A DNA stretch of 64,000 nt from Levilactobacillus zymae DSM 19395 (GTDB taxonomy: Bacteria > Bacillota > Bacilli > Lactobacillales > Lactobacillaceae): positions 66,679 through 130,678 of the forward strand of contig NZ_AZDW01000050.1 in NCBI RefSeq assembly GCF_001434115.1. The letters are read 5' to 3'. Positions 1 to 64,000 of the stretch are shown in pieces. The translations under genes were made by a program, and so were the position numbers. Each line of letters begins with the position of its first letter. Position 1 is the first letter of the stretch. The notes below the pieces were generated by a model. That model had not been told where the DNA came from and made no database searches. It was given only the letters and a program-made list of their open reading frames with translations.

Positions 1-1
1 T

Positions 2-165
2 GAATCGGCAGATACGTCAATGAGTGTCGCCAGTCAGGAAGCTTCCGAATCTGCGGACGCCTCAATGAGTGTTGCGAGTCAGGAAGCTTCTGAATCAGCG
101 GACACTTCCATGAGTGTTGCGAGTCAGGAGGCTTCTGAATCGGCCGACACCTCCATGAGTTTAGC
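2..165 (+). repeat. 45-bp tandem coding repeats of the adhesin
   Basis: Near-identical 45-base units (for example starting at 20, 65 and 110) encode the 15-residue unit with the core MSVASQEASESAD. A diverged unit follows at about 155. The array continues past the left edge, so the copy number is unknown. Such arrays are the O-glycosylated stalk of serine-rich repeat adhesins. Confidence 0.9.
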
Positions 166-1441
166 TAGTCAGAGTGCTTCTGCTAGTGAAGCAAGTCAGA
201 ATACGCAAACCGGTGGCACCGGTGATAACGGGAATTCGTCCACTGGGACGTCAACCGGGACCACTACGACTACCACGACGCCAACCACCAGTCCTTCCGA
301 TGTCGTTTCGAATGGTAACGGTGGCCTGCAAACGGGTGAAGCGGGTGCAACGGTTAAGAAGACCAGCACCAAGATCAAGAGTGTTTCGGCTATCAAGAAG
401 ATTGGCCTGTACAAGTCACCAACCTTCTCCACCAAGGGTCGGATCACCTGGTACGCTAAGGAACCACGGACCAAGCAACCACAATTTGTTGTGATTGGTG
501 AAGCCCGGTCCAAGAATGGCACGTTACGGTACAAGGTTCGCGACGTTAACCATGGGTCTAAGACTTATGGGTTGGTTGGGTACATTACCGCCAACAAGAA
601 GTACGTCCGGAACACGTACTACCAGACGTTGACCACAGCAACCAAGAAGAAGACCAAGACGATTACGATCATCAATCCGAAGGGCGTGAATGCTTACAAG
701 ACGGCTTCACGGTCCGGTAAGGTGGCCCATTACCGTCAAGGTCAACAACTGAAGGTTAAGCGCATCGTGCACTACCACCTGACGACGCGGATCGAATTGA
801 CCAACGGCCGGTACATCACGGCTAACCGTCAATGGGTCAAGACCGGGAAGGTAACGTTGAAGCACACCAGTACTCAACGGCACATCAAGTCGGTCAAGCA
901 CGTTCAGGTCAGAGTAGCCGTTAAGGGCCGGTACACGCCAGTCGTTCACCGGTTGTCGCCAAGTCTGAGTTACTTGTCAGTAAGTCGGCAAACGTTGCGG
1001 CCACAAAATGGGCCAGCGGTTATCGCTCAGATCATGAGTCGGCCGGTAACACCAACGGCTCTGCGGACGGGTTACGTTCAGTTGTACAGCGTGCCCGTAC
1101 AAAAGATGGGGCTGTACACGACGCCAAACTTCTCAGCAAAGACGCGGATTACTTGGTACGAGAATTTGCCACAGGCTCAGCAGCCAGTGTTCCTAATTCT
1201 GGGAACGGCCGTCTCAGCTAATGGGACGTTGCGGTTCAAGGTGCTCGACATTAATCCGGCATCCCCAACGTACGGTCAGGAAGGGTACATCACCGCTGAC
1301 CAGAAGTACATGCGGATTATTCCAAGTGCTAGCACCCAACTAATAACTTACCGGATTCCGGCAAGAACGTTGGCTAGTCTAGGCTGGATGTACGACAGCA
1401 ACCAAGTTCTTCGGTACGTGGTCACACCGGTTGACCGGTAA
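2..1441 (+). CDS. Serine-rich repeat surface adhesin, C-terminal part (5' end outside window)
   Basis: The reading frame is open from the first complete codon at base 2, so this is the 3' part of a longer gene. It begins with 15-residue Ser/Ala/Glu repeats (SMSVASQEASESADT type), then a Thr/Ser/Gly-rich linker (about bases 200-340). A strongly basic C-terminal region follows with DUF5776-like modules at about 389-622, 656-847 and 1091-1315 (GLYKSPTF, RITWYAKEPR, YKVRDVN, GYITANKKYV signatures). Serine-rich repeat proteins are glycosylated in the cytoplasm and exported by SecA2/SecY2, whose genes converge on this one. There is no LPXTG motif or terminal hydrophobic tail, so non-covalent wall binding through the basic modules is inferred. 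A hairpin terminator follows. The repeat/SecA2 linkage is firm; the ligand is unknown. Confidence 0.85.
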   Translation, partial: ESADTSMSVASQEASESADASMSVASQEASESADTSMSVASQEASESADTSMSLASQSASASEASQNTQTGGTGDNGNSSTGTSTGTTTTTTTPTTSPSDVVSNGNGGLQTGEAGATVKKTSTKIKSVSAIKKIGLYKSPTFSTKGRITWYAKEPRTKQPQFVVIGEARSKNGTLRYKVRDVNHGSKTYGLVGYITANKKYVRNTYYQTLTTATKKKTKTITIINPKGVNAYKTASRSGKVAHYRQGQQLKVKRIVHYHLTTRIELTNGRYITANRQWVKTGKVTLKHTSTQRHIKSVKHVQVRVAVKGRYTPVVHRLSPSLSYLSVSRQTLRPQNGPAVIAQIMSRPVTPTALRTGYVQLYSVPVQKMGLYTTPNFSAKTRITWYENLPQAQQPVFLILGTAVSANGTLRFKVLDINPASPTYGQEGYITADQKYMRIIPSASTQLITYRIPARTLASLGWMYDSNQVLRYVVTPVDR

Positions 1442-1498
1442 CCACGAGTCATCGTTAGTCTGACGGTCACGCGTTAATGACCACAGGCTACGTCAAAA

Positions 1499-1544
1499 AC
1501 ACGGTCATTCGTTCCTCAACAGGAGCGGATGACCGTGTTTTTTG
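1499..1544 (+). terminator. Rho-independent terminator of the adhesin gene
   Basis: ACACGGTCAT at 1499-1508 pairs with ATGACCGTGT at 1529-1538. The inner CGTTCCT/AGGAGCG extends the stem, and a run of T follows. Confidence 0.85.
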
Positions 1545-1653
1545 GTTCTATATAAGAAGGGGACGCTGCCGGCGACTGAGACGATACGCTTAATCGGCAA
1601 AAATACCAACCCTCAGCGAACTTGTGACGTCCAGGAATAACTTCATGTAACTC

Positions 1654-1701
1654 AAAAAGAGACCCGTTAGAGCGCAATTCTCAGCGTTCTAACGGGTCTC
1701 T
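1654..1701 (-). terminator. Terminator of the secA2-gtfB operon
   Basis: AGAGACCCGTTAGA at 1658-1671 pairs with TCTAACGGGTCTCT at 1688-1701. Read on the minus strand the stem ends in TTTTTGAG. It lies directly downstream of gtfB, which marks the end of the operon. Confidence 0.85.
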
Positions 1702-1710
1702 GCGTTTTAC

Positions 1711-2577
1711 TTAAGCTTCGTCTGGAATAATTTGAGCCTTATCTAGTTTGATGTTGCGTAAAGCCAGCGCGTTGTACGCGGCCTGCGTCATCTGAACTTC
1801 TTGGATGTAGGTAATATCGTTGTTGAGAATTCCCAATAAGTTCCCTCGAACTTCGCCTTGTTCGTCAATCGGGTCTTCGGAGAGGCGCAGAATATTGTGG
1901 GATTTGGCGTAGCGTAGCGCCATCATTTCCATCCCCATGTAGCAGACGATGACTTGATCTTGGACCGTCAAGAGCTTAGCGACCTGCCGGCAAATGAACT
2001 CGTTTAGGTTATCGTAGTGCTCCAGGACCTCCTGGGTCTCGGGGTTTTCGATGGTAATGTAGTTCAGCACGTCTTCGTAGTAATAATACCGAATGACCGG
2101 TTGTCCCTTCAGGTTTAAAAAGTCGAATTCCTGGGGATGCCCTTCGTCGTAGAAGAGTTGGGTGTATTGCCGACCGTCCGTGGCGTATTCTTCGATGAGG
2201 TCGTTACTGCCATCCGGGTTGAAGTAGTCGATTTCCTTTACGGCCCGGTTGGTGTTGGGGTACAGCTTCAATTGACCAATGGGGGCACCATCGTATTCCA
2301 ACGCACAGAAACCGTCGGCGTTCATCAGGATATTCGTCCCTGTCGGCACCGGGGCGCGGTTGAAGAAAAGGTAATCGTCCGGATTGTAAGTGGTCCGCTT
2401 GGTGATGAAGTCGTAAAGGTTCACGCTGTGCTTGATGCCTTGTTGGCGCATGGTCCCGGCAAAGTTTGGCGCGGAGCCAATCGACAATAGGTGCAGTTTA
2501 TCCGTTTCAAGCACCCGTTTTTCCTGTTTCCAGATTTCAAAATTGGTATGAACACCATTAACTAATTCATAGCGCAT
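1711..2577 (-). CDS. gtfB: GtfB-like chaperone of the adhesin O-GlcNAc transferase, short form
   Basis: This is 288 residues. The stretch NLYDFITKR...LFFNRAPVP followed by acidic/aromatic beta-rich sequence resembles the N-terminal half of GtfB, the substrate-binding partner of GtfA in accessory Sec systems. From memory, streptococcal GtfB is about 440 residues. This protein stops shortly after an IIPD segment that in the full-length family precedes a second Rossmann-like half, so about 150 residues seem to be missing. The stop is followed at once by a terminator and no remnant is visible downstream. The start overlaps the gtfA stop by 11 bases and has a GGAGGAAG ribosome site. Whether it still works as GtfA's chaperone is open. 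Confidence 0.7.
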   Translation of the reverse strand: MRYELVNGVHTNFEIWKQEKRVLETDKLHLLSIGSAPNFAGTMRQQGIKHSVNLYDFITKRTTYNPDDYLFFNRAPVPTGTNILMNADGFCALEYDGAPIGQLKLYPNTNRAVKEIDYFNPDGSNDLIEEYATDGRQYTQLFYDEGHPQEFDFLNLKGQPVIRYYYYEDVLNYITIENPETQEVLEHYDNLNEFICRQVAKLLTVQDQVIVCYMGMEMMALRYAKSHNILRLSEDPIDEQGEVRGNLLGILNNDITYIQEVQMTQAAYNALALRNIKLDKAQIIPDEA

Positions 2578-4015
2578 CGACTAACTTCCTCCAATCTTCT
2601 GCAATCACGTGGTCCTGGTACCGTTGAACCAACTTGACGGTGTTGGCGCGCAACTGACCGTAATCCGCGGCCATCAACCGTTGGAGAGCTTGGTACAGTT
2701 GGTCAACACTGTAATCGGCGTCTTCGCGGTTGAAATCGGCTAAGAAGCCGTTTTGACCATCCGTCACGAGTTCCTGAGCCCCGAAACGAGCGTTGAACGT
2801 CACGATAGGGAGTCCGGCGTTGAGTGCTTCGATGTAGGTCAGGCCGAAACCTTCGGAATAGGACCCGGAGAGGTAGGCATCGTACTTAGGATATTCTTGA
2901 TCCAGGTTCGCCGACTGGCCCTTAAGGGTGATGTAGTCGCTGGCGTGACCGTCTTCGATGGCCTGCTTGATTCGCTTCTGTTCTTCTCCGGCCCCGAAGA
3001 TGTCGAGGGTCAGGTTAACGCCGTCTTCATCGTGTAATTTAACGACGGCCTTGACGATGAAGTCCACGTGCTTTTCAACGGCTAACCGGGAAGCGGTAAC
3101 GAATTTGATGGGATCACCCGGCCGCTTGTTGAGGTCGATGGTGGGGTTGTCCCGCACACCCCCGACAGGGATGGTGACGATTTGGTCGTCGTGACCCGGG
3201 AAATCGATCAGCATGTCCTGCCGTTGCCGTTCGGTGGCGACGATGACCTTGTCGACCTGGTCCATGTGGGTCAGGAGATACTCGTTGTAGTTGTTAAAGA
3301 GTGGGTAACGGGGGTCCTTCCGGTTGTTCAACTGGTCGGCGTGAATCACGTCGATCACCTTGGTGGTTGTGGAATGCATGTTGAAGAGGGCCACCTCGGG
3401 GTCGATACCCCGGTCGATCATGTAGATGTTCTTTTCGTTATAGGCCAGGTTCAACCGTTCGAAGAAGTAACGAATCAATTGCATCCCGTTTGAGAAGAAA
3501 AGGTGTTCGCCACCGGCTTGGTGGTATAAGTGAATGTTACGGATGATGACCTTCCGGTGCTGATCATCATAAAACTGGAAGTCAGCCATTTTAAGACCGG
3601 TATTCATATTAAAGAGTTCCACGTGGTTGGAACCAACTAGTAGGATATTGGTCTTCTTATGCTTGTCCGGGTGCTTGACCATGTGATCGACGACGTGCAG
3701 ACCGCTGGTCGTGTAGGTGTCACGCTTACGGTGGGTGTTGGTCGAATCAATCACCAGTTTGGTGTCTTGGGGGTAAAAGGTCTGGACGCCGTGCTTTAGG
3801 TAGTCCTCACCCAAAACGAAGTACTCCCACATGTTGATGACTTGGTCGTTCGCCAGGCCCCAGCGCTTCATGGGTGCTTGGAGGTCCCGGTTCAAGCGAT
3901 AAAAGAGATAGCGGAAAGGTAGGCCGGCTTGGGTCAGGACCTTTCCTCGGTAGAATTCGGCGTGTTCGACCCCGGAATTGCCCATCCCGATGGTTCCGTT
4001 AACAAAAAATATCAT
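2567..4015 (-). CDS. gtfA: Accessory Sec glycosyltransferase GtfA
   Basis: This 482-residue GT-B fold glycosyltransferase has the usual GtfA length. The N-terminus MIFFVNGTIGMGNSGVEHA and the C-terminal EX7E motif (SEGFGLTYIE, Glu388 and Glu396) are characteristic. GtfA transfers the first GlcNAc from UDP-GlcNAc to Ser/Thr of the serine-rich repeat protein in the cytoplasm, working with GtfB. The ATG overlaps the asp3 stop (ATGA), and gtfB overlaps its 3' end, which indicates translational coupling. Its target is presumably the adhesin at the left edge. Confidence 0.9.
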   Translation of the reverse strand: MIFFVNGTIGMGNSGVEHAEFYRGKVLTQAGLPFRYLFYRLNRDLQAPMKRWGLANDQVINMWEYFVLGEDYLKHGVQTFYPQDTKLVIDSTNTHRKRDTYTTSGLHVVDHMVKHPDKHKKTNILLVGSNHVELFNMNTGLKMADFQFYDDQHRKVIIRNIHLYHQAGGEHLFFSNGMQLIRYFFERLNLAYNEKNIYMIDRGIDPEVALFNMHSTTTKVIDVIHADQLNNRKDPRYPLFNNYNEYLLTHMDQVDKVIVATERQRQDMLIDFPGHDDQIVTIPVGGVRDNPTIDLNKRPGDPIKFVTASRLAVEKHVDFIVKAVVKLHDEDGVNLTLDIFGAGEEQKRIKQAIEDGHASDYITLKGQSANLDQEYPKYDAYLSGSYSEGFGLTYIEALNAGLPIVTFNARFGAQELVTDGQNGFLADFNREDADYSVDQLYQALQRLMAADYGQLRANTVKLVQRYQDHVIAEDWRKLVDAL

Positions 4016-4764
4016 TTTGGTTCCTCCCGAAGCATAAGTGTTTGCCAGTGCGCCAGCTTGGCTTGCCAGGCGGCCAGTCCCGAGTCTTCCCGGGACGTGG
4101 CGGGGTAGTTGGCCAAGAAGGTCATTAGCTCTTGGTTGATTTTATCGATCCAGTGGATGTTGCCCAACTGGTAGGGGGTGACATAGACCACTAAATTATC
4201 CCGGTTGGGCATTAGTAGCAGGGGCTTGGTCGCCCCCTGACGGACCACTAACGCGACGTGGGGTTGGGTGGCCCCCTTAGCCGTCGCGGTGACGCTCCCA
4301 GCGAATGAATCGACGGTGAATTGATAGGCCGCTTCCGTGGCGGCATCCATCAGCAGGAGATTGTGGAAGATGACCTGTTCGTGATGGGTGTTGACCAGTT
4401 CAATCGCGTAATCGATTGCCTCCGGGGGCATGGTAAAGTGGCCCTCGGTCCCGTCGAGAATCGTGTTACCGATGGTGTGGCCGTCCTCGTCCAGAAATTG
4501 GATACGCAGGTAGACCCCGCCGCCGGTGACGCTGATATGGCCGTGCAGAAAGTAGGTCGTATCCGGCCGAATCACCGGTAAATCGTTGGTCAGATGTTGG
4601 GCGGCAAAGTTCCGCTTGGAGCGCCACTGGTGAATCACCTCGCCGGGTGGCATTAACGGTGCCCGGTAGGTGACCACGCGCTCAGGCGAGACCGTGACCT
4701 GACAACCGTATTCGTAGGTATTGCGCAGGTGGGTCGGCCAGAGCAGTAAGTAAGCGAGACTCAT
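4012..4764 (-). CDS. asp3: Accessory Sec system protein Asp3
   Basis: This 250-residue protein between asp2 and gtfA overlaps both neighbours by an ATGA. It has a beta-rich, carbohydrate-binding-like sequence (TYFLHGHISVTGGGVYLRIQFLDEDG) as in the Asp3 family. In streptococci Asp1, Asp2 and Asp3 form a complex required for export of the glycosylated adhesin through SecA2/SecY2. The assignment rests on position in the conserved gene order and recognisable sequence. The first ~25 residues are hydrophobic-aromatic but are not a convincing signal peptide, so a cytoplasmic location is inferred. Confidence 0.8.
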   Translation of the reverse strand: MSLAYLLLWPTHLRNTYEYGCQVTVSPERVVTYRAPLMPPGEVIHQWRSKRNFAAQHLTNDLPVIRPDTTYFLHGHISVTGGGVYLRIQFLDEDGHTIGNTILDGTEGHFTMPPEAIDYAIELVNTHHEQVIFHNLLLMDAATEAAYQFTVDSFAGSVTATAKGATQPHVALVVRQGATKPLLLMPNRDNLVVYVTPYQLGNIHWIDKINQELMTFLANYPATSREDSGLAAWQAKLAHWQTLMLREEPK

Positions 4765-6344
4765 GAAGACACCTCCTCAGTGACGAACTTGCGGTCGAAT
4801 TCGGACGCCAGAATCATCTGGTATTGCTTGAAGAACCAGGCGTTCACGGCCGGCGTATCGTCGTTGTGCCGTCCCAGAATTCCCTTATGGAGGAAACGCA
4901 TGTGGGGGAAGTGGGTGGTGGTCCACTCGAACAGCTGGTCAAAGGACGTATTGTCGAAGTCGTCCTGGTACATGTGCGCGATGGCGAAGGTGGTGTGGCT
5001 GAAGTCAGCCTGCCGGATTTTCTCCCAGACGCGGTCGTTTAGCTGCTGGGCGGTGGCTGGTGTGTCGTCACCGGTGTGGTAGAGCAGAAAGTCGAACGAC
5101 GGTTGGAAGTCCTGGGTCCGCTTGATGCGCCCGTTGGTGGCGGTGGTCCCCAGGTTGATGAGGGGTTTACCGGCCACGATGGCTCGGGGACTTAGCTGGG
5201 CACCGTAGTACAGGCACGCGGTGGTTCCTTCGGAGATCCCCGAAAGAATCAGGTCGTCGGGGGCGAACCCCAGTTGCTTGAGCGTCGAATCGATGATCTG
5301 ACGCATACCGGTCTCAAACTCGGGGGATCCCAGGTAGAAGCCACCCCCGTTGAGCCGCGGGTCGCTGACCAGTAGGAAGGGTGCCCCCAGCCGTTCCATC
5401 ATGAAGTTTCCTTCAAAGTGGTCGGCCATGTTGAACCCACTGAAGTAGACGTTCAGGGGTGGTTTCATATCGCCAGCGTCGAAATAATAGTAAAAGTTGT
5501 CGTTAAAACTTTCCGGCGCGTGAAACAGGTGACCGCCCGGGAAAAGTTTGCCGAAATCTTCCCGGGAACGAGCGATGTGGACCAGGCCGATGTCGAGGTC
5601 GCCCTGCCCCTTTGCCAGAACGCTCAGGGTGTAGTAGAAGTCGGTGTCCCCTAAGTGCAGAGTCTTTCCCTCCGGATAGTCCGTTGGGTCGAAAACGATG
5701 GTGTGCAGGGGCTGGGGCGATTGCTGATTGATCAGGGTCAACTGGTAACGGACAGAAACGTCAGCCGAAGTCGCGCATTCGGCTTGAAAAGTCAGGTCGC
5801 GGTTACGCCCGGCGTATCCCTGAGTCTCCCAGATGGCGACGGGTTGAAAATCAAGGCCGAAGTTACCGGACAGATGCATCCGGTAACGGCCGTATCGTTT
5901 CAGTTGACCGTCAAAGCTGGAAAGAATCCGAAGACTTCCGTGGTCGAGCTTAAAGGCGTCTTGGCCGGGGAACCAGTCCCGGTTGATGGTGGTGGTCAGT
6001 TCCGTAGCGTCCGTCATGTCGATGGGAAAGGCCCCCTTGAGCGCGAACAGCTTTTGGGTGTCGGCGTCGAGGTCGACTTGGCGGTCATAGAGAATGTGAT
6101 TGGCTGGTAAGGCGGCCAGGGTGGCGTAGTCGTTCCAGGTCGGGTCGTCAGTCGGCAACAGGAACAGGGCGTTGCGCCATTCCGGCGTGATGGCCCCGGT
6201 CTGGGTCAGCGCCAGTTGGGGCGCTTGATCGTCTTGCTGGTGGTCCGGATGGTAGACCCACTGATAGACGTCATCGAGCGTGTTGGGGTCGATGACCGGC
6301 CGACCGCCGAGTTGCACGACCGGCATTTTACGCATGTTCGCCAT
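4761..6344 (-). CDS. asp2: Accessory Sec system protein Asp2 (acetyltransferase/hydrolase-like)
   Basis: This is 527 residues, the usual Asp2 size. An alpha/beta-hydrolase-like C-terminal half carries the nucleophile elbow GISEGTT with Ser371. A late His (GRHNDDTPAVNAWF, about residue 496) is a plausible triad member. In Streptococcus gordonii, Asp2 acetylates GlcNAc on the adhesin and is needed for export. The ATG at 6344 has an AAAGGGG ribosome site 9 bases upstream, and the gene overlaps the end of asp1 by 17 bases. Retention of the Ser suggests that an acetylation step is kept here (inference). Confidence 0.85.
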   Translation of the reverse strand: MANMRKMPVVQLGGRPVIDPNTLDDVYQWVYHPDHQQDDQAPQLALTQTGAITPEWRNALFLLPTDDPTWNDYATLAALPANHILYDRQVDLDADTQKLFALKGAFPIDMTDATELTTTINRDWFPGQDAFKLDHGSLRILSSFDGQLKRYGRYRMHLSGNFGLDFQPVAIWETQGYAGRNRDLTFQAECATSADVSVRYQLTLINQQSPQPLHTIVFDPTDYPEGKTLHLGDTDFYYTLSVLAKGQGDLDIGLVHIARSREDFGKLFPGGHLFHAPESFNDNFYYYFDAGDMKPPLNVYFSGFNMADHFEGNFMMERLGAPFLLVSDPRLNGGGFYLGSPEFETGMRQIIDSTLKQLGFAPDDLILSGISEGTTACLYYGAQLSPRAIVAGKPLINLGTTATNGRIKRTQDFQPSFDFLLYHTGDDTPATAQQLNDRVWEKIRQADFSHTTFAIAHMYQDDFDNTSFDQLFEWTTTHFPHMRFLHKGILGRHNDDTPAVNAWFFKQYQMILASEFDRKFVTEEVSS

Positions 6345-7869
6345 GGGTGATCACCCCTTTCCAATAAGCCAAAAGTTTCGGTTCCGCGAGGTTTTCGAGG
6401 TAGTTGATGCTCTTGACCAGGCTTTCGTTCCAGTGAATCAGGGTCGCCAGGTAGAAGTCGAGGGCGGCCGGTAGATCGGTTAAATGACTGACGATGAGGC
6501 CGTTCTCGTGGTCCGCAACGTACCCGGTCGCGACCCGGTTGATCTGGGGAATCCCGGCACTGATGGCCGCAATTTGGAGCTGTAAGTTGGGAATCTCGCC
6601 CAAGTCGATCAGCAGGCGGGCCCCACCAAGAATCTCCTGCCGATCGCTCTCAACCAAACGGTGACGCACGTGAATCCGCTGCAGATTATTGAGCGTGGTT
6701 TGAATGACCGCGGGAAGCTGATCGATTTGCGTCAGGGATTGGTGGTTCGCCAATTGAATCAAGAGGCTTTGGAGCAAGAGATACTCGGGCGAGCCCTCCG
6801 CAATGCCAGTGGCGGCGATGATGTGCTGCTGGAATTGTTGCGTGAGTCGGTCGGCGGAAACTTTGGAGGTGGCAATCACGGTGACAGCGTGGCGTTCGTC
6901 CTTGACCAACCAATCGGTCAGTTGTTGGGTCACAATCGCCTGCTCATAGATGGGCTGGTAATTGACGGCCCAGACGATAGTGGTTTCCGGTAATTCGGTA
7001 CTGTTTCCCAGGGACAACGTGGTGGCGTAGGGCGAGACCACGTCGACAGGCACGTCCAAATTGGCGTTGACCTGGCGGAATTTTTTAGCCATTTGTTGCG
7101 TCGGGGCGATGACCCGTTCTAGTGCGGCGAAGAGGTTGTCGGGCAATGTCGGGGCGACCCGGGTGGCCAGGAGATAGGCGACCCGGTGTTTCTGGGCGAT
7201 GGCCGTCAAGATGGAAGCAGTGACCGGGTCAGCGGCACTGATGATCAAGTCGTCGCGGTCCGCCAGATGAGCCTGGACCCGTTCAATGATTAGCTCTTCT
7301 AGCGACGCATAGGTCCGGGTGACCCGCCCATCGGCCGCGAGGAGGTCGACGTGATTGTCGGTGGTTCGGCGCATGACCGGCTGAGTGGCGGGGTTGAACC
7401 AGAGGGTCTCCAGGCGAGTATTGCGGTGATCGTAGGTCGTTTGCGTGGAGCAGAAGCCCCGGTCGTCATAGGTCCGAATGATTCGGGTCCGGTCGGGGTT
7501 GGTCAGGGTGACCTGGCTAACGAAACCGGCCGCGTGGAAGGTGACCTCACCTTGGATACGTTGATTGCGCACCAGCAGAACTTTGTCGGCCAGATAGACG
7601 AACTGGGTGCCCCGCGGTAAGTCGAGATCTTCGAGTCCCAGGGGTAACCCCTCAGCTTGATGGACCTGTTGCAGGTCGTCGAAGACGTTCCACCAGGGCA
7701 ACGTGGTCAGATGATTGGCCTGCAACTGGTAGCGGAGCCAGGGCAGGGGTTGGAGTAAGAGCAGTTCGGTGCCCAATTGGTTGTGCATGAACAGCTGGGC
7801 TAACTTCACGATGGGATTATCGGTCAGTCGTAGCGCACTGCGGGACCATGCTGGAATAATGACGGTCAT
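6328..7869 (-). CDS. asp1: Accessory Sec system protein Asp1
   Basis: This 513-residue protein has the Asp1 opening MTVIIPAWSRSALRL and a GT-B-like layout. In the family this fold has lost catalytic residues and acts as a carbohydrate-binding scaffold of the Asp1-Asp2-Asp3 complex. The start ATG has a strong AAGGAGG site. It lies 12 bases downstream of secY2 and overlaps asp2. The order secY2-asp1-asp2-asp3-gtfA-gtfB is the canonical SecA2/SecY2 island order, which supports the call beyond sequence alone. Confidence 0.85.
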   Translation of the reverse strand: MTVIIPAWSRSALRLTDNPIVKLAQLFMHNQLGTELLLLQPLPWLRYQLQANHLTTLPWWNVFDDLQQVHQAEGLPLGLEDLDLPRGTQFVYLADKVLLVRNQRIQGEVTFHAAGFVSQVTLTNPDRTRIIRTYDDRGFCSTQTTYDHRNTRLETLWFNPATQPVMRRTTDNHVDLLAADGRVTRTYASLEELIIERVQAHLADRDDLIISAADPVTASILTAIAQKHRVAYLLATRVAPTLPDNLFAALERVIAPTQQMAKKFRQVNANLDVPVDVVSPYATTLSLGNSTELPETTIVWAVNYQPIYEQAIVTQQLTDWLVKDERHAVTVIATSKVSADRLTQQFQQHIIAATGIAEGSPEYLLLQSLLIQLANHQSLTQIDQLPAVIQTTLNNLQRIHVRHRLVESDRQEILGGARLLIDLGEIPNLQLQIAAISAGIPQINRVATGYVADHENGLIVSHLTDLPAALDFYLATLIHWNESLVKSINYLENLAEPKLLAYWKGVITHGEHA

Positions 7870-7881
7870 TGGGACACCTCC

Positions 7882-9117
7882 TTAGTCAAAAATCTGATAC
7901 CGGTTTTTCGTAATCAGGCCGTGAATCTGGTCGGCGACCCCGATCGTCATCCCCGCCAAAATCATCAAGGACCCTAAGTATAGGGAGTAGTTCGCGGCGA
8001 CGGGCCAGAAAAGTCCCACCAATAGGGGACCGACCCCGATGATCAGGGTGATGATACTGGAAATAAAGGTCAGCCGGTTGAAGTGTTGCATGATGGCGGC
8101 TTCCGTGGCGTCACCGGGATAGGTGCCTAGCAGGTAGTCATCACTTTCCTTGAGCGACTTGGCCTGGCGGGTCGGTTGTAGGTTGATGTAGCCGAACGCG
8201 TAGTTCAGAAGTAACAGAACGATGGTGTACATCAGCACCCCCTGAGGCGTCCGGTAGGAAAACCAGGTGGTAATGAAATGCTGTGCGGGGGTCGTCGGAC
8301 CGACCGTCTGGTTGACGAAATACCGCGGTAGCATGAACAGCGAACTGGAGAACATGAACGGCATCCCCGCCGAGGTCAGAACTTTGATGGGCAGGTAGGA
8401 ATTCGAGTGTTCCCGGTCGAGCATCGGTCGTTCGATGGGTAGCCGAAGTTCGGCGGCGTTGGTGATGACACTAAATAGAAGGAAGATGGCCCCGACGACG
8501 ATAGCGACGGTCAGGGTGGTGGCGTTGATCTTGAGGGTCACGGTCTCGGCGTCCCCGAACCCGTGGATCAGGTTGTTGGGGATGCCCCGAACGATACCGG
8601 GGATGATCAGCGCGACACTACTCCCAATCCCAATGGCGGCGTTCATGTTGGCCAGCCAGGCCACGAACAGCGCCCCGGCAATCAGAATCAGCATGGTGCC
8701 GACGAAGGTGATGTCGATATCGGTCCCGGCCAGGTAAAACGTTTGCAATGAGCCGCGGGTCAGATAGACCAGCTGAAAGGACTGGGCGATGGCCAGCAAC
8801 AGCGTGATGCCGTACTTACCGAAGCTGACCTGGCGGGGACTCAGGTTACTGATGGCCTCATCGCCAATCGCCTGGACGGCCTGCCAGATGATCATGGCAC
8901 TCATGAAGGGCCCCATCCCGACCGAGAAGAGCGTTTGGTTGGAGAAGTCACTCCCGGTCACCTTGCCGAAGAGTCGCAAAAAAGTCACGTGTTTAAGGGC
9001 GGCCTCGGCAGTCGTTAGATCCACGTTCGGGAGGGGAATCGTTTGGCCAGTGACGAAGACCGCTAAAATCAGGGCGGTCCAGCCCAGGCTGGTTAGAAAT
9101 TCACGATAACGATGCAC
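7882..9117 (-). CDS. secY2: Accessory Sec translocase channel SecY2
   Basis: This 411-residue polytopic membrane protein has about ten hydrophobic spans. It carries SecY-family features: an N-terminal MHRYREFLTSLGWTALILAVFVTGQTIP-type first span (start of the family motif only), a plug-like segment, ELRLPIERP and GMPFMFSSSLFMLPRYF. SecY2 forms the dedicated channel for the glycosylated serine-rich protein with SecA2. The start is GTG, 6 bases after AAAGGTGA. It lies 14 bases after secA2. It is shorter than housekeeping SecY, as expected for SecY2. Confidence 0.9.
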   Translation of the reverse strand: MHRYREFLTSLGWTALILAVFVTGQTIPLPNVDLTTAEAALKHVTFLRLFGKVTGSDFSNQTLFSVGMGPFMSAMIIWQAVQAIGDEAISNLSPRQVSFGKYGITLLLAIAQSFQLVYLTRGSLQTFYLAGTDIDITFVGTMLILIAGALFVAWLANMNAAIGIGSSVALIIPGIVRGIPNNLIHGFGDAETVTLKINATTLTVAIVVGAIFLLFSVITNAAELRLPIERPMLDREHSNSYLPIKVLTSAGMPFMFSSSLFMLPRYFVNQTVGPTTPAQHFITTWFSYRTPQGVLMYTIVLLLLNYAFGYINLQPTRQAKSLKESDDYLLGTYPGDATEAAIMQHFNRLTFISSIITLIIGVGPLLVGLFWPVAANYSLYLGSLMILAGMTIGVADQIHGLITKNRYQIFD

Positions 9118-9131
9118 AACAAATCACCTTT

Positions 9132-11534
9132 CTAAGGATAGGTCACATCAATGCTCCCGTCCGCTTTAAATTGAAATTCCGATAAGAGGAGATTTTTGAC
9201 GGCCTGGTGGGCAAAGGATTGTTTCATCTCGGCAAAGGCCTTGCGACCGTCCTTCAAGTATTCCAACAGGGGGTCGTGTTGGGCCGTACTCCGGCTGGTG
9301 GCAATTTGACGCAACTGTTGGAGCATGTCGACCTGGTCGATCCAGGCGTTGTCGAGCGACTTCAAAAGGCACATCCGCTCGAAGTATACCTGTTGGTCTT
9401 GGTTAATATTTTCGAATTTTTTCTGGAGTTGGTCAACCATTAGTTTCTGTAAAAATGGGACCGTTTGTTTTGGCCGGTCGGGTTGCCAATCGTGGTCGAT
9501 CACGTTGGCGACGACCAGGTGGTTATCGATGGTGTTCAACACGTAGTCGGCCATGTCGCTACGGGTCGGTTGGGGATGCTGCTGCATGAACGACCGGGCG
9601 GCCATTTTAAAGATGCTGGCCAGCTGGTCGTCGAGGGTCGGCACCGTCATGATCTGTTGGCGCGTGGCGTAAATGGTGTCTCGCTGGACCCGCATGATTT
9701 CGGCGTACTGGAGGGTCTGCGTCCGCGATTGTCGGTCGCTCTTTTCGGCGTTGTGCTGCGCTTGCGTGATGAGGTGATGGAACCGGTGCTTACCCCAGAA
9801 GGGCATTCGAATGCGGGGATTCCCCGCGCCCGGATGATCGCGCTTGTAGGCGGCTGCTCGGCGGCGGTACCGCCGCAGCCAGTTAGGCCCGTGTTCCAAC
9901 AGAATCGAGTCCTCGATGGAGACCAGAAAGACGGCCTCGCCGGGGGCCCCTTGGCGGCCACTACGGCCCCGCAGCTGGTTGTCGACCCGCGCACTGTTCA
10001 TCCGCTCGGTCCCGATGACCAGCAGACCACCCAATTCCTTGACGCCCTTTCCCAGCTTGATGTCGGTTCCCCGACCAGCCATGGAGGTGGCGACGGTCAC
10101 GGCACCGAGTTGTCCGGCTTCCTTGACGATGAGGGCTTCCTTGGCGGCACTCCGTGCGTTTAGGAGGTTATGCGGAATCTCTTCACGCAGTAAGATCCGG
10201 GAGAAGAGGTTCGACAGGGAAACGGATCCGGTTTCGATTAGCACCGGACGTCCCTGATGATACGCTTGTTTGACCAGGTCCACGGCGTGCTCGAGTTTTT
10301 CCGACGTCGAATTGTAGAGCCGGTCGGGCAGGTCGATCCGCTGGGAGGGTTTGTTGGTCGGGATGGAGATGACTGACAGACGGTAGGTTTCCTGAAGCTC
10401 AGCTGCGTCGGTCATGGCCGTCCCGGTCATCCCACTCAGGTGACTGAACATGCGGAAGAGGTTCTGGAAAGTGATCGACGCCATGGTCCGGGTCTGGTTG
10501 CTGACCGGAACGGCTTCTTTGGCCTCCAGGGCCTGATGCAGACCGGCTTCCAGCTTCATGCCGGCCAGCTTCCGACCGTTGGAGAGGTCCAATAACGACA
10601 CGCCATCTTCATCGACCACGTAATCGCGATCGCGGGTCAGCGTCTGGTGGGCTTTGAGGGCCAAAACCAGGTGCCGGTAAAGGGTCCGGTGGTGTTCGCC
10701 CAAGAGGTTTTCGAGCCCCAGGTACTCTTCCATGTGGTCGATTCCGCGGGGAGTGAACCAGACCTTTTTGTGGTCGTTGCTGCGTTCGAAGTCGATGTCT
10801 TCACGCAACAGGCAGATGACCTGGTCGGCGATTTCAAAGAGGTTGGACCGCACCCGCGGCGCCCCGGATATGACCAAGGGCATTTGGGCCGAGTCGAGGA
10901 GGACGGCGTCAATCTCGTCGAGAAGGGCAAAGTGGAACCCTTGCAAGAAGCGTTCGTCGGCACTTCCCGAGAGGTTGTCCATCAGGTAATCGAAGCCCAG
11001 GGTGGAGTTGGTGGTGTAGACGATGTCGGCCTGGTAGATCTTATGTAGGTTCCGGTCGTGCGGGTCTTCGCCGGTCGCGGGAACCCCCGCCACGGCGGTC
11101 AGGCCCAACCAACGGTAGACTTTCCCCATTTCCTGGGCGTCCCGGTAGGCCAGATATTCGTTGGCGGTGACCAGAAAGTTACCACTCCCGGTTAGGCCGT
11201 TAAGGTACATTGGCAGGGTGGCCGTCAGCGTCTTCCCTTCCCCGGTCTGCATCTCGGCGACGTTGCCGTCTTGCATGACCAAGGCCCCCAGAACCTGGAC
11301 GTCGAAGGGAAACATCCCTAGGACCCGTCGATCGGCTTCCCGGGCGACCGCAAAGGCCTGGATTTTCAGTGAATCCAGGGATTTACCGGCAGCGAGCTGC
11401 TCGCGGAAGAGTTCAGTTTGTGATTTTAACTCCTTATCGGACATGTCCCGATACTTGGAAGCTAAGGCGGCTACGGCGCGCATTTGGCGGACGTATCTCT
11501 CAGGAGTGCGGTGATGTGTGAACGGCATCCTCAT
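9132..11534 (-). CDS. secA2: Accessory Sec ATPase SecA2
   Basis: This DEAD-type preprotein translocase ATPase is about 800 residues from ATG 11534. Seen motifs: Walker A MQTGEGKT (about residues 96-103), LLDEIDAVLLDSA, SGMTGTA, VATSMAGRGTDI and QLRGRSGRQG. The C-terminal zinc-binding SEC-C tail of housekeeping SecA is absent, as usual for SecA2. An upstream in-frame TTG (11561) exists, but AAGGAAAG lies just before the clustered ATGs at 11537, 11534 and 11528. It heads the minus-strand operon. A palindromic TATAATTATA at 11590-11599 could serve divergent promoters. Confidence 0.92.
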   Translation of the reverse strand: MRMPFTHHRTPERYVRQMRAVAALASKYRDMSDKELKSQTELFREQLAAGKSLDSLKIQAFAVAREADRRVLGMFPFDVQVLGALVMQDGNVAEMQTGEGKTLTATLPMYLNGLTGSGNFLVTANEYLAYRDAQEMGKVYRWLGLTAVAGVPATGEDPHDRNLHKIYQADIVYTTNSTLGFDYLMDNLSGSADERFLQGFHFALLDEIDAVLLDSAQMPLVISGAPRVRSNLFEIADQVICLLREDIDFERSNDHKKVWFTPRGIDHMEEYLGLENLLGEHHRTLYRHLVLALKAHQTLTRDRDYVVDEDGVSLLDLSNGRKLAGMKLEAGLHQALEAKEAVPVSNQTRTMASITFQNLFRMFSHLSGMTGTAMTDAAELQETYRLSVISIPTNKPSQRIDLPDRLYNSTSEKLEHAVDLVKQAYHQGRPVLIETGSVSLSNLFSRILLREEIPHNLLNARSAAKEALIVKEAGQLGAVTVATSMAGRGTDIKLGKGVKELGGLLVIGTERMNSARVDNQLRGRSGRQGAPGEAVFLVSIEDSILLEHGPNWLRRYRRRAAAYKRDHPGAGNPRIRMPFWGKHRFHHLITQAQHNAEKSDRQSRTQTLQYAEIMRVQRDTIYATRQQIMTVPTLDDQLASIFKMAARSFMQQHPQPTRSDMADYVLNTIDNHLVVANVIDHDWQPDRPKQTVPFLQKLMVDQLQKKFENINQDQQVYFERMCLLKSLDNAWIDQVDMLQQLRQIATSRSTAQHDPLLEYLKDGRKAFAEMKQSFAHQAVKNLLLSEFQFKADGSIDVTYP

Positions 11535-11565
11535 CATTTCTTTCCTTAAAAGTTGACCCAATTCA

Positions 11566-11595
11566 TTGCTTTCAATTCTGTTTGATGGTTATAAT
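11566..11595 (+). promoter_or_regulatory. Promoter of the small membrane protein (TTGCTT-18-TATAAT)
   Basis: The -35 TTGCTT at 11566-11571 and -10 TATAAT at 11590-11595 are separated by 18 bases. The expected +1 falls at or very near the ATG at 11602, implying a leaderless mRNA. TATAATTATA is palindromic, so a minus-strand -10 for secA2 overlaps it, although a good minus-strand -35 is not seen. Confidence 0.6.
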
Positions 11596-11601
11596 TATAG
11601 C

Positions 11602-11793
11602 ATGACCAGTAAAACAAATAAGGAAATGTTGAAAAGCGACATCTCCTCAAGAATGAAGCAGGAAGAGCACTACGTCAAGGTTCCGCCGGCCGAGAAGAAG
11701 TCGTCCGGGAAGACCTTGAACATCGTAATTTCGGTGGCCATTGCCATTATCGTGTTAGCGGGGATCTTGTACCCGTTGGTAAATCTGTTTTAG
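11602..11793 (+). CDS. Small single-span membrane protein divergent from secA2 (Asp4/SecE-like candidate)
   Basis: This is 63 residues: a charged N-terminal half (KTNKEMLKSDISSRMKQEE...PPAEKKSSGK) and one C-terminal membrane span (LNIVISVAIAIIVLAGILY). No ribosome site precedes the ATG, and the promoter -10 ends six bases before it, so leaderless translation is likely. In streptococcal accessory Sec islands the small proteins Asp4 and Asp5 resemble SecE/SecG; a charged tail plus one C-terminal span next to secA2 fits that role. I do not recognise a family from sequence, so the function is inferred from position, size and topology. Upstream in-frame codons to 11566 overlap the promoter and are unlikely to be translated. 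Confidence 0.6.
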   Translation: MTSKTNKEMLKSDISSRMKQEEHYVKVPPAEKKSSGKTLNIVISVAIAIIVLAGILYPLVNLF

Positions 11794-12156
11794 GGGGAAA
11801 ACGGCGTCAAATGGGCCATCTTACAAGGCCCCTGTGAACTGGTTCTTGAGGGGTAGCGACGGACGCTAGCAAAACTAGTCGTCTATACCGATTATACTTG
11901 TTCTAAATGGTAAAGTGAAAGAAACCAGCAATTAAATGTTAAATATTATCGACTGTTTTAATCAGGAATCGAATCGGCGGTGTGAACACGCGGTCGGGGC
12001 GGTTCCTTTTGCTTGAGTTGATGATTGCTTTTCGGGGGTCAAAGTCGCTATAATTAAGCTATTAATGTGGTAAGTTCACGAGAAAAACCAGTCGTTTTGG
12101 GAACGGTTCCGCGCGGGCAGGTTCTGCGGCGCGAAACGGGATGGGAGATTGTGTTT
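11794..12156. other. Intergenic region with the promoter and leader of the Gtf3-like gene
   Basis: No credible ORF is seen. It contains a TTGCTT/TATAAT promoter (12025-12054) and a roughly 95-base leader. No strong terminator is visible after the small membrane protein gene, so read-through into the glycosyltransferase gene is possible. Confidence 0.6.
12025..12054 (+). promoter_or_regulatory. Promoter of the Gtf3-like gene (TTGCTT-18-TATAAT)
   Basis: TTGCTT at 12025-12030, an 18-base spacer and TATAAT at 12049-12054 have the same -35, spacing and -10 as the promoter at 11566-11595. The expected start is near 12061. Confidence 0.65.
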
Positions 12157-13215
12157 ATGCAAAAATGGATTACGGATATTGTGCAGGGGCGCACGTTTGA
12201 TGCGACCCGCCAGGCCAAGCAGGATATTGCCAACATTGGGGCGTCCATGGGCTATCGAGTGGCCAACATTTTTCGCTACAATGACGTCGGCGAAGACGAC
12301 GACGCCATGATGGCCCGCATTGACGGTATCACGGCCGCGGTGGGCCGAGGTGACATGCTGGTCTACCAGTTTCCTTCTTTAAATAGTGGACGGTTTGACA
12401 ACCTGTTCGTCGACCAGATGCATCGGCGGGGCGTGCGGGTAGTCTGCTTGGTTCATGACGTGGGGACCCTGCGTGACCAACAGGCACCGACCTGGATCGA
12501 CGAGATCGGTTACTTCAATAAATGTGACGTGCTGATCGTCCATAATCGGTTGATGGCCGACCGCTTGCGCGAACTCGGTGTGACGGCACCGATGGTCAAC
12601 CAATATTTGCTGGACTATCTCGACGATAACCACGACGAGGACCGCTACGAGACCAAGCCGGAAGACTTCCAGCGCGGTGTGGTCTTAGCCGGAAACATCC
12701 TTAAATCCCGTTACCTGGCCGACTGGAACAATGAGACCCCGATTACCGTGTTCGGAGTGACCGACGACGACTTGGATAAGAAACTCGACGCTAATCCAAA
12801 GATCGATTTTCGGGGTCAACGGTGGCGTTGGGACCTGATTCAGGAGATGCCACGTGAATTTGGCTTGGCCTGGGACAGCGATACGTCGAGTTACAAGTAC
12901 AACGACTACACGCGGTATAACCATCCGCACAAGGTGTCGATGTATCTGGGCCACGGGTTGCCGGTGATCATCTGGCGGCAGGCCGCGGTGGCCGACATCA
13001 TCGTGAACAACGGTCTGGGTATCGCCATCGACAGCCTGGATCAAGTCGATGATGCCATCCATAGCATCTCGGATCAAGACCTGGCACAGATGCTCCATAA
13101 CGTTGGGGAGTTCGGCAAACTAATTCGGGATGGTTGGTTCACCCGGCAGGCACTCCAGGAAGCAGAAATGAAGCTACTGTCGCCGCAATTTGAGATTCCA
13201 GCAAAATTAAAATAA
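12157..13215 (+). CDS. Gtf3/GtfC-like glycosyltransferase
   Basis: This is 352 residues from ATG 12157. The N-terminal MQKWITDIVQGRTFDATRQA, a QFPSLN segment, VCLVHDVGTLR and KVSMYLGHGLPVI mark the family often annotated as nucleotide-sugar synthetase-like or galactofuranosyltransferase, which includes Gtf3/GtfC. In streptococci and Lactobacillus reuteri, Gtf3/GtfC adds a second sugar to the GlcNAc placed on the serine-rich protein by GtfA/GtfB. The start is set by GGGAG about 9 bases upstream; an in-frame ATG-like opening near 12067 lacks a ribosome site. It lies outside the secA2 operon but next to it, with its own promoter and terminator. The donor sugar cannot be read from sequence. Confidence 0.75.
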   Translation: MQKWITDIVQGRTFDATRQAKQDIANIGASMGYRVANIFRYNDVGEDDDAMMARIDGITAAVGRGDMLVYQFPSLNSGRFDNLFVDQMHRRGVRVVCLVHDVGTLRDQQAPTWIDEIGYFNKCDVLIVHNRLMADRLRELGVTAPMVNQYLLDYLDDNHDEDRYETKPEDFQRGVVLAGNILKSRYLADWNNETPITVFGVTDDDLDKKLDANPKIDFRGQRWRWDLIQEMPREFGLAWDSDTSSYKYNDYTRYNHPHKVSMYLGHGLPVIIWRQAAVADIIVNNGLGIAIDSLDQVDDAIHSISDQDLAQMLHNVGEFGKLIRDGWFTRQALQEAEMKLLSPQFEIPAKLK

Positions 13216-13224
13216 TAATGGTGG

Positions 13225-13256
13225 GGAGTCACGGCATTCGCCGTGACTCCTTTTTT
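13225..13256 (+). terminator. Terminator of the Gtf3-like gene
   Basis: GGAGTCACGGC at 13225-13235 and GCCGTGACTCC at 13240-13250 form an 11-bp stem with an ATTC loop, followed by TTTTTT. Confidence 0.92.
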
Positions 13257-13356
13257 GATATAGTTTGACCTTTTTGACGGAATAGTTGCTTTTCCCCCGA
13301 CCGGTGTTAAGATGATGGACAATTGTTGCTTATACAGCAGGGTAATCAGCACAAAA

Positions 13357-13382
13357 TTAGCACTCTATAAAACGAGTGCTAA
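13357..13382 (+). promoter_or_regulatory. CIRCE operator (HrcA site) with an 8-base spacer
   Basis: TTAGCACTC at 13357-13365 and GAGTGCTAA at 13374-13382 match the CIRCE arms perfectly. The spacer is 8 bases instead of the usual 9. It sits just upstream of the -35 of hsp20, so HrcA-type repression is expected. Confidence 0.85.
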
Positions 13383-13386
13383 TTAT

Positions 13387-13415
13387 TTGCTTTTCTGACC
13401 AATGCTGACTATTAT
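13387..13415 (+). promoter_or_regulatory. hsp20 promoter (TTGCTT-17-TATTAT)
   Basis: TTGCTT at 13387-13392 and TATTAT at 13410-13415 are separated by 17 bases, immediately downstream of the CIRCE box. Confidence 0.7.
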
Positions 13416-13461
13416 AGAAAATGTAAAGAGAAACAAAGAACTTTGAAAGGGGTTATTGAGT

Positions 13462-13890
13462 ATGACCAACGAAATGATGAACCGGAACGATGATTTGTTT
13501 AATCCAATGAATTTCTTTAATGAAGTGGGTAATTTGGGCCGCGATTTGTTTAACGGAACCGATAACCCAATGAAGACTGACGTGGTCGAACACGATAAGG
13601 ACTACCAAGTTACGGCGGAAATGCCGGGCTTCAAGAAGGACGATATCCACGTCGATTATCGGGACGACACGTTACGGATTTCCGGGACGTCTAACGTCGA
13701 TGAATCAACCAAGGATGACAAGGGCCGCGTTTTACGGCAAGAACGTTCTAGTCAAAACGTTTCCCGGGCCTTCTACCTGCCAAACATTGACCTGAAGCAC
13801 GTTAACGCCAAGTACGATAATGGTATCTTAACGTTGACCTTGCCGAAGGAAACCGAAGCGGAAGATCACCACAAGATTAGCATCGATTAA
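13462..13890 (+). CDS. Hsp20-family small heat-shock protein
   Basis: This is 142 residues from ATG 13462. AAAGGGG lies 9 bases upstream; a TTG six bases earlier is less well placed. An alpha-crystallin domain spans about residues 40-140: VEHDKDYQVTAEMPGFKKDDI, DDTLRISG and YDNGILTLTLPK. It is an ATP-independent holdase that keeps unfolding proteins soluble in the cytoplasm. Stress control is supported by the CIRCE element at the promoter. It is a monocistronic gene with its own terminator. Lactobacillar Hsp20 genes are more often linked to CtsR; here the visible operator is HrcA-type. Confidence 0.92.
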   Translation: MTNEMMNRNDDLFNPMNFFNEVGNLGRDLFNGTDNPMKTDVVEHDKDYQVTAEMPGFKKDDIHVDYRDDTLRISGTSNVDESTKDDKGRVLRQERSSQNVSRAFYLPNIDLKHVNAKYDNGILTLTLPKETEAEDHHKISID

Positions 13891-13902
13891 TCGAATGACG
13901 AC

Positions 13903-13957
13903 TAAAAAAATGGCGTTGCCGCCCAGTCTGTGAGCTGGGGGCAACGCCATTTTTGGG
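13903..13957. terminator. Bidirectional terminator between hsp20 and the aldo/keto reductase
   Basis: AATGGCGTTGCC at 13909-13920 pairs with GGCAACGCCATT at 13940-13951. Runs of A and T on either side let it serve both convergent genes. Confidence 0.9.
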
Positions 13958-13964
13958 TTTAACT

Positions 13965-14813
13965 TTAATATTGTTTCCCGGTTTCGTACACGATTTCCGG
14001 TTCGTTTCCGGTCCGTTGGTTCTTGTTCAACAGGTCGATCATCGACAGTTCGTCGTCGCTCAACTCGAAGTCAAAGACCTGGGCGTTTTCCACGATGCGT
14101 TCGGCGTGCTGGGACTTCGGAATCGGTAAGATACCGTGTTGGAGTTCCCAGCGTAAGATGACCTGGGCCACGGACTTGTGGTGGTGGTCACCGATCTTCT
14201 TGATCATCGGGTCGCCTAAAACGGCACGGCGCCCCAGGGGACTCCACGCCTCGGTGACGATGTGGTTTTCGGTGTCGTAGTCTAATAAGGCTTGTTGATT
14301 CAGGTAGGGGTGGTATTCGACTTGGTTGACCACCGGCATTTCCTTGGCCTGGGTGGCTAAGAGTTCGAGGTGGGCAACGGTGTAGTTGGACACCCCAATC
14401 GACCGCACTTTACCGTCGGCCTTGAGCTGTTCCATGGCCTGCCAGGTGTCGAAGAAGTGTTCGCGCACCGGCCAGTGGATCAGCAAAAGGTCCAGGTAGT
14501 CGGTTTGGAGACGTTTGAGGGACCCTTCCACGGCCTTGAGGGTCTCGTCGTAACCCTGGACGGCTTCGGCGACCTTACTGGTCAAGTACAGGTCGGGCCG
14601 CGGTAGGGCCAACGTTTTGAGGGTGTTTCCCAGGATGTCTTCGTTGCGGTAGAGCATCGCGGTGTCAAATAAACGGTAGCCGGCGTCCCACGCGGTCTGA
14701 ATGGTGGTATCCATGGTGGCTTGATCACTGAGTAGGTAGGTCCCGAAGCCGAACTTGGGAATCTGGTGACCGTCGGCGAGGGGCCGGGTTTCGGTAATGC
14801 TGGATAATGTCAT
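13965..14813 (-). CDS. Aldo/keto reductase (2,5-diketogluconate reductase type)
   Basis: This is 282 residues from ATG 14813, which follows AAGGAGG. The AKR tetrad is visible: Asp and Tyr in GYRLFDTAMLYRNE, Lys in YLTSKVAE and His in LLLIHWPV. GVSNYT and IPKS signatures follow. It is an NADPH-dependent reductase of aldehydes or ketones in the cytoplasm; the family is broad and the substrate cannot be fixed. The longer upstream reading (eight extra codons) overlaps the ribosome site and is rejected. It is monocistronic and convergent with hsp20. Confidence 0.9.
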   Translation of the reverse strand: MTLSSITETRPLADGHQIPKFGFGTYLLSDQATMDTTIQTAWDAGYRLFDTAMLYRNEDILGNTLKTLALPRPDLYLTSKVAEAVQGYDETLKAVEGSLKRLQTDYLDLLLIHWPVREHFFDTWQAMEQLKADGKVRSIGVSNYTVAHLELLATQAKEMPVVNQVEYHPYLNQQALLDYDTENHIVTEAWSPLGRRAVLGDPMIKKIGDHHHKSVAQVILRWELQHGILPIPKSQHAERIVENAQVFDFELSDDELSMIDLLNKNQRTGNEPEIVYETGKQY

Positions 14814-14925
14814 AAATGTGTCCTCCTTAGCGGGCAAGCCCGTTGTTTCTGTTGGGCGTCGAGGCGCCTAATAAACTAATTTTAGGTGATAATCGTTTAA
14901 ATGACAACGCTTACTTTTACGCAAC

Positions 14926-15084
14926 TCAGTGGCGACGAAACTGGTCGTAGAGGTTCACACTGGCCTCGAAGAGCATACCCGCGGTCATCAGCCACATGGC
15001 CAGCATGTTTTGGTGCGCCAACATACAGCCCAACAAGATCAGATACAAGACAAACAAAATCAGGGACGTTGATTTATGTGCCAT
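14926..15084 (-). CDS. Small hydrophobic membrane protein, 52 residues
   Basis: The ATG at 15084 follows an excellent GAAGGAGGAA site, and the frame runs to TGA at 14926. The product starts MAHKSTSLILFVLYLILLG, then a second hydrophobic stretch (NMLAMWLMTAGMLFEASV) and a basic end (FRRH). Two membrane spans are predicted by eye. It was found from its ribosome site, being too short for usual length cut-offs. It lies between the aldo/keto reductase and the divergent P-type ATPase. I do not recognise a family and assign no function. Confidence 0.65.
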   Translation of the reverse strand: MAHKSTSLILFVLYLILLGCMLAHQNMLAMWLMTAGMLFEASVNLYDQFRRH

Positions 15085-15260
15085 GAAAAATTCCTCCTTC
15101 GTTAATTGTTTCCGCCTTCATTTAACCACTCTCCAGCCGGTCTGTTAAACTGCTAGCGATTCGTTTAAGAAGCGAAAAAATTAAACAGATAACGGGTGAG
15201 TGGTCAAATAATCTTGTACAATATGGGTAAAAGCGGTACCAATTTAAGGAGGTCTGGGCC

Positions 15261-17615
15261 ATGGCGACAGTTGAACAAGATGCACAAACGCCACCGTTGA
15301 CGCGCGGGTTAACGGCTGCCGAGGTGACCACGCGGATCGAGCAGGGCCTAAAGAATGACCCGGTCCCGCCGCTCACGCGGAGTGTCAAACAGATTTTTCG
15401 GGATAACTTACTCACGCTCTTTAACTTAATTAATTTAGTTTTGGCCGGCCTGGTCCTCATGACCGGCAGCTATAAAAACCTCCTGTTCATCGGGGTGGTG
15501 GTGGTCAACACCGGAATCGGCATCTTTCAAGAAATCCGGTCCAAACGCCAGGTCGACCACTTGGCGTTGCTGTCGGAAGGTCTGATTCGGGTTCGCCGCG
15601 ACGGAGAAACCACGGCGCGGCACCAAGACGAAATCGTCCAGGACGACTTGCTAGAGGTCGGTCGGGGGGACCAGCTACCGGTCGACGGTCTGATCCGTGA
15701 AACCACGGGCCTGGAGGTCGACGAGTCCCAGATCACCGGGGAGTCGACGCCGATTACCAAGCGCACCGGCGATACCCTGATTTCCGGCAGTGTTTTACTG
15801 GGCGGTAAGGCGGTGGTGCAGGCCACGCAGGTCGGGCAAAGCAGCTTCGTCGAACAGTTGGCCCACTCGGTCAAGCAACAGCATCGCACCGCCAGTCAAT
15901 TACTGGATACCATTAATCGAATTATTAAAATCTTGACCATCGTCATTATTCCGTTGGGCATCCTGTTGTTCATCGCGTCGCTGGTCAAGGGCCAAGACAC
16001 CAACCGGGCCATTCTGGGCACGGTCGCCGCGATGGGTGGGATGATCCCGCAGGGGCTGGTCCTGTTAACGTCGGTAGCCTTAGCGGCGGGGGCCTTTACC
16101 CTGGGCCGTAAAAACGTGTTGGTTCGTGAATTACCCGCTATCGAGGCACTGGCCCGAGCGGATGTTTTATGTCTGGATAAGACCGGGACCATTACCAGTG
16201 GCAAGCTGAAACTAGAACGATTGGATCCGGTGGGGGCCACGGAGCTGACGACCGTTCAGACAATCCTGGCGCAACTGGTCGCGGCCACCGGCGACGATAA
16301 TGAGACCGCCCAGGCCGTGCAAACCGCGCTGGGGACCCCAACGGTCACCACCGCGGGGGAAGTTCTCCCGTTCTCCTCGGGACGGAAATGGAGCGGGGCC
16401 CAGTTGGCCGGCCAAGTCTACGTGATGGGCGCACCCGAGTTTATTTATGACCAGGTGCCCACCGCCGTGCAGAAGCGGATTCAGGCCTTGGCCGCCCAGG
16501 GGTACCGGGTCCTGTTACTGGCGCAAGTCGACCAACTGACCACGCCCCGGCCGGTAAATCCCCAGGCGCTAGCGTTAATTTTGATCACCGACGAATTGCG
16601 GCCCCACGCCGCGGACACCTTTGATTTCTTCGTGACCCAGGACGTGGCCCTAAAGGTCATCTCGGGGGATAATCCCGTGACCGTGGCCAGCATTGCCCAA
16701 CGTGCCGGGATTCCGGGCGCCCAGGCACTAGTGGATATGAGTCAGGTGGGCGAACAGCCCGACTACGACCGACTGGTGGCGACCTATAACGTCTTTGGTC
16801 GGGTCACGCCCCAGCAAAAGGAGGGCTTGATCAAGGCCTACCAGGCGGCCGGCCATACGGTGGCCATGACCGGGGACGGGGTCAACGACCTGTTGGCCTT
16901 GCGGCAGGCCGACTGTAGTATCGCCATGGCGTCGGGAAGTGAGGCCACCAAGAGTCTGGCCGATTTCGTTTTGATCAATTCGAACTTCGACGCCATGATC
17001 AACGTGTTAAACGAAGGCCGTCGGGTCATCAACAACATCGAGCGGGTGGCCTCGCTCTTCCTGATCAAGACCATGTATTCGGTGGTCCTGACGCTGATTT
17101 TCATCTTCATGAGTCGCAGCTACCCGTTCGAGCCAATCCAATTGACGCCCATCTCGTCACTAATGGTCGGGATTCCCACGTTCTTCTTGGCCTTACAGCC
17201 GAACTACACGCGCATTGCCGACCGGTTCATGAAGCAGGTCATGGAGATTGCGGCTCCGGCTGCGGTCTGTGTGGTGGGCTACATCCTGGTGATCATGGCC
17301 ATCGGCACCCAGTTCCACCTGAGCTTCGCGACGACCTCGACGTTAAGCGTCCTAATGACCGGGCTGGTCAGCTTAAACGCGTTACTGATGGTTGCCCGGC
17401 CGTTGAACCGGTTCAAGATTGCGTTGGTGCTGGTGATGGCGGCGCTGTTTGCGGTCATCTTCCTCTTCTTCGGCAAGCTGTTCTCGCTGGTCGACCTCTT
17501 GAATTGGCAGTTGGCGTTGTTGTACCTCCCGTTGATGATCAGTGTGCAACCCGTCTTTTTACTGGTTCAGGCGGTGCTGGGCAAACGCATCCTAAGCCGA
17601 ATTCGGTGGCGTTAG
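15261..17615 (+). CDS. Cation-transporting P-type ATPase (CtpE/CaxP-like)
   Basis: This is 784 residues. Visible P-ATPase motifs: TGES (159-162), phosphorylation site DKTGT with Asp306, and TGDGVNDLLAL near residue 540. About ten membrane spans are seen. The usual membrane PEGL is replaced by PQGL (263-266), within a GMIPQGLVLLTS context that recalls the CtpE/CaxP calcium-export group; the ion is therefore probably Ca2+ but not certain. AAGGAGG precedes the ATG. It is monocistronic, facing away from the 52-residue membrane protein. No clear metal-responsive operator was found. Confidence 0.85.
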   Translation: MATVEQDAQTPPLTRGLTAAEVTTRIEQGLKNDPVPPLTRSVKQIFRDNLLTLFNLINLVLAGLVLMTGSYKNLLFIGVVVVNTGIGIFQEIRSKRQVDHLALLSEGLIRVRRDGETTARHQDEIVQDDLLEVGRGDQLPVDGLIRETTGLEVDESQITGESTPITKRTGDTLISGSVLLGGKAVVQATQVGQSSFVEQLAHSVKQQHRTASQLLDTINRIIKILTIVIIPLGILLFIASLVKGQDTNRAILGTVAAMGGMIPQGLVLLTSVALAAGAFTLGRKNVLVRELPAIEALARADVLCLDKTGTITSGKLKLERLDPVGATELTTVQTILAQLVAATGDDNETAQAVQTALGTPTVTTAGEVLPFSSGRKWSGAQLAGQVYVMGAPEFIYDQVPTAVQKRIQALAAQGYRVLLLAQVDQLTTPRPVNPQALALILITDELRPHAADTFDFFVTQDVALKVISGDNPVTVASIAQRAGIPGAQALVDMSQVGEQPDYDRLVATYNVFGRVTPQQKEGLIKAYQAAGHTVAMTGDGVNDLLALRQADCSIAMASGSEATKSLADFVLINSNFDAMINVLNEGRRVINNIERVASLFLIKTMYSVVLTLIFIFMSRSYPFEPIQLTPISSLMVGIPTFFLALQPNYTRIADRFMKQVMEIAAPAAVCVVGYILVIMAIGTQFHLSFATTSTLSVLMTGLVSLNALLMVARPLNRFKIALVLVMAALFAVIFLFFGKLFSLVDLLNWQLALLYLPLMISVQPVFLLVQAVLGKRILSRIRWR

Positions 17616-17641
17616 CTGAAAATGATAAAGTTAGTGATTAG

Positions 17642-17673
17642 CTAGTCACAAAGACTAGGTAACGTGTTATAAT
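17642..17673 (+). promoter_or_regulatory. Promoter with an inverted repeat upstream of the DUF1836 gene
   Basis: CTAGTC-N5-GACTAG (17642-17658) covers the -35 region of a promoter whose -10 is TATAAT at 17668-17673. No good -35 consensus is present, so activator or repressor control is possible. Confidence 0.45.
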
Positions 17674-17705
17674 GACACCAAACAACCGAAGGGCAGGGAA
17701 CGACG

Positions 17706-18233
17706 ATGGCAGATTTTAATCAATACACCCGCTGGGAAACGCAGATGCACGGGGTTAAGCTCCCCCGGTGGGACGACTTACCCAAGTTTGATTTGTACAT
17801 GGATCAGGTCACCGCGCTAGTCAACGAGGTGTTGGGACCGTTGGGCGTGGATACCATCACACCGGCGATGATCAACAACTACGTGAAGCACAAGGTGATT
17901 TTAGCGCCGGTCAAGAAGAAGTATCAGACCATGCAACTGACGGATATTTTGATGATTAGTCTGCTCAAGCCGATGTTCCAGACGGACACGGTCCGCACGG
18001 GGATCGACCAGATCACGGCGGGCGATTACCCGAAGCAGGCCTACGACAACTTTATTGGGAGCCTGGAGGACCGGTTACACCACTTGGGTGAAGACCAGGT
18101 TCAACCGGCTGCCAAAAACTTAAACGAAAAGCTGATGCAGGTTGCGGTGGACGCCGTGGTCGCACGCTTGCAATCGGAGAAGCTGTTGACCATGATCAAG
18201 CGGCCGTTACGTAAGGTTGAAAAAACGAAATAA
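17706..18233 (+). CDS. DUF1836 domain protein (putative DNA-binding)
   Basis: This 175-residue protein opens MADFNQYTRWETQMHGVKLPRWDDLP and contains ITPAMINNYVKHKVI and QLTDILMISLLK. These are characteristic of DUF1836, a Firmicutes family with a MerR-like winged-helix character. It is predicted to be cytoplasmic and regulatory, but no target is known. It is monocistronic, preceded by a promoter with an inverted repeat and followed by a hairpin (18237-18268). Confidence 0.8.
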   Translation: MADFNQYTRWETQMHGVKLPRWDDLPKFDLYMDQVTALVNEVLGPLGVDTITPAMINNYVKHKVILAPVKKKYQTMQLTDILMISLLKPMFQTDTVRTGIDQITAGDYPKQAYDNFIGSLEDRLHHLGEDQVQPAAKNLNEKLMQVAVDAVVARLQSEKLLTMIKRPLRKVEKTK

Positions 18234-18236
18234 TGA

Positions 18237-18270
18237 CTAAACGGGCGACCAGGGGGTGGCCCGTTTTTAG
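18237..18270 (+). terminator. Terminator after the DUF1836 gene
   Basis: AAACGGGC pairs with GCCCGTTT around a GACCAGGGGGTG loop, followed by a T run. Confidence 0.8.
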
Positions 18271-18355
18271 TGGCTAGTGGGTGTGACTTTACTTTGAAAA
18301 ATGGTGAGCGTATTCTTAAGAAGACGACTCACCGTCGAGCGAGGAGGGGCGACCC

Positions 18356-18781
18356 ATGACCATTACCGAATTAGTGGATTTGTTGTATCAATTGAAACTG
18401 GCCGATTTGAACGTGACCAGTCTCTTTAAAAATCAGACGGGCTTTAACCTGACCCGCTACGTCATCCTCCTGTTCTTAAAGAAAAATGGACGGACCACGC
18501 AAGGGAGTCTGCAACGGAAACTCCAGATTGATAATGCCGCGGTAACCCGACATTTGAAAGAACTTGAAGAGCAGGGACACGTGACGCGTGAGCGAAATCC
18601 ACAAAACAACCGTGAAGTGTTGGTGACCTTGACGGCTGCCGCTCAACAGGAATTGAAACATTGTGGAGAGACGCCGGCGGATAAGATTTTATTGGCATTC
18701 TTTGGGGAACAGTTCACCCCGGCGGAAATCGCCCAACTGGCCGGACTATTACAGCGTTTAAGCAACTTGAATTTATCGTAG
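18356..18781 (+). CDS. MarR-family transcriptional regulator
   Basis: This 141-residue winged-helix protein has a MarR core: RYVILLFLKKNGRTTQGSLQRKLQIDNAAVTRHLKELEEQGHV followed by RERNPQNNREVLVTLT (shown here in two parts of one domain). The ATG follows GAGGAGGGG. It lies 75 bases upstream of the promoter that drives an SDR and a nitroreductase, and tandem TTGACnnGTCAA palindromes sit just after that promoter's -10. Control of those two genes by this repressor is the simplest reading (inference). Such regulators commonly sense electrophiles, phenolics or oxidants. Confidence 0.88.
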   Translation: MTITELVDLLYQLKLADLNVTSLFKNQTGFNLTRYVILLFLKKNGRTTQGSLQRKLQIDNAAVTRHLKELEEQGHVTRERNPQNNREVLVTLTAAAQQELKHCGETPADKILLAFFGEQFTPAEIAQLAGLLQRLSNLNLS

Positions 18782-18819
18782 ATCACGGTAACGGGGTCTA
18801 TTTTTTTAGATTTATTTTG

Positions 18820-18847
18820 TGAATACGTTTACATAAAAACGCTTTCA
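18820..18847 (+). promoter_or_regulatory. Two abutting cre-like boxes over the SDR promoter
   Basis: TGAATACGTTTACA (18820-18833) and, on the other strand, TGAAAGCGTTTTTA (18834-18847) each match TGWNANCGNTNWCA with one mismatch. They cover the -35 (TTTACA, 18828-18833) and most of the spacer before -10 TATATT (18851-18856), so CcpA repression is plausible. Confidence 0.5.
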
Positions 18848-18850
18848 TGT

Positions 18851-18882
18851 TATATTTGACTTGTCAATAGTTGACGTGTCAA
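18851..18882 (+). promoter_or_regulatory. -10 element and tandem TTGACnnGTCAA operators
   Basis: TATATT at 18851-18856 is 17 bases after TTTACA. TTGACTTGTCAA (18856-18867) and TTGACGTGTCAA (18871-18882) follow with 15-base centre spacing, across the expected transcription start. They are candidate binding sites for the adjacent MarR protein. Confidence 0.6.
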
Positions 18883-18925
18883 TCGTACGATTTCAACTTA
18901 ATTTGAATGAAGAGGCGAACTGGAC

Positions 18926-19819
18926 ATGAAAGATTTTAAAGACAAAGTGATGTTTATTACCGGCGCCGCTCACGGCTTTGGCGAGGTTTTAGCCAAAGAA
19001 GGGGCACGACGGGGCATGAAAATTGCCATGGCCGATATTGATGAGCCAGCGTTAACTAAGGTCTATCAGGATATCCAAACGGTCACTCCGGACGTGTTGA
19101 TGGTTGTAACCGATGTCACAAAGGAGAATGAGGTCGACGCTGCCATTGCGCAGACCATGACTAAGTTTGGACGCATCGATTTGTTGATCAACGATGCCGG
19201 CGTTGCGGTGCCCGGAATGGTCTGGGACCTTCCGAGTCGCGATTGGGAATGGATTATCCATACCAACCTGATGAGTCAGGTCTACACCATGCAAAAAGTG
19301 ATTCCGATTATGCGGCAACAACAAACGCATGGGGCCATCATTAACGTTTCATCGTATGCCGGACTGGTCTCAACACCGCTGATGCCAGCCTATTACGCCA
19401 CGAAATTTGCTAGTGTCGGAATGACCGAAGGTATTGCTTACGACCTGCAACAACATCAGATTGATATTGAGATGCACGTCTTTTGCCCGGCCTTTGTTCA
19501 AACTGATTTATACCACTGCGAACAGCACCGCCCGGCCCAATATACCGATGCCACGGACCCTTACTATCAAAGTCAAGCTTACCGCGATGGTCAGAAGTTT
19601 GCGAAGCACGATATTACGACGGGGATGCCCATCGATAACATTGCAAACATCGTCTTTACGGCCCTGGAAAAGAACCAATTTTACATTCTCAGCCACCCGT
19701 CCTTGAATCCGATGATTACCAAGCGGACGGAACGGATCGTTGAAGGGCAGGGCCCGGACATTAACTTTGTCGGCCAGTTCATGCAATCATTAAGTCAAGC
19801 CAACCAAACGGATCAATAA
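18926..19819 (+). CDS. SDR-family NAD(P)-dependent oxidoreductase
   Basis: This 297-residue short-chain dehydrogenase has the cofactor motif TGAAHGFG (residues 11-18), ADID (acidic residue suggesting NAD preference), NDAG in place of the usual NNAG, catalytic Ser in NVSSYAG and YYATK. The substrate is unknown. It is transcribed with the nitroreductase 9 bases downstream, behind a promoter carrying cre-like and MarR-type palindromes, which suggests an inducible detoxification or redox unit. The Asn-to-Asp change in NNAG is a mild oddity but occurs in the family. Confidence 0.88.
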   Translation: MKDFKDKVMFITGAAHGFGEVLAKEGARRGMKIAMADIDEPALTKVYQDIQTVTPDVLMVVTDVTKENEVDAAIAQTMTKFGRIDLLINDAGVAVPGMVWDLPSRDWEWIIHTNLMSQVYTMQKVIPIMRQQQTHGAIINVSSYAGLVSTPLMPAYYATKFASVGMTEGIAYDLQQHQIDIEMHVFCPAFVQTDLYHCEQHRPAQYTDATDPYYQSQAYRDGQKFAKHDITTGMPIDNIANIVFTALEKNQFYILSHPSLNPMITKRTERIVEGQGPDINFVGQFMQSLSQANQTDQ

Positions 19820-19828
19820 AAGGAGATC

Positions 19829-20482
19829 ATGATGATGGATACCACTAAATCGATGACTAACGATAGTTATACTGAAGTGATGTTGAAACGCCAGTCAGTT
19901 CGGAAGTTTCAGCCCGACGTTAAAATTCCACGGACTGAATTAACGGAATTGCTCAAGGAAGCCACCACGGCCCCTTCAGCCTGCAACCTGCAGTCCTGGC
20001 ACTTTGTGGTTTGTGACGACGAAGCGGGGAAGCAAAAGGCCCATTCACTGGTCATGCCGTTTAACTTTCCCCAGACGGATACCTGCTCGGCCATCGTCTT
20101 TGTCTTAGGGGATACCCAATCTCACGAAAAATACCGGGACGTGTGGAACAAGATGTGTGACGAAGGCCGGATTACGCCGGAAAAGCGTGATGAGGTCTTC
20201 CAGACGTTCTTGCCGCTGTACGAACACGCCGACCGTGATTTCTTGGTGAAGGATAGTACGATCGATGCCAGCATGGTTTCGATGCAACTTTTGTTGGCTG
20301 CTCGGGCGCACGGCTACGAGGCCAATCCGTTGGCCGGGTACAATGCCGCTAAGATTGCCCCGACTTTTGGCTTAGACGCGGAACGTTACGTGCCCGTCAT
20401 GGCGATTGCGATTGGTAAGCCAGCGGAAAAGCCGATTGAATCCATCCGCTATGACGTGACGGATTTAACGGATTTTGCTTAA
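19829..20482 (+). CDS. Nitroreductase-family FMN oxidoreductase
   Basis: This is 217 residues. The opening VMLKRQSVRKFQPDVKIP and PSACNLQSWHFVVCDD are typical of FMN-binding nitroreductases; the C-terminal half has GYEANPLAGYNAAKI and a conserved GKPAE. It probably reduces nitro or quinone-like compounds with NAD(P)H in the cytoplasm. Three consecutive ATGs (19829, 19832, 19835) follow AAAGGAG; the third has the best spacing, so the annotated start may be two codons long. It is co-transcribed with the SDR and closes the MarR-linked unit. Confidence 0.88.
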   Translation: MMMDTTKSMTNDSYTEVMLKRQSVRKFQPDVKIPRTELTELLKEATTAPSACNLQSWHFVVCDDEAGKQKAHSLVMPFNFPQTDTCSAIVFVLGDTQSHEKYRDVWNKMCDEGRITPEKRDEVFQTFLPLYEHADRDFLVKDSTIDASMVSMQLLLAARAHGYEANPLAGYNAAKIAPTFGLDAERYVPVMAIAIGKPAEKPIESIRYDVTDLTDFA

Positions 20483-20507
20483 GCCTAAACACAATTAACG
20501 AATCTGA

Positions 20508-20552
20508 AAAAACGGTGAACTTACGTCGCGACGTGAGTTCACCGTTTTTAGA
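20508..20552 (+). terminator. Terminator after the nitroreductase
   Basis: AAAACGGTGAACT-type arm at 20508-20522 pairs with the GAGTTCACCGTTTTT arm ending at about 20549. The loop contains a CGTCGCGACG palindrome. Confidence 0.85.
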
Positions 20553-20605
20553 TTGGTTCATGATGTTTGATAGGATAAACGTGGTCAGTGAACGGGGTTA
20601 AACGC

Positions 20606-22399
20606 TTATTGCGTCTGAGTTTCTAGGCTCAACTCGTTCATGAAGGCCAGTAACAGGTTGGCGTAACTCGGGTGGTCCGTGTTGTTGCGGATTTCGCCCT
20701 GCATCTCGTGGAGGTTATCCGTGATGATGCCGTTGACGCCCAGAAACATCATCTGGTCCAACTGGGTGATGTCGTCAATATCCCAGGCGTAGACCTTCTG
20801 GTGGTGCTTGGCCGCCTGGTCGATGAAGTTATCGTTTAACGTCGTGGCTTCCATGGTGTAGGCGTTCGCATCGGTGTACGGGAAGGTCAGGTTGTACGGC
20901 AGGATATAGCTGACGAACAACTTCGGGTCTTCGCGCCGCAGCGCCGTCATGATCCGGTAACTTAACGTGTGGACCTGGTCGTGGTTTGCCAGGAGGGTGG
21001 CCCCGTAGCGGTCAACGAAGCGTTGGGCCACGTCCGGCGTGGTGGCCGAATTGGTCTTGATCTCCACCAGTAACTTCTGGTGGTGGGCAATCGCGGCCTT
21101 GAGGTAGGCGTCGAAGCTCGGAATCTTGGCCTGGTAGCCGTTTTCGGAGACCGTGATGTTGGTCAGTTGTTTGAGGGTTAGCTTCGCGACCCGGCGGTTA
21201 ACGTTGGCCAGCGCCTTCAGGTTGGTGTCGTGCATCACCACGAATTGGTGGTCCTTGGTCTGCTGGATATCCATTTCCACGTAGTCCGGTCGTTCCTTGC
21301 TGGTCTTGACCAGCGCCGGAATCGTGTTTTGGACGCCGTTACCGTTGTCGACACCGCGGTGGGCGATCGTTAACGGCTTACTGATGGCAAGGCCGTTGAG
21401 GTAAACCAGGTTGAACGTGACCAACATGGCGGAGATGATGACTAACCCGGTGATGATCAGCACGCGGGTCCGCCGTTTGGTCCGGGCCGGTTCGTGGAAA
21501 CTTAGCAGCATCATCGGCGTGGGTTCGTGGTCGGCGTGACTGCTGAGGATGATGGACATGAACAGGATGGTCGCGTAGCAGACGATAAATTCCGTCAGGA
21601 CTTCCATCAAGAAGAGGTTGGTCGTGGCGGCGAATAGCGCGACTTTAGTGGTATCGAAGTAGAGTTGCCCCAGGTAGATCAGGGCGTAGGCCACGGCCAC
21701 GAACAGGCTGACCATGGCCAGGGTGACCAGCATCCGGCTGACGTAGCGCCAGAAGTTAAAGCGGGTGGCCCGCCAGCTTTCGCGGATGGCCGCACGGCTA
21801 TGGTACTGGTCCAACATCATTAAGGGTAAGACCGCAATCAAGCGAATCCCCAGATAAATGGCGGCGGCGTAGAACAGGATTAGCGCCGTGGCCCAAACGG
21901 GGTTGGCCATTAAGTAAGTAGTAATGAAACTCGGAATTTTAGCCTTGTTCAACAGGGGCGTGGAGAACAGGATGCTGCCAAACGGCATGATGATCAGGAA
22001 GTAACCGATGAAGAACAGGAAGGTGCTGGGGGAGGCGTCCGTCAGGCTGGTCACGGTCGTCCGCAATAACTCGCGGGTGGTTCGTGGTCGGCCTAAACGA
22101 ATGTTGCGAATCCCTAACAGTAGAAAGGCAAATTGCCAGTAGACCAGTAACATGATAGCTAACAGAATCGCTAACAGGCCAATCACGGCGATCGGATGCT
22201 TCAAGATGATACTTCCCAGGTTGGTATACGACACGTAAGGAATCCGTTGCCAACGTAAGAGCGTGGCGGTCAGCCAACTAAAAACGGGGATGGCACAGTA
22301 ACTGATGATGACGTTGGTCAGAAACACTAACGACACGTAGCTTCCCCAGTGTTGCCAGAAATGGCGGGTACTTTGGCGCCAAAAGGCCCAAGCTTGCAT
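20606..22399 (-). CDS. Membrane-anchored glycerophosphodiester phosphodiesterase
   Basis: This is 597 residues. The N-terminal ~340 residues form the GDPD membrane domain with about eight spans. The C-terminal catalytic domain has TIAHRGVDNGNGVQNT, YVEMDIQQTKD and VVMHDTNL, the metal-binding and catalytic His/Glu/Asp set. The family hydrolyses glycerophosphodiesters to glycerol-3-phosphate and an alcohol, with roles in lipid and teichoic acid turnover; the catalytic domain is probably extracellular. It is monocistronic, convergent with the nitroreductase unit. I saw no distinctive regulator site. Confidence 0.9.
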   Translation of the reverse strand: MQAWAFWRQSTRHFWQHWGSYVSLVFLTNVIISYCAIPVFSWLTATLLRWQRIPYVSYTNLGSIILKHPIAVIGLLAILLAIMLLVYWQFAFLLLGIRNIRLGRPRTTRELLRTTVTSLTDASPSTFLFFIGYFLIIMPFGSILFSTPLLNKAKIPSFITTYLMANPVWATALILFYAAAIYLGIRLIAVLPLMMLDQYHSRAAIRESWRATRFNFWRYVSRMLVTLAMVSLFVAVAYALIYLGQLYFDTTKVALFAATTNLFLMEVLTEFIVCYATILFMSIILSSHADHEPTPMMLLSFHEPARTKRRTRVLIITGLVIISAMLVTFNLVYLNGLAISKPLTIAHRGVDNGNGVQNTIPALVKTSKERPDYVEMDIQQTKDHQFVVMHDTNLKALANVNRRVAKLTLKQLTNITVSENGYQAKIPSFDAYLKAAIAHHQKLLVEIKTNSATTPDVAQRFVDRYGATLLANHDQVHTLSYRIMTALRREDPKLFVSYILPYNLTFPYTDANAYTMEATTLNDNFIDQAAKHHQKVYAWDIDDITQLDQMMFLGVNGIITDNLHEMQGEIRNNTDHPSYANLLLAFMNELSLETQTQ

Positions 22400-22805
22400 G
22401 ATTGATCCAACTCCTCTTTCCCATAGCCCCCGATTAGGACGACGAGGGGGCCGAGGTAATCGGGAAAAGTGGCTTTATCCCCTAAATTTACCACACTTCG
22501 GGTTAAGGCAGGGCCCCTTTCCGTTCTCAATAACGACTGGTTACGGATGAAAGCCATGAAAAAACGGGTCGATGTGAGTGAATTCACACGGGGGATGCCG
22601 CAAATTTTTAAATTTATTTTGAAACATTATTGTATGCGCTTACAACTCAATCAATTAAAGAACTTGTCATGGCGCGAGTTAAACCGTTTGCACAGAATTT
22701 TGTGATGTTTTGAACACAAAGCAGTTGACGTTTGAAAAAATGATGGTAAACTAAGACTCGTGAATAAGTTAACAAGATGTTTTCAAGCATAATGGAGGCA
22801 TAGAG
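22400..22805. other. Divergent intergenic region between GDPD and adhE
   Basis: A 78-codon plus-strand ORF (22469-22705) lacks a ribosome site and coding character, so no gene is called. The right half holds the adhE promoter and an inverted repeat. Confidence 0.6.
22699..22752 (+). promoter_or_regulatory. adhE promoter with upstream TTTGTG-N10-CACAAA palindrome
   Basis: TTTGTG (22699-22704) and CACAAA (22715-22720) flank 10 bases, just before -35 TTGACG (22725-22730) and -10 TAAACT (22747-22752). The half-sites resemble those of the redox repressor Rex, but the spacing is two bases longer than the usual TTGTGAANNNNTTCACAA. Redox control is only a suggestion. Confidence 0.5.
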
Positions 22806-25421
22806 ATGTTAAAAGACGTAAACGTAAAACCAACCAAGAAAGACGCCAACACTGAAACCGTCGACCAAATGATCGACCGGTTAGTCACCAAAGCGCACAC
22901 CGCATTGTGTGCCATGGACGACTTCACTCAAGAAAAAGTGGACCACATTGTGCACCAAATGGCAATCGCCGGTCTGGACCACCATATGGAACTGGCCAAG
23001 GCCGCGTATGAAGAAACCGGACGGGGGAATGTCGAAGACAAGGCCGTGAAGAACATGTTTGCGACCGAAGAGATTTGGCACTCCATCAAAAACGATAAAA
23101 CGGTCGGCATCATCAAAGACGACCACGAACGCCAATTAATCACCGTGGCCGAACCCCTGGGAATCATCGCCGGGGTCACGCCGGTTACCAACCCCACGTC
23201 CACGGCCCTGTTCAAATCCTTGATCGCCGTGAAGACGCGGAACCCAATCATCTTCGCCTTCCATCCGCAGGCGCAGAAGTCATCCGTGATGGCTGCTAAG
23301 GTCGTCCGCGACGCCGCGGTGGCCGCTGGCGCTCCCGAGGGTGTGATTCAATGGATCGACAAGCCGAGTCTGGAAGCCACGACCGCACTGATGAACCACC
23401 CGAAGGTCGCCAGTGTGCTGGCCACCGGGGGTCCCGGCATGGTCAAGGCCGCTTACTCCACCGGGAAGCCTGCCTTAGGGGTGGGACCTGGTAATGGCCC
23501 GGCCTATATCGAAAAGACCGCCAACATCAAGCGCGCGGTGTACGATATCGTGTTATCCAAGACGTTTGATAACGGGATGGTTTGTGCGTCCGAAAACAGC
23601 GCCATCATCGACACTGAGATTTACAGCGACGTTAAAAAGGAAATGCAAGCCCGCGGCGTTTACTTCATTAAGAAGGCCGACCATAAGGCCTTAGCCGATG
23701 CGATGTTCCGGCCAGAAGGCGGAGTCAAGGGACCTATCGCGGGGATGTCCGCCATCAAGATTGCCGATTTAGCCGGCATCAAGGTTCCCGACAACACCAA
23801 GGTCTTAGCCGCCGAAGTCACCGGGATCGGCCCGAAGGAACCATTGTCCGCTGAGAAGCTGTCACCAGTTCTGTCCGTTTACAAGGCCACGAGTCACGAA
23901 GACGCCTTTAAGAAGGCCGACGCGTTACTGCACTTCGGTGGGTTGGGTCATACCGCGTCCATCCACACCCAAGACGACGACTTGGCCACGGACTATGGCA
24001 TCAAGATGAAGGCCAGCCGGGTGCTGGTCAACACGCCATCCGCGGTCGGGGGCATTGGGAACCTGTACAACGAAATGATTCCTTCCTTAACCTTAGGGAC
24101 CGGGTCATGGGGCAAAAACTCCGTTTCCCACAACGTCTCGTCCTTCGACCTTCTGAACATTAAAACAATTGCAAAGCGGCGAAATAACATGCAATGGATC
24201 AAATTACCTCGGGTTTACTTTGAAAAGACGTCCGTGCGGTACCTTGACGACATGCCCGGCATCAAGCGGGTCTTCCTGGTGACCTCACCATCGATGGTCC
24301 AACTGGGTTACGTTGACACGGTCTTGAACGAACTGAAGCGCCGGCCGGACGGGATCGAATACTCTCTGTTCTCCGACGTGGAACCCGATCCAACGACGGA
24401 TACGGTCAACCGGGGGGTCGCACAGATGCGGACCTTTAAGCCCGACACCATCATTGCTTTAGGTGGGGGTTCACCGATCGATGCCGCCAAGAATATGTGG
24501 CTGTTTTACGAAGACCCAGCCGCTAGTTTCTTCGGCGCAAAGCAGAAGTTCCTGGACATCCGGAAGCGGACTTACCGGTTCAAGAAGCCAAGCAAGGCCC
24601 AATTCGTGGCCATCCCAACGACTTCGGGGACCGGGTCCGAAGTGACGCCGTTCTCCGTCATTACGGATTCCAAGACCCACGTCAAGTACCCACTGGCCGA
24701 CTACGCGTTGACGCCGGACGTGGCCATCGTGGACTCGCAATTTATCGAAACGGTCCCGAAGAAGACGGTCGCTTACTCCGGCTTGGACGTGTTGACCCAC
24801 GCCATCGAATCCTACGTGTCGAACATGGCGTCGGATTACACCCGGCCATGGTCCCTGCAGGCCATTAAGCTGGTCATGAACAACCTGACCGATTCCTATA
24901 ACGGTGACGTTCACGCCAGAGCCGAAATGCACAACGCCTCGACCTTAGCCGGGATGGCCTTTGCCAACGCCTTCCTGGGAATCACCCACTCGGTCGCCCA
25001 CAAATTGGGTGGCGAGTTCGGCTTGACCCACGGGTTGGCGATTGCCATCACCTTGCCACACGTCATCCGGTACAACTTTAAGGAACCGACTAAGTTGTCC
25101 ATGTGGCCGAAGTACGAATACTTCCGCGCCGACGAAGACTACGCCGAAATCGCGCGCTTCCTAGGTCTGCCAGGCACGACCAAGGAAGAACTGAAGGAAG
25201 CCTTAGTCAAGAAGATCATCGACTTGGCCCACTCGGTCAACGTCACGTTGAGTTTGAAGGCCAACGGGGTCGACAAGGCACACTTCGATAAAGTGGTCGA
25301 CCACCTGTCCGAACTGGCCTTCGAAGACCAATGCACCACGGCTAACCCGAAGGAACCATTGATTGCCGATCTGAAGCAGATCATGATCGACGAATACGAT
25401 GGCAAGGGCGTCGAAAAATAA
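22806..25421 (+). CDS. adhE: Bifunctional acetaldehyde-CoA/alcohol dehydrogenase AdhE
   Basis: This 871-residue fusion has the normal AdhE length. Residues ~1-450 are the CoA-acylating aldehyde dehydrogenase, with catalytic Cys in NGMVCASENSA. Residues ~460-871 are the iron-dependent alcohol dehydrogenase (GGGSPIDAAK, HAIESYVS, HSVAHKLGGEFGLTHGLA with the metal His residues). It converts acetyl-CoA to ethanol and reoxidises two NADH, which is essential in heterofermentative metabolism. It has its own promoter and terminator. Codon bias looks strong, consistent with high expression. Confidence 0.95.
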   Translation: MLKDVNVKPTKKDANTETVDQMIDRLVTKAHTALCAMDDFTQEKVDHIVHQMAIAGLDHHMELAKAAYEETGRGNVEDKAVKNMFATEEIWHSIKNDKTVGIIKDDHERQLITVAEPLGIIAGVTPVTNPTSTALFKSLIAVKTRNPIIFAFHPQAQKSSVMAAKVVRDAAVAAGAPEGVIQWIDKPSLEATTALMNHPKVASVLATGGPGMVKAAYSTGKPALGVGPGNGPAYIEKTANIKRAVYDIVLSKTFDNGMVCASENSAIIDTEIYSDVKKEMQARGVYFIKKADHKALADAMFRPEGGVKGPIAGMSAIKIADLAGIKVPDNTKVLAAEVTGIGPKEPLSAEKLSPVLSVYKATSHEDAFKKADALLHFGGLGHTASIHTQDDDLATDYGIKMKASRVLVNTPSAVGGIGNLYNEMIPSLTLGTGSWGKNSVSHNVSSFDLLNIKTIAKRRNNMQWIKLPRVYFEKTSVRYLDDMPGIKRVFLVTSPSMVQLGYVDTVLNELKRRPDGIEYSLFSDVEPDPTTDTVNRGVAQMRTFKPDTIIALGGGSPIDAAKNMWLFYEDPAASFFGAKQKFLDIRKRTYRFKKPSKAQFVAIPTTSGTGSEVTPFSVITDSKTHVKYPLADYALTPDVAIVDSQFIETVPKKTVAYSGLDVLTHAIESYVSNMASDYTRPWSLQAIKLVMNNLTDSYNGDVHARAEMHNASTLAGMAFANAFLGITHSVAHKLGGEFGLTHGLAIAITLPHVIRYNFKEPTKLSMWPKYEYFRADEDYAEIARFLGLPGTTKEELKEALVKKIIDLAHSVNVTLSLKANGVDKAHFDKVVDHLSELAFEDQCTTANPKEPLIADLKQIMIDEYDGKGVEK

Positions 25422-25995
25422 TTCCTGTCTCCTAATAAATTTAACATCAAACCAGAAGGAGCACTGATCACGAATTGTGGTCGATGCTTTTTCTGTGGTT
25501 TAAGGGGGAATTGCTGATTAAAGCGGGCGGTTGTGCTTAAAATGCGATTTTTAAAGAAAATGCGGATTAGCTTAGAACATTATATAGGAAGAAACTAACG
25601 ATTTAATTTTCAAACGTTATCGTAAAAATGGGAACGATTGTCGGCAGTTTTCATTGGAAACGGCATAAAATTTGCGGATGGTCAGCGTGAAAAATTGGTA
25701 AAATCACGGGAATTTCCGGCTAAAACGGCTAAATTATCATTGTTTTTTCATTTTAGATGACAAATTTTACAAGTTTTTCTGGAAAATTGAGAAGGCAAAT
25801 TCCGGCCAAATTGCGCTAAAAAGGCTAAAAAAGGGAAAAATAAAGCGTTTTATATAACAGGCAGGTTACAAATATGACAAAATGTCATAGTTAGTTGTTT
25901 TTCTTAACGCCGCCGTAATCAAACATCAATTTGCGTGTAATACCCATCAGTTATTCTAATAGCCGTTAAGCAATCAAAGGAGGACATTTACTTTT
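25422..25995. other. AT-rich intergenic region upstream of the first Apf-like gene
   Basis: There is no credible ORF. A terminator for adhE lies at 25460-25492 (AGCAcTGATCAC / GTGGTCgATGCT then T run). The stretch 25550-25860 is AT-rich with GGCTAAAA-like repeats but no clear element. From 25873 it contains the regulatory module and promoter of the Apf-like gene. Confidence 0.6.
25873..25962 (+). promoter_or_regulatory. Cell-wall gene upstream module 1
   Basis: The palindrome TATGACA-AAA-TGTCATA (25873-25889) is followed by TTTTTCTTAACG and then a promoter with TTGCGT and TCTAAT separated by 18 bases. The same order recurs in part upstream of the second Apf-like gene and the 3D-domain gene. 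Confidence 0.55.
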
Positions 25996-26616
25996 ATGAG
26001 TATTAAGAAAGCTTTAGTAATGACGTTAGGGACAGTTGCAGTGATGGGCGCCGGGCTCTTCGCTTCCAACGAAACGGCTAACGCCGACACGCGGGTAACG
26101 GTCAAGCAGGGGGATTCTGTTTGGGCCTTAGCCAACAACCACCAAACGTCTGTGAGTGCCATCGAAAAGGCCAACAACTTACAAAACAGCGCCATGATCT
26201 ACGTGGGTCAATCTTTGGTGATCCCATCAAACACGACCACGACGACGTCTGCTAACGTGGCCAGCCAAGGCTACACCGCCCCAGCAACGTCGACGACTAC
26301 CACGACGCCATCAACGCAAAACCAAGCGACGACGGCAACGACTAGCCAAAACACGACTTCGAACACGACGAGCGCCTCTACTGGTGTTTCCGGTTCCGAA
26401 GCTAGTGCTAAGGCCTGGATTGCCAACAAGGAATCCGGTGGCTCATACTCTGCTACCAACGGTCAATACGTTGGGAAGTACCAATTAAGCTCGTCTTACT
26501 TAAACGGGGACTACTCCGCTGCTAACCAAGAAAAGGTTGCCAACCAATACGTGGCTTCCCGTTACGGTTCTTGGTCCGCTGCTCAGTCCTTCTGGCAAGC
26601 AAACGGCTGGTACTAA
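25996..26616 (+). CDS. Apf-like secreted cell-wall protein with LysM domain (copy 1)
   Basis: This is 206 residues. A signal peptide ends near NETANADT. A LysM domain follows (TVKQGDSVWALANNHQTSVSAIEKANNL...QSLVIP, about residues 34-77), then a Thr/Ser linker. The C-terminal aggregation-promoting-factor-type domain has AKAWIANKESGGSYSATNGQYVGKYQLS...WQANGWY. The C-terminal Glu in NKESGG is a likely lysozyme-like catalytic residue, so peptidoglycan cleavage or cell-shape maintenance is inferred. AAAGGAGG precedes the ATG. It is the first of three related genes in this block. Confidence 0.9.
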   Translation: MSIKKALVMTLGTVAVMGAGLFASNETANADTRVTVKQGDSVWALANNHQTSVSAIEKANNLQNSAMIYVGQSLVIPSNTTTTTSANVASQGYTAPATSTTTTTPSTQNQATTATTSQNTTSNTTSASTGVSGSEASAKAWIANKESGGSYSATNGQYVGKYQLSSSYLNGDYSAANQEKVANQYVASRYGSWSAAQSFWQANGWY

Positions 26617-26650
26617 AACCAGATTAATTTAATTCGTTTAAACTCAAGTA

Positions 26651-26682
26651 AGCCGTTCGGATGCAGGTCCGAACGGCTTTTT
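26651..26682 (+). terminator. Terminator of Apf-like gene 1
   Basis: AGCCGTTCGGA (26651-26661) and TCCGAACGGCT (26668-26678) are followed by T residues. Confidence 0.92.
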
Positions 26683-26833
26683 GGTATCCTGAATTTTTAA
26701 CTGGCGGGGGTAATGACTGGCGCGGTAGATTTCTTCGCCGCCCAGAAAATGGTAAACTAAAAGACAAACGGGGCTAATGACCGGTCAACGATTCAGCGTC
26801 AGGGCCATGTGGTTCGGTGAGGGGGCAACGCAG

Positions 26834-27076
26834 ATGTCAAAACAAACGTGGTTTAAGGTGGGCGCCGGCGGTTACGGGGCGGCGACCTGGCTGGTGATCT
26901 GGCTGGTATTGGGCTGGTTACGCGCTTGGCCGCACTGGCTCAACGTGATCCTAGCGTTTCTGATCATTCTGGGCAGTAATTGGGTCCTGCGGTGGGTCCC
27001 GCAACATAGTCTAGCTCACGATTACTGGGCGGTCGGTTTCATCGGGTGTACGGGCCTGTTCATCCTACTGACCTAG
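26834..27076 (+). CDS. Small three-span membrane protein
   Basis: This is 80 residues from ATG 26834, chosen because GAGGGGG lies 8 bases upstream; a longer reading from 26777 has no such site. The sequence is mostly hydrophobic, with three spans (GAATWLVIWLVLGWL, LNVILAFLIILGSNWVL, WAVGFIGCTGLFILL). I do not recognise a family. It lies between two Apf-like cell-wall genes and has its own terminator (27147-27180). Confidence 0.65.
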   Translation: MSKQTWFKVGAGGYGAATWLVIWLVLGWLRAWPHWLNVILAFLIILGSNWVLRWVPQHSLAHDYWAVGFIGCTGLFILLT

Positions 27077-27402
27077 ACGTTAACTACATATTATAGAAGA
27101 AAAGGGGAAATTCCGGCAGCTCTGACTGATTGGATTTCCCGGTTGATGGCGGTCGTCCCCGGTGGGCGGCCGCCTTTTTTGACGTTGCGGCCCCGCATTT
27201 TACGCAAAATCACGCCCGAAAGCGATTACTCACCGCCTGTATGTTTCAGGGGGATTAACCAGATTGCGAAATGTCACATTTCCCCGTTTTTCTTAATTCG
27301 TTCGTCATCTAACTTCAATTCGGGTGTAACCTCCAGCGGTTATGATAGTAACCGTTAAGTAATCACGACAGATTCACCAAATTCAAGGAGGACATTCATT
27401 TT
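27077..27402. other. Intergenic region upstream of Apf-like gene 2
   Basis: It contains a GC-rich terminator at 27147-27180 (GGCGGtCG...CGgCCGCC then TTTTTT). The palindrome GAAATG-TCA-CATTTC lies at 27268-27282, followed by TTTTTCTTAATTCG and a -10 TATGAT near 27342, paralleling the module upstream of copy 1. The 71-codon ORF across it has no ribosome site. Confidence 0.6.
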
Positions 27403-28086
27403 ATGAATTTCAAAAAAGCTTTAGTATCGACTCTTGGGACCGCCGCTATTTTAGGCGCAGGTTTCTTCGCCAGCACCACTTCCGCTAACGCCGACGTCCG
27501 GGTAACGGTGAAATCGGGAGACACGGTCGCTAAGATTGCCAACCAATACAACTCAAGCGTTTCGGCCATTGAATCGGCCAACAGTTTAAAGAACGTTAAC
27601 ATGATTTACGTGGGCGAATCCCTGGTCATCCCAAGTTCCGCATCCACGACCACGACGACCAAAACTACGACGCCAAGCACCAGTCAAACTACTAGTGCTA
27701 ACACGGCCGCCGCAACCACAACGCGCGCAGCCACGACGGGGACCACGAACTACAGTTCCCAACAAAACACCAACGCCAACACGGCCTCCACGACGGCTAA
27801 CACGGCCAACGCGTCAAGTACGTCGAGTGCCTCGACTAGCACTTCCACGAGCTCTTCGTCTAGCTCCGAAGCCGCAGCTAAGGCCTGGATTGCCAACAAG
27901 GAATCCGGTGGCTCATACTCCGCGACGAACGGGCAATACATTGGGAAGTACCAATTAAGTTCTTCCTACTTGAACGGGGACTACTCCGCGGCCAACCAAG
28001 AAAAGGTCGCCAACCAATACGTGGCTTCCCGTTACGGCTCTTGGGCTAAGGCTCAAGCCTTCTGGCAAGCTAACGGTTGGTACTAA
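27403..28086 (+). CDS. Apf-like secreted cell-wall protein with LysM domain (copy 2)
   Basis: This is 227 residues and a paralogue of the gene at 25996: signal peptide ending near TSANADV, LysM (TVKSGDTVAKIANQYNSSVSAIESANSL...ESLVIP), a longer Thr/Ser/Ala linker, and a C-terminal domain nearly identical to copy 1 (AKAWIANKESGGSYSATNGQYIGKYQ...WQANGWY). The 3' halves are also similar at DNA level, suggesting recent duplication or gene conversion. AAGGAGG precedes the ATG and a terminator follows at 28118-28150. Confidence 0.9.
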   Translation: MNFKKALVSTLGTAAILGAGFFASTTSANADVRVTVKSGDTVAKIANQYNSSVSAIESANSLKNVNMIYVGESLVIPSSASTTTTTKTTTPSTSQTTSANTAAATTTRAATTGTTNYSSQQNTNANTASTTANTANASSTSSASTSTSTSSSSSSEAAAKAWIANKESGGSYSATNGQYIGKYQLSSSYLNGDYSAANQEKVANQYVASRYGSWAKAQAFWQANGWY

Positions 28087-28117
28087 ACCAAGGGATCTAA
28101 AAAAACTAACCAGTCTG

Positions 28118-28150
28118 AAAGCCGCCATCATCCGCGATGGCGGCTTTTGG
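28118..28150 (+). terminator. Terminator of Apf-like gene 2
   Basis: AAAGCCGCCATC and GATGGCGGCTTT form a 12-bp stem with a short loop, followed by T. Confidence 0.88.
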
Positions 28151-28241
28151 CGTGGAAAGTTCCCGGTGAAAGGCACCAGAACGGCAGAAAATGGGATAAT
28201 TCGTTGAAAAATGACCCCACTTTATGGTAAATGGGGCGGAC

Positions 28242-28259
28242 TGTTACGATTTTGTAACA
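28242..28259 (+). promoter_or_regulatory. TGTTAC-N6-GTAACA palindrome upstream of Apf-like gene 3
   Basis: A perfect 6-6-6 inverted repeat lies about 70 bases before the proposed start of the third Apf-like gene. It is an operator candidate for an unknown regulator and differs from the module of copies 1 and 2. Confidence 0.45.
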
Positions 28260-28327
28260 TAGCAACAACGGCTCTGTAACTTGAACAAGTTAAGATGGGG
28301 TTAAGAATTCACTAGGGGGTTATTTCC

Positions 28328-28684
28328 ATTAAAGTTAAACATTTATTCATGGTTATGTTAACCGTTCTGGCACTAGCCTTACCTAGTGTAGCGGGTGTAG
28401 CTGATAATACGATCACGGCTCAGGCCAAGACCAAGGTAACTTACGTTTCGAACCTTTCGAAGAAACAACAGGCCGCCAAAGACTGGATCGCCATGCGCGA
28501 ATCCGGGGGCAATTACCGGGCCCGCAACGGGATCTACTACGGTAAGTACCAACTGACCATCTCGATGCTTCACGGTGATTACAGCAAGGCCAACCAAGAA
28601 AAAACGGCCGACCGTTACACCCGTAACCGGTACGGAACCTGGACGAAGGCAAAACGCCACTGGGTCTCCCATCACTGGTACTAA
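28328..28684 (+). CDS. Short Apf-like secreted protein without LysM (copy 3), probable ATT start
   Basis: The C-terminal domain (AKDWIAMRESGGNYRARNGIYYGKYQ...WVSHHWY) matches the two larger paralogues, but there is no LysM or linker. The first ATG (28349) lacks a ribosome site and gives a signal peptide without positive charges. An in-frame ATT at 28328 lies 8 bases after AGGGGG and yields KVKHLFMVMLTVLALALPSVAG, a complete signal peptide of 118-residue total length. I therefore prefer the ATT start. It is highly basic and probably binds the wall by charge. A strong terminator follows at 28698-28732. Confidence 0.75.
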   Translation: MKVKHLFMVMLTVLALALPSVAGVADNTITAQAKTKVTYVSNLSKKQQAAKDWIAMRESGGNYRARNGIYYGKYQLTISMLHGDYSKANQEKTADRYTRNRYGTWTKAKRHWVSHHWY

Positions 28685-28697
28685 ACTCGACATAGCT

Positions 28698-28733
28698 AAG
28701 GCGTTCAATCTGCAGATTGAACGCCTTTTTTCT
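28698..28733 (+). terminator. Terminator of Apf-like gene 3
   Basis: AAGGCGTTCAATCT and AGATTGAACGCCTT pair almost without a loop, followed by TTTTT. Confidence 0.92.
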
Positions 28734-28800
28734 TTGGTCACTTTGGCTAAACCCGTTACCGAATTTAGCCGGGGAATCTGGCGATTTAGATGATTCTTTC

Positions 28801-28829
28801 TTGAAAGCGGATACAATATTCTTTACACT
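28801..28829 (+). promoter_or_regulatory. ackA promoter with overlapping cre-like box
   Basis: TTGAAA (28801-28806), 17 bases and TACACT (28824-28829) form a promoter. TGAAAGCGGATACA (28802-28815) matches cre with one mismatch and is identical to the box upstream of the GH43 gene. Confidence 0.55.
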
Positions 28830-28866
28830 AGGAAGTAATCAATGCAAGATTGGGAGGGGTCACTGT

Positions 28867-30057
28867 ATGACCAAAGTATTAGCTATCAACGCCGGAAGTT
28901 CCACCTTGAAATGGAAACTGTTTTCCATGCCGGATGAAACCGTCATTGCATCGGGTTTGGTGGACCGGTTGAATTTACCCGGCTCAATCTTTAAGGTCAA
29001 GCTCGCCAACGGGCAGAAGTACACGGAAACCAAGGATAACATTACCAACAAGCTCGCGGCGGCCATGGTGCTGACGCGGCTGAAGACCTACGGCATCCTG
29101 GACCATTTGAGCGAAATTGCCGGGGTCGGACACCGCATCGTGGCCGGCGGGGAATTGTTCAAGGACTCGGCCGTGATCACGCCGTTGGTTTTGAAACAAA
29201 TCAAGGCGTTAAAGGACTACGCGCCGCTACATAATCCCGTGCAGGCTTACTACATCGAGGTCTTCCAACAACTGTTGCCGGAAGCCCAAGAAGTCGCGGT
29301 CTTTGACACGTCGCTGTATGCGGACATGCCCGCGGTCAATTACCTCTATAGTATTCCGTACGAATACTACGAAAACTTTGGCGCCCGGAAATACGGCGCC
29401 CACGGGACCAGCCACCGGTACGTCTCGGCCCGGACCGCAGAGATCCTGGGCAAGCCGTTAAAGGACCTCAAGCTGGTGACCTTACACCTGGGCTCCGGCT
29501 CATCGGTTACCGCCTTCGACCACGGCAAGGCCCTCGACACCTCGATGGGCTTCACGCCGCTGGCCGGGGTGATGATGGGGACCCGTTCCGGGGACATTGA
29601 CCCGTCGTTAGTGGGCTACCTGGCCGAAAAGTTGGACGTCACCATGCCGAAGATGATCGACATCTTGAACCACAAGTCCGGTCTACTGGGCGTTTCCGAA
29701 CTGTCACCCGACCAACGAGACCTGGAAAAGACGCAGGCTGAGCGGCCGAAGTCGAAGCTAGCCCTCGACATGTTCGTCAACCGGGTGGTCCGGTACGTTG
29801 GGAGTTACGTGGCCGAACTGGGCGGTTTAGACGCCCTGGTCTTTACCGCGGGTTCCGGGGAGAACGGCATCGCCATGCGCCAGGCCATTGCGGATAAACT
29901 CGGTTACCTGGGCGTGGCAATCGACCCGGCCAAAAACGATTTCCGTGGCGAAGAGCACATCGTCAGTCCCGACGAGGCACCGGTCAAAGTGCTGGTCGTC
30001 CCGACGAACGAAGAGCTAATGATCGTGCGCGACGTGATGCGGTTAGGGAAACTTTAA
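28867..30057 (+). CDS. ackA: Acetate kinase
   Basis: This is 396 residues from ATG 28867 after GGGAGGGG; the frame stays open for 50 codons upstream but that part is intergenic. ASKHA-fold motifs: NAGSSTLKWKLF (residues 7-18), GHRIVAGGE, HGTSHRYVS, HLGSGSSV and GVMMGTRSGDIDP. It converts acetyl phosphate and ADP to acetate and ATP, the energy-yielding end of the phosphoketolase pathway. It is monocistronic. A cre-like box overlaps the -35. Confidence 0.95.
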   Translation: MTKVLAINAGSSTLKWKLFSMPDETVIASGLVDRLNLPGSIFKVKLANGQKYTETKDNITNKLAAAMVLTRLKTYGILDHLSEIAGVGHRIVAGGELFKDSAVITPLVLKQIKALKDYAPLHNPVQAYYIEVFQQLLPEAQEVAVFDTSLYADMPAVNYLYSIPYEYYENFGARKYGAHGTSHRYVSARTAEILGKPLKDLKLVTLHLGSGSSVTAFDHGKALDTSMGFTPLAGVMMGTRSGDIDPSLVGYLAEKLDVTMPKMIDILNHKSGLLGVSELSPDQRDLEKTQAERPKSKLALDMFVNRVVRYVGSYVAELGGLDALVFTAGSGENGIAMRQAIADKLGYLGVAIDPAKNDFRGEEHIVSPDEAPVKVLVVPTNEELMIVRDVMRLGKL

Positions 30058-30102
30058 CCTGTCGTTAAGGTTCAACGGTTGAATATTTCAGTTCAATAAC
30101 AA

Positions 30103-30121
30103 CCATGACAATCTGTCATGG
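30103..30121 (+). promoter_or_regulatory. Cell-wall gene upstream module 2 (CCATGACA-N3-TGTCATGG)
   Basis: A perfect 8-3-8 palindrome lies about 100 bases upstream of the 3D-domain gene. Its ATGACAnnnTGTCAT core is the same as in the palindrome at 25873-25889, at a similar distance from the gene. Confidence 0.6.
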
Positions 30122-30219
30122 GAAACGATCTTCTTTAACCGAGCGGTAACCTGACGTTAACTCGGTTGTGATTTGGCGGCGGTAAGCTGTAGTCAATCAA
30201 TAAGGAGGTCGTTTTTTTC

Positions 30220-30738
30220 ATGACAATTCAGAAAACGTTAGTTACCGCATTAGGGTTGGCAACGGTGGTGGCCGGTTTAGGACTTTCCAGCGTGACCGCC
30301 AACGCGGCTACGACAGCGCCAGCGACCGCAACTCAACCAGCGGGACCAACGTCTACCGCACCTTACACGCAACACAACACCTATAATTTAACGCATTCTA
30401 CGGGCACCACGAGCACCACGGGGACCAGTACAGAGACGACGACCAGCACCAGCACGACTAGCAGTAAAGCGTCCGGGGCCACCATCACCGAGGCGCAATT
30501 TGAAAGCCAAGGGGTGGTCTATCTCAACGGTAACAAGTGGACCTACTATTCTGGTAGCCAGACGGCCGACGGCACTAGTATTAGTGCGAACGGCCTGGAT
30601 TCTAACGGCTACCGGGTCGTGGCGGCGCCCGCCAGCGTTCCGTTTGGCACCAAAATCATGACGCCACTGGGCATGGGGGTCGTGCATGACCGCGGGACGG
30701 CCATCACCGGCAACCATTACGATGTGGTGATTCAGTAA
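30220..30738 (+). CDS. Secreted 3D-domain protein
   Basis: This is 172 residues. A signal peptide (MTIQKTLVTALGLATVVAGL...ANA) precedes a long Thr/Ser linker and a C-terminal 3D-type double-psi-beta-barrel segment: VAAPASVPFGTKIMTPLGMGVVHDRGTAITGNHYDVVIQ (positions about 130-172, described in part). Asp in HDRG and YDV remain, but the first Asp of the usual triad appears replaced (VAAP instead of V-D-P), so catalysis is doubtful. 3D domains occur in MltA-like and resuscitation-type wall enzymes. AAGGAGG precedes the ATG. Its upstream module resembles that of the Apf-like genes. Confidence 0.75.
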   Translation: MTIQKTLVTALGLATVVAGLGLSSVTANAATTAPATATQPAGPTSTAPYTQHNTYNLTHSTGTTSTTGTSTETTTSTSTTSSKASGATITEAQFESQGVVYLNGNKWTYYSGSQTADGTSISANGLDSNGYRVVAAPASVPFGTKIMTPLGMGVVHDRGTAITGNHYDVVIQ

Positions 30739-30765
30739 CCCCAACCTTTCAACCCCTTAAATCCT

Positions 30766-30810
30766 AAAAAAGACCAGTTCACTTTGCGGTGAACTGGTCT
30801 TTTTAGGTCT
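30766..30810. terminator. Bidirectional terminator between the 3D gene and the xyloside transporter
   Basis: AAAAGACCAGTTCAC and GTGAACTGGTCTTTT flank TTTGCG, with A and T tracts on the outer sides. Confidence 0.92.
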
Positions 30811-30822
30811 ATTCTGCGAAGT

Positions 30823-32055
30823 TTAGCGTTTGACGGACTTGATGGAGAGCATCAGAATTCCACCGATCAAGGAGAAGACAAAGGAAAACAGGAAGATTGC
30901 GGAGAAGCCGAAGAGGGAAATCACCGCGGCGGCAATCACGGGCGCAATGGCCTGCGTGACCGTGTTGCCCAGGTTGTAGACGCCCAGGAAGAAGGCGACC
31001 CGGTTTTGGTCGGGGATGACTTCGAGGTTCAGCAGGTTATCCAGGGAGTTCCACATTCCCATCCCGATTCCGGCGGCAAATGCGTAGATGATGATTCCGA
31101 TGTTGTCGCGGAGGAAGAAGAGGGCTAGGGCCCCAAAGGCCAAGAAGATGGTGGAGAAACCCACGGGGTATTTCAGAATCTTGAACTTATCCGAGACCGG
31201 ACCGGCCACGAAGCCCATGAAAATTCCGAAAATCAGCATAATCAGGTTAATCAATTGAATCGAGGATTGGGTTTGACTACCGCGGTGCAGGAAGTCGGTC
31301 ATGATGTAGAGAATGTAACCGGTGATGGCGAAGTTCCCGACGCCTTGGAAGAGCTTTCCCATTAAGGCTAGGTAGTAGTCGCGACCCACGGACCACCCGG
31401 GGAAGATGGCCTTGGCGTCCTTTAACGTCAACTTAGGCTTGGGTTGTTTCGGCGCGTCGACGTCATCGACGTTGGAAGGTTCGTGAACGATCAATACAGC
31501 GATGAGTACCCCAACAAAGGCGATAATCCCAAAAATCACGAAGCCTAACCGGAACTGACTTAGGAACATGGCACCGATGACGTTAAACCCGTTGTTTCCT
31601 AGCGCCATCCCCAGGCCCCCGTAAGCGGAGGAGGCGGTTCCCCGTCCATCCTTCGGGGCGAAGTCAATCCAGGCGACCATTGGGGCTACGATGAAGTTCA
31701 GGGCGGCTTGGCCCACCATCCAGGCGGCTAACAGAACGGGAACGGTGGGAGAAACGGAGGCCGCCATCATGGCTAACATGAAGACGAACGCCCCACCCAT
31801 GATCCACGGCGCCCGCTTACCGAACCGAGACTTGGTCTTGTCGGAAAGGGCTCCGGCAATCATGTTGGAAATGGCCGCAACGATCATCCCACAGGTGGAG
31901 AAGAGGGCGACCAGCTCGATTTTGTGCGGCGCGTCCAGATGTTGAATCAACGCGGGCAAAAATAGGCTGTTCATGACGATGTAGGGGCCTAGCCAGCTGG
32001 CCGGACCGATGATGAGGCCGGGAACCAGCCGTTTTAACGAAATAGTTGTTTTCAT
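30823..32055 (-). CDS. MFS sugar transporter downstream of GH43
   Basis: This is 410 residues from ATG 32055. Twelve hydrophobic spans are seen, with the loop GALSDKTKSRFGKRAPWIMGG typical of the glycoside-pentoside-hexuronide/SLC45-like group. It starts right after the GH43 stop, and its GAAAGG ribosome site lies inside that gene's end, indicating a two-gene operon. Import of xylosides or xylo-oligosaccharides is inferred from the partner enzyme. A longer ORF reading (to 32175) overlaps GH43 and is rejected. Confidence 0.85.
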   Translation of the reverse strand: MKTTISLKRLVPGLIIGPASWLGPYIVMNSLFLPALIQHLDAPHKIELVALFSTCGMIVAAISNMIAGALSDKTKSRFGKRAPWIMGGAFVFMLAMMAASVSPTVPVLLAAWMVGQAALNFIVAPMVAWIDFAPKDGRGTASSAYGGLGMALGNNGFNVIGAMFLSQFRLGFVIFGIIAFVGVLIAVLIVHEPSNVDDVDAPKQPKPKLTLKDAKAIFPGWSVGRDYYLALMGKLFQGVGNFAITGYILYIMTDFLHRGSQTQSSIQLINLIMLIFGIFMGFVAGPVSDKFKILKYPVGFSTIFLAFGALALFFLRDNIGIIIYAFAAGIGMGMWNSLDNLLNLEVIPDQNRVAFFLGVYNLGNTVTQAIAPVIAAAVISLFGFSAIFLFSFVFSLIGGILMLSIKSVKR

Positions 32056-32056
32056 G

Positions 32057-33739
32057 TTAATTTTCCTTTCGGGTGAGGTGATGATTGTGCACTTGATAAT
32101 GGCTAAAGTCTGCGGCCGAGGCGTGTTGGTAGGCGTCGACCGAACCGATGAAGTTGAAGAGACCGGTAAACCCACCGATTTCGCCGGGTTCGCCGTTGAC
32201 CCCTTCGTCGGACAGGTAGCTGACGTCGCGAGTAGGACCTAAAACTTGCCACTCATCGTTAGCGGCGAACCGGTAGGCAAAGGTGGCTTGGCCGTCAGCG
32301 TAATCAATCTTGAGGTCGGCGTGGTTGGCCGGGACTGTGGCAAGGTCGAAACGGTGATCGATCCGGTCGCCCAATTTAGCTTGCAGGACCTTTAAGATGG
32401 TCCGGGTCCCATCCGCTGAGGGGCAAAGGCACAGGTAGATCCAGTTGTTTGAATCGTAGTAGAGGCCTAAGCCGGCCGTTTGCGAGTAGTGCACGGGCGC
32501 AAAGTCAACGGTGGTTTGGACCGTGTAGTTCAGTGAAGTCGCGCGGGTGGCCATGATGGCGGGATTAACTTGGGAGAAGAAGGAATTGCGACCATGAATT
32601 CGGAGATATCCCGGGCGTTCGGTGGTGTTGACCCAGTCGGTGGTTTGTGACTGGTAAGGGGTCATGAAATGCTGGTCGGGCGTGGCGGTATTGAACGTGA
32701 CGTCGAGATCGTCGGCCGTCAAGTCTTGCGGTCCACTGGTGGCCCGGGGACCCTCGAAGGTGGACTTAGCAAGGTTCGACCCATCGGCCATCTGGAGCCA
32801 GCCGTCAGCCGTCCAGGTCATTTTTTGAAGTGACGTTTCGCGGCCTAACGGGTTCAACGTGGTGCCCTTTAACGGCCGTGACATCAGGTGAGCCACGTAC
32901 CATTCGTCGTCTGGAGTCTGGACCAAAGACCCGTGGCCGGCCTTTTGCATCCGACTATGGGGGTTGACCATCTCAAAGTGCCCGGCGTCGGGATCGCCCA
33001 ACGAGAAGAGGTGTTGGGGCGCGGAGGTGATGATGGGTTCGCCGGTTGGGTTAGGCTCGTAGGGACCGAAGATCTGCTTGGCCCGGCCAATTTCGACCCC
33101 GTGCGCGTAGCCGGTCCCCCCTGCGGCAATCAGTAAATAGTAGTAGCCATCGTGGTGGTACAACTGGGGAGCTTCGGCACAGCCCCGGGTGGTGAAACCG
33201 GTGGTGACGCGGTGCCAGTCGCCGATAATCCCCCCGTTAGCTAGGTCGACTTCGGCGATGACGATGTGGCCGGGTGCTTGGTAACCGGTCCGCGTCTCCC
33301 ATTCGAGAATCGAGACGTAGTGTTTGCCGTCGGCGTCGTGGAAGAGGGCCGGGTCAAAGCCAATCGAGGTCAGATAAACGGGGGCCGACCAGGGACCGTA
33401 GATACTATCAGCACTCATGGCGTAGGAATCCGCGTTGAACTCGCGGCCGGCCATGTTCTGCATGTGCGAGTAAGCCAACCAGTATTTGTGGGTCTGGTGG
33501 TCGTAGGACAGGTGTGGGGCCCAAATGCCGGCCGGGGTGTTGGTCCCGCGCAGGTTCACTTCGTCGTGTTGTAGCACGTAGGTGATTAGCGACCAGTTGA
33601 CCAGGTCGCGGGAGTGAAAGATTTGCACGCCGGGGTTCCAGTGGAACGTTGAGGTGGCGATGTAGTAGTCGTGGTCGACACGGATGATCGACGGGTCGGG
33701 GGCCATCCCCGGAATAATTGGATTATTAAAACTTGTCAT
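32057..33739 (-). CDS. GH43 beta-xylosidase (XynB-like)
   Basis: This is 560 residues from ATG 33739 (AGAGG 9 bases upstream). GH43 catalytic residues are visible: Asp15 (PDPSIIR), Asp129 (IGFDPALFHD) and Glu189 (GCAEAPQLY). A C-terminal beta-sandwich follows, as in the ~540-residue beta-xylosidases. It has no signal peptide, so it acts on imported short xylo-oligosaccharides. It is co-transcribed with the MFS transporter and divergent from an AraC-type regulator. A cre-like box at 33822-33835 suggests glucose repression. Arabinofuranosidase side activity is common in this family. Confidence 0.9.
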   Translation of the reverse strand: MTSFNNPIIPGMAPDPSIIRVDHDYYIATSTFHWNPGVQIFHSRDLVNWSLITYVLQHDEVNLRGTNTPAGIWAPHLSYDHQTHKYWLAYSHMQNMAGREFNADSYAMSADSIYGPWSAPVYLTSIGFDPALFHDADGKHYVSILEWETRTGYQAPGHIVIAEVDLANGGIIGDWHRVTTGFTTRGCAEAPQLYHHDGYYYLLIAAGGTGYAHGVEIGRAKQIFGPYEPNPTGEPIITSAPQHLFSLGDPDAGHFEMVNPHSRMQKAGHGSLVQTPDDEWYVAHLMSRPLKGTTLNPLGRETSLQKMTWTADGWLQMADGSNLAKSTFEGPRATSGPQDLTADDLDVTFNTATPDQHFMTPYQSQTTDWVNTTERPGYLRIHGRNSFFSQVNPAIMATRATSLNYTVQTTVDFAPVHYSQTAGLGLYYDSNNWIYLCLCPSADGTRTILKVLQAKLGDRIDHRFDLATVPANHADLKIDYADGQATFAYRFAANDEWQVLGPTRDVSYLSDEGVNGEPGEIGGFTGLFNFIGSVDAYQHASAADFSHYQVHNHHLTRKEN

Positions 33740-33821
33740 GATTAAAGACCTCTTTAGTTTCAAACTTGGGTATAATTAGGAAGTAGTTCATAGGTTGTTT
33801 AAGACAAACTTGATGATAGCA

Positions 33822-33858
33822 TGAAAGCGGATACACAGTTAGTTGTTTCGACCAACTA
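33822..33858. promoter_or_regulatory. cre-like box and TAGTTG-N7-CAACTA palindrome between GH43 and the AraC gene
   Basis: TGAAAGCGGATACA (33822-33835) fits cre with one mismatch. The inverted repeat TAGTTG...CAACTA (33840-33858) is a candidate operator for the divergent AraC-family protein. Confidence 0.5.
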
Positions 33859-33920
33859 GTCAAAAGGGGCCGGTCAACAGGTAAAAATTGTGACCTTTTT
33901 CGGGTAAGGAGTGGGATATT

Positions 33921-34751
33921 TTGCCAAATAATCATCACGAAAACGTCGTGGCTAACGTCGACATCGGGGTACGCTTCTTCAAGTCGGCGGTGACCACCAG
34001 TGGGTACGTGCCGTTTCATTGGCACAACAGCATTGAACTGGTCTGTGTTTTTCAGGGGAAATTGGTGTTCAACCTCAACGGCCAGACTTACGAGATTGGG
34101 CCGCGGCAGTTCATGGTGGTCTCGTCGAGTGTGATCCATAGCGTGACCAACGACCCCAACGTGGCCCTGGTCCTCCAGGTGCCGTTACCGTACCTGGCCG
34201 CGTATTGCCGGCACCCGGAAGAGTTGGTCTTTACGGTGGAAGTAGACCAGCCGGCCGCCTATCAACAGATTGTGGCGGACTTTATCCAGTTGGATCGGCT
34301 TAATCACGACCAGCCGGAGGGGTACCTTTTCGACTTTGGGGCCACCGTTTTGGATCTCCTCAAGTTAGTGGTGACCCATTTCGCTCACCGGGGAGCCACC
34401 ACCAACGAGTTGACCAGTAATCTAAAGGAACTGATGGTCTACATTAACGCCAATTACACGACCAGCTTGTCGACGCAAAGGTTAGCCGACCAATTTGGCT
34501 ATAATCCCAGCTACCTTTCCCGGATGTTCAAGGAACAGGTGGGGTTAACGTTGACGGATTACGTCTATAAGGTCCGGCTCAATAACTTTTACCAGGACCT
34601 GTTAGTGACGACCATTCCGATTGGTACCCTGTTCAAGAAACACGGTTTGACCAACGTCAACATGGCCCGGACCTTATTTAGCCAGATGTATAATTGCTTA
34701 CCTAAACAGGCGCGGCAAGCTTATCAACGTACACACCAAACAAGGCCGTGA
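33921..34751 (+). CDS. AraC-family regulator (cupin plus HTH)
   Basis: This is 276 residues. It starts at TTG 33921, about 9 bases after AAGGAG. The N-terminal cupin-like sensor (FHWHNSIELVCVFQGKL, residues ~33-90) precedes two helix-turn-helix motifs at about 180-270 (LSTQRLADQFGYNPSYLSRMFKEQVG and the following helix, one domain). It diverges from the GH43/transporter operon and probably activates it in response to xyloside or xylose (inference). A terminator hairpin overlaps its stop codon (34734-34772). Confidence 0.88.
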   Translation: MPNNHHENVVANVDIGVRFFKSAVTTSGYVPFHWHNSIELVCVFQGKLVFNLNGQTYEIGPRQFMVVSSSVIHSVTNDPNVALVLQVPLPYLAAYCRHPEELVFTVEVDQPAAYQQIVADFIQLDRLNHDQPEGYLFDFGATVLDLLKLVVTHFAHRGATTNELTSNLKELMVYINANYTTSLSTQRLADQFGYNPSYLSRMFKEQVGLTLTDYVYKVRLNNFYQDLLVTTIPIGTLFKKHGLTNVNMARTLFSQMYNCLPKQARQAYQRTHQTRP

Positions 34752-34772
34752 CCAGAGTCACGACCTTGTTTG
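34734..34772 (+). terminator. Terminator overlapping the end of the AraC gene
   Basis: CCAAACAAGG...GTGAC pairs with GTCACG...CCTTGTTTGG. The left arm includes the stop codon. Confidence 0.8.
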
Positions 34773-34790
34773 GACTTCTTTGAATGAACG

Positions 34791-34882
34791 GTGCCGAAAT
34801 GTGCGCTCAAGGGCTATTGATTTCGTTTGGTCCGTGAGCCGATCGAGCTAAGGTCATGCGAGTCGGCTAACCGCTTTTGGCA
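34791..34882. other. Structured intergenic element between convergent genes
   Basis: GTGCCGAAA at the left and TTTTGGCAC at the right close a region that contains an inner AGCCGA...TCGGCT stem around a CGAGCTAAGG segment. It is not a simple terminator. A CCTTAGCTCG-containing segment near 48845 (other orientation) is similar. The function is unknown. Confidence 0.4.
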
Positions 34883-34897
34883 CCCTTGCTTAGGCGG

Positions 34898-35698
34898 TTA
34901 CATCAATTCCGAATTAGCGATTTCCGTGTACATCTTCTGACCACCCACTAAATAATTGCTGTAGTACACGCTGGGAATGTCATCGTCAGACTGGCCCGCG
35001 GTTAAGAAGGGCTTGTGCAGATTGATAACGTTGAGCCGGTATTGCGTCTTACCCTGGTACTTGACCTTTTTAAAGGACAAGCCACTAAACTTCTTGTTTA
35101 GGAATAGTTCGCGCGTGTTGCCGTGGACCTTAGTTCGCTGGATTTTCACCTGATGTTGGGGCTTGTCGTTGAACTGGTATTGGGTTCCGGCAGCGTACTT
35201 GCGGTATTCGACGTAGCCGTTGCTGGCGATGTGAAAAAAGGTCGTGTCGCGGCGTTGCGCATTTGCCAGCAGTTTTCCTTGGTATAAACGTCCCGAACTG
35301 TAGGCCGGCATATAGGCTGGCCGGGCGACTCTTTTGAAGTCCTGAGGATTCTTAGCGTACTGCATGCCAATGGATGACGCGTAAGGCTTGTTCCGCGGCC
35401 GTTTTTGATTAAATAAGGAATCATTCAATTGCTCTACCATGACGCCCATTTCATGATTGTCCTTACTCCCTTGGACGATGGTCCCTTTAGGAATTTTGAT
35501 GAATTTAAAGGAATTATCGTCAAATTGAACTCGGGCCTTGGTGGTCCGTTTGGCTTGATAATACTTGAATTTGTAAAGTTGGCTGGCGGCTACCTGTTCG
35601 TTACCGATTTGGTAGGTTTTAGCCTGCGAGGGAGTTGGGAATAGTGCCATCGCACCGGCAACGACCAACGGCATGATCAATAATTTTTTTAAACGCAT
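34898..35698 (-). CDS. Secreted basic protein of unknown function
   Basis: This is 266 residues. A clear signal peptide (MRLKKLLIMPLVVAGAMAL...SQA, cut near residue 26) is followed by a lysine/tyrosine-rich, beta-prone sequence with repeated YxGK and YRxxN patterns (LYQGKLLAN, KYQGKTQYRLNVIN). No catalytic motif or known wall-binding domain is recognised. The style resembles lactobacillar surface proteins with SLAP/DUF5776-like basic modules, but no specific family is assigned. It is a single gene flanked by structured intergenic DNA on its 3' side. Confidence 0.75.
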   Translation of the reverse strand: MRLKKLLIMPLVVAGAMALFPTPSQAKTYQIGNEQVAASQLYKFKYYQAKRTTKARVQFDDNSFKFIKIPKGTIVQGSKDNHEMGVMVEQLNDSLFNQKRPRNKPYASSIGMQYAKNPQDFKRVARPAYMPAYSSGRLYQGKLLANAQRRDTTFFHIASNGYVEYRKYAAGTQYQFNDKPQHQVKIQRTKVHGNTRELFLNKKFSGLSFKKVKYQGKTQYRLNVINLHKPFLTAGQSDDDIPSVYYSNYLVGGQKMYTEIANSELM

Positions 35699-35836
35699 AA
35701 TTTTCTCCTTCTCTAGTGAGGTGTCTGGCTTAATTCTACCGGCTTTAGGTTGCCGATGGGGCAGGACGCAGCCTTAATCTGCTGGCCGGTGGAACTTGAA
35801 TTCAGGCGGAAGTCCACTCGATAGCGAGGACGTAGA

Positions 35837-35877
35837 AAAGGGGTTCGGCCACCATCACTGATTGCCGAACCCCTTTT
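35837..35877. terminator. Terminator of the ABC exporter operon
   Basis: AGGGGTTCGGC and GCCGAACCCCT pair across an imperfect loop. The minus-strand reading ends in TTTT just after the permease stop. Confidence 0.85.
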
Positions 35878-35880
35878 TGA

Positions 35881-37509
35881 TCAATGTTGTTGTAAATCGC
35901 GGTGCGTGTAACCCCACCAGCCGATGAGGCCTAGCAGAACGGCCAGACCCAGTTCCCAGCCAAAGGTCGCCCACGCCACGTGGTGCACGGGAACGCTGGG
36001 GGCCCACCCGAACGGGCTGAGTCGCTTGGCCCATTTGGGCAATTGTAAGAGGTTTCCCAGGTACTGACTGACGAAGCCGTAAGCCAGGTACAGCCAGGCC
36101 AAGGTACGTCCTTGGGGCCAGACGCCAACCAGCAGGATGCCGAGGGCTAAGAAGAGGCCAATCACCGGCAGTTGCCCCCAGAACCCTTGCCAGAATTCGA
36201 AAGCGGTAATTCCGTCACTGGCGTGCGTCAGACTCGCGTTGCCCGTCAGGACCATGCCGCCCCAGCCGCCCAGAAAGATCAGGGTACTGAGCAGGCTGGC
36301 GGGCCCCACGTAACTCAAAAACAGTCGTGTGCGACTCAGGGGCCGGGCGTACAGGGCTTCCAACCAGCCGTGGGTCTCGTCACCGTAGAGTTTGAAAATC
36401 AGCTGTAACCCGGGGATGACGGCCACGGCGGCCAGGATGATGGCCAGTAACGCACTAAAGTTGACCAGCAAGCTGTGGTTGGCCGAGTGGACCACGGCTT
36501 TGCCGAAGACCTGCTGCATGGTCGGATTGGTCTTCAAGATATCGCCGATGGTGTTGAAGACGGTCCCGTAGGCCGCGCCCAGCACCACGACGCCTAAGAA
36601 CCAGCCCAGAAAAACGTTGTGTTGACGCCGCCAGAGTAAGGAGAGCGGTCCGCGTAACCAGGTCGAAGCGGTCCGCCGCCCCGGCCGCGTCGCGATGGCA
36701 CCCGAGCCTAAGTCGCGGTGTTGAGCCACCCAAAGCGCTAAGGTGATGCAAATCAGTCCGGTCAGGCCACTCAATAGGACCGGCGTCCAGTTAGGCTGAT
36801 GGTAGGGGGCCAGCTTTTCCACCCAGCCCAGGGGCGACCACCAGGTCAGGCGGGGCTGCTGGACGTCGGTGATCATGCGGGCCAGGTAACTCAGACCGAA
36901 CAGGGTGTAGGCCATGCCGGTCGCACTGGCGGCGTGATCGGCTAGCTGGGCCAAAAGCAACGTCAACATCCCGAACAGCCAGCCAATCGTGGCCAATCCC
37001 AGACCAATTACCCAGTTACCCTGGGTGGTCGCTCCGGGCATGGTCGCGAAGTTGAGCCCCAGGGCGTACAAGACGCCGATGCCCAGGTTGACCAAGGTCA
37101 GTTCGCTGGCCGCCGCCAAGAGCGGGGTTTGCGGCCCAATCGCGTGGGCCCGTAAGAGTTCGGTCAACCCCTGGTCTTCTTCATAACGGGTCGCGTGAAC
37201 GGCCAGCCCCAGGTTCATCACGACCTGGATCAGGGCCATGAAGAGTAACATTTCGTTGGCGAAAATTTGGGCGGTCGTCGCGTTTTTCCCCAGTTGAAAC
37301 GGGCCGAACATGGCCACGATGGCCGGACTCTTTAACGTCGCCACGATACCGGCAATTTCGGCCTTAGTGCCGTAAATATCGACGAATTTGACGGCCACGG
37401 CGGCCATCAATCCGGCCAAGACCAGTACCCAGATCAAGAGACGGAAGCGGTCCCGGCGTAACCCTAACCGGGTGAGACGCCCAGTCCCGGTGCGTGTAGT
37501 GAGTGTCAT
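35881..37509 (-). CDS. ABC-2-type multidrug export permease
   Basis: This is about 542 residues with roughly twelve hydrophobic spans in two similar halves. The opening TRTGTGRLTRLGLRRDRFRLLIW resembles 'polyketide/antibiotic exporter' permeases. ATG 37509 is preferred over GTG 37518, since GGAAAGG lies too close to the GTG. It starts just after the ATPase stop, so both are translated together. A TetR-family gene diverges upstream. Export of a toxic hydrophobic compound is inferred; the substrate is unknown. Confidence 0.82.
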   Translation of the reverse strand: MTLTTRTGTGRLTRLGLRRDRFRLLIWVLVLAGLMAAVAVKFVDIYGTKAEIAGIVATLKSPAIVAMFGPFQLGKNATTAQIFANEMLLFMALIQVVMNLGLAVHATRYEEDQGLTELLRAHAIGPQTPLLAAASELTLVNLGIGVLYALGLNFATMPGATTQGNWVIGLGLATIGWLFGMLTLLLAQLADHAASATGMAYTLFGLSYLARMITDVQQPRLTWWSPLGWVEKLAPYHQPNWTPVLLSGLTGLICITLALWVAQHRDLGSGAIATRPGRRTASTWLRGPLSLLWRRQHNVFLGWFLGVVVLGAAYGTVFNTIGDILKTNPTMQQVFGKAVVHSANHSLLVNFSALLAIILAAVAVIPGLQLIFKLYGDETHGWLEALYARPLSRTRLFLSYVGPASLLSTLIFLGGWGGMVLTGNASLTHASDGITAFEFWQGFWGQLPVIGLFLALGILLVGVWPQGRTLAWLYLAYGFVSQYLGNLLQLPKWAKRLSPFGWAPSVPVHHVAWATFGWELGLAVLLGLIGWWGYTHRDLQQH

Positions 37510-37514
37510 TTTGG

Positions 37515-38405
37515 TCACGCCTTTCCGTAGTAGTGCATGAAGAGGTCTTCCAACGTCGGTGGGGTGCTTTGCAGCGCCACGACCTGGTGGGCGGTCAGCG
37601 CCGTCATCACCGCGGGTAACTGCTCGGCTTCTACCGAGAACTGCCAGCTGTTGGGCTGTTGGCCAGTTTGCACGGCGTGAACGCCGGGGAGGGCTGCCGG
37701 GTCCAACGGCGTTTTGGTGGTGACCGTGATGACCGTGCGGGTCAGGTGGCGCATCTCGGCCAGACTGCCGGTCTCGATGATGGTCCCCTCCCGGATGATG
37801 GCGATGCGGTCACACATCCGTTCGACTTCGGAAAGAATGTGACTGGACAAGAGGACGGCCTTGCCGCGGTGTTTCAGGTCTAAAACGGCCTCCTGGAAGA
37901 TCTTTTCGTTGAGCGGGTCCAACCCGGACGTGGGTTCGTCGAAGATGTAGAAGTCGGCGTCCTGCGAAAAGGCGGCAATCAACGCGACCTTCTGCCGGTT
38001 CCCTTTGGAGTAGGTCCGGGCCTTCTTGGTGGGGTCCAGCCCGAATCGGTGAATCAACTCGTCGGTCCGGGCGGTATGGGCGTTACCGTTGAGTTTTAAC
38101 AGCAGGTCGATGATCTCGCCGCCGGTCAGGTTGGGCCAGAGGTACACGTCGCCGGGGACGTAGGCCAGGCGTTGGTGAATGGCGACGCTGTCGTGCCAAA
38201 CGTCGTGACCGAAGATGGTGGCCGAGCCACCGCTAGCGCGAATCAATCCGAGTAAAGTCCGAATGGTGGTCGACTTACCGGCACCATTGGGCCCGATGAA
38301 GCCGAAGACCTCGCCGGCGTTGACGCTAAAGGTGATGTCTTTGAGCGCGGTAAACTTACCGAAACGTTTTTGTAAGTGGTTAATTTCTAGAATGGGTTGG
38401 GTCAT
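37515..38405 (-). CDS. ABC transporter ATP-binding protein
   Basis: This is 296 residues from ATG 38405 after AAGGAGG; the upstream extension to 38504 is rejected because it runs through the promoter and operator. Walker A GPNGAGKST, signature YSKGNRQ and Walker B FYIFDEPTSGLD are present. It powers the permease encoded next. The operon is preceded by a 31-bp palindrome that probably binds the divergent TetR protein. Confidence 0.93.
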   Translation of the reverse strand: MTQPILEINHLQKRFGKFTALKDITFSVNAGEVFGFIGPNGAGKSTTIRTLLGLIRASGGSATIFGHDVWHDSVAIHQRLAYVPGDVYLWPNLTGGEIIDLLLKLNGNAHTARTDELIHRFGLDPTKKARTYSKGNRQKVALIAAFSQDADFYIFDEPTSGLDPLNEKIFQEAVLDLKHRGKAVLLSSHILSEVERMCDRIAIIREGTIIETGSLAEMRHLTRTVITVTTKTPLDPAALPGVHAVQTGQQPNSWQFSVEAEQLPAVMTALTAHQVVALQSTPPTLEDLFMHYYGKA

Positions 38406-38475
38406 GGGTAATCCCTCCTTATCAACTCTTAAATCGCTATCATCGTAAGCCCGGGGGTGGGGAAAGTCAACGAAA

Positions 38476-38506
38476 AAGTGAACTATTTTTAAATAATAGT
38501 TCACTT
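38476..38506. promoter_or_regulatory. 31-bp palindrome, candidate TetR operator
   Basis: AAGTGAACTATT (38476-38487) and AATAGTTCACTT (38495-38506) are perfect 12-base arms around 7 bases. The palindrome lies between the divergent ABC exporter and TetR genes. Confidence 0.7.
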
Positions 38507-38632
38507 ATTTACGACGAGGGAAGCGCCTGACCTCATCGGCTTTAGAATTGGACGGTTGGTTTGGTCGGCGACCGGCTCAACCGTATGGTAAAATAATCAA
38601 CGATAAGGGGAATTTCGAGAGGTGATCAGGTC

Positions 38633-39283
38633 ATGGCAACCAATCAACAACGCAAACAACAGCAGCGCCAACATATCCTGCAAACGGCCCAGACGCTGTT
38701 CATGCGCGACGGCTTCAAGGCCATCAAGGTCAGTGCCATCGCGGCGGCGGCCGATGTTTCGCAGGTGACGCTGTACAAGTATTTTGACAGCAAGCTTAAC
38801 CTGGGTCACCAGGTGGTTTTAGCGATGGTGAACGACGGGTACGCCGATAGTCGGGCCTATGCGACCGACCCGCAGCTGTCTTACCAGGAGATCGTTCAGA
38901 AGATGGTCACGTTGAGCACCCAGATGACGGATACCATGCACCCGGACTTTTACCGGTTCGTGGTCCGCGACATGCAGGGCCAACTGGGCAACGACGAGAC
39001 CATGCAGGCCTATCAGGCGCAGAAACGCAACTTCTGGTCCGTCGTGATTCAGCGTGGTCGGGAAGCGGGGATGATCGACCCCGTCCTGACCGATGACGCG
39101 TTGATGCTGTATCTGGACATGTTTATCCAATACATCAGCAGTCCCGCCGGTCAAAAAATCGTGGCCGGTGGGGAACAGGACGCCCATTTCAAGGCCCTGA
39201 CCCGGCAGATCGACCACCTCTTTTTCTACGGCTTCATCGGCGTTCCTCCCACAGAGACGAAAGAAGGACTTTCTCATGAGTAA
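38633..39283 (+). CDS. TetR/AcrR-family regulator
   Basis: This is 216 residues with an N-terminal HTH (ILQTAQTLFMRDGFKAIKVSAIAAAADVSQVTLYKYFDSK, residues ~17-55, one domain) and a helical ligand-binding C-terminal part. It is divergent from an ABC exporter operon, with a 31-bp palindrome between them; repression of the exporter, relieved by its substrate, is the likely role. Its stop overlaps the ATG of the HD-domain gene, so the two are co-translated. Confidence 0.9.
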   Translation: MATNQQRKQQQRQHILQTAQTLFMRDGFKAIKVSAIAAAADVSQVTLYKYFDSKLNLGHQVVLAMVNDGYADSRAYATDPQLSYQEIVQKMVTLSTQMTDTMHPDFYRFVVRDMQGQLGNDETMQAYQAQKRNFWSVVIQRGREAGMIDPVLTDDALMLYLDMFIQYISSPAGQKIVAGGEQDAHFKALTRQIDHLFFYGFIGVPPTETKEGLSHE

Positions 39284-39932
39284 CGAGACTTTAACCGCCG
39301 TACACGATTTCGCCCGCAGCAAGATGCGCGACGACGAGACCGGCCACGGCTTCGACCACATTCAACGCGTCGTCGGTTTAGCCGACCGCATCTTAGCGGC
39401 GTATCCGGCTGCTGACCGGCTGTTGACGCTAACGGCGGCCTACCTGCACGACGTGATCGACGAGAAATTAGTCGCCGACACCCAGGCGGCTAGCGCCGAG
39501 GTCCGCGACTTTCTCAGTGCTCACGACTTCAGTTCGGCCCAGCAGGACACGATTTTTCTGATTATGGACAACATGTCGTTCCATAAGACGCTCGACGGGA
39601 CGGCCAAACCTTTGCCGTTAGAGGGCCAAATTGTCCAGGATGCCGACCGCTTGGACGCCATTGGGGCCATCGGCATCGCCCGGGCCATCTACTTCGGCGG
39701 CCACTTCGGCGAAAAAATCTATGATCCGGCCGTGGCGCCGCGCACGCAGATGACCCACGCCGAGTACCGTAATCTGGGTGGTGAGACCATCATCAACCAC
39801 TTCTATGAAAAACTATTGACGTTAAAGGACCTGATGAACACGACCGCCGCTAAGGAATTAGCGGCACATCGTCAGCAGGTCATGTTGGACTTTCTGGCTG
39901 AGTTCAAGGACGAGTGGCAAGCCAACCGTTAA
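39276..39932 (+). CDS. HD-domain phosphohydrolase (YedJ-like)
   Basis: This is 218 residues. The HD metal-binding motif is visible: GHGFDHIQRVV (His, early) and AAYLHDVID (His-Asp), with later IVQDADRLDAIGAIGIARA. The family includes nucleotide and phosphate-ester hydrolases; the natural substrate is not known. The start overlaps the end of the TetR gene by 8 bases. A terminator follows at about 39943-39976. Its link to drug export is by operon position only. Confidence 0.85.
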   Translation: MSNETLTAVHDFARSKMRDDETGHGFDHIQRVVGLADRILAAYPAADRLLTLTAAYLHDVIDEKLVADTQAASAEVRDFLSAHDFSSAQQDTIFLIMDNMSFHKTLDGTAKPLPLEGQIVQDADRLDAIGAIGIARAIYFGGHFGEKIYDPAVAPRTQMTHAEYRNLGGETIINHFYEKLLTLKDLMNTTAAKELAAHRQQVMLDFLAEFKDEWQANR

Positions 39933-39942
39933 AGCGCAACGA

Positions 39943-39978
39943 ACGCCTTCCCGTTCCCGGGGTGAAGGCGTTTTTATT
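39943..39978 (+). terminator. Terminator after the HD-domain gene
   Basis: ACGCCTTC and GAAGGCGT form the stem, followed by TTTTATTTT. Confidence 0.82.
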
Positions 39979-40090
39979 TTGTGCGTGCGCAATTTAATCC
40001 ATGACATTGGCGCCAAAAGTGCGTATGATAGATGCAGTGTTTAAAAAATTGAGCCGTAATTAAATTTAACGATAAAGGAGTGTGGTTGAA

Positions 40091-41494
40091 ATGGCTGCAA
40101 ACGAAACGGAACCGCAGGAACTCACGGGGCAGCGCCTGGTCGCCATCGTGGCCGTGGCCCTGATGGCCTTCGTGGGCATCTTGGTCGAAACGTCGATGAA
40201 CGTGACCTTTCCCACGTTGATGCGGACCATGCACGTGTCGTTAAGTACCGTGCAGTGGGTCACCACGGGGTACTTACTGACCGTGGCGTTACTAATGATT
40301 ACCTCGGCGTTTCTGAAGCAACGCTTTACCAACCGGCAATTATTCGTGACCGGGGCGGGGCTGTTTATCCTGGGCGCGTTGATCTGTGCGCTGGCGCCCA
40401 ACTTTCCCATCTTGTTGGTGGGCCGGTTGATTCAGGCCGGCTGTGCGGGGATCGCGATTCCGTTGATGGTCAACGTGGTGGTCGAAAGCGTGCCGCGGGC
40501 CAAGCTGGGGTTCTACATGGGGATGACCGGATTGATCCTGATGATTGCGCCGGCCAGTGGCCCGACCTTTGGTGGGATCATGGTGTCGCTAGCCGATTGG
40601 CGCATGATTTTCTGGTCGACGATTCCCGTGGAGGCCCTGGTCCTGATTTTCGGGGTCCGCGCCATTCAGCAGTATACGCCGACGCAGGCCGTCAAATTCG
40701 ACTGGCGGCAATTCGCGTTGTTGGCGGTGGCCTTCGTGGCCGTGATGTTGGGCTTCAATAGCCTGACCACGGCGGGTTGGTTGAGCTGGCAGTTCCTGGG
40801 CGGCCTGGTTCTGGGTATCTTGGCCCTGCTCGGCTACGTCCGGGTGGCGAAAACCAGCGACCGGCCGCTCCTCAAGCTGGAAATCTTCCGGAATCCCATC
40901 TTCACCTACAGTTTCTTTGCCTACGTGATCCTACAATTCTGTAATATCGGGATCAACTTCGCCTTACCCAACTACGTGCAAATCGTGGTGGGGGCCAGTT
41001 CGCTGGCCGGTGGGTTGATGCTCCTGCCCGGGAGCCTGATCACCGCGATTCTGCAGCCCTGGTTCGGTCATTTGCTCGACGAACACGGCGCTAAACTCCC
41101 CATCTTGTTAGGGAGTAGCCTGTTTCTGGTGGCCGCTTTGGGCTTTACGGTGTTGGGGCAACACCTTTCGGTCGTGATTGTGGCCGTGCTGTACATCGTT
41201 TACAGCATTGGGCGGTCGATGGCCTTCAGTAACACCATGACCAACGGCTTAAAGGAAGTCACCATTGAACAACGGGCCGATGCCAACGCAATCTATAACA
41301 CTGGTCAACAGTTTGCCGGGTCCTTGGGGACCACGATCCTGGCGGCGTTGATGTCGTCGGTCAAGGGTGGGGGCCTGTCTTACGCCCACGCCACGGCCCT
41401 GGGGAGTCAGTTAGCCTTTGGGCTGATCCTGGTGTTGAGCATCGTGAACTTTGGCTTCTACGCGATCGTATTTCGGTATCAAAAAAAGGATTAA
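40091..41494 (+). CDS. DHA2-family MFS drug exporter (EmrB/QacA type)
   Basis: This is 467 residues from ATG 40091; AAAGGAG is 10 bases upstream, while the GTG at 40082 is too close. It has about fourteen spans. DHA2 signatures include LVETSMNVTFPTLM, QWVTTGYLLTVALLM, and AFSNTMTNGL late in the protein. It is a proton-driven exporter of unknown substrate. It is monocistronic and followed by a terminator at 41499-41530. Confidence 0.88.
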   Translation: MAANETEPQELTGQRLVAIVAVALMAFVGILVETSMNVTFPTLMRTMHVSLSTVQWVTTGYLLTVALLMITSAFLKQRFTNRQLFVTGAGLFILGALICALAPNFPILLVGRLIQAGCAGIAIPLMVNVVVESVPRAKLGFYMGMTGLILMIAPASGPTFGGIMVSLADWRMIFWSTIPVEALVLIFGVRAIQQYTPTQAVKFDWRQFALLAVAFVAVMLGFNSLTTAGWLSWQFLGGLVLGILALLGYVRVAKTSDRPLLKLEIFRNPIFTYSFFAYVILQFCNIGINFALPNYVQIVVGASSLAGGLMLLPGSLITAILQPWFGHLLDEHGAKLPILLGSSLFLVAALGFTVLGQHLSVVIVAVLYIVYSIGRSMAFSNTMTNGLKEVTIEQRADANAIYNTGQQFAGSLGTTILAALMSSVKGGGLSYAHATALGSQLAFGLILVLSIVNFGFYAIVFRYQKKD

Positions 41495-41498
41495 ACGT

Positions 41499-41531
41499 CA
41501 AAAACCAGTCCGTGATGGGCTGGTTTTTGTG
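41499..41531 (+). terminator. Terminator of the DHA2 gene
   Basis: AAAAACCAG and CTGGTTTTT arms with an internal CC/GG pair enclose a short loop. Confidence 0.85.
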
Positions 41532-41644
41532 AGTTATGGTGCGTAACTAGGTTCTTTCTTAAATCTCAACCACTGATTTAGATACCCATTTATGGCCTCT
41601 TAGTTAAAATAATCCAGTTTAATTACTGTTATAACTCATGTGAG

Positions 41645-41811
41645 CTGGAGGGCCAGTCAGAAATGGGCTCAGGGATGTCGTTTGTCTTGGCCAGTGTTTT
41701 TTACTGGCCTAGACAAAGGTCGGTCTTCAAGACCCGGGCTATGGGCTTGAAGCCGTACCCATCCCGTTCCAGCCCGTTTCTGACTGGCCCGGAAGCGCTG
41801 AATCCCTCCAG
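41645..41811 (+). ncRNA. Structured intergenic element, copy 1
   Basis: Nested helices are visible. Outer: CTGGAGGG (41645-41652) with CCCTCCAG (41804-41811), and GGGCCAGTCAG-type arm 41650-41669 with 41771-41790 (20 bp, one wobble). Next: GGGATG (41672-41677) with CATCCC (41760-41765). A 14-bp helix pairs 41682-41695 with 41703-41716 and has a T-T mismatch at position 7. CTTCAAG (41725-41731) pairs with CTTGAAG (41746-41752), followed by GTACCCAT. It lies between the 3' ends of two convergent genes. The same architecture with compensating changes occurs at 51697-51826 and 59385-59527. Confidence 0.6.
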
Positions 41812-41836
41812 ATTGGTCATCTAAGGTAAGTTCTAA

Positions 41837-42685
41837 TCAAATCTGGACCATCAACACGGCCCCGGCAATCAAGATGCCGAGTCCCGCGGAGGTGGTGAGG
41901 GTGCGCCGCGGGTCCGCCTCCTTGAGGATGATGATTCCCAGAAGCGTAGCAACCACCACGTTTAACTGCGTTAGCACGAAGGCGTTGACCAGTCCGTTGA
42001 GTTGCAGCGAAATCAGGTAGACGGACGAGGAGACCGAGAAGATCAGGCCGGACGTGATGTTCTTGATGCCGGCCGGGTCGTTGCCCGGTAGCTTCCGGCG
42101 GCCAATCAAGTAGAGGAGTAGCGACGTGCTCAACATCCCCAGCGCTTGGGGCAAGAAGCCGTTGATGCCGCTGGTCGAGTTGGCGTAGTGCGGGAAGCCG
42201 GAGTACCCCCAGTACCCAAAGGTGGTCGCTAGCAGGACCAGGTAGCCGCGCAGGTTTTTGAGCGAAAAGCCGACAATACCGTTGGCGACCAGGACGCCGA
42301 GGATGATGATGACCAGGGCACCCAAGCCAATTAGGTTGTCGTGCCAGCCAGTCCATTCGCCGAACAGCCAACCGCCAATCAGCGAGTTGCCAATGATTTG
42401 AAAGGCCGTGGATAGCGGCATGGTCAGACTGACGCCCAGCTTGCCGTAGCCCCAGTACTGGCCGCATTGTCCGAAGCTCCAGAAGGCCCCGGAGATAAAG
42501 TATAGCCAGAAATCGTGACCACTGATGCTGAACCGAAAGATCAGTTGGAGCACCGTGGCGGTGATTACGATACCCATGCTGGTGCCCAAGAGCTGTTGTA
42601 AGAAACTACCGCCGGTGACCTTACGCATCCAGATCGGTAGGATGCCCCAGAAGAGGGCGGGAATGAGTCCAATTAAGATTGCCAT
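41837..42685 (-). CDS. GRP-family sugar transporter (GlcU/RbsU-like)
   Basis: This is 282 residues with ten predicted spans. It opens MAILIGLIPALFWGILPIW and contains SFGQCGQYWGYGKLGVSLTMPLSTAFQ, characteristic of the glucose/ribose porter family of Firmicutes. It lies 15 bases downstream of the GH28 gene on the same strand, so a GH28-transporter operon is likely. The transported sugar may be the GH28 product, a galacturonate-type sugar (inference). A cre-like box lies upstream of the operon. Confidence 0.85.
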   Translation of the reverse strand: MAILIGLIPALFWGILPIWMRKVTGGSFLQQLLGTSMGIVITATVLQLIFRFSISGHDFWLYFISGAFWSFGQCGQYWGYGKLGVSLTMPLSTAFQIIGNSLIGGWLFGEWTGWHDNLIGLGALVIIILGVLVANGIVGFSLKNLRGYLVLLATTFGYWGYSGFPHYANSTSGINGFLPQALGMLSTSLLLYLIGRRKLPGNDPAGIKNITSGLIFSVSSSVYLISLQLNGLVNAFVLTQLNVVVATLLGIIILKEADPRRTLTTSAGLGILIAGAVLMVQI

Positions 42686-42700
42686 GGCGAGACTCCTGTT

Positions 42701-43930
42701 CTAAGTGGCGGGGTGAACGACAAAGGCGTGGGTGGTGTACGAATTTTCGCCGTAGGTCTCGATACCGCGGAGGGGTGCGAAAATCTTCGGCGTGCCCTGC
42801 CAGGGACGCAGATCGTATTGGACGGGGCTGTCCAGGGGCCGGCGCAACGTGAGGGTCACGTGGTCGAACGTCAGATTTTGAATCATGTGGTCGGCCACCG
42901 ACCCGATAAAGAGGCCGTTTTCGGCGTCACAGGTGATGTTGGTGAAGCTGACGTTGCGAATGACTTGACCAGTCAGGTCGGTCTGCGCGTCGCGGGGCAG
43001 AAGTGAGATGAAGATGGGTTCTCCGGCGCCCCACCATTCCTGACTGTAGTGTTTGGTGGCAATCGAGATGTCGTTGAAGCGGATGTTTTCGGCACTGCCC
43101 GGGTCGCGTAGCTGGAAGGTCAGGCCGCGGTTGGTGTTGGTGATGGTCAGGTGCTGGAAGTGGCAGTTGTAGAAGTTGCCGAAGCTACTACTGCCAAATT
43201 TGACCGCGGAACTTTGGGTTCGAATGGTACAGTTTTCGACCAGTAAATTGGTGCAGTCGCCGTACGCCGCGGTTTCTTCGGTGCACTTAGGGCAGATGGC
43301 ATCGTCACCGGTCACGATGGCGCAGTCGTGGATGTAGGTGTTGTGACTGCGGTCGACGTCGATGCCGTCGGTGTTGGGCATCCGCGGCTCGTTGTGGATG
43401 GTGACGCGGGCAATTTCGGTATTGTGACAGCCGACCAGGTGGACCGTCCAGAACGGGGCGTTTTGCAGCGTCACGTCTTGCAACCGCACCTGGTGGCAGT
43501 CCTCGAAGTAGACCGTCATCGGGCGGGGGTATTTGTAGAACTTCAGATGGACCTCGTCGCCCTGATCCGGGTAGATGAACCGTTGGAAATTCCCGTCGAT
43601 GGCCCCGGCACCGGTGATGGCGATGTCGGTCTGCCCCTTGGCGTAGATCAGCCCGCAGATGGGAGTATTGTGCCGGTTCAGTTCAAACGGGCCCGGTCGG
43701 TGGGTGTAGCGCGCTTCGTTGCCGGAGCCGACCAAAGTGGCGCCGGCCGCAATATGTAAGGTAACGTGACTCTTCAAGACCAGCCCGTCGATGACGTACG
43801 GCCCACTGCCGGGGACGAGGACCGTCCCCCCACCGACCTGAGCGCAAGCGTCGATGGCCGTCTGAATCGCGGCGGTCGCGTTGGCGTGAACCTCGGCGTA
43901 GGTCAGGTGCTCTAAGACGTTTAATTGCAT
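42701..43930 (-). CDS. GH28-family glycoside hydrolase (polygalacturonase-like)
   Basis: This is 409 residues, a right-handed beta-helix with NTDGIDVDRSHN and GDDAI, the GH28 catalytic Asp motifs. Where classical polygalacturonases have G-H-G and R-I-K, this protein has SAVKFGSSSFG and RGLTFQLRD, as in bacterial intracellular GH28 subgroups; specificity may differ from plain polygalacturonase. No signal peptide is seen, so short imported oligosaccharides are the likely substrate. It heads an operon with a sugar transporter and has a cre-like box about 80 bases upstream (44011-44024). Confidence 0.85.
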   Translation of the reverse strand: MQLNVLEHLTYAEVHANATAAIQTAIDACAQVGGGTVLVPGSGPYVIDGLVLKSHVTLHIAAGATLVGSGNEARYTHRPGPFELNRHNTPICGLIYAKGQTDIAITGAGAIDGNFQRFIYPDQGDEVHLKFYKYPRPMTVYFEDCHQVRLQDVTLQNAPFWTVHLVGCHNTEIARVTIHNEPRMPNTDGIDVDRSHNTYIHDCAIVTGDDAICPKCTEETAAYGDCTNLLVENCTIRTQSSAVKFGSSSFGNFYNCHFQHLTITNTNRGLTFQLRDPGSAENIRFNDISIATKHYSQEWWGAGEPIFISLLPRDAQTDLTGQVIRNVSFTNITCDAENGLFIGSVADHMIQNLTFDHVTLTLRRPLDSPVQYDLRPWQGTPKIFAPLRGIETYGENSYTTHAFVVHPAT

Positions 43931-44010
43931 GAAACCACCAGCTTTCTAGGAAGGTCCCGGATTCCATCGGTCGCAGAACCCGGAGGAGATACTCTTAGAG
44001 TAGCAGGCAA

Positions 44011-44024
44011 AGAAACCGCTTTCA
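44011..44024 (-). promoter_or_regulatory. cre box upstream of the GH28 operon
   Basis: The minus strand reads TGAAAGCGGTTTCT, matching TGWNANCGNTNWCA except at the last base. CcpA-mediated repression of the GH28/transporter operon is expected. Confidence 0.6.
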
Positions 44025-44056
44025 AGGGGCAGCGAGGAGAAAGTTACCCCCAAATT

Positions 44057-44096
44057 AAAAAAACTGGTGAACCATCGGGATGGTTCGCCAGTTGAC
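44057..44096 (-). terminator. Terminator of the CynX-like MFS gene
   Basis: ACTGGTGAACCAT pairs with ATGGTTCGCCAGT. Read on the minus strand it ends in a long T run, directly after the MFS stop. Confidence 0.88.
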
Positions 44097-44101
44097 GAGG
44101 A

Positions 44102-45298
44102 TTAATGAATTTTAGTGAGGCGTTGGATGCGCAGGGCACCGATAATGGCGACCACGATCAGGCCCACGTAGACGAAATTTTGCGGCAGGCCGGTCGGGTT
44201 GATCCGGTAAGCCCAGCCGTAGAGTGACGGACCCAGGGCGGCCATGAAGTACCCGCCGGCTTGCGCCATGCCGGAGAGCCGCGCGGTGGTCAGGGGGTCG
44301 TCGGTCTTTAAGCCGAACATGGTCGTGGTGTAGATGAAGAAAAAACTGATGGCGATGCCGACCAGGATGTTTTCGGTCAACCAGAAGCCAAACGAGGCGG
44401 TGTCCTGGAAGAACAGCATCAGCCCGGCAATGATCCCGCAGGCGCCGGGGATGGCTACCAGGATCTTTAACCCGGTCGGCCCCAGTTCCGTGAGCAGGTG
44501 CGGCGTCAGGATGTACACGGGGATACCGACCAGCGAGTAGACCGCCATGATGATGCCGATGTGCCCGGCACTCAGCTGATGGTAGCCCATCAGCACGGGA
44601 AACCAGGCGGCCATGGTGTAGTTCAGGAGCGATTGGCAACCGAAAGTAATCAGAAATAGCCAGGCGTGCGGGTTAGCCCAGATGCTGCGGTGCGGCGCAC
44701 GGACGGCTTGGTGGGCGGGCAAAGCCTTCATTTTTTCCGGGAGATGATGACTCATCAGACCCCAGAAAATGACCACCAGAAGGGGCACCACGGTCAGAAT
44801 CAGCAGAATCGCCTGCCAGCCCCAGTGGGTCACGACCGGCGCGGTCACCAGGTTAAAGCCGGCACTCCCCAGGTTCATCGAAAACGAGTACAGGGTGGTG
44901 TACAGCGCGATTCTTAAGGGAAAATAGGCCTTGATGAACGCGGGCATGAAGACGTTTAGGTGGGCGATGCTGATCCCAATCAGGACGGTCCCCAATAGCA
45001 TGGTCGGCAGGGTGATCACCAGCCGCAGGGCCGATCCCGCCAACAGCAGAATGAGCGCCACGGTCATTGCCGGTTTGATGCCCCACTTGGCTAGCGGGAG
45101 GGCGGCAAAGTTGGAAAAGAGCAGAAACATGACCAGGGGTAGGGTGGTCAGAATCCCCAGGCTCCCGGTCGAAACGGCCAGGTGGTGGGCCAGCTGGGTG
45201 AGCACTAGGGGTAAGGTGGTGATGGGGGAGCGCATGAGAATCCCGATAGCTAGGACCACCAGCAGAATCTCGGTCGTGTGTTCAATTTTTTTCGCCAT
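44102..45298 (-). CDS. MFS transporter (CynX/NimT-like)
   Basis: This is 398 residues with twelve spans: RSPITTLPLVLTQLAHHLAVSTGSLGILTTLP is typical of the CynX/NimT group (described as one segment near residues 23-54), which transports small anionic or nitro compounds. It is monocistronic with its own terminator. It lies between the GH28 operon and uxaC but has no clear functional link; import of an organic acid is possible. Confidence 0.8.
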   Translation of the reverse strand: MAKKIEHTTEILLVVLAIGILMRSPITTLPLVLTQLAHHLAVSTGSLGILTTLPLVMFLLFSNFAALPLAKWGIKPAMTVALILLLAGSALRLVITLPTMLLGTVLIGISIAHLNVFMPAFIKAYFPLRIALYTTLYSFSMNLGSAGFNLVTAPVVTHWGWQAILLILTVVPLLVVIFWGLMSHHLPEKMKALPAHQAVRAPHRSIWANPHAWLFLITFGCQSLLNYTMAAWFPVLMGYHQLSAGHIGIIMAVYSLVGIPVYILTPHLLTELGPTGLKILVAIPGACGIIAGLMLFFQDTASFGFWLTENILVGIAISFFFIYTTTMFGLKTDDPLTTARLSGMAQAGGYFMAALGPSLYGWAYRINPTGLPQNFVYVGLIVVAIIGALRIQRLTKIH

Positions 45299-45458
45299 GG
45301 TTGGCCTCCTATTCGTACAGAAAATGACTAGCCCAACGACTAGTCATTTTTTAGTCTATGAACCTATTCTATAACGAAACATCAACGGAAAACAACCAGC
45401 CACCGGTAAATCAGCCGGGGGGGGTTCGGCAGCGCAGGGGGTCATTCTTACCAAAAAG

Positions 45459-45489
45459 GATCAGCCCGTTGCGGACTGATCCTTTTCAT
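45459..45489 (-). terminator. Terminator after uxaC
   Basis: AAAAGGATCAG and CTGATCCTTTT with CCG/CGG inside form a strong hairpin adjacent to the uxaC stop. Confidence 0.9.
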
Positions 45490-45496
45490 CAACGAC

Positions 45497-46918
45497 TTAC
45501 TTGAAGAAGCCGAAGTAGTTTTTCGCGTTGTTGTAGGAAATATCTTGAACGATCTGACCCAGGTAAGCGTAGTCGTCAGGAACTTGTCCCCGCACGACCC
45601 ATTCACCGATCAGGTCACACAATACCCGGCGGAAGTATTCGTGCCGTGGGTAGGAGAGGAAGCTCCGTGAGTCGGTCAACATCCCGACGAAGTTTGGCAA
45701 CAAGCTTTGTTGGGCCATGATGCGCAGTTGGTCGTGCATCCCTTCGCGAGTATCGTTGAACCACCAAGCACAGCCGAGTTGTAGCTTCTGCTTGACTTCA
45801 CCCTGGAAGCTTTGCATCCCAGTGGCCAGTTCCAGCCAATCGTTCGGGTTGGTGGAGAAGAGGATGGTCTTAGGAATGTTGTTTTCTTCGGCCATGTCGC
45901 TGAGCAGGGCCATGATTTCACCGGCGATTCCGGGTTCGGACCCCATGGAGTCAAATCCAGCGTCGGCGCCTAACTTCCGGAACATTGGGCCGTTAGCGTT
46001 CCGCAACACGTTCATATGGTATTGCATGGTGAAGTCGTATTGCTTGTTCAGCCGCATGAGTTCTTCTAACAGCAGGGTGGTGTAACCGTCGACTTCGGCA
46101 GCGGTCAACTGGGTGTTGTCCTTAGCGGCCTTAGCCAGAATCTGGTTAAATTCATCCTTGGAGATCTTGCGGAAGTGATACGAGTTCAACCCGTGGTCGG
46201 ACAGACGGCCGCCCATTTCGGTGAAGAACTTGAAGCGGTTGTCTAAGGCCTTGACCAGGCTGTCGTAGTCGGTGATTTCAACCCCAGCCACGTCGCCCAA
46301 CTTCTTCAGGTAAGCCCCGAAGTCGCCTTGGTTGATCCGGACCAGGTTATCTGGCCGCATCGCTGGGAGGACCTTGAAGCCGTTTTCCGCTTCGTCTTCT
46401 CTGATCAGCTTGTGGTAGTGCAGGTCGGAAGCCGGGTCGTCGGTGGTGCAGGCCACCTTGACGTTCATGTTCTTAATCAGGTTGCGGGGCTTGAAGGCTT
46501 CGCTTTGAACCAGTTCGTTGGCTTTCTTCCAGATAGCGGGAGCGGACTTGGTGTTGAGCGGTTCGTCGATACCGAAGAAGCGCTTTAATTCCAGGTGGGT
46601 CCATTCGTAGAGTGGGTTCCCAATCGACTTTTCGATGGTCCCGGCCCAGGCCAGGAACTTCTGGTATTCGTCGCCGTCACCGGTGATGAGGTCTTCGGGA
46701 ACCCCGTTGGCCCGTTCGAGGCGCCACTTGTAGTGGTCACCTAAGCTCCCGTCATTCAACCACAGACGGGTGATGTTCGGGTAGTTCTTGTTTTCATAAA
46801 TGTCTTTTGGTTCCAAGTGACAATGGTAGTCGATGATCGGCATGTTTTCGGCGTAATCGTGGTACAACGTCTTGGCCGGGTCATTGGTTAACAGAAAATC
46901 TTCGTTTAATAAAGTCAT
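45497..46918 (-). CDS. uxaC: Uronate (glucuronate/galacturonate) isomerase
   Basis: This is 473 residues, the usual UxaC length. An amidohydrolase-like metal site is visible near the start: PIIDYHCHLEPKDI with the HxH motif, and later FSTNPNDW and GMLTDSRSFLSYPRHEYFRR. It converts D-glucuronate to D-fructuronate and D-galacturonate to D-tagaturonate in the cytoplasm. It follows the GPH symporter gene by 74 bases on the same strand, forming an uptake-plus-isomerase operon. The next enzyme, UxuB, is encoded at 53725. Confidence 0.95.
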   Translation of the reverse strand: MTLLNEDFLLTNDPAKTLYHDYAENMPIIDYHCHLEPKDIYENKNYPNITRLWLNDGSLGDHYKWRLERANGVPEDLITGDGDEYQKFLAWAGTIEKSIGNPLYEWTHLELKRFFGIDEPLNTKSAPAIWKKANELVQSEAFKPRNLIKNMNVKVACTTDDPASDLHYHKLIREDEAENGFKVLPAMRPDNLVRINQGDFGAYLKKLGDVAGVEITDYDSLVKALDNRFKFFTEMGGRLSDHGLNSYHFRKISKDEFNQILAKAAKDNTQLTAAEVDGYTTLLLEELMRLNKQYDFTMQYHMNVLRNANGPMFRKLGADAGFDSMGSEPGIAGEIMALLSDMAEENNIPKTILFSTNPNDWLELATGMQSFQGEVKQKLQLGCAWWFNDTREGMHDQLRIMAQQSLLPNFVGMLTDSRSFLSYPRHEYFRRVLCDLIGEWVVRGQVPDDYAYLGQIVQDISYNNAKNYFGFFK

Positions 46919-46992
46919 GAGAAAACTCCTTCATAGAATATGATTTCGTTTATCCGAAACTTAACTGACGAGTCAGTCGGCAGCTAAAGGGA

Positions 46993-48426
46993 TTAGCCTT
47001 CAGCTTGTTCCTTCTTTTCTTCTTCGGCGTTCGCATTGTGAATCTTAGCTAATTGAGCGGCGTTAGAGTTGACGCGCTTCTTGCTCAGTGGGTAGAAGAA
47101 GAGTAACAGTAAGGCAGCGACTAACAGGCAGACCGTTGGCACACCGGTTGCCAAGTTGTAGATCTTGTCAATAACGGCTTGCGATTGAACGGCACCACCA
47201 CCAGTGGAGGACTTGTAACCGATGAAGGTCAACATGAACCCACCGAAACCACCAGCGATCGCTTGGGCAACCTTCCGGGCGAAGGAGTTAACCCCGTACA
47301 CGATCCCGTCTTCACGGACACCCGTCAAGACTTCGTGGTTATCGATAACGTCGGTGATGAAGGCCCAAACCATCAGGTTGAAGACCCCGGCACCCAAGGA
47401 ACCAAAGAACATCATAGTCAAGTAGAAGTACATGTTGCTAGTGTGAGAAACCATCAAAGTTCCGTAGATAGCAGCACCGATTAACAGTGCGACGATAGAA
47501 CATTCCTTACGACCAAACGTCCGCGTCATCCAGTTACTGAATGGGGCCAACAGAATAACGGTCGCAAAGTTGAAAATCAAGGCAATCCCCATGGCAGAGG
47601 TGTTCTTGAAGTAGTCGTTAAACAGGTAGGAAATCAAAGTCCCAGACAGGTTTTGGTTGATAACGATCATGATGTCGACTAAAACCAAGACAATCAAGGC
47701 CTTGTTTTCGAACATTCCTTTAACCACGCGGCCCAGGGGAACCTTTTCAGACTTTTCAGTCCGAACACGTTCCGTGGTCAGCTTCGTGGTCAATTCGTAG
47801 CAGACGTAACCTAAAATGGCACAAGCGACAACCACCCAGAAGAACCGGCTCCCGGAAATCTTTTGGGAAGCGCCGATGTAGATGAACATTGGGATGATGT
47901 AACTGGTGATGGCGGAACCAACGGCAGACCCAATGGAACGGAACGTCGATAGGGACGTCTTGTCGTTCGGGTCACTACTGATGGCAGAAGCCATAGAACC
48001 GTAAGGGATGTTAACTGAGGAGTAGAAGATCCCCCAAGCGATGTAGGTGATGAAGACCCAACCTAACCGCATTGGTAAAGCCCAGTCCTTAACGATTGGG
48101 ACGAATAACAGAACCAAAGCAATCAGTAATGGGTAACGCATCCGGTTGATCCAAGGTTTGAACCGACCAATCTTATGTAACTTACTGTTATCGACTAATC
48201 GTCCCACGGTGATGTCGGCAAAGGCATCGACGAACCGCGCGATTAAGAAGATAATCCCAACTTGTGACCCGGTCAAACCAAGCACGTTGGTATAGAAAAT
48301 CATTAAGAACGAGTTAACCACGTTAAACGAGAAGTTATTCCCGATATCACCGAACATATACCCAATCTTATCTTTAATGTTGAACGGTGCCGCGGAAACT
48401 GTAATAGTCTTTTGTGTCTTATCCAA
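46993..48426 (-). CDS. GPH-family hexuronide:cation symporter
   Basis: This is 477 residues with twelve spans. KIGYMFGDIGNNFSFNVVNSF and DAFADITVGRLVDNS are hallmarks of the glycoside-pentoside-hexuronide family (UidB/XylP-like), with a charged C-terminal tail (KIHNANAEEEKKEQ). It is the first gene of the operon with uxaC, so glucuronide or glucuronate uptake is the best inference. A cre-like box lies at 48589-48602 in its upstream region. Confidence 0.88.
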   Translation of the reverse strand: MDKTQKTITVSAAPFNIKDKIGYMFGDIGNNFSFNVVNSFLMIFYTNVLGLTGSQVGIIFLIARFVDAFADITVGRLVDNSKLHKIGRFKPWINRMRYPLLIALVLLFVPIVKDWALPMRLGWVFITYIAWGIFYSSVNIPYGSMASAISSDPNDKTSLSTFRSIGSAVGSAITSYIIPMFIYIGASQKISGSRFFWVVVACAILGYVCYELTTKLTTERVRTEKSEKVPLGRVVKGMFENKALIVLVLVDIMIVINQNLSGTLISYLFNDYFKNTSAMGIALIFNFATVILLAPFSNWMTRTFGRKECSIVALLIGAAIYGTLMVSHTSNMYFYLTMMFFGSLGAGVFNLMVWAFITDVIDNHEVLTGVREDGIVYGVNSFARKVAQAIAGGFGGFMLTFIGYKSSTGGGAVQSQAVIDKIYNLATGVPTVCLLVAALLLLFFYPLSKKRVNSNAAQLAKIHNANAEEEKKEQAEG

Positions 48427-48588
48427 CGAAATTCACTTCCTAAATAAATTTTTGTGATAAAAGACGGTTACCAAGCGTTGAAACTGAACAATAGCAAAAG
48501 CTAATCATCGGTGGCCACGGAATTTTAGCTGTGACCAAATTATCTGCCTCCAAACTGGTATAGAAGTTACCTAGAGAATAGCACGGAA

Positions 48589-48602
48589 GGAAACCGCTTT
48601 CA
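48589..48602 (-). promoter_or_regulatory. cre box upstream of the GPH-uxaC operon
   Basis: The minus strand reads TGAAAGCGGTTTCC, identical in 13 of 14 bases to the box upstream of GH28. It fits cre with one mismatch. Confidence 0.6.
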
Positions 48603-48705
48603 ACATAAAATCGTTAAATCACAATCTGAAAATTAAAATGATAATGGCGGTAAACCGCTATACTCCGGGATTATCGCTGGAATTTAAGAATTTAAAGAAA
48701 ATTCG

Positions 48706-48734
48706 TTGACAGCGCTTACAGAGTCAATTAAAGT
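48706..48734 (+). promoter_or_regulatory. GH31 promoter with overlapping perfect cre match
   Basis: TTGACA (48706-48711) and TAAAGT (48729-48734) are 17 bases apart. TGACAGCGCTTACA (48707-48720) matches TGWNANCGNTNWCA at every position and covers the -35. Confidence 0.65.
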
Positions 48735-48752
48735 AAACCTGTCACGATATTC

Positions 48753-48762
48753 TGATATATCA
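48753..48762. promoter_or_regulatory. TGATATATCA palindrome, candidate hexuronate-regulator site
   Basis: This 10-base palindrome lies just downstream of the GH31 promoter. It recurs at 53369, 53545 and, as TGATATATAA, at 53648 upstream of uxuB. Confidence 0.55.
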
Positions 48763-48961
48763 CTTGAAACTAATTAGGGGGTCTAGCGCCGACTTATGGC
48801 TAAAAAGCCCAAGACTCAGGCGGATTTCCTCGTGAGGTTACCGCCTTAGCTCGGCTGAGCGACCGTCAAAGTTCGTGAAAGCGCCCTCAAAAAGTTTAAC
48901 TGGTGTGTTAGACTATGACCAATTGAATAGCAACAATCACTAGATTTCGGAGGTGCATCAC

Positions 48962-51457
48962 ATGAAAGTTAGTTCTAAACTGCTGAACGTTACTGACCAT
49001 CACGATTATCTGGATGTGGCAACGGACGGCGCCCAGTTCCGGGTCTACCTCTTGGATGAAAACATCATCCGGATTCGCGGAACCTTTGATCAGGAGTTTG
49101 CGCCGGAGGAATCCTACGCCTTAGTCAAGACCGCGTGGGACGATGCGGCCGACGACCTGTTAGCCGATGAACGGCAACGGGTCACACCAATTGCCATCGA
49201 TTTGAAGACCACCGATGATGGGTACACGGTCAACAACGGCAAGTACACGCTACATATCCACGCCGACCCGTTTTACTTTGAAATCATCGACGAAAACGGT
49301 CACGTGGTCCACAAGGACTTGGCCAAGCGCTCGTTCGTGCAGGACAATCTGGGACGCAGCTTCCACTACAGTAGTATGGGCGACCACGATAAGTTCTACG
49401 GATTTGGTGAAAAGTCCGGCAAGCTGAACAAGTTCAAGCGCCGGATGCGGATGCACAACACCGACTCGCTGGGCTGGAACGCTAAAAAGTCCGACCCGTT
49501 GTATAAGATGATTCCGTTTTACATCGACTTCGACACCCAAGCTAACCTGGCCAGCGGGTTGTTCTACAACAACATGTACGATTCCGTCTTCGACATGGAC
49601 TGCGAACACAGTAACTACTGGTTACGCTACAGTTACTTCCAGTGTGACGGCGGCGACCTTGACGTCTTCTTCATCGGGGGTCCCACCATCAAAAAGGTCG
49701 TGGAACACTACACCGACCTGACCGGGAAGACGGCCATGATGCCGTTACCGTCGCTGGGGTACATGGGCTCGACCATGTTCTACACCGAACTGGACGAACA
49801 TTCCGACGACGCCATCCTGGATTTCGTGGATACCTGCAAGAAAAACGGCATTCCCTGTGACGGCTTCTTCTTATCTTCCGGCTACACGTCGGGTGAGGAC
49901 GGCAAGCGCTACGTGTTCAACTGGAACAAGAAGCGTTTTCCGGACCCGGCCAAATTCGTGGCCGAGCTCAAGAAACGGGGCGTTCTTCTGGCGCCAAACA
50001 TCAAACCCGGTATCCTGACCACCAATCCAATCACGCCCGAGTTCCAACAAAAGAACGCTTACGTGAAGACGGCGGACGGGACTGCCGACGAGATCGATCA
50101 GTACTGGGGCGGCCCGGCACACTTCGTGGACTTTACCAGTCCCAACGGTCGGGATGCCTGGGGCCAAAAGATTATCGACGCTCTGGCGTCCATCGGCATC
50201 ACCTCGTTATGGAACGACAACAACGAATTTGAAATCAACGATGACAGTGCCACGGTCGACGCCGACGGGGTACATCAAACCATCGGGGCCGTTAAACCGA
50301 TCATGTCGACGTTGATGGCCAAGACCGGGATCAATGCGTTGAAGCAGTATGACCCGAACGTCCGGCCGTACTCAATCAACCGGGCCGGCTTCGCGGGGAT
50401 TCAACGGTACGCGCAGACCTGGGCCGGCGACAACTACACCAGCTGGACCAACGTGAAATACAACATCCCGACGATTCTGGGGATGGGCCTTTCCGGGGTT
50501 GCCAACCAAGGCTGTGACATCGGTGGGTTCGACGGGCCGTTGCCGGAACCGGAACTGTTCGTCCGGTGGGTCCAAAACGGGATTTTCCAACCGCGGTTCT
50601 CGATTCACTCCTGCAACAACGACAACACGGTCACCGAACCTTGGACCTACCCGGCGTACACCAAGTACATCCGGGCGGCCATCAAGTTACGGTACACCTT
50701 AGTGCCGTACTTCTACTCCCTGCTGTACGAAGCATCGACCAAGGGGTCACCGATCATGCGGCCGCTGGTTTACGAATTCCAAGACGACCCCAAGGTGGCC
50801 GAAGAAAGTTTCGAATTCATGCTGGGGTCCTCGCTACTGGTCGCCAACGTGGTGGACAAGGGACAAACGGAAAAGGACGTTTACCTGCCAGCCGGTTGTC
50901 GGTGGTTAGATTTGAAGACCGCGCAATACTACGATGGCGGTCAGACCATCACGGTACCGGTCGACTTAGGCAGTATCCCGATGTTCTTACGGACGGGCAG
51001 TATCGTGCCACGGAGCTTTGGCATCGACAACCTGCATAACGACGTGATCGATCACCTCAACGTACTGGTCGAAGCTAGTCAAGACGTTGACTTCACCCTG
51101 TACGAAGACGACGGGGTCACCAACGATTACAAGCAAGGGCAATCGTTACGGACCAAGTTGAGCGCCCAGGCTACGGCCGATGGCGTCACGATCGACGTGG
51201 CACGTGAGGGTGATTACCCAACTCAGGTGAAGACCATGGAATTCGAAGTTTGCTGCCCAACCATGGCGCCACTCAGCGTCAACCTGGCAGGACGCGACTT
51301 ACCGCGGTTCCTGAACGCGGCGAAGTTTGCCGACGCGGAAGAGGGCTGGTACTTCGACGGCGAGAAGCGGCAAGTGATCATCCGTTACGCCAACCTGGAT
51401 GCGCAAAGTTACCAATTAGGCATCAACTTCAGCATCAAGGATTTAATTTCAATCTAG
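48962..51457 (+). CDS. GH31 alpha-glycosidase
   Basis: This is 831 residues from ATG 48962 (GGAGG 8 bases upstream). The GH31 catalytic domain has nucleophile Asp419 in LWNDNNEFEI (Asn replaces the usual Met of WxDMNE) and acid/base Asp490 in TWAGDNY. N- and C-terminal beta-sandwich domains are present. It has no signal peptide, so it is cytoplasmic. It could be an alpha-glucosidase or alpha-xylosidase; the sequence alone does not decide. It lies between uxaC and uxuB and carries the same cre and TGATATATCA sites as uxuB, suggesting co-regulation with hexuronate use. Confidence 0.88.
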   Translation: MKVSSKLLNVTDHHDYLDVATDGAQFRVYLLDENIIRIRGTFDQEFAPEESYALVKTAWDDAADDLLADERQRVTPIAIDLKTTDDGYTVNNGKYTLHIHADPFYFEIIDENGHVVHKDLAKRSFVQDNLGRSFHYSSMGDHDKFYGFGEKSGKLNKFKRRMRMHNTDSLGWNAKKSDPLYKMIPFYIDFDTQANLASGLFYNNMYDSVFDMDCEHSNYWLRYSYFQCDGGDLDVFFIGGPTIKKVVEHYTDLTGKTAMMPLPSLGYMGSTMFYTELDEHSDDAILDFVDTCKKNGIPCDGFFLSSGYTSGEDGKRYVFNWNKKRFPDPAKFVAELKKRGVLLAPNIKPGILTTNPITPEFQQKNAYVKTADGTADEIDQYWGGPAHFVDFTSPNGRDAWGQKIIDALASIGITSLWNDNNEFEINDDSATVDADGVHQTIGAVKPIMSTLMAKTGINALKQYDPNVRPYSINRAGFAGIQRYAQTWAGDNYTSWTNVKYNIPTILGMGLSGVANQGCDIGGFDGPLPEPELFVRWVQNGIFQPRFSIHSCNNDNTVTEPWTYPAYTKYIRAAIKLRYTLVPYFYSLLYEASTKGSPIMRPLVYEFQDDPKVAEESFEFMLGSSLLVANVVDKGQTEKDVYLPAGCRWLDLKTAQYYDGGQTITVPVDLGSIPMFLRTGSIVPRSFGIDNLHNDVIDHLNVLVEASQDVDFTLYEDDGVTNDYKQGQSLRTKLSAQATADGVTIDVAREGDYPTQVKTMEFEVCCPTMAPLSVNLAGRDLPRFLNAAKFADAEEGWYFDGEKRQVIIRYANLDAQSYQLGINFSIKDLISI

Positions 51458-51519
51458 AAATTAAACCGCTTTTCGCGGTATCATGAGGGTAATCGAGTGA
51501 CTGCCACGGAATAGTGGTG

Positions 51520-51558
51520 AGGGGAAATCAATTCGATAAAAATTGGTTTCCCCTTTTG
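51520..51558 (+). terminator. Terminator after GH31
   Basis: The AGGGGAAAtCAATT arm pairs with ATTGGTTTCCCCT, followed by TTTT. Confidence 0.85.
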
Positions 51559-51696
51559 CTTGGGCTGGATTCGAAATAGGTTACCGCTCATCGGGGGACA
51601 AACCTGATTGGGAAACCTAACCGAGAAATGGTTCCTCGGTAAATAGTAAATTAATCGGCGTTGGGGAAATGGAAAAAAGTCCCCCAGCGGAACAGA

Positions 51697-51826
51697 GTCG
51701 ACTTGATTTGCTATGGTGAAATTAACCTTAGTCGACGTCTTTTGTCGGCTTAGGTTAAGGTCGTGTTTCGAAGACTCGGGTTGGGAGGCTTCGAAACCGT
51801 GCCCACCATAGCTAATCTTGCTCGAC
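51697..51826 (+). ncRNA. Structured intergenic element, copy 2
   Basis: Helices: GTCGA (51697-51701) with TCGAC (51822-51826). CTATGGTG (51711-51718) pairs with CACCATAG (51804-51811). A 14-bp helix pairs 51723-51736 with 51744-51757, with a T-T mismatch at position 7. GTTTCGAAG (51765-51773) pairs with CTTCGAAAC (51789-51797) around an ACTCGGG loop and is followed by GTGCCCAC. It ends 41 bases before the TTG start of the MATE transporter, so a leader role is possible here, but the other copies are not in leader position. Confidence 0.6.
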
Positions 51827-51867
51827 GGCGTGAAGCGACAACGCGACAACGTGTAAGGAGGTCCGTT

Positions 51868-53220
51868 TTGGACGCAATTGATTTGACCCATGGGAGTCCC
51901 CTGAAAAAGATTCTGCTCTTTTCCCTGCCGCTGGTGGGCGGCTCCATCTTCCAGCAACTCTATAACTTTATTGATACTCTCATCGTCGGTCGCCTGTTAG
52001 GCATCGACGCCGTGGCGGCCGTCGGGGTCTATTACCCGTTGAATTTCTTGATCCTGGGCTTTATCCAGGGAAGTTGTATCGGCTTTAGCATTCCGTTGTC
52101 CCACAGTGTGGGGAAACAAGCCGACCAGGAAAGCCGCGAGTTTTTGACCAACGCGGTCTGGCTGTGCCTGATCATGGCGTTGATTTTTACGCCGGTGATG
52201 ATGCTCTCGGCCCATAGCCTGTTAGTCGCCCTGAACACGCCCAAGAGTATTTTGGGAATGGCGTTGACCTTTACTACGATTTCGTTCTTCGGGATTCCGG
52301 CCAATATTTTATACAACTACTCGGCCGACGCGTTGCGGGCGTTCGGCGATTCGATCCATCCGCTGTACTTCCTGATGGCCTCGTTGGTCTTAAACATCAT
52401 CCTGGACCTGGTGTTTGTCTTAGTCTTTCATCTAGGCATCGCCGGGATTGCCTGGGCCACGGTCATTAGCGAATTTGTCGGCGGCTTGTTGAACCTGATG
52501 CTCTTCCGGGGCAGTCGTCAGCCCATCACGGTGCGCCGCGCGGACTGGCGCTGGCGCGGGCCGCGGATTAAACGCATGTGCGTGATCGGGTTACCGATGG
52601 GCCTGGAATACTCCGTGTCGGCCATCGGGGCCATCATCATGCAGGACGCCATTAACCTGCTGGGACCGACCATCGTGGCGGCCCAGTCGGCGGCCGAAAA
52701 GGTGCGCCAGCTGTTCACCTTACCCATGGAAAGTGTCGGGGCGGCCATCGCGACCTACCAAGCGCAAAACGATGGTGCGCAAGCTCGTCAGCGCATGAAG
52801 GCCGGCATCTTTAGTGGTATCTGGATTCAGGTGATTTATTCGGCGGTGGCCTTCGTGGTCATCAACTTGTTTAAGACCACGTTTGTCACCATGATCCTGG
52901 GGCACCACGCGGCTAGTGCCGTGCAAAGTGCGAACCAGTACATCTTCATCATCAGCTTCTTCTTCCCGGTTCACGGATTATTGATGATTTTCCGGAACAC
53001 TTTACAAGGGTGGGGGCATAGCCTCTACGCCATCGTGTCCGGGATCGGCGAACTTCTGGGGCGGTCGTTGGCAAGTATCTTGGCCATTACCTCACTGGGC
53101 TTCGTGGGTATCTGCTACGCCAACCCGGTGGCCTGGGGCTTCTCACTAATCTACTGTGTCGTGATGGTGGTGTGGGTTTTCCGCCGCGGGCATCAAGCCG
53201 CTACCGCACCTAAACTCTAA
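51868..53220 (+). CDS. MATE-family efflux transporter
   Basis: This is 450 residues from TTG 51868; AAGGAGG lies 6 bases upstream. The longer reading from 51763 runs through the structured element and is rejected. Twelve spans with MATE features: PLVGGSIFQQLYNFIDTLIVGRLLGIDAVAAVG, GFSIPLSH, and NLLGPTIVAAQSAAEKV in the second half. It exports drugs or metabolites by cation antiport; the substrate is unknown. It is followed by a terminator at 53227-53262. Confidence 0.88.
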   Translation: MDAIDLTHGSPLKKILLFSLPLVGGSIFQQLYNFIDTLIVGRLLGIDAVAAVGVYYPLNFLILGFIQGSCIGFSIPLSHSVGKQADQESREFLTNAVWLCLIMALIFTPVMMLSAHSLLVALNTPKSILGMALTFTTISFFGIPANILYNYSADALRAFGDSIHPLYFLMASLVLNIILDLVFVLVFHLGIAGIAWATVISEFVGGLLNLMLFRGSRQPITVRRADWRWRGPRIKRMCVIGLPMGLEYSVSAIGAIIMQDAINLLGPTIVAAQSAAEKVRQLFTLPMESVGAAIATYQAQNDGAQARQRMKAGIFSGIWIQVIYSAVAFVVINLFKTTFVTMILGHHAASAVQSANQYIFIISFFFPVHGLLMIFRNTLQGWGHSLYAIVSGIGELLGRSLASILAITSLGFVGICYANPVAWGFSLIYCVVMVVWVFRRGHQAATAPKL

Positions 53221-53226
53221 GCAAGT

Positions 53227-53262
53227 ACCGCATCCACTAATTAGGGGTGCGGTTTTGTTTTG
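53227..53262 (+). terminator. Terminator of the MATE gene
   Basis: CCGCATCC pairs with GGGTGCGG (one wobble), followed by TTTTGTTTT. Confidence 0.82.
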
Positions 53263-53724
53263 ACTTGAAAAAATGGTCAAAATGAAAACGTGTGAAATTT
53301 TAAGACGAAATAAAAACAATCGAAATTAAATTAGTCTATATAATAGGAAGAGTTTAGATATTTTTAAGTGATATATCAGCTGATGGGATTGAAGATTTTG
53401 GGGGACGTGTTATACTATGAGTATATAAATGTTCACGTTAACATTTGAAAATTGCACCAAAATGTTACCTAATTTGCGGTCTAAAAGCCAACTGATGTAT
53501 TAGATTAATAAATAAATTGATTTTATTGGATTACGGATAATCGCTGATATATCAACGATAAGTGTGCCAAATTTCCTCATTTCCTCAAAAATGCGACTTG
53601 ACATTTTAGCCGTATATTGTAAGATGAAATCGGTTACAAGCCATTACTGATATATAAGTTCACCTGAACCGCATGACATTCAGACTTAACGCAATGGATA
53701 CGACAGAAGAAAGGATGTTTCTAA
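53263..53724. other. AT-rich control region upstream of uxuB
   Basis: No gene is seen. It holds TGATATATCA at 53369-53378 and 53545-53554, TGATATATAA at 53648-53657, a promoter (TTGACA 53598-53603; TAAGAT 53620-53625, 16-base spacing) and a perfect cre match at 53625-53638. The dense array suggests tight substrate induction plus catabolite repression. Confidence 0.65.
53625..53638 (+). promoter_or_regulatory. cre box at the uxuB transcription start
   Basis: TGAAATCGGTTACA matches TGWNANCGNTNWCA at every position. It lies directly downstream of the -10, a position that suits CcpA repression. Confidence 0.7.
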
Positions 53725-55362
53725 ATGGTTAAATTAAACGACGATTACTTAAATAACAAGGCCGCCTTTGAACAGGCGGGCATCAAAGTTCCTACTTATG
53801 ATCAAGCGAAGATCAAGCAAGCAACTGCTGACCATCCTCGTTGGGTCCACTTCGGTGGTGGGAACCTGTTCCGGGCATTCCACGCCGCTATCGCGAACAC
53901 ATTAATTGAAAAGGGCGAACTGGACTCCGGTGTCGTCGTTGCTGAAACCTACGATGATGGTGTTGTGAAGGACATCTACAACGCCTACAACAACCGGATC
54001 TTACGGGTCGTTACCAAGGCCGATGGGAATTTCGATAAGGAACTCATCGCGTCCGTTGGTGAAGCCCACTTCTTCAGCCCAACTGACCAGGCTGGTTGGG
54101 ACCGGATGTTTGAAATCTTCAAGAACCCATCCTTACAAGTGGTTACTTTCTCCATTACTGAAAAGGGTTACAACTTACGGACCGTTGATGGCGCCTTAAA
54201 CGACCTGACCAAGGCCGACATCGCCAACGGCCCAGAAAAACCTAAGGGCAACATGGCCGGCTTAGTTTCCTTACTGTTAGCTCGTTACCAAAACGGCAAG
54301 ACACCATTAGCCTTACTCAGTACCGATAACTTCTCCCAAAACGGGGACCGGTTAAAGGACAGCGTCTTGACGATTGCCAAGGGCTGGAAGGACAACGGTT
54401 TCGTAGACGACGCCTTCTTAGCTTACTTACAAGATCCTAAGCAAATCAGCTTCCCAATCTCCATGATTGACCGGATTACGCCTAACCCAGCCGAAGCTGT
54501 TAGCGACAAATTAAAGGATAGCGGTTTCGAAGATTACCAAATCGTGCACACCGCTCGTCACACCAACATCGCGCCATTCACCAACACCGAAGAAGTTCAC
54601 TACTTAGTCATTCAAGACGAATTTCCAAATGGTCGGCCGAAGTTTGAAGACGCCGGCGTGATCGTTACTGACCGCGACACGGTTAACGATGCCGACCAAA
54701 TGAAGGTTACTACCTGCTTGAACCCATTACACACGGCCTTAGCTATCTTTGGGAGTGTCCTGGGCTTCACGGCGATTTCCAAGGAATTACAAGACAAAGA
54801 CTTAGTCGCTTTGATTAAGCAAATCGGTTACGTTGAAGGCTTACCAGTGGTTACGGATCCTAAGGTCATCAACCCGAAGGACTTCATCGACCAATTGGTC
54901 AACAAGCGCCTGCCTAACCCATACATTCCAGATACGCCACAACGGATCGCTACGGATACTTCCCAGAAGATTCCAGTTCGTTACGGCGAAACCATCAAGC
55001 AATACGTCGCGCGTGACGGCTTTGACCCATCGACGTTGGAATTCATCCCGTTGACGATCGCCGCATGGTTCCGTTACTTAATGGCCGTTAACGACGAAGG
55101 TCAAGCCTTCGAACCAAGTCCAGATCCAATGATGGATGACTTGAAGAAGTACGTGGGCGACATCAAGTTGGGTGAAGACACCGACGTTCACGCTCACTTG
55201 AAGGACATCTTGACCAACACGTCCATCTTCGGCCAAGACCTCTACGCGGTTGGCTTGGGCACTAAGGTTGAAGGTTACTTCAAGCAAATGATCGCGGGCA
55301 AGGGTGCTATCGTGGCCACGCTCGAAAAGGCTTTAAAAGATCACGCGAAGACCGTTGCCTAA
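53725..55362 (+). CDS. uxuB: Fructuronate reductase (mannonate oxidoreductase)
   Basis: This is 545 residues of the mannitol dehydrogenase family. The N-terminal WVHFGGGNLFRAFHAA is the NAD-binding motif, and FSITEKGYNLR and HTARHTNIAPF lie before the C-terminal catalytic domain (Lys/His region around LNPLHTALAIFG). It is somewhat longer than E. coli UxuB, as known for lactobacilli. It reduces D-fructuronate to D-mannonate with NADH, linking UxaC to UxuA. It is followed 31 bases later by an epimerase-like gene. Tagaturonate reductase (UxaB) activity cannot be excluded. Confidence 0.9.
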   Translation: MVKLNDDYLNNKAAFEQAGIKVPTYDQAKIKQATADHPRWVHFGGGNLFRAFHAAIANTLIEKGELDSGVVVAETYDDGVVKDIYNAYNNRILRVVTKADGNFDKELIASVGEAHFFSPTDQAGWDRMFEIFKNPSLQVVTFSITEKGYNLRTVDGALNDLTKADIANGPEKPKGNMAGLVSLLLARYQNGKTPLALLSTDNFSQNGDRLKDSVLTIAKGWKDNGFVDDAFLAYLQDPKQISFPISMIDRITPNPAEAVSDKLKDSGFEDYQIVHTARHTNIAPFTNTEEVHYLVIQDEFPNGRPKFEDAGVIVTDRDTVNDADQMKVTTCLNPLHTALAIFGSVLGFTAISKELQDKDLVALIKQIGYVEGLPVVTDPKVINPKDFIDQLVNKRLPNPYIPDTPQRIATDTSQKIPVRYGETIKQYVARDGFDPSTLEFIPLTIAAWFRYLMAVNDEGQAFEPSPDPMMDDLKKYVGDIKLGEDTDVHAHLKDILTNTSIFGQDLYAVGLGTKVEGYFKQMIAGKGAIVATLEKALKDHAKTVA

Positions 55363-55393
55363 CGCCACCCAATTACTGGAGGAATGAGCCATT

Positions 55394-56272
55394 ATGATTA
55401 CGATTCAAAATGATAAGTTCCAAGCCATTATCAACGAAGTCGGTGCCGAATTAACGCACCTGGTTGACTTGAAGACCCAACGCGACCTGATCTGGAACAA
55501 CGACCTGTGGCCAAAACACGCCCCGGTCTTATTCCCCGCCATTGGTCGGTCGAACGACGACGCTTACTTGATTGACGGCCAGAAGCACGAGATGCCCCAA
55601 CACGGGTTTGTCAGTGGTTTACGGTTTGACGTCAAGGACCAAGCAGTCGACCACGTCACGTTAAGCACTAAGGGTAACGCGGAAACGCAACAATATTACC
55701 CCTTCAAGTACGAACTAGACATTACCTTTACGGTCGTGGCAGACGGTTTGCACCTGAGCTTCACGGTCGACAACCAAGACACCCAAGACTTGTCGTACTC
55801 CCTAGGGTCACATCCAGCCTTCAACGTGCCATTTGAAGACGGTGAAACCTTCGACGACTACGAATTGGTCTTAGATCCCAAGCCAGCGAAGTTGGAACAA
55901 TTTGAAATTGTGAAGACGCCGAACCCTTACCGTTCTGGTAAGAAATTAGAAGTTGCGCAAACGGACGGGGTCATCGCGTTGAACTACCAGATGTTTGACG
56001 CCGGCTTGATCATCTTGGACGACTCAGCTTTGAAGAGTATCACGTTACGCTCGAAGAAGAACGCCCACACCATCAAATTGGATTTGACGGATTTCGATTA
56101 CGTCACGTTATGGACCAAGGAAGGCGCCAAGGCACCGTTCCTCTGCCTTGAACCCTTCAACGGGTTGCCTGACGTGAGTGGCGACTTGCGGGAATTGGCG
56201 ACTAAGGAAGCTAACCACCACTTAGCTGCTGGCCAACAAGAAACCATGCAATACACGATTCACATTAATTAA
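55394..56272 (+). CDS. Aldose 1-epimerase family protein (LacX-like)
   Basis: This is 292 residues. Motifs: GAELTHLVDLKTQRDLIWN, FPAIGRSNDDAYLIDG, PQHGFVSGLRFDV with the conserved His, SLGSHPAFNVPF with the second His, and CLEPFNGLPD with a catalytic-type Glu. These fit the galactose-mutarotase/LacX superfamily. It interconverts sugar anomers in the cytoplasm. It lies 31 bases after uxuB with an AGGAATG-type ribosome site, so it is probably co-transcribed; anomerisation of a uronate or sugar product is inferred. Confidence 0.85.
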   Translation: MITIQNDKFQAIINEVGAELTHLVDLKTQRDLIWNNDLWPKHAPVLFPAIGRSNDDAYLIDGQKHEMPQHGFVSGLRFDVKDQAVDHVTLSTKGNAETQQYYPFKYELDITFTVVADGLHLSFTVDNQDTQDLSYSLGSHPAFNVPFEDGETFDDYELVLDPKPAKLEQFEIVKTPNPYRSGKKLEVAQTDGVIALNYQMFDAGLIILDDSALKSITLRSKKNAHTIKLDLTDFDYVTLWTKEGAKAPFLCLEPFNGLPDVSGDLRELATKEANHHLAAGQQETMQYTIHIN

Positions 56273-56526
56273 TAGAGTGCGACGACGGGCGTTTAGCCGG
56301 TGAGCATGAACGTCAAGTCAGTGATTATCCTGAACTTTGGATAATGACTGACTTGGGGTTAAGCGGAACCGGTTGCCCATCAGGAGCACGTTTCAACGAG
56401 GATGAAACTGGTCGCCTTGCCGGTCGGCCCCACTGGGGCTGGAACGTGGTGGACACCACCTTAAACAGATAATCCACTATTAATATCTTACGTCTCACCA
56501 AGAGAATATGGAGGTCAATTAGAAAA

Positions 56527-57519
56527 ATGTCAGAATATAAGATTGCGGTTGTTAACTCAAGTAGTTTTGGTCAAGTCTTCACGGAACACTGGAAGGAACT
56601 CGAAGAAATCGGTGAAGTCAAGCGCTTCATGCTCCCAACCGACATCGACGGTAAGTCCTTAGCCGCTAAGCTGAAGGGTTACAACATCATCATTGCGTCC
56701 GTAACGCCAATGTTTGACAAAGAATTCTTCGACAACACGGAAGGCTTGTTACTGATCTCCCGTCACGGTATCGGCTTTAACAACGTTGATATCAAGGCTG
56801 CTAAGGAACACGGCGTTAAGGTTACCATCGTGCCCCAATTGGTTGAACGGGACTCCGTTGCCGAAAACGAACTGGTTAACTTGTTGACCTTGGTTCGTCG
56901 GACGGTGGCTGCTGCTGAACGTGAACGTGACGACCGGTACGAAGACCGGGCCGAATTCATGGGTAACGAACTCAGCGGGAAGACCTTTGGGGTTATCGGT
57001 TGTGGGAACATTGGTAGCCGGGTCGCTGAATTGTTCAGTGTCTTTGGTGGCCAAGTGTTCATCACCGACCCAGATCCAAAGGCTCCAGAAGGCTGGTTGA
57101 AGAGCCACAACGTTCAACGCGTGGACCTCGACACCTTGCTGAAGAACAGTGACTACGTTTCCTTAAACGCCTCACTGAACGATGGTAACTACCACTTGAT
57201 CAACGCTGAAAAGGTTGCTGAAATGAAGAAGGGCGCTTACCTTTGCAATAACGCCCGGGGTGCTTTGATTGACGAAACGGCCGTCTTAGATGGTATCAAG
57301 TCTGGTCAATTATCCGGTTACGCTGCGGATGCGGTTGAAGTTGAACCCGTTCGTGCTAGCCACCCATTCTTACACAACGACCGCGTCTTACTGACGCCCC
57401 ACACCTCCGCATACACTTACGAATGCTTACACGGCATGGGCGAAAAGTGTGTCAGCGATGTGAAGAACTTAATTGCAAACAAGCCATTAGTTCGGGAATT
57501 AACGAGCACGTTGGCCTAG
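56527..57519 (+). CDS. D-isomer-specific 2-hydroxyacid dehydrogenase
   Basis: This is 330 residues. The NAD-binding motif is GVIGCGNIGSRVAEL (near residue 157). Catalytic Arg in NNARGALID, Glu in DAVEVEP and His in LTPHTSAYT form the family triad. It reversibly reduces a 2-keto acid; which one is unknown. GGAGG precedes the ATG. It lies within the hexuronate/gluconate region upstream of gntK, so a 2-keto sugar acid (for example 2-ketogluconate or a KDG-like acid) is a plausible substrate (inference). It is followed by a hairpin (57531-57572). Confidence 0.85.
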   Translation: MSEYKIAVVNSSSFGQVFTEHWKELEEIGEVKRFMLPTDIDGKSLAAKLKGYNIIIASVTPMFDKEFFDNTEGLLLISRHGIGFNNVDIKAAKEHGVKVTIVPQLVERDSVAENELVNLLTLVRRTVAAAERERDDRYEDRAEFMGNELSGKTFGVIGCGNIGSRVAELFSVFGGQVFITDPDPKAPEGWLKSHNVQRVDLDTLLKNSDYVSLNASLNDGNYHLINAEKVAEMKKGAYLCNNARGALIDETAVLDGIKSGQLSGYAADAVEVEPVRASHPFLHNDRVLLTPHTSAYTYECLHGMGEKCVSDVKNLIANKPLVRELTSTLA

Positions 57520-57822
57520 TGAGGTAACCGAATGGGACCATGTGCGCTCAAGGCGGCATGGTCCCGTTCTTTACCCTCAATGCGCTAAATGGTTCAGCGG
57601 TTGGTCGTTTTTGAACGGCAATCGCTACTTATAGGAAGAGATTCGACTGGTGGTATCCCTGGTTAGCGAGTAACTCGGTGGAGTTGACGGTAGCTATTGG
57701 CCGTCGTCTGGCTGAACAGGGCGTTATCAATCGAAGCGTGAGCAACAATAGTGTTAAAGTCGGGTTCCCGGCTTTCGCTATCAATAGCCGATCTTTATTT
57801 AAACAGAAAGCTGGGAAACGAA
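57520..57822. other. Intergenic region before gntK
   Basis: It begins with a terminator-like hairpin (AATGGGACCATG at 57531-57542 with CATGGTCCCGTT at 57557-57568). Near 57756-57775 a compact AAAGTCGGG-TT-CCCGGCTTT hairpin precedes the gntK start. No gene or clear promoter consensus was found. Confidence 0.55.
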
Positions 57823-59355
57823 ATGGACTATTTAATTGGAATTGATGTTGGGACCACGAGTACCAAAGCGGTCATCTACGATAAAAAAGGGAAGATTTAC
57901 GGCTACGCCAACAAACTGTACCCGTTGATTCAAGAAAACTCCGATATGGCCGAAGAAGATCCAGATGTAATCTTTGACGCCACGGTCGCGGCTTTAAAGG
58001 AAGTTACCGGTAAGGTGGACGGCAAGGTCTTAGGGGTCGCTTGGTCGACGCAACAGCACAGCCTGATCGCCTTAGATAAGGACCACAAGCCACTGACCAA
58101 CGCCATCACTTGGGCCGATAACCGTTCCGAAAAGTACGCTTCGGCGATGGACAAGGACGGTTCCGGCCTGGAACTCTACAAACGGACCGGGTTACCGAAC
58201 CACCCGATGGGCCCCGTCTACAAGATTCTCTGGTTGAAGAACGAACGACCAGACATCTACAAGCAAACCCGTTACTGGGTCGGCTTGAAGGAATACTTGA
58301 TTTACCGGTACTTCGGTCAATTAAAGGAAGAATACGGGATGGCTGCGGCCACCGGTCTGTTCAACATCCACACCATGGACTGGGACGAAGAATCCCTGAA
58401 GTTGACGGGTGTGACCCGCGACCAGTTGCCTGAATTAGTGGAAGCCACTTACCAGGTTAAGGGCTTGAAGCCCGAATACGCCAAGGAAATTGGCTTTGAC
58501 GAAGACATGCCGTTCATCATGGGGGGGACCGATGGGGCCCTTTCCGGAATCGGTTCCGGGGCGATTGGCGACGGCGAAGTCTCCGTCACCATCGGGACTT
58601 CCGGCGTGGTCCGGACCTTCGTGGACAAGCCACAAATCGACCCGAAAGGCCGGATCTACTGCTACCCAGTCATGGACGGCAAGTGGATCATCGGGGGCCC
58701 CGTCAACAACGGGGGAATCGTCTTCCGCTGGGTCCGCGACAACCTCTTTGCGCCCGAAAAGGCGTTGGCTAAGGAAATGGGCGAAGACCCGTACGATTTG
58801 CTGACCAAGATTGCTAGCCAGGTTCCCGCCGGTTCCGACGGCCTGATTTTCCACCCGTTCTTGGGTGGTGAACGGGCCCCAATCTGGGACGGGAACGCCC
58901 GGGCTTCCTTCTTTGGCTTGACCCGGCAACACAACCGCTCCCACATGGTTCGGGCCGCCCTGGAAGGTATCGTTTACAACCTGTACACGGTTGAATTGGC
59001 CCTCAAGGAAGCCGCTGGTGAACCTAAGAAGGTCATGGCTTCCGGTGGATTTGCCCGCTCGCCACTCTGGCGTCAAATGTTAGCCGACATCTTCGAAGAA
59101 CCCGTGACGATTGCGGAATCCTTCGAAGCCGGCTGTTTAGGGGCCATGGTGATTGCCCAAATTAGTTTAGGCCTGGCCGACAACCTTTCCGTGGTCAAGA
59201 ACTTCATTGGCAAGACCAACACTTACCAACCTAACCCAGAAACCTACGCCAACTACCGGGAAATCATGCCGATTTACATCCGGTTGGGCCGGAAACTGGA
59301 ATCCGAATACACCGCCATCGCGGAGTATCAACGGAAACGGGAACCGAAGGAATAA
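57823..59355 (+). CDS. gntK: Gluconokinase (FGGY family)
   Basis: This is 510 residues from ATG 57823, with a GGGAAA-type weak ribosome site; an upstream open stretch to 57751 has no start signals. FGGY motifs: IGIDVGTTSTKAVIYD (residues 4-19), ITWADNRSE, GGTDGALSGIGSGA, TIGTSGVVRTF and ASGGFARSPLW. It phosphorylates gluconate to 6-phosphogluconate with ATP. Gnd, encoded next (59734), uses the product. Together they feed gluconate into the phosphoketolase pathway. A structured element lies between the two genes. Confidence 0.9.
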   Translation: MDYLIGIDVGTTSTKAVIYDKKGKIYGYANKLYPLIQENSDMAEEDPDVIFDATVAALKEVTGKVDGKVLGVAWSTQQHSLIALDKDHKPLTNAITWADNRSEKYASAMDKDGSGLELYKRTGLPNHPMGPVYKILWLKNERPDIYKQTRYWVGLKEYLIYRYFGQLKEEYGMAAATGLFNIHTMDWDEESLKLTGVTRDQLPELVEATYQVKGLKPEYAKEIGFDEDMPFIMGGTDGALSGIGSGAIGDGEVSVTIGTSGVVRTFVDKPQIDPKGRIYCYPVMDGKWIIGGPVNNGGIVFRWVRDNLFAPEKALAKEMGEDPYDLLTKIASQVPAGSDGLIFHPFLGGERAPIWDGNARASFFGLTRQHNRSHMVRAALEGIVYNLYTVELALKEAAGEPKKVMASGGFARSPLWRQMLADIFEEPVTIAESFEAGCLGAMVIAQISLGLADNLSVVKNFIGKTNTYQPNPETYANYREIMPIYIRLGRKLESEYTAIAEYQRKREPKE

Positions 59356-59733
59356 GTTTCGCTGGATGAAACTGGTCGCCCTCCGGCGCTCAGGGGCGAA
59401 CATTTGGACCGCCAGTGGGCACAACTTTGAGCCTTGCTAAACCCGCAAGTCTCAAAGCTTGGCCTTATGGTAAGCCGACAAAAAACGCCGACTAACCATA
59501 ATTTCACCGGCTGAGCCCCTGCTCGCCTACGGGCTGAATACTGAATATTCTAGTTAAACTATCCGTTGTAGAACGGGAATGTAGTGGATTGTGTGGGTTT
59601 AACAACGGGTCAATTCAGTGAAATGTAACACTTTTTCATAGTTTTACTTGAAATATGTAACTTTTTTTAATATGATAAGGACGACTTAAAAAACGGAACT
59701 TATCACTTTACCGAGAGAGAGGAAATTACACGC
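59356..59733. other. Intergenic region between gntK and gnd
   Basis: It contains the inverted structured element copy 3 (59385-59527). Two direct repeats follow (TGAAATGTAACACTTTTT near 59619 and TGAAATATGTAACTTTTT near 59649). The gnd promoter is TTGAAA 59648-59653, 17 bases, TATGAT 59671-59676. A 16-base segment, GATGAAACTGGTCGCC (59365-59380), also occurs at 56401-56416. Confidence 0.65.
59385..59527 (-). ncRNA. Structured intergenic element, copy 3 (inverted)
   Basis: On the minus strand it has the same order of parts as copies 1 and 2. Outer CAGGGGC/GCCCCTG (59391-59397 and 59515-59521). CCGGTG with CACTGG (59505-59510 and 59412-59417). A 14-bp helix (59487-59500 with 59466-59479) again has a T-T mismatch at position 7 and a T-rich loop. 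CTTTGAG/CTCAAAG (59425-59431 and 59451-59457) is followed by GTGCCCAC. Sequence identity with copy 2 is high in the loops and low in the stems, which still pair. Confidence 0.6.
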
Positions 59734-60636
59734 ATGAAAATTGGATTAGTTGGATTAGGCAAGATGGGCTTGAACTTAGCCCAAAACATGATGGATCACG
59801 GTACCGAGGTCGTTGGCTTTGACTTGAACAAGGACTTCGTCAGTGCCGCCGCTGGTTTTGGGGCCGAGGCCGCCACGTCTTTAGACGACTTGTTAAGCAA
59901 GTTGCCTTCGCCTAAAGTTGTTTGGCTGATGTTACCAGCCGGCAAGCCAACCGAAAGCACGATTGCCACGTTGACCGACGTATTAGACGCCGGCGACTAC
60001 ATCGTCGACGGGGGGAACTCCTTCTGGAAGAACTCCGTGGAAGACGCCAAGAAGGCCGAAGCCAAGAACATCAACTTCTTCGACTGTGGGACCTCTGGTG
60101 GGAAGTCCGGCGCTCGTCACGACGGGAACTTTATGATCGGTGGGACGTCCCAAGAATCCTTTGACGCCGTTTTGAAGCCAATCTTCGAAGGCATCGCCCA
60201 AACCAACGGTTACCTGTACACCGGTGCTGCTGGTTCCGGTCACTACCTGAAGATGGTTCACAACGGGATCGAATACGGGATGATGGAAGCCATCGGTGAA
60301 GGCTTTGACGTGCTGGAACACAGCGATTTCAACTACGATAACGAAGCCGTTGCCTTACTCTGGAACTCCGGTTCTGTCGTTCGGTCATGGCTCATGGAAT
60401 TGGCCCAAGAAGCCTTTGCCAAGGACGCTAACCTGGACGAAATCAAGGGAACCATGCACAGTTCTGGTGAAGGTATGTGGACCTTGCAAGAAGCCATGGA
60501 CCAACAAGTGCCAACGCCAGTTATCGCGCTGTCCTTAATGATGCGTTACCGTTCAATGGAAGACGACACCTTTACGGGTAAGGTCGTTTCTGCTCTCCGG
60601 AATGGTTTTGGTGGCCACGCGGTCGACAAAGCTTAA
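59734..60636 (+). CDS. gnd: 6-phosphogluconate dehydrogenase, decarboxylating (short, GndA/YqeC type)
   Basis: This is 300 residues, the short form rather than the ~470-residue NADP enzyme. GLVGLGKMGLNLA (residues 4-16) binds the cofactor, DGGNSFWKNS and CGTSGGKSGARHDGNFMIGG form the substrate site, and HYLKMVHNGIEYGMM holds the catalytic Lys. It converts 6-phosphogluconate to ribulose-5-phosphate and CO2, which is required for the heterofermentative pathway. A strong promoter and a clean terminator (60656-60686) are visible. Confidence 0.92.
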   Translation: MKIGLVGLGKMGLNLAQNMMDHGTEVVGFDLNKDFVSAAAGFGAEAATSLDDLLSKLPSPKVVWLMLPAGKPTESTIATLTDVLDAGDYIVDGGNSFWKNSVEDAKKAEAKNINFFDCGTSGGKSGARHDGNFMIGGTSQESFDAVLKPIFEGIAQTNGYLYTGAAGSGHYLKMVHNGIEYGMMEAIGEGFDVLEHSDFNYDNEAVALLWNSGSVVRSWLMELAQEAFAKDANLDEIKGTMHSSGEGMWTLQEAMDQQVPTPVIALSLMMRYRSMEDDTFTGKVVSALRNGFGGHAVDKA

Positions 60637-60655
60637 TAAAGTTAATAACATCTGA

Positions 60656-60687
60656 AAGGCGGTACTTTTGGGTACTGCCTTTTTTGA
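60656..60687 (+). terminator. Terminator of gnd
   Basis: AAAGGCGGTAC pairs with GGTACTGCCTTT with one mismatch, followed by TTTT. Confidence 0.85.
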
Positions 60688-60915
60688 AAAAATGCTTGTG
60701 AAAAAACGTGACAATCCGCGTTGCGGTTAGCCAGTTGGTTTAATTGTTTGACTAACCGGTAAGAATTTAGGCGCACCTATGCTAAACTAAGAGAATCATC
60801 AGCTCATTCACCCACGCATTAAAGTCGACTTGAAGGGAAGGTCGGCGGGTGAAAGAACTAAGCGAACCGACACAGAGACCAAGACGAAAAACTGGAAAAG
60901 GATGGTTCATTCGCT

Positions 60916-61680
60916 ATGCAATTAAAAAACATGCGGAGCGAAGCGTACAGCCAACTTCGTTACCGAATTATGCACAATAAATACACTCCCGGACAAAAGA
61001 TTTCCGAAAAGGTCATTTCCGACGAGCTCGGGATCGGCCGGACCCCGGTTCGTGAAGCGGTGATCCGGGTGGAACGGGACGGACTGATTGACGTGGTGCC
61101 GCAAAGTGGGACCTACGTTTCGCGGATCGACATGGCGATGGCCAACAACGCCCGGTTTGTCCGTCAAATCTTAGAAGTCGAAATCATGCTGGAGGCCACC
61201 GGTAAAATGACCGACGAGTGGTACCAGAAACTCCAACAGAATCTGGAAAATCAGGTGGTCGTGGCCCAGCAAGGCGATCCCGATGCGTTCTTTGACCTGG
61301 ACGAAGCCTTTCACAAGACCTTCTACCTGGCCGCGGACCGCGAAGTCGTTTGGGATTGGTTACAGACGTTGAACATGCACCTGAACCGCTTCCGGTGGAT
61401 GCGCCTGAAGGTCACCAATCTGGATTGGCAGACGTTGTTAGACCAACACCAGGCAATCTTAGACGCGGTGCGCCGCCGAGAACTCGACGACGTGCGTTAT
61501 AGCATCACCAAGCATTTACGGCTAATGTTGAGTGAACGGAAATATCTACTCAACAAGTTCCCCGACTATTTCATGAACGTGCGGCCCGAGGACCTCACGT
61601 CGGCCGACGTCCCGGCTCACGAACCGGGGACGCTGGATGTGCGGGGCATCTTAGCCAAGACAACCACGAAAAACGATTAG
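60916..61680 (+). CDS. GntR-family regulator (FadR/FCD subgroup)
   Basis: This is 254 residues. The winged helix spans about residues 5-70 (KISEKVISDELGIGRTPVREAVIRVERDGLI in part, then VPQSGTYVS). A helical FCD domain follows with a metal-site pattern (DEAFHKTFYLA, and two later His residues). It is the first gene of the uxuA-kdgK operon: uxuA starts 15 bases after its stop. Family members in this setting sense a hexuronate-pathway intermediate. It is the prime candidate for binding the TGATATATCA sites upstream of GH31 and uxuB; no such site lies in front of its own gene. Confidence 0.88.
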   Translation: MQLKNMRSEAYSQLRYRIMHNKYTPGQKISEKVISDELGIGRTPVREAVIRVERDGLIDVVPQSGTYVSRIDMAMANNARFVRQILEVEIMLEATGKMTDEWYQKLQQNLENQVVVAQQGDPDAFFDLDEAFHKTFYLAADREVVWDWLQTLNMHLNRFRWMRLKVTNLDWQTLLDQHQAILDAVRRRELDDVRYSITKHLRLMLSERKYLLNKFPDYFMNVRPEDLTSADVPAHEPGTLDVRGILAKTTTKND

Positions 61681-61694
61681 AGGAGGTCGCAAAC

Positions 61695-62765
61695 ATGGAG
61701 ATGGGATTTCGATGGTATGGTCAACAAGACGATGCTATCTCCCTGGCGAACATTCGCCAAATTCCCAACGTCACCCAAGTGGTGGGGGCGTTATTCGATA
61801 TTCCGGTGGGCGACGTTTGGCCCCTCGACAAGATTCTGGACTTGAAACGGCAGATTGAGGCCGCCGGTTTAAGCTTTACCACGGTGGAATCGGTCAACAT
61901 TCACGACGACATCAAGATTGGGTTACCCAGTCGGGACCAGTACATCGCGAACTACCAAGAAACGATTCGGAACCTGGCCCAGGCCGGCGTGACCACGATT
62001 TGTTACAATTTCATGCCGATCTTCGATTGGGTTCGGACCAACCTGCATTATCCGTTGGCGGACGGGTCGACGGCACTGGCCTTTGAGGAACGTTACACCC
62101 AAAAGGCGCCCGAAGAGATCATTCACGACGTGCAAAGCCAGGCCAACGGTTACGTCTTACCCGGATGGGAACCCGACCGGTTGGCCGAGGTGCAGCGGTT
62201 ATTTACGGCCTACGCCGACGTGGACGAGGCTCAACTGACGGCTAACCTGAAATACTTCCTGGACGCCATTATTCCGGTGTGCGAGGAATGCCACGTGCAG
62301 ATGGCGATGCACCCGGACGACCCGCCGATGCCGATCTTTGGCTTACCGCGAATCTACAAGAACGCGGCCGACATGCGCGCCATCGTGGCGTTGAACCCGT
62401 CGCCGATGAACGGGTTTACCATTTGTACCGGGAGTCTGGGTGAAAATCCCGCTAACGACGTGCCGGCAATTATCCGTGAGTTCGTGCCCACGGGACGCGT
62501 GCCGTTCGTCCATGCCCGGAACATCAAGCACTTAGGCCACCATCAGGACTTTCACGAGTCCGGCCACCTGTCTAAAGACGGGTCGCTGGATATGTTTGCC
62601 ATCATGCAGGCCCTACACGACACCGACTTTGACGGCATCATTCGGCCCGACCACGGCCGCGACATCTGGGGAGAACAGGGGCGTCCTGGCTACGGGTTGT
62701 ACGACCGGGCCTTAGGGATCGCCTACCTCAACGGGTTGTGGGAAGCCATTAGCAAGACCAAGTAG
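61695..62765 (+). CDS. uxuA: Mannonate dehydratase
   Basis: This is 356 residues. The opening MEMGFRWYGQQDDAISLANIRQIPNV and the metal-site segments CYNFMPIFDWVRT, MHPDDPP, and HARNIKH...FHESGH, then RPDHGRDIWGE, are clear UxuA signatures (TIM barrel, Mn/Fe-dependent). It dehydrates D-mannonate to 2-keto-3-deoxygluconate. GAGGAGG precedes the ATG. It is tightly placed between the GntR regulator and kdgK. Confidence 0.95.
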   Translation: MEMGFRWYGQQDDAISLANIRQIPNVTQVVGALFDIPVGDVWPLDKILDLKRQIEAAGLSFTTVESVNIHDDIKIGLPSRDQYIANYQETIRNLAQAGVTTICYNFMPIFDWVRTNLHYPLADGSTALAFEERYTQKAPEEIIHDVQSQANGYVLPGWEPDRLAEVQRLFTAYADVDEAQLTANLKYFLDAIIPVCEECHVQMAMHPDDPPMPIFGLPRIYKNAADMRAIVALNPSPMNGFTICTGSLGENPANDVPAIIREFVPTGRVPFVHARNIKHLGHHQDFHESGHLSKDGSLDMFAIMQALHDTDFDGIIRPDHGRDIWGEQGRPGYGLYDRALGIAYLNGLWEAISKTK

Positions 62766-62776
62766 GAGGCGGTAAC

Positions 62777-63739
62777 GTGGGAACGATTCTAACGATTGGC
62801 GAGCCCATGGTGGTGTTCAAGGCCCAAGAGACCAACGCTAGCCTGGCGGACGCCGCGACCTTTCAGAAGTTTTCGGCCGGAGCCGAGTTGAACGTGGCCC
62901 TGGGGTTAGCCCGGTTGGGGCACGCCACGGAATACGTGTCGGCGGTGGGGCAAGACCCGTTTGGCACCTACCTGCAGGCTGAAATGCGCCGCAACCACGT
63001 GGGGGTCACCAACCTGGTGACCAAGGCGGCCTACCCGACCGGCTTTTACCTCAAGCAAAACGTGGATCACGGTGATCCGGCGGTCTACTACTTCCGGCGG
63101 GGGTCGGCGGCGGCCCACTACGATTTGAACGATCTTCGGGGCGTCGACCTGGCGCAGGTCCAATTGGCCCACCTGTCGGGTATCTTTGCAGCGTTGTCCG
63201 CGGAGAGCCTGGCGGTGTACCGGCAATTGAACCGCGAACTCCTGCAGCACAATATTCCGGTTACCTTTGACCCGAATCTGCGGCCGACCCTGTGGTCCTC
63301 GACCGCCGAAATGGTGCGGGTGACCAACCAGTTGGCTCAGACGGCCACGGTGGTCTTACCCGGTTTGGGCGAGGGCGAAACGTTGACCGGCTCGCGAGAC
63401 CCGGAAACCATCGCCGACTTTTACCTGCACCAAAGCGAGGTCACTCAACTAGTGGTGGTCAAGCTGGGCGCTAAGGGGGCCTTCGCCCAACGCGCGACCG
63501 GGGAGAAACTGTGGGTCCCCGGCTTCCACGTGGCGCCCGTGGTTGATACGGTCGGCGCGGGGGACGGTTTTGCCGTGGGGCTGATCTCGGCCCTGCAGGA
63601 AGACCTGTCGCTGAAGCAGGCTCTGCGTCGGGCTTGTGCGATTGGCGCCATGGCGGTGCAAGTCATGGGGGACAACGACGGGTACCCGACACCCGCGCAG
63701 CTGAAGACGTTTTACCAGGAACACCAGACCCAGTCCTAG
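62777..63739 (+). CDS. kdgK: 2-keto-3-deoxygluconate kinase
   Basis: This is 320 residues of the PfkB family from GTG 62777 (AGGAGG 7 bases upstream). GAELNVALGLARLG is the N-terminal sugar-binding signature, and VVDTVGAGDGFAVGL holds the catalytic Asp. It phosphorylates KDG to KDPG, the last hexuronate-specific step before KDPG aldolase, whose gene is not in the window. It is the third gene of the regulator-uxuA-kdgK operon and ends with a terminator at 63738-63794. Confidence 0.93.
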   Translation: MGTILTIGEPMVVFKAQETNASLADAATFQKFSAGAELNVALGLARLGHATEYVSAVGQDPFGTYLQAEMRRNHVGVTNLVTKAAYPTGFYLKQNVDHGDPAVYYFRRGSAAAHYDLNDLRGVDLAQVQLAHLSGIFAALSAESLAVYRQLNRELLQHNIPVTFDPNLRPTLWSSTAEMVRVTNQLAQTATVVLPGLGEGETLTGSRDPETIADFYLHQSEVTQLVVVKLGAKGAFAQRATGEKLWVPGFHVAPVVDTVGAGDGFAVGLISALQEDLSLKQALRRACAIGAMAVQVMGDNDGYPTPAQLKTFYQEHQTQS

Positions 63740-63795
63740 GAATTCAGCTCGCAATCGCCGCCGCTTAGCGGGAGGTTGTGGCGAATTCCTTTTTT
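63738..63795 (+). terminator. Terminator of the uxuA-kdgK operon
   Basis: GGAATTC and GAATTCC close a long hairpin rich in GC, followed by TTTTTTG. Confidence 0.82.
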
Positions 63796-64000
63796 GCTTT
63801 TAGCGGTCAAATCATCTATCCTAGTACTATTATCAATGATTGTGTGATAAGTGAGTGTAACCGTGAACATCTTAATGTAACGATTTCGCTGAAATGAGGC
63901 CAGACCGTCTAACTGGTATGGCAGTTACGACTTAACGGTTGGTTCCGGTATTTGTACGTAATTGGTGCTATATTAAAGAGATATGGTATCAACCAATATG
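63796..64000. other. Right-edge intergenic region
   Basis: No ORF is complete here. It contains TGTAACCG/TGTAACGA repeats (near 63857 and 63876) similar to those before gnd. A possible -10 (TATATT near 63970) sits inside ATTGGT...ACCAAT arms, suggesting the promoter of a gene starting beyond the window. Confidence 0.4.

Follow-up and report, generated by a model that had tools for sequence, protein, structure and literature searches.

In Streptococcus gordonii, SecY2, Asp4 and Asp5 co-purify and stimulate the ATPase activity of SecA2, and an Asp4 pull-down recovers SecY2 together with Asp5, without SecA2 or Asp1-3; loss of asp4 reduces adhesion partly and does not abolish it (PMC5076819). Papers on the lactobacillar accessory Sec systems, in L. 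reuteri and the L. casei group, deal with Asp1-3 only (PMC6973325, PMC6291802, PMC5566788). A full-text literature search for Asp4, Asp5 and SecA2 jointly with lactobacilli returned one streptococcal review, and in the literature found Asp4 is treated as a streptococcal extra. Here we describe a small open reading frame beside secA2 in a Levilactobacillus. Its product belongs to the known Asp4 family, which has gone unrecognised in lactobacilli, and what is new is the arrangement of the gene and its predicted leaderless start. We consider it likely, taking the explanation as a whole, that this gene is the asp4 of a SecA2-SecY2 island, that its product acts as a SecE-like partner of SecY2 and that it is translated from a leaderless mRNA.

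The host locus, contained in the 64,000-nucleotide stretch of DNA that we analysed (the window), is an accessory Sec (SecA2-SecY2) adhesin-export island. Running leftwards on the minus strand, it comprises secA2, encoding the accessory motor ATPase (9132..11534; TIGR03714, 980 bits, over cut-off), secY2, encoding the accessory channel and proposed direct partner of Asp4 (7882..9117; TIGR02920, 247.5 bits against a cut-off of 249.6, and PF00344), asp1 (6328..7869; TIGR03713), asp2 (4761..6344; TIGR03712) and asp3 (4012..4764; TIGR03711), all three over cut-off, and genes for a gtfA-like glycosyltransferase (2567..4015; TIGR02918, E=7e-72) and a gtfB-like glycosylation chaperone (1711..2577; TIGR02919, E=3e-8), both below cut-off. 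The closest named relative is Levilactobacillus spicheri DSM 15429 (Asp2 93% and SecA2 96% identical). A candidate substrate lies at the left edge of the window, where positions 1..1441 on the plus strand encode the C-terminal end of a giant serine-rich adhesin with DUF5776 and a signal match, in a frame that continues to the left; the start of the gene, marked by a KxYKxGKxW signal at G000:C3:38702, lies beyond the window edge. From this signal to the window end the adhesin gene (L271) would measure about 29 kb if it is a single frame, its length being uncertain owing to N gaps. The genome encodes seven KxYKxGKxW proteins over cut-off and therefore offers plenty of candidate substrates.

The gene of interest, asp4, occupies 11602..11793 on the plus strand and is present in a single copy in the 2.7-Mb genome. 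The original prediction, made from the DNA letters, had described a 63-residue protein with a charged cytoplasmic part and one C-terminal span, encoded divergently 67 bases from secA2, and each of these points was borne out. The coordinates and strand are exact, and the distance from the asp4 ATG to the secA2 start on the opposite strand is 67 bp, with the secA2 ATG at 11534 (an in-frame alternative ATG at 11537 is possible). The product (MTSKTNKEMLKSDISSRMKQEEHYVKVPPAEKKSSGKTLNIVISVAIAIIVLAGILYPLVNLF, translated from 11602-11793) carries nine K/R and five D/E residues ahead of a hydrophobic span (residues 41-59; Kyte-Doolittle 2.75), and the residues behind the span are uncharged; this pattern predicts an N-in/C-out orientation with a cytoplasmic N-terminus. 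The AlphaFold2 model (mean pLDDT 80) consists of a helix at residues 3-24, a linker and a membrane helix at 34-62. The hydrophobic moment of the N-terminal helix gave p=0.14-0.48, so that its amphipathicity is not significant. A Foldseek search of the model against the PDB returned no match, as expected for two helices, the Asp4 profile gave generic membrane-helix matches only against PDB sequences, and a plasmid search with the 63-residue protein found no match.

A length of about 60 residues, a charged N-terminus predicted to be cytosolic, one C-terminal span and a DI..R motif are all features shared with Asp4 of the S. gordonii type (PF16996), which is likewise encoded in an accessory Sec island. 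The original prediction had proposed a search against Asp4, SecE and DUF families; in our Pfam search the top match was Asp4 (E=4.5e-6), nearly full length, at 27.2 bits, 0.5 bits short of the curated cut-off of 27.7. Nearly all lactobacillar orthologs fall under this cut-off, and 10 of 25 family members match Asp4 individually. Since the Pfam model passes in only 1 of 201 Lactobacillaceae genomes, curated annotation would normally miss Asp4 there. The profiles detect each other in both directions: a search of the retrieved islands with the lactobacillar HMM picks up streptococcal asp4 in the canonical position after gtfB, mostly with E values of 1e-8 to 1e-12, and hhalign of the divergent lactobacillar set against streptococcal Asp4 gave 98% (E 1.8e-14). 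Identity to the streptococcal rows is about 19-26% (alignment A3). Orthology with streptococcal Asp4 is thus well supported by sequence comparison. The two differ in arrangement, since streptococcal asp4 follows gtfA and gtfB whereas the gene in the window is divergent upstream of secA2, is predicted to be leaderless and has no Asp5 companion.

The same prediction had named SecE alongside Asp4, and this part stands as an analogy, since homology to SecE was undetectable by sequence. Asp4 resembles SecE (PF00584) in having a cytosolic helix and one span and in its proposed equivalent position at the channel, but it is without the V.WP motif and gives no profile match. At E<=1 the SecE profile matched only the housekeeping SecE in the genome, and hhalign of Asp4 against SecE (21 lactobacillar sequences, at least one of them, L287, a mis-extracted row) gave 2-7%, with a score not above the maximum of segment-preserving permutations. 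With profile search, hhalign and permutation controls all lacking a signal, SecE homology of Asp4 was rejected. By orthology with S. gordonii Asp4, we infer that the protein would sit N-in/C-out in the membrane with its cytosolic helix and one span, pack against SecY2 as SecE packs against SecY and stabilise the channel through which SecA2 would drive the glycosylated serine-rich adhesin. The layout of the AlphaFold2 model agrees with such SecE-like packing but cannot prove it.

The undetectable SecE homology would also suit a membrane anchor or adaptor that docks SecA2 and the Asp1-3 complex at the membrane, rather than a SecE-like clamp on SecY2. With its high charge, the cytosolic helix could make contact with soluble partners, and in divergent islands asp4 adjoins secA2, not secY2. 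In one locus (L105, G049:C1:1114000-1130000), asp4 and its leaderless promoter are retained next to a secA2 that is altered at its C-terminal end, and no secY2 was found in the 16 kb retrieved; the locus may be a remnant, or it may speak against SecY2 coupling. Against a docking role stand the S. gordonii pull-down, in which SecY2 and Asp5 were recovered without SecA2 or Asp1-3 (PMC5076819), and the arrangement in L. acidifarinae (L223-L225, G204:C4:18000-75000). There, the asp4/secY2 pair and secA2 lie on either side of a roughly 26-kb adhesin gene; secA2-asp1-asp2-asp3-gtfA-gtfB stays together, secY2 lies on the far side of the adhesin gene, and asp4 is intact and divergent from secY2, with its close promoter kept together with TATAATTATAGCATTATG. 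Loss of asp4 and secY2 in this species was ruled out, both being present elsewhere on the contig. In this one case asp4 is therefore separable from secA2 yet kept beside secY2, and we regard the adaptor role as rather unlikely next to the SecE-like clamp.

Asp5 (PF17000), the SecG-like partner with two spans in the streptococcal complex, had no match anywhere in the genome of the window at E<=1, and the island contains no small open reading frame with two spans. The statement in the original prediction that the island otherwise lacks genes of the Asp4/Asp5 kind therefore holds. In other divergent islands, Asp5-like two-span frames were rejected as apparent chance frames over repeats or antisense frames. 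Since Asp5 is missing from both genome and island, the lactobacillar core may consist of SecY2 and Asp4 only, or the housekeeping SecG may be recruited to it; the translocon that we propose would have two core subunits, SecY2 and Asp4, without Asp5.

Upstream of asp4, a −35-like TTGCTT (11566..11571, plus strand) and a −10 TATAAT (11590..11595, plus strand) are separated by an 18-bp spacer. The −10 ends 6 nt before the ATG, with no Shine-Dalgarno between, exactly as first noted from the letters of this locus. Counting as a signature a hexamer that matches TATAAT at 5 or 6 positions, we found that all of the 21 non-redundant divergent asp4 genes have such a −10 ending 6-9 nt before the ATG, and that a Shine-Dalgarno (a match of at least 4 bases) is present in one of them, where it lies upstream of the −10. 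For asp4 in other positions these figures are 0/39 for the promoter signature and 36/39 for the Shine-Dalgarno, and the background frequency of the signature, at first ATGs of other genes in the retrieved loci and the window, is 7/577. Four Levilactobacillus genomes share the block ggttataattatagcatga without a single change, amid flanking sequence that varies. Because the promoter abuts the ATG, the mRNA is expected to begin no further than about 0-3 nt from it, and leaderless translation is predicted. In a quickly computed SecA2 tree, all divergent islands fall in one clade (support 97), which includes Levilactobacillus, Secundilactobacillus, Paucilactobacillus, Lacticaseibacillus, Fructilactobacillus and Weissella; islands with a codirectional asp4 or a Shine-Dalgarno are nested within this clade. 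The leaderless start, as predicted from the promoter position, is a clade-wide feature rather than a local oddity, and the divergent leaderless asp4 is most simply read as having arisen once and been retained.

Were asp4 instead transcribed from a promoter further upstream, its mRNA would be leadered and translated without a Shine-Dalgarno. The intergenic DNA is AT-rich, the transcription start of asp4 is a prediction, and a published survey reported leaderless genes in Lactococcus-Streptococcus and Oenococcus-Leuconostoc, with no such signal in Enterococcus or Lactobacillus genomes (PMC3160421). Retention of the −35/−10 at 6-9 nt in 21/21 divergent orthologs, in surroundings that vary, argues against a distant promoter, as does the one divergent pair (L077 and L078) in which a strong Shine-Dalgarno occurs with no close promoter. 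We therefore hold a leadered transcript to be improbable and retain the leaderless start as the preferred reading. The two loci of this pair come from two congeneric species (L077, near 11345-11400; L078, near 11370-11420); their Shine-Dalgarno reads AAAGGAGG and the start codon of their asp4 is apparently ATT.

The −10 also forms part of a perfect palindrome, TATAATTATA (11590..11599), whose other strand reads TATAAT towards secA2 at 11599-11594, so that secA2 and asp4 could possibly share a single bidirectional −10. The decamer occurs in 7 of the 22 divergent islands listed. A bolder proposal, which is speculative and which on present evidence we would not favour, is that the lactobacillar accessory translocon is a minimal pair, SecY2-Asp4, without SecG or Asp5, and that in one clade the mRNA of Asp4 is obligately leaderless; the supply of Asp4 would then be controlled apart from the SecA2-SecY2-Asp1-3 operon and could provide a translational switch for adhesin export. 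A clade-wide leaderless gene in the Lactobacillaceae, if the prediction holds, would also be a clean natural system for leaderless translation.

Conservation beside secA2 and linkage to the island were examined across 201 Lactobacillaceae genomes. Most in-island orthologs score 40-86 bits with the lactobacillar profile in whole-genome scans, and matches above about 30 bits are found exclusively inside accessory Sec islands; those outside reach no more than about 30 bits, and several of these fall on DUF4044 genes. The open reading frame lies beside secA2 in many lactobacilli, and orthologs occur across many genera. In the retrieved islands they are about 56-70 residues long with the same design, and the gene takes one of three placements: divergent from secA2, immediately ahead of secA2 in the same direction, or after gtfB as in streptococci. 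A tally made by hand from the whole-genome asp4-profile, Asp2 and SecA2 scans showed that, of 45 genomes with both Asp2 and SecA2, 38 have asp4 within the island, and that none of the 15 genomes having Asp2 and no SecA2 (defined as Asp2 with one SecA only) does; the comparison is descriptive and uncorrected for relatedness among species, and Fisher p-values are not to be taken as probabilities for independent samples. The tally leaves out one SecA2-less genome, the sixteenth, that is 65% complete, and one genome with a truncated contig. Some islands, for example that of Lacticaseibacillus nasuensis, had no asp4 by these profiles. Neither of the outcomes that would have told against the original prediction, an open reading frame found away from SecA2 islands in many genomes or a match to an unrelated family, was encountered. 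Should Asp4 prove to go with SecY2 throughout Lactobacillaceae and Enterococcus, a core channel subunit has been missed by standard annotation, and the need of SecY2 for its own SecE-like partner becomes testable in non-pathogenic lactobacilli.

This island linkage largely refutes the idea that the gene encodes a generic small single-span protein related to DUF4044 (PF13253), a family encoded near mraZ, and lies by secA2 by chance. DUF4044 proteins occur throughout the Lactobacillaceae and resemble Asp4 in being small, lysine-rich and single-span with weak profile similarity: long DUF4044 proteins give weak matches to the Asp4 profile (23-28 bits) and hhalign gave 97%. However, the sequences used in that hhalign comparison had been selected by the Asp4 profile itself, and canonical DUF4044 is borderline, at 22.1 against a permutation maximum of 21.6. 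Unlike Asp4, DUF4044 proteins are mostly 35-50 residues long and have no link to SecA2, and the genome of the window encodes a separate DUF4044 gene elsewhere (C33). With most in-island orthologs at 40-86 bits and none above about 30 bits elsewhere, we consider a chance neighbour of this kind very improbable, and retain Asp4 as the identity of the protein. The long DUF4044 proteins near mraZ (L264-L269, L273) are closer to the Asp4 profile than SecE is.

The window open reading frame is a real protein gene under purifying selection, with pairwise dN/dS of 0.09-0.18 among Levilactobacillus asp4 orthologs where dS is unsaturated, and 0.10 between the window and L. spicheri. That so short a frame, devoid of a Shine-Dalgarno, might be spurious and lie in intergenic DNA is refuted by this selection on the frame (dN/dS 0.10-0.18), by the fixed context in which orthologs recur from genus to genus in many genera, and by RefSeq, which annotates the E. 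raffinosus ortholog and an open reading frame in the corresponding position on an L. lactis plasmid, each as 'hypothetical protein', and its probability is negligible.

Two further arrangements were observed among the loci surveyed. Lapidilactobacillus wuchangensis (G110; L086 and L044) carries secA2-secY2-gtfA-gtfB and asp4 on one contig and asp1-asp2-asp3 on another. About 15 genomes have Asp2 without SecA2, and five loci (L100-L103 and L107, in G054, G039, G006, G041 and G007) have gtfA and asp1-asp2-asp3-like genes and no secA2, secY2 or asp4. Such loci possibly represent a glycosylation/acetylation unit without a translocase of its own, and in two of them (L101 and L102) the genes form a compact gtfA-gtfB-asp1-asp2-asp3 cluster between apparent pta and serC.
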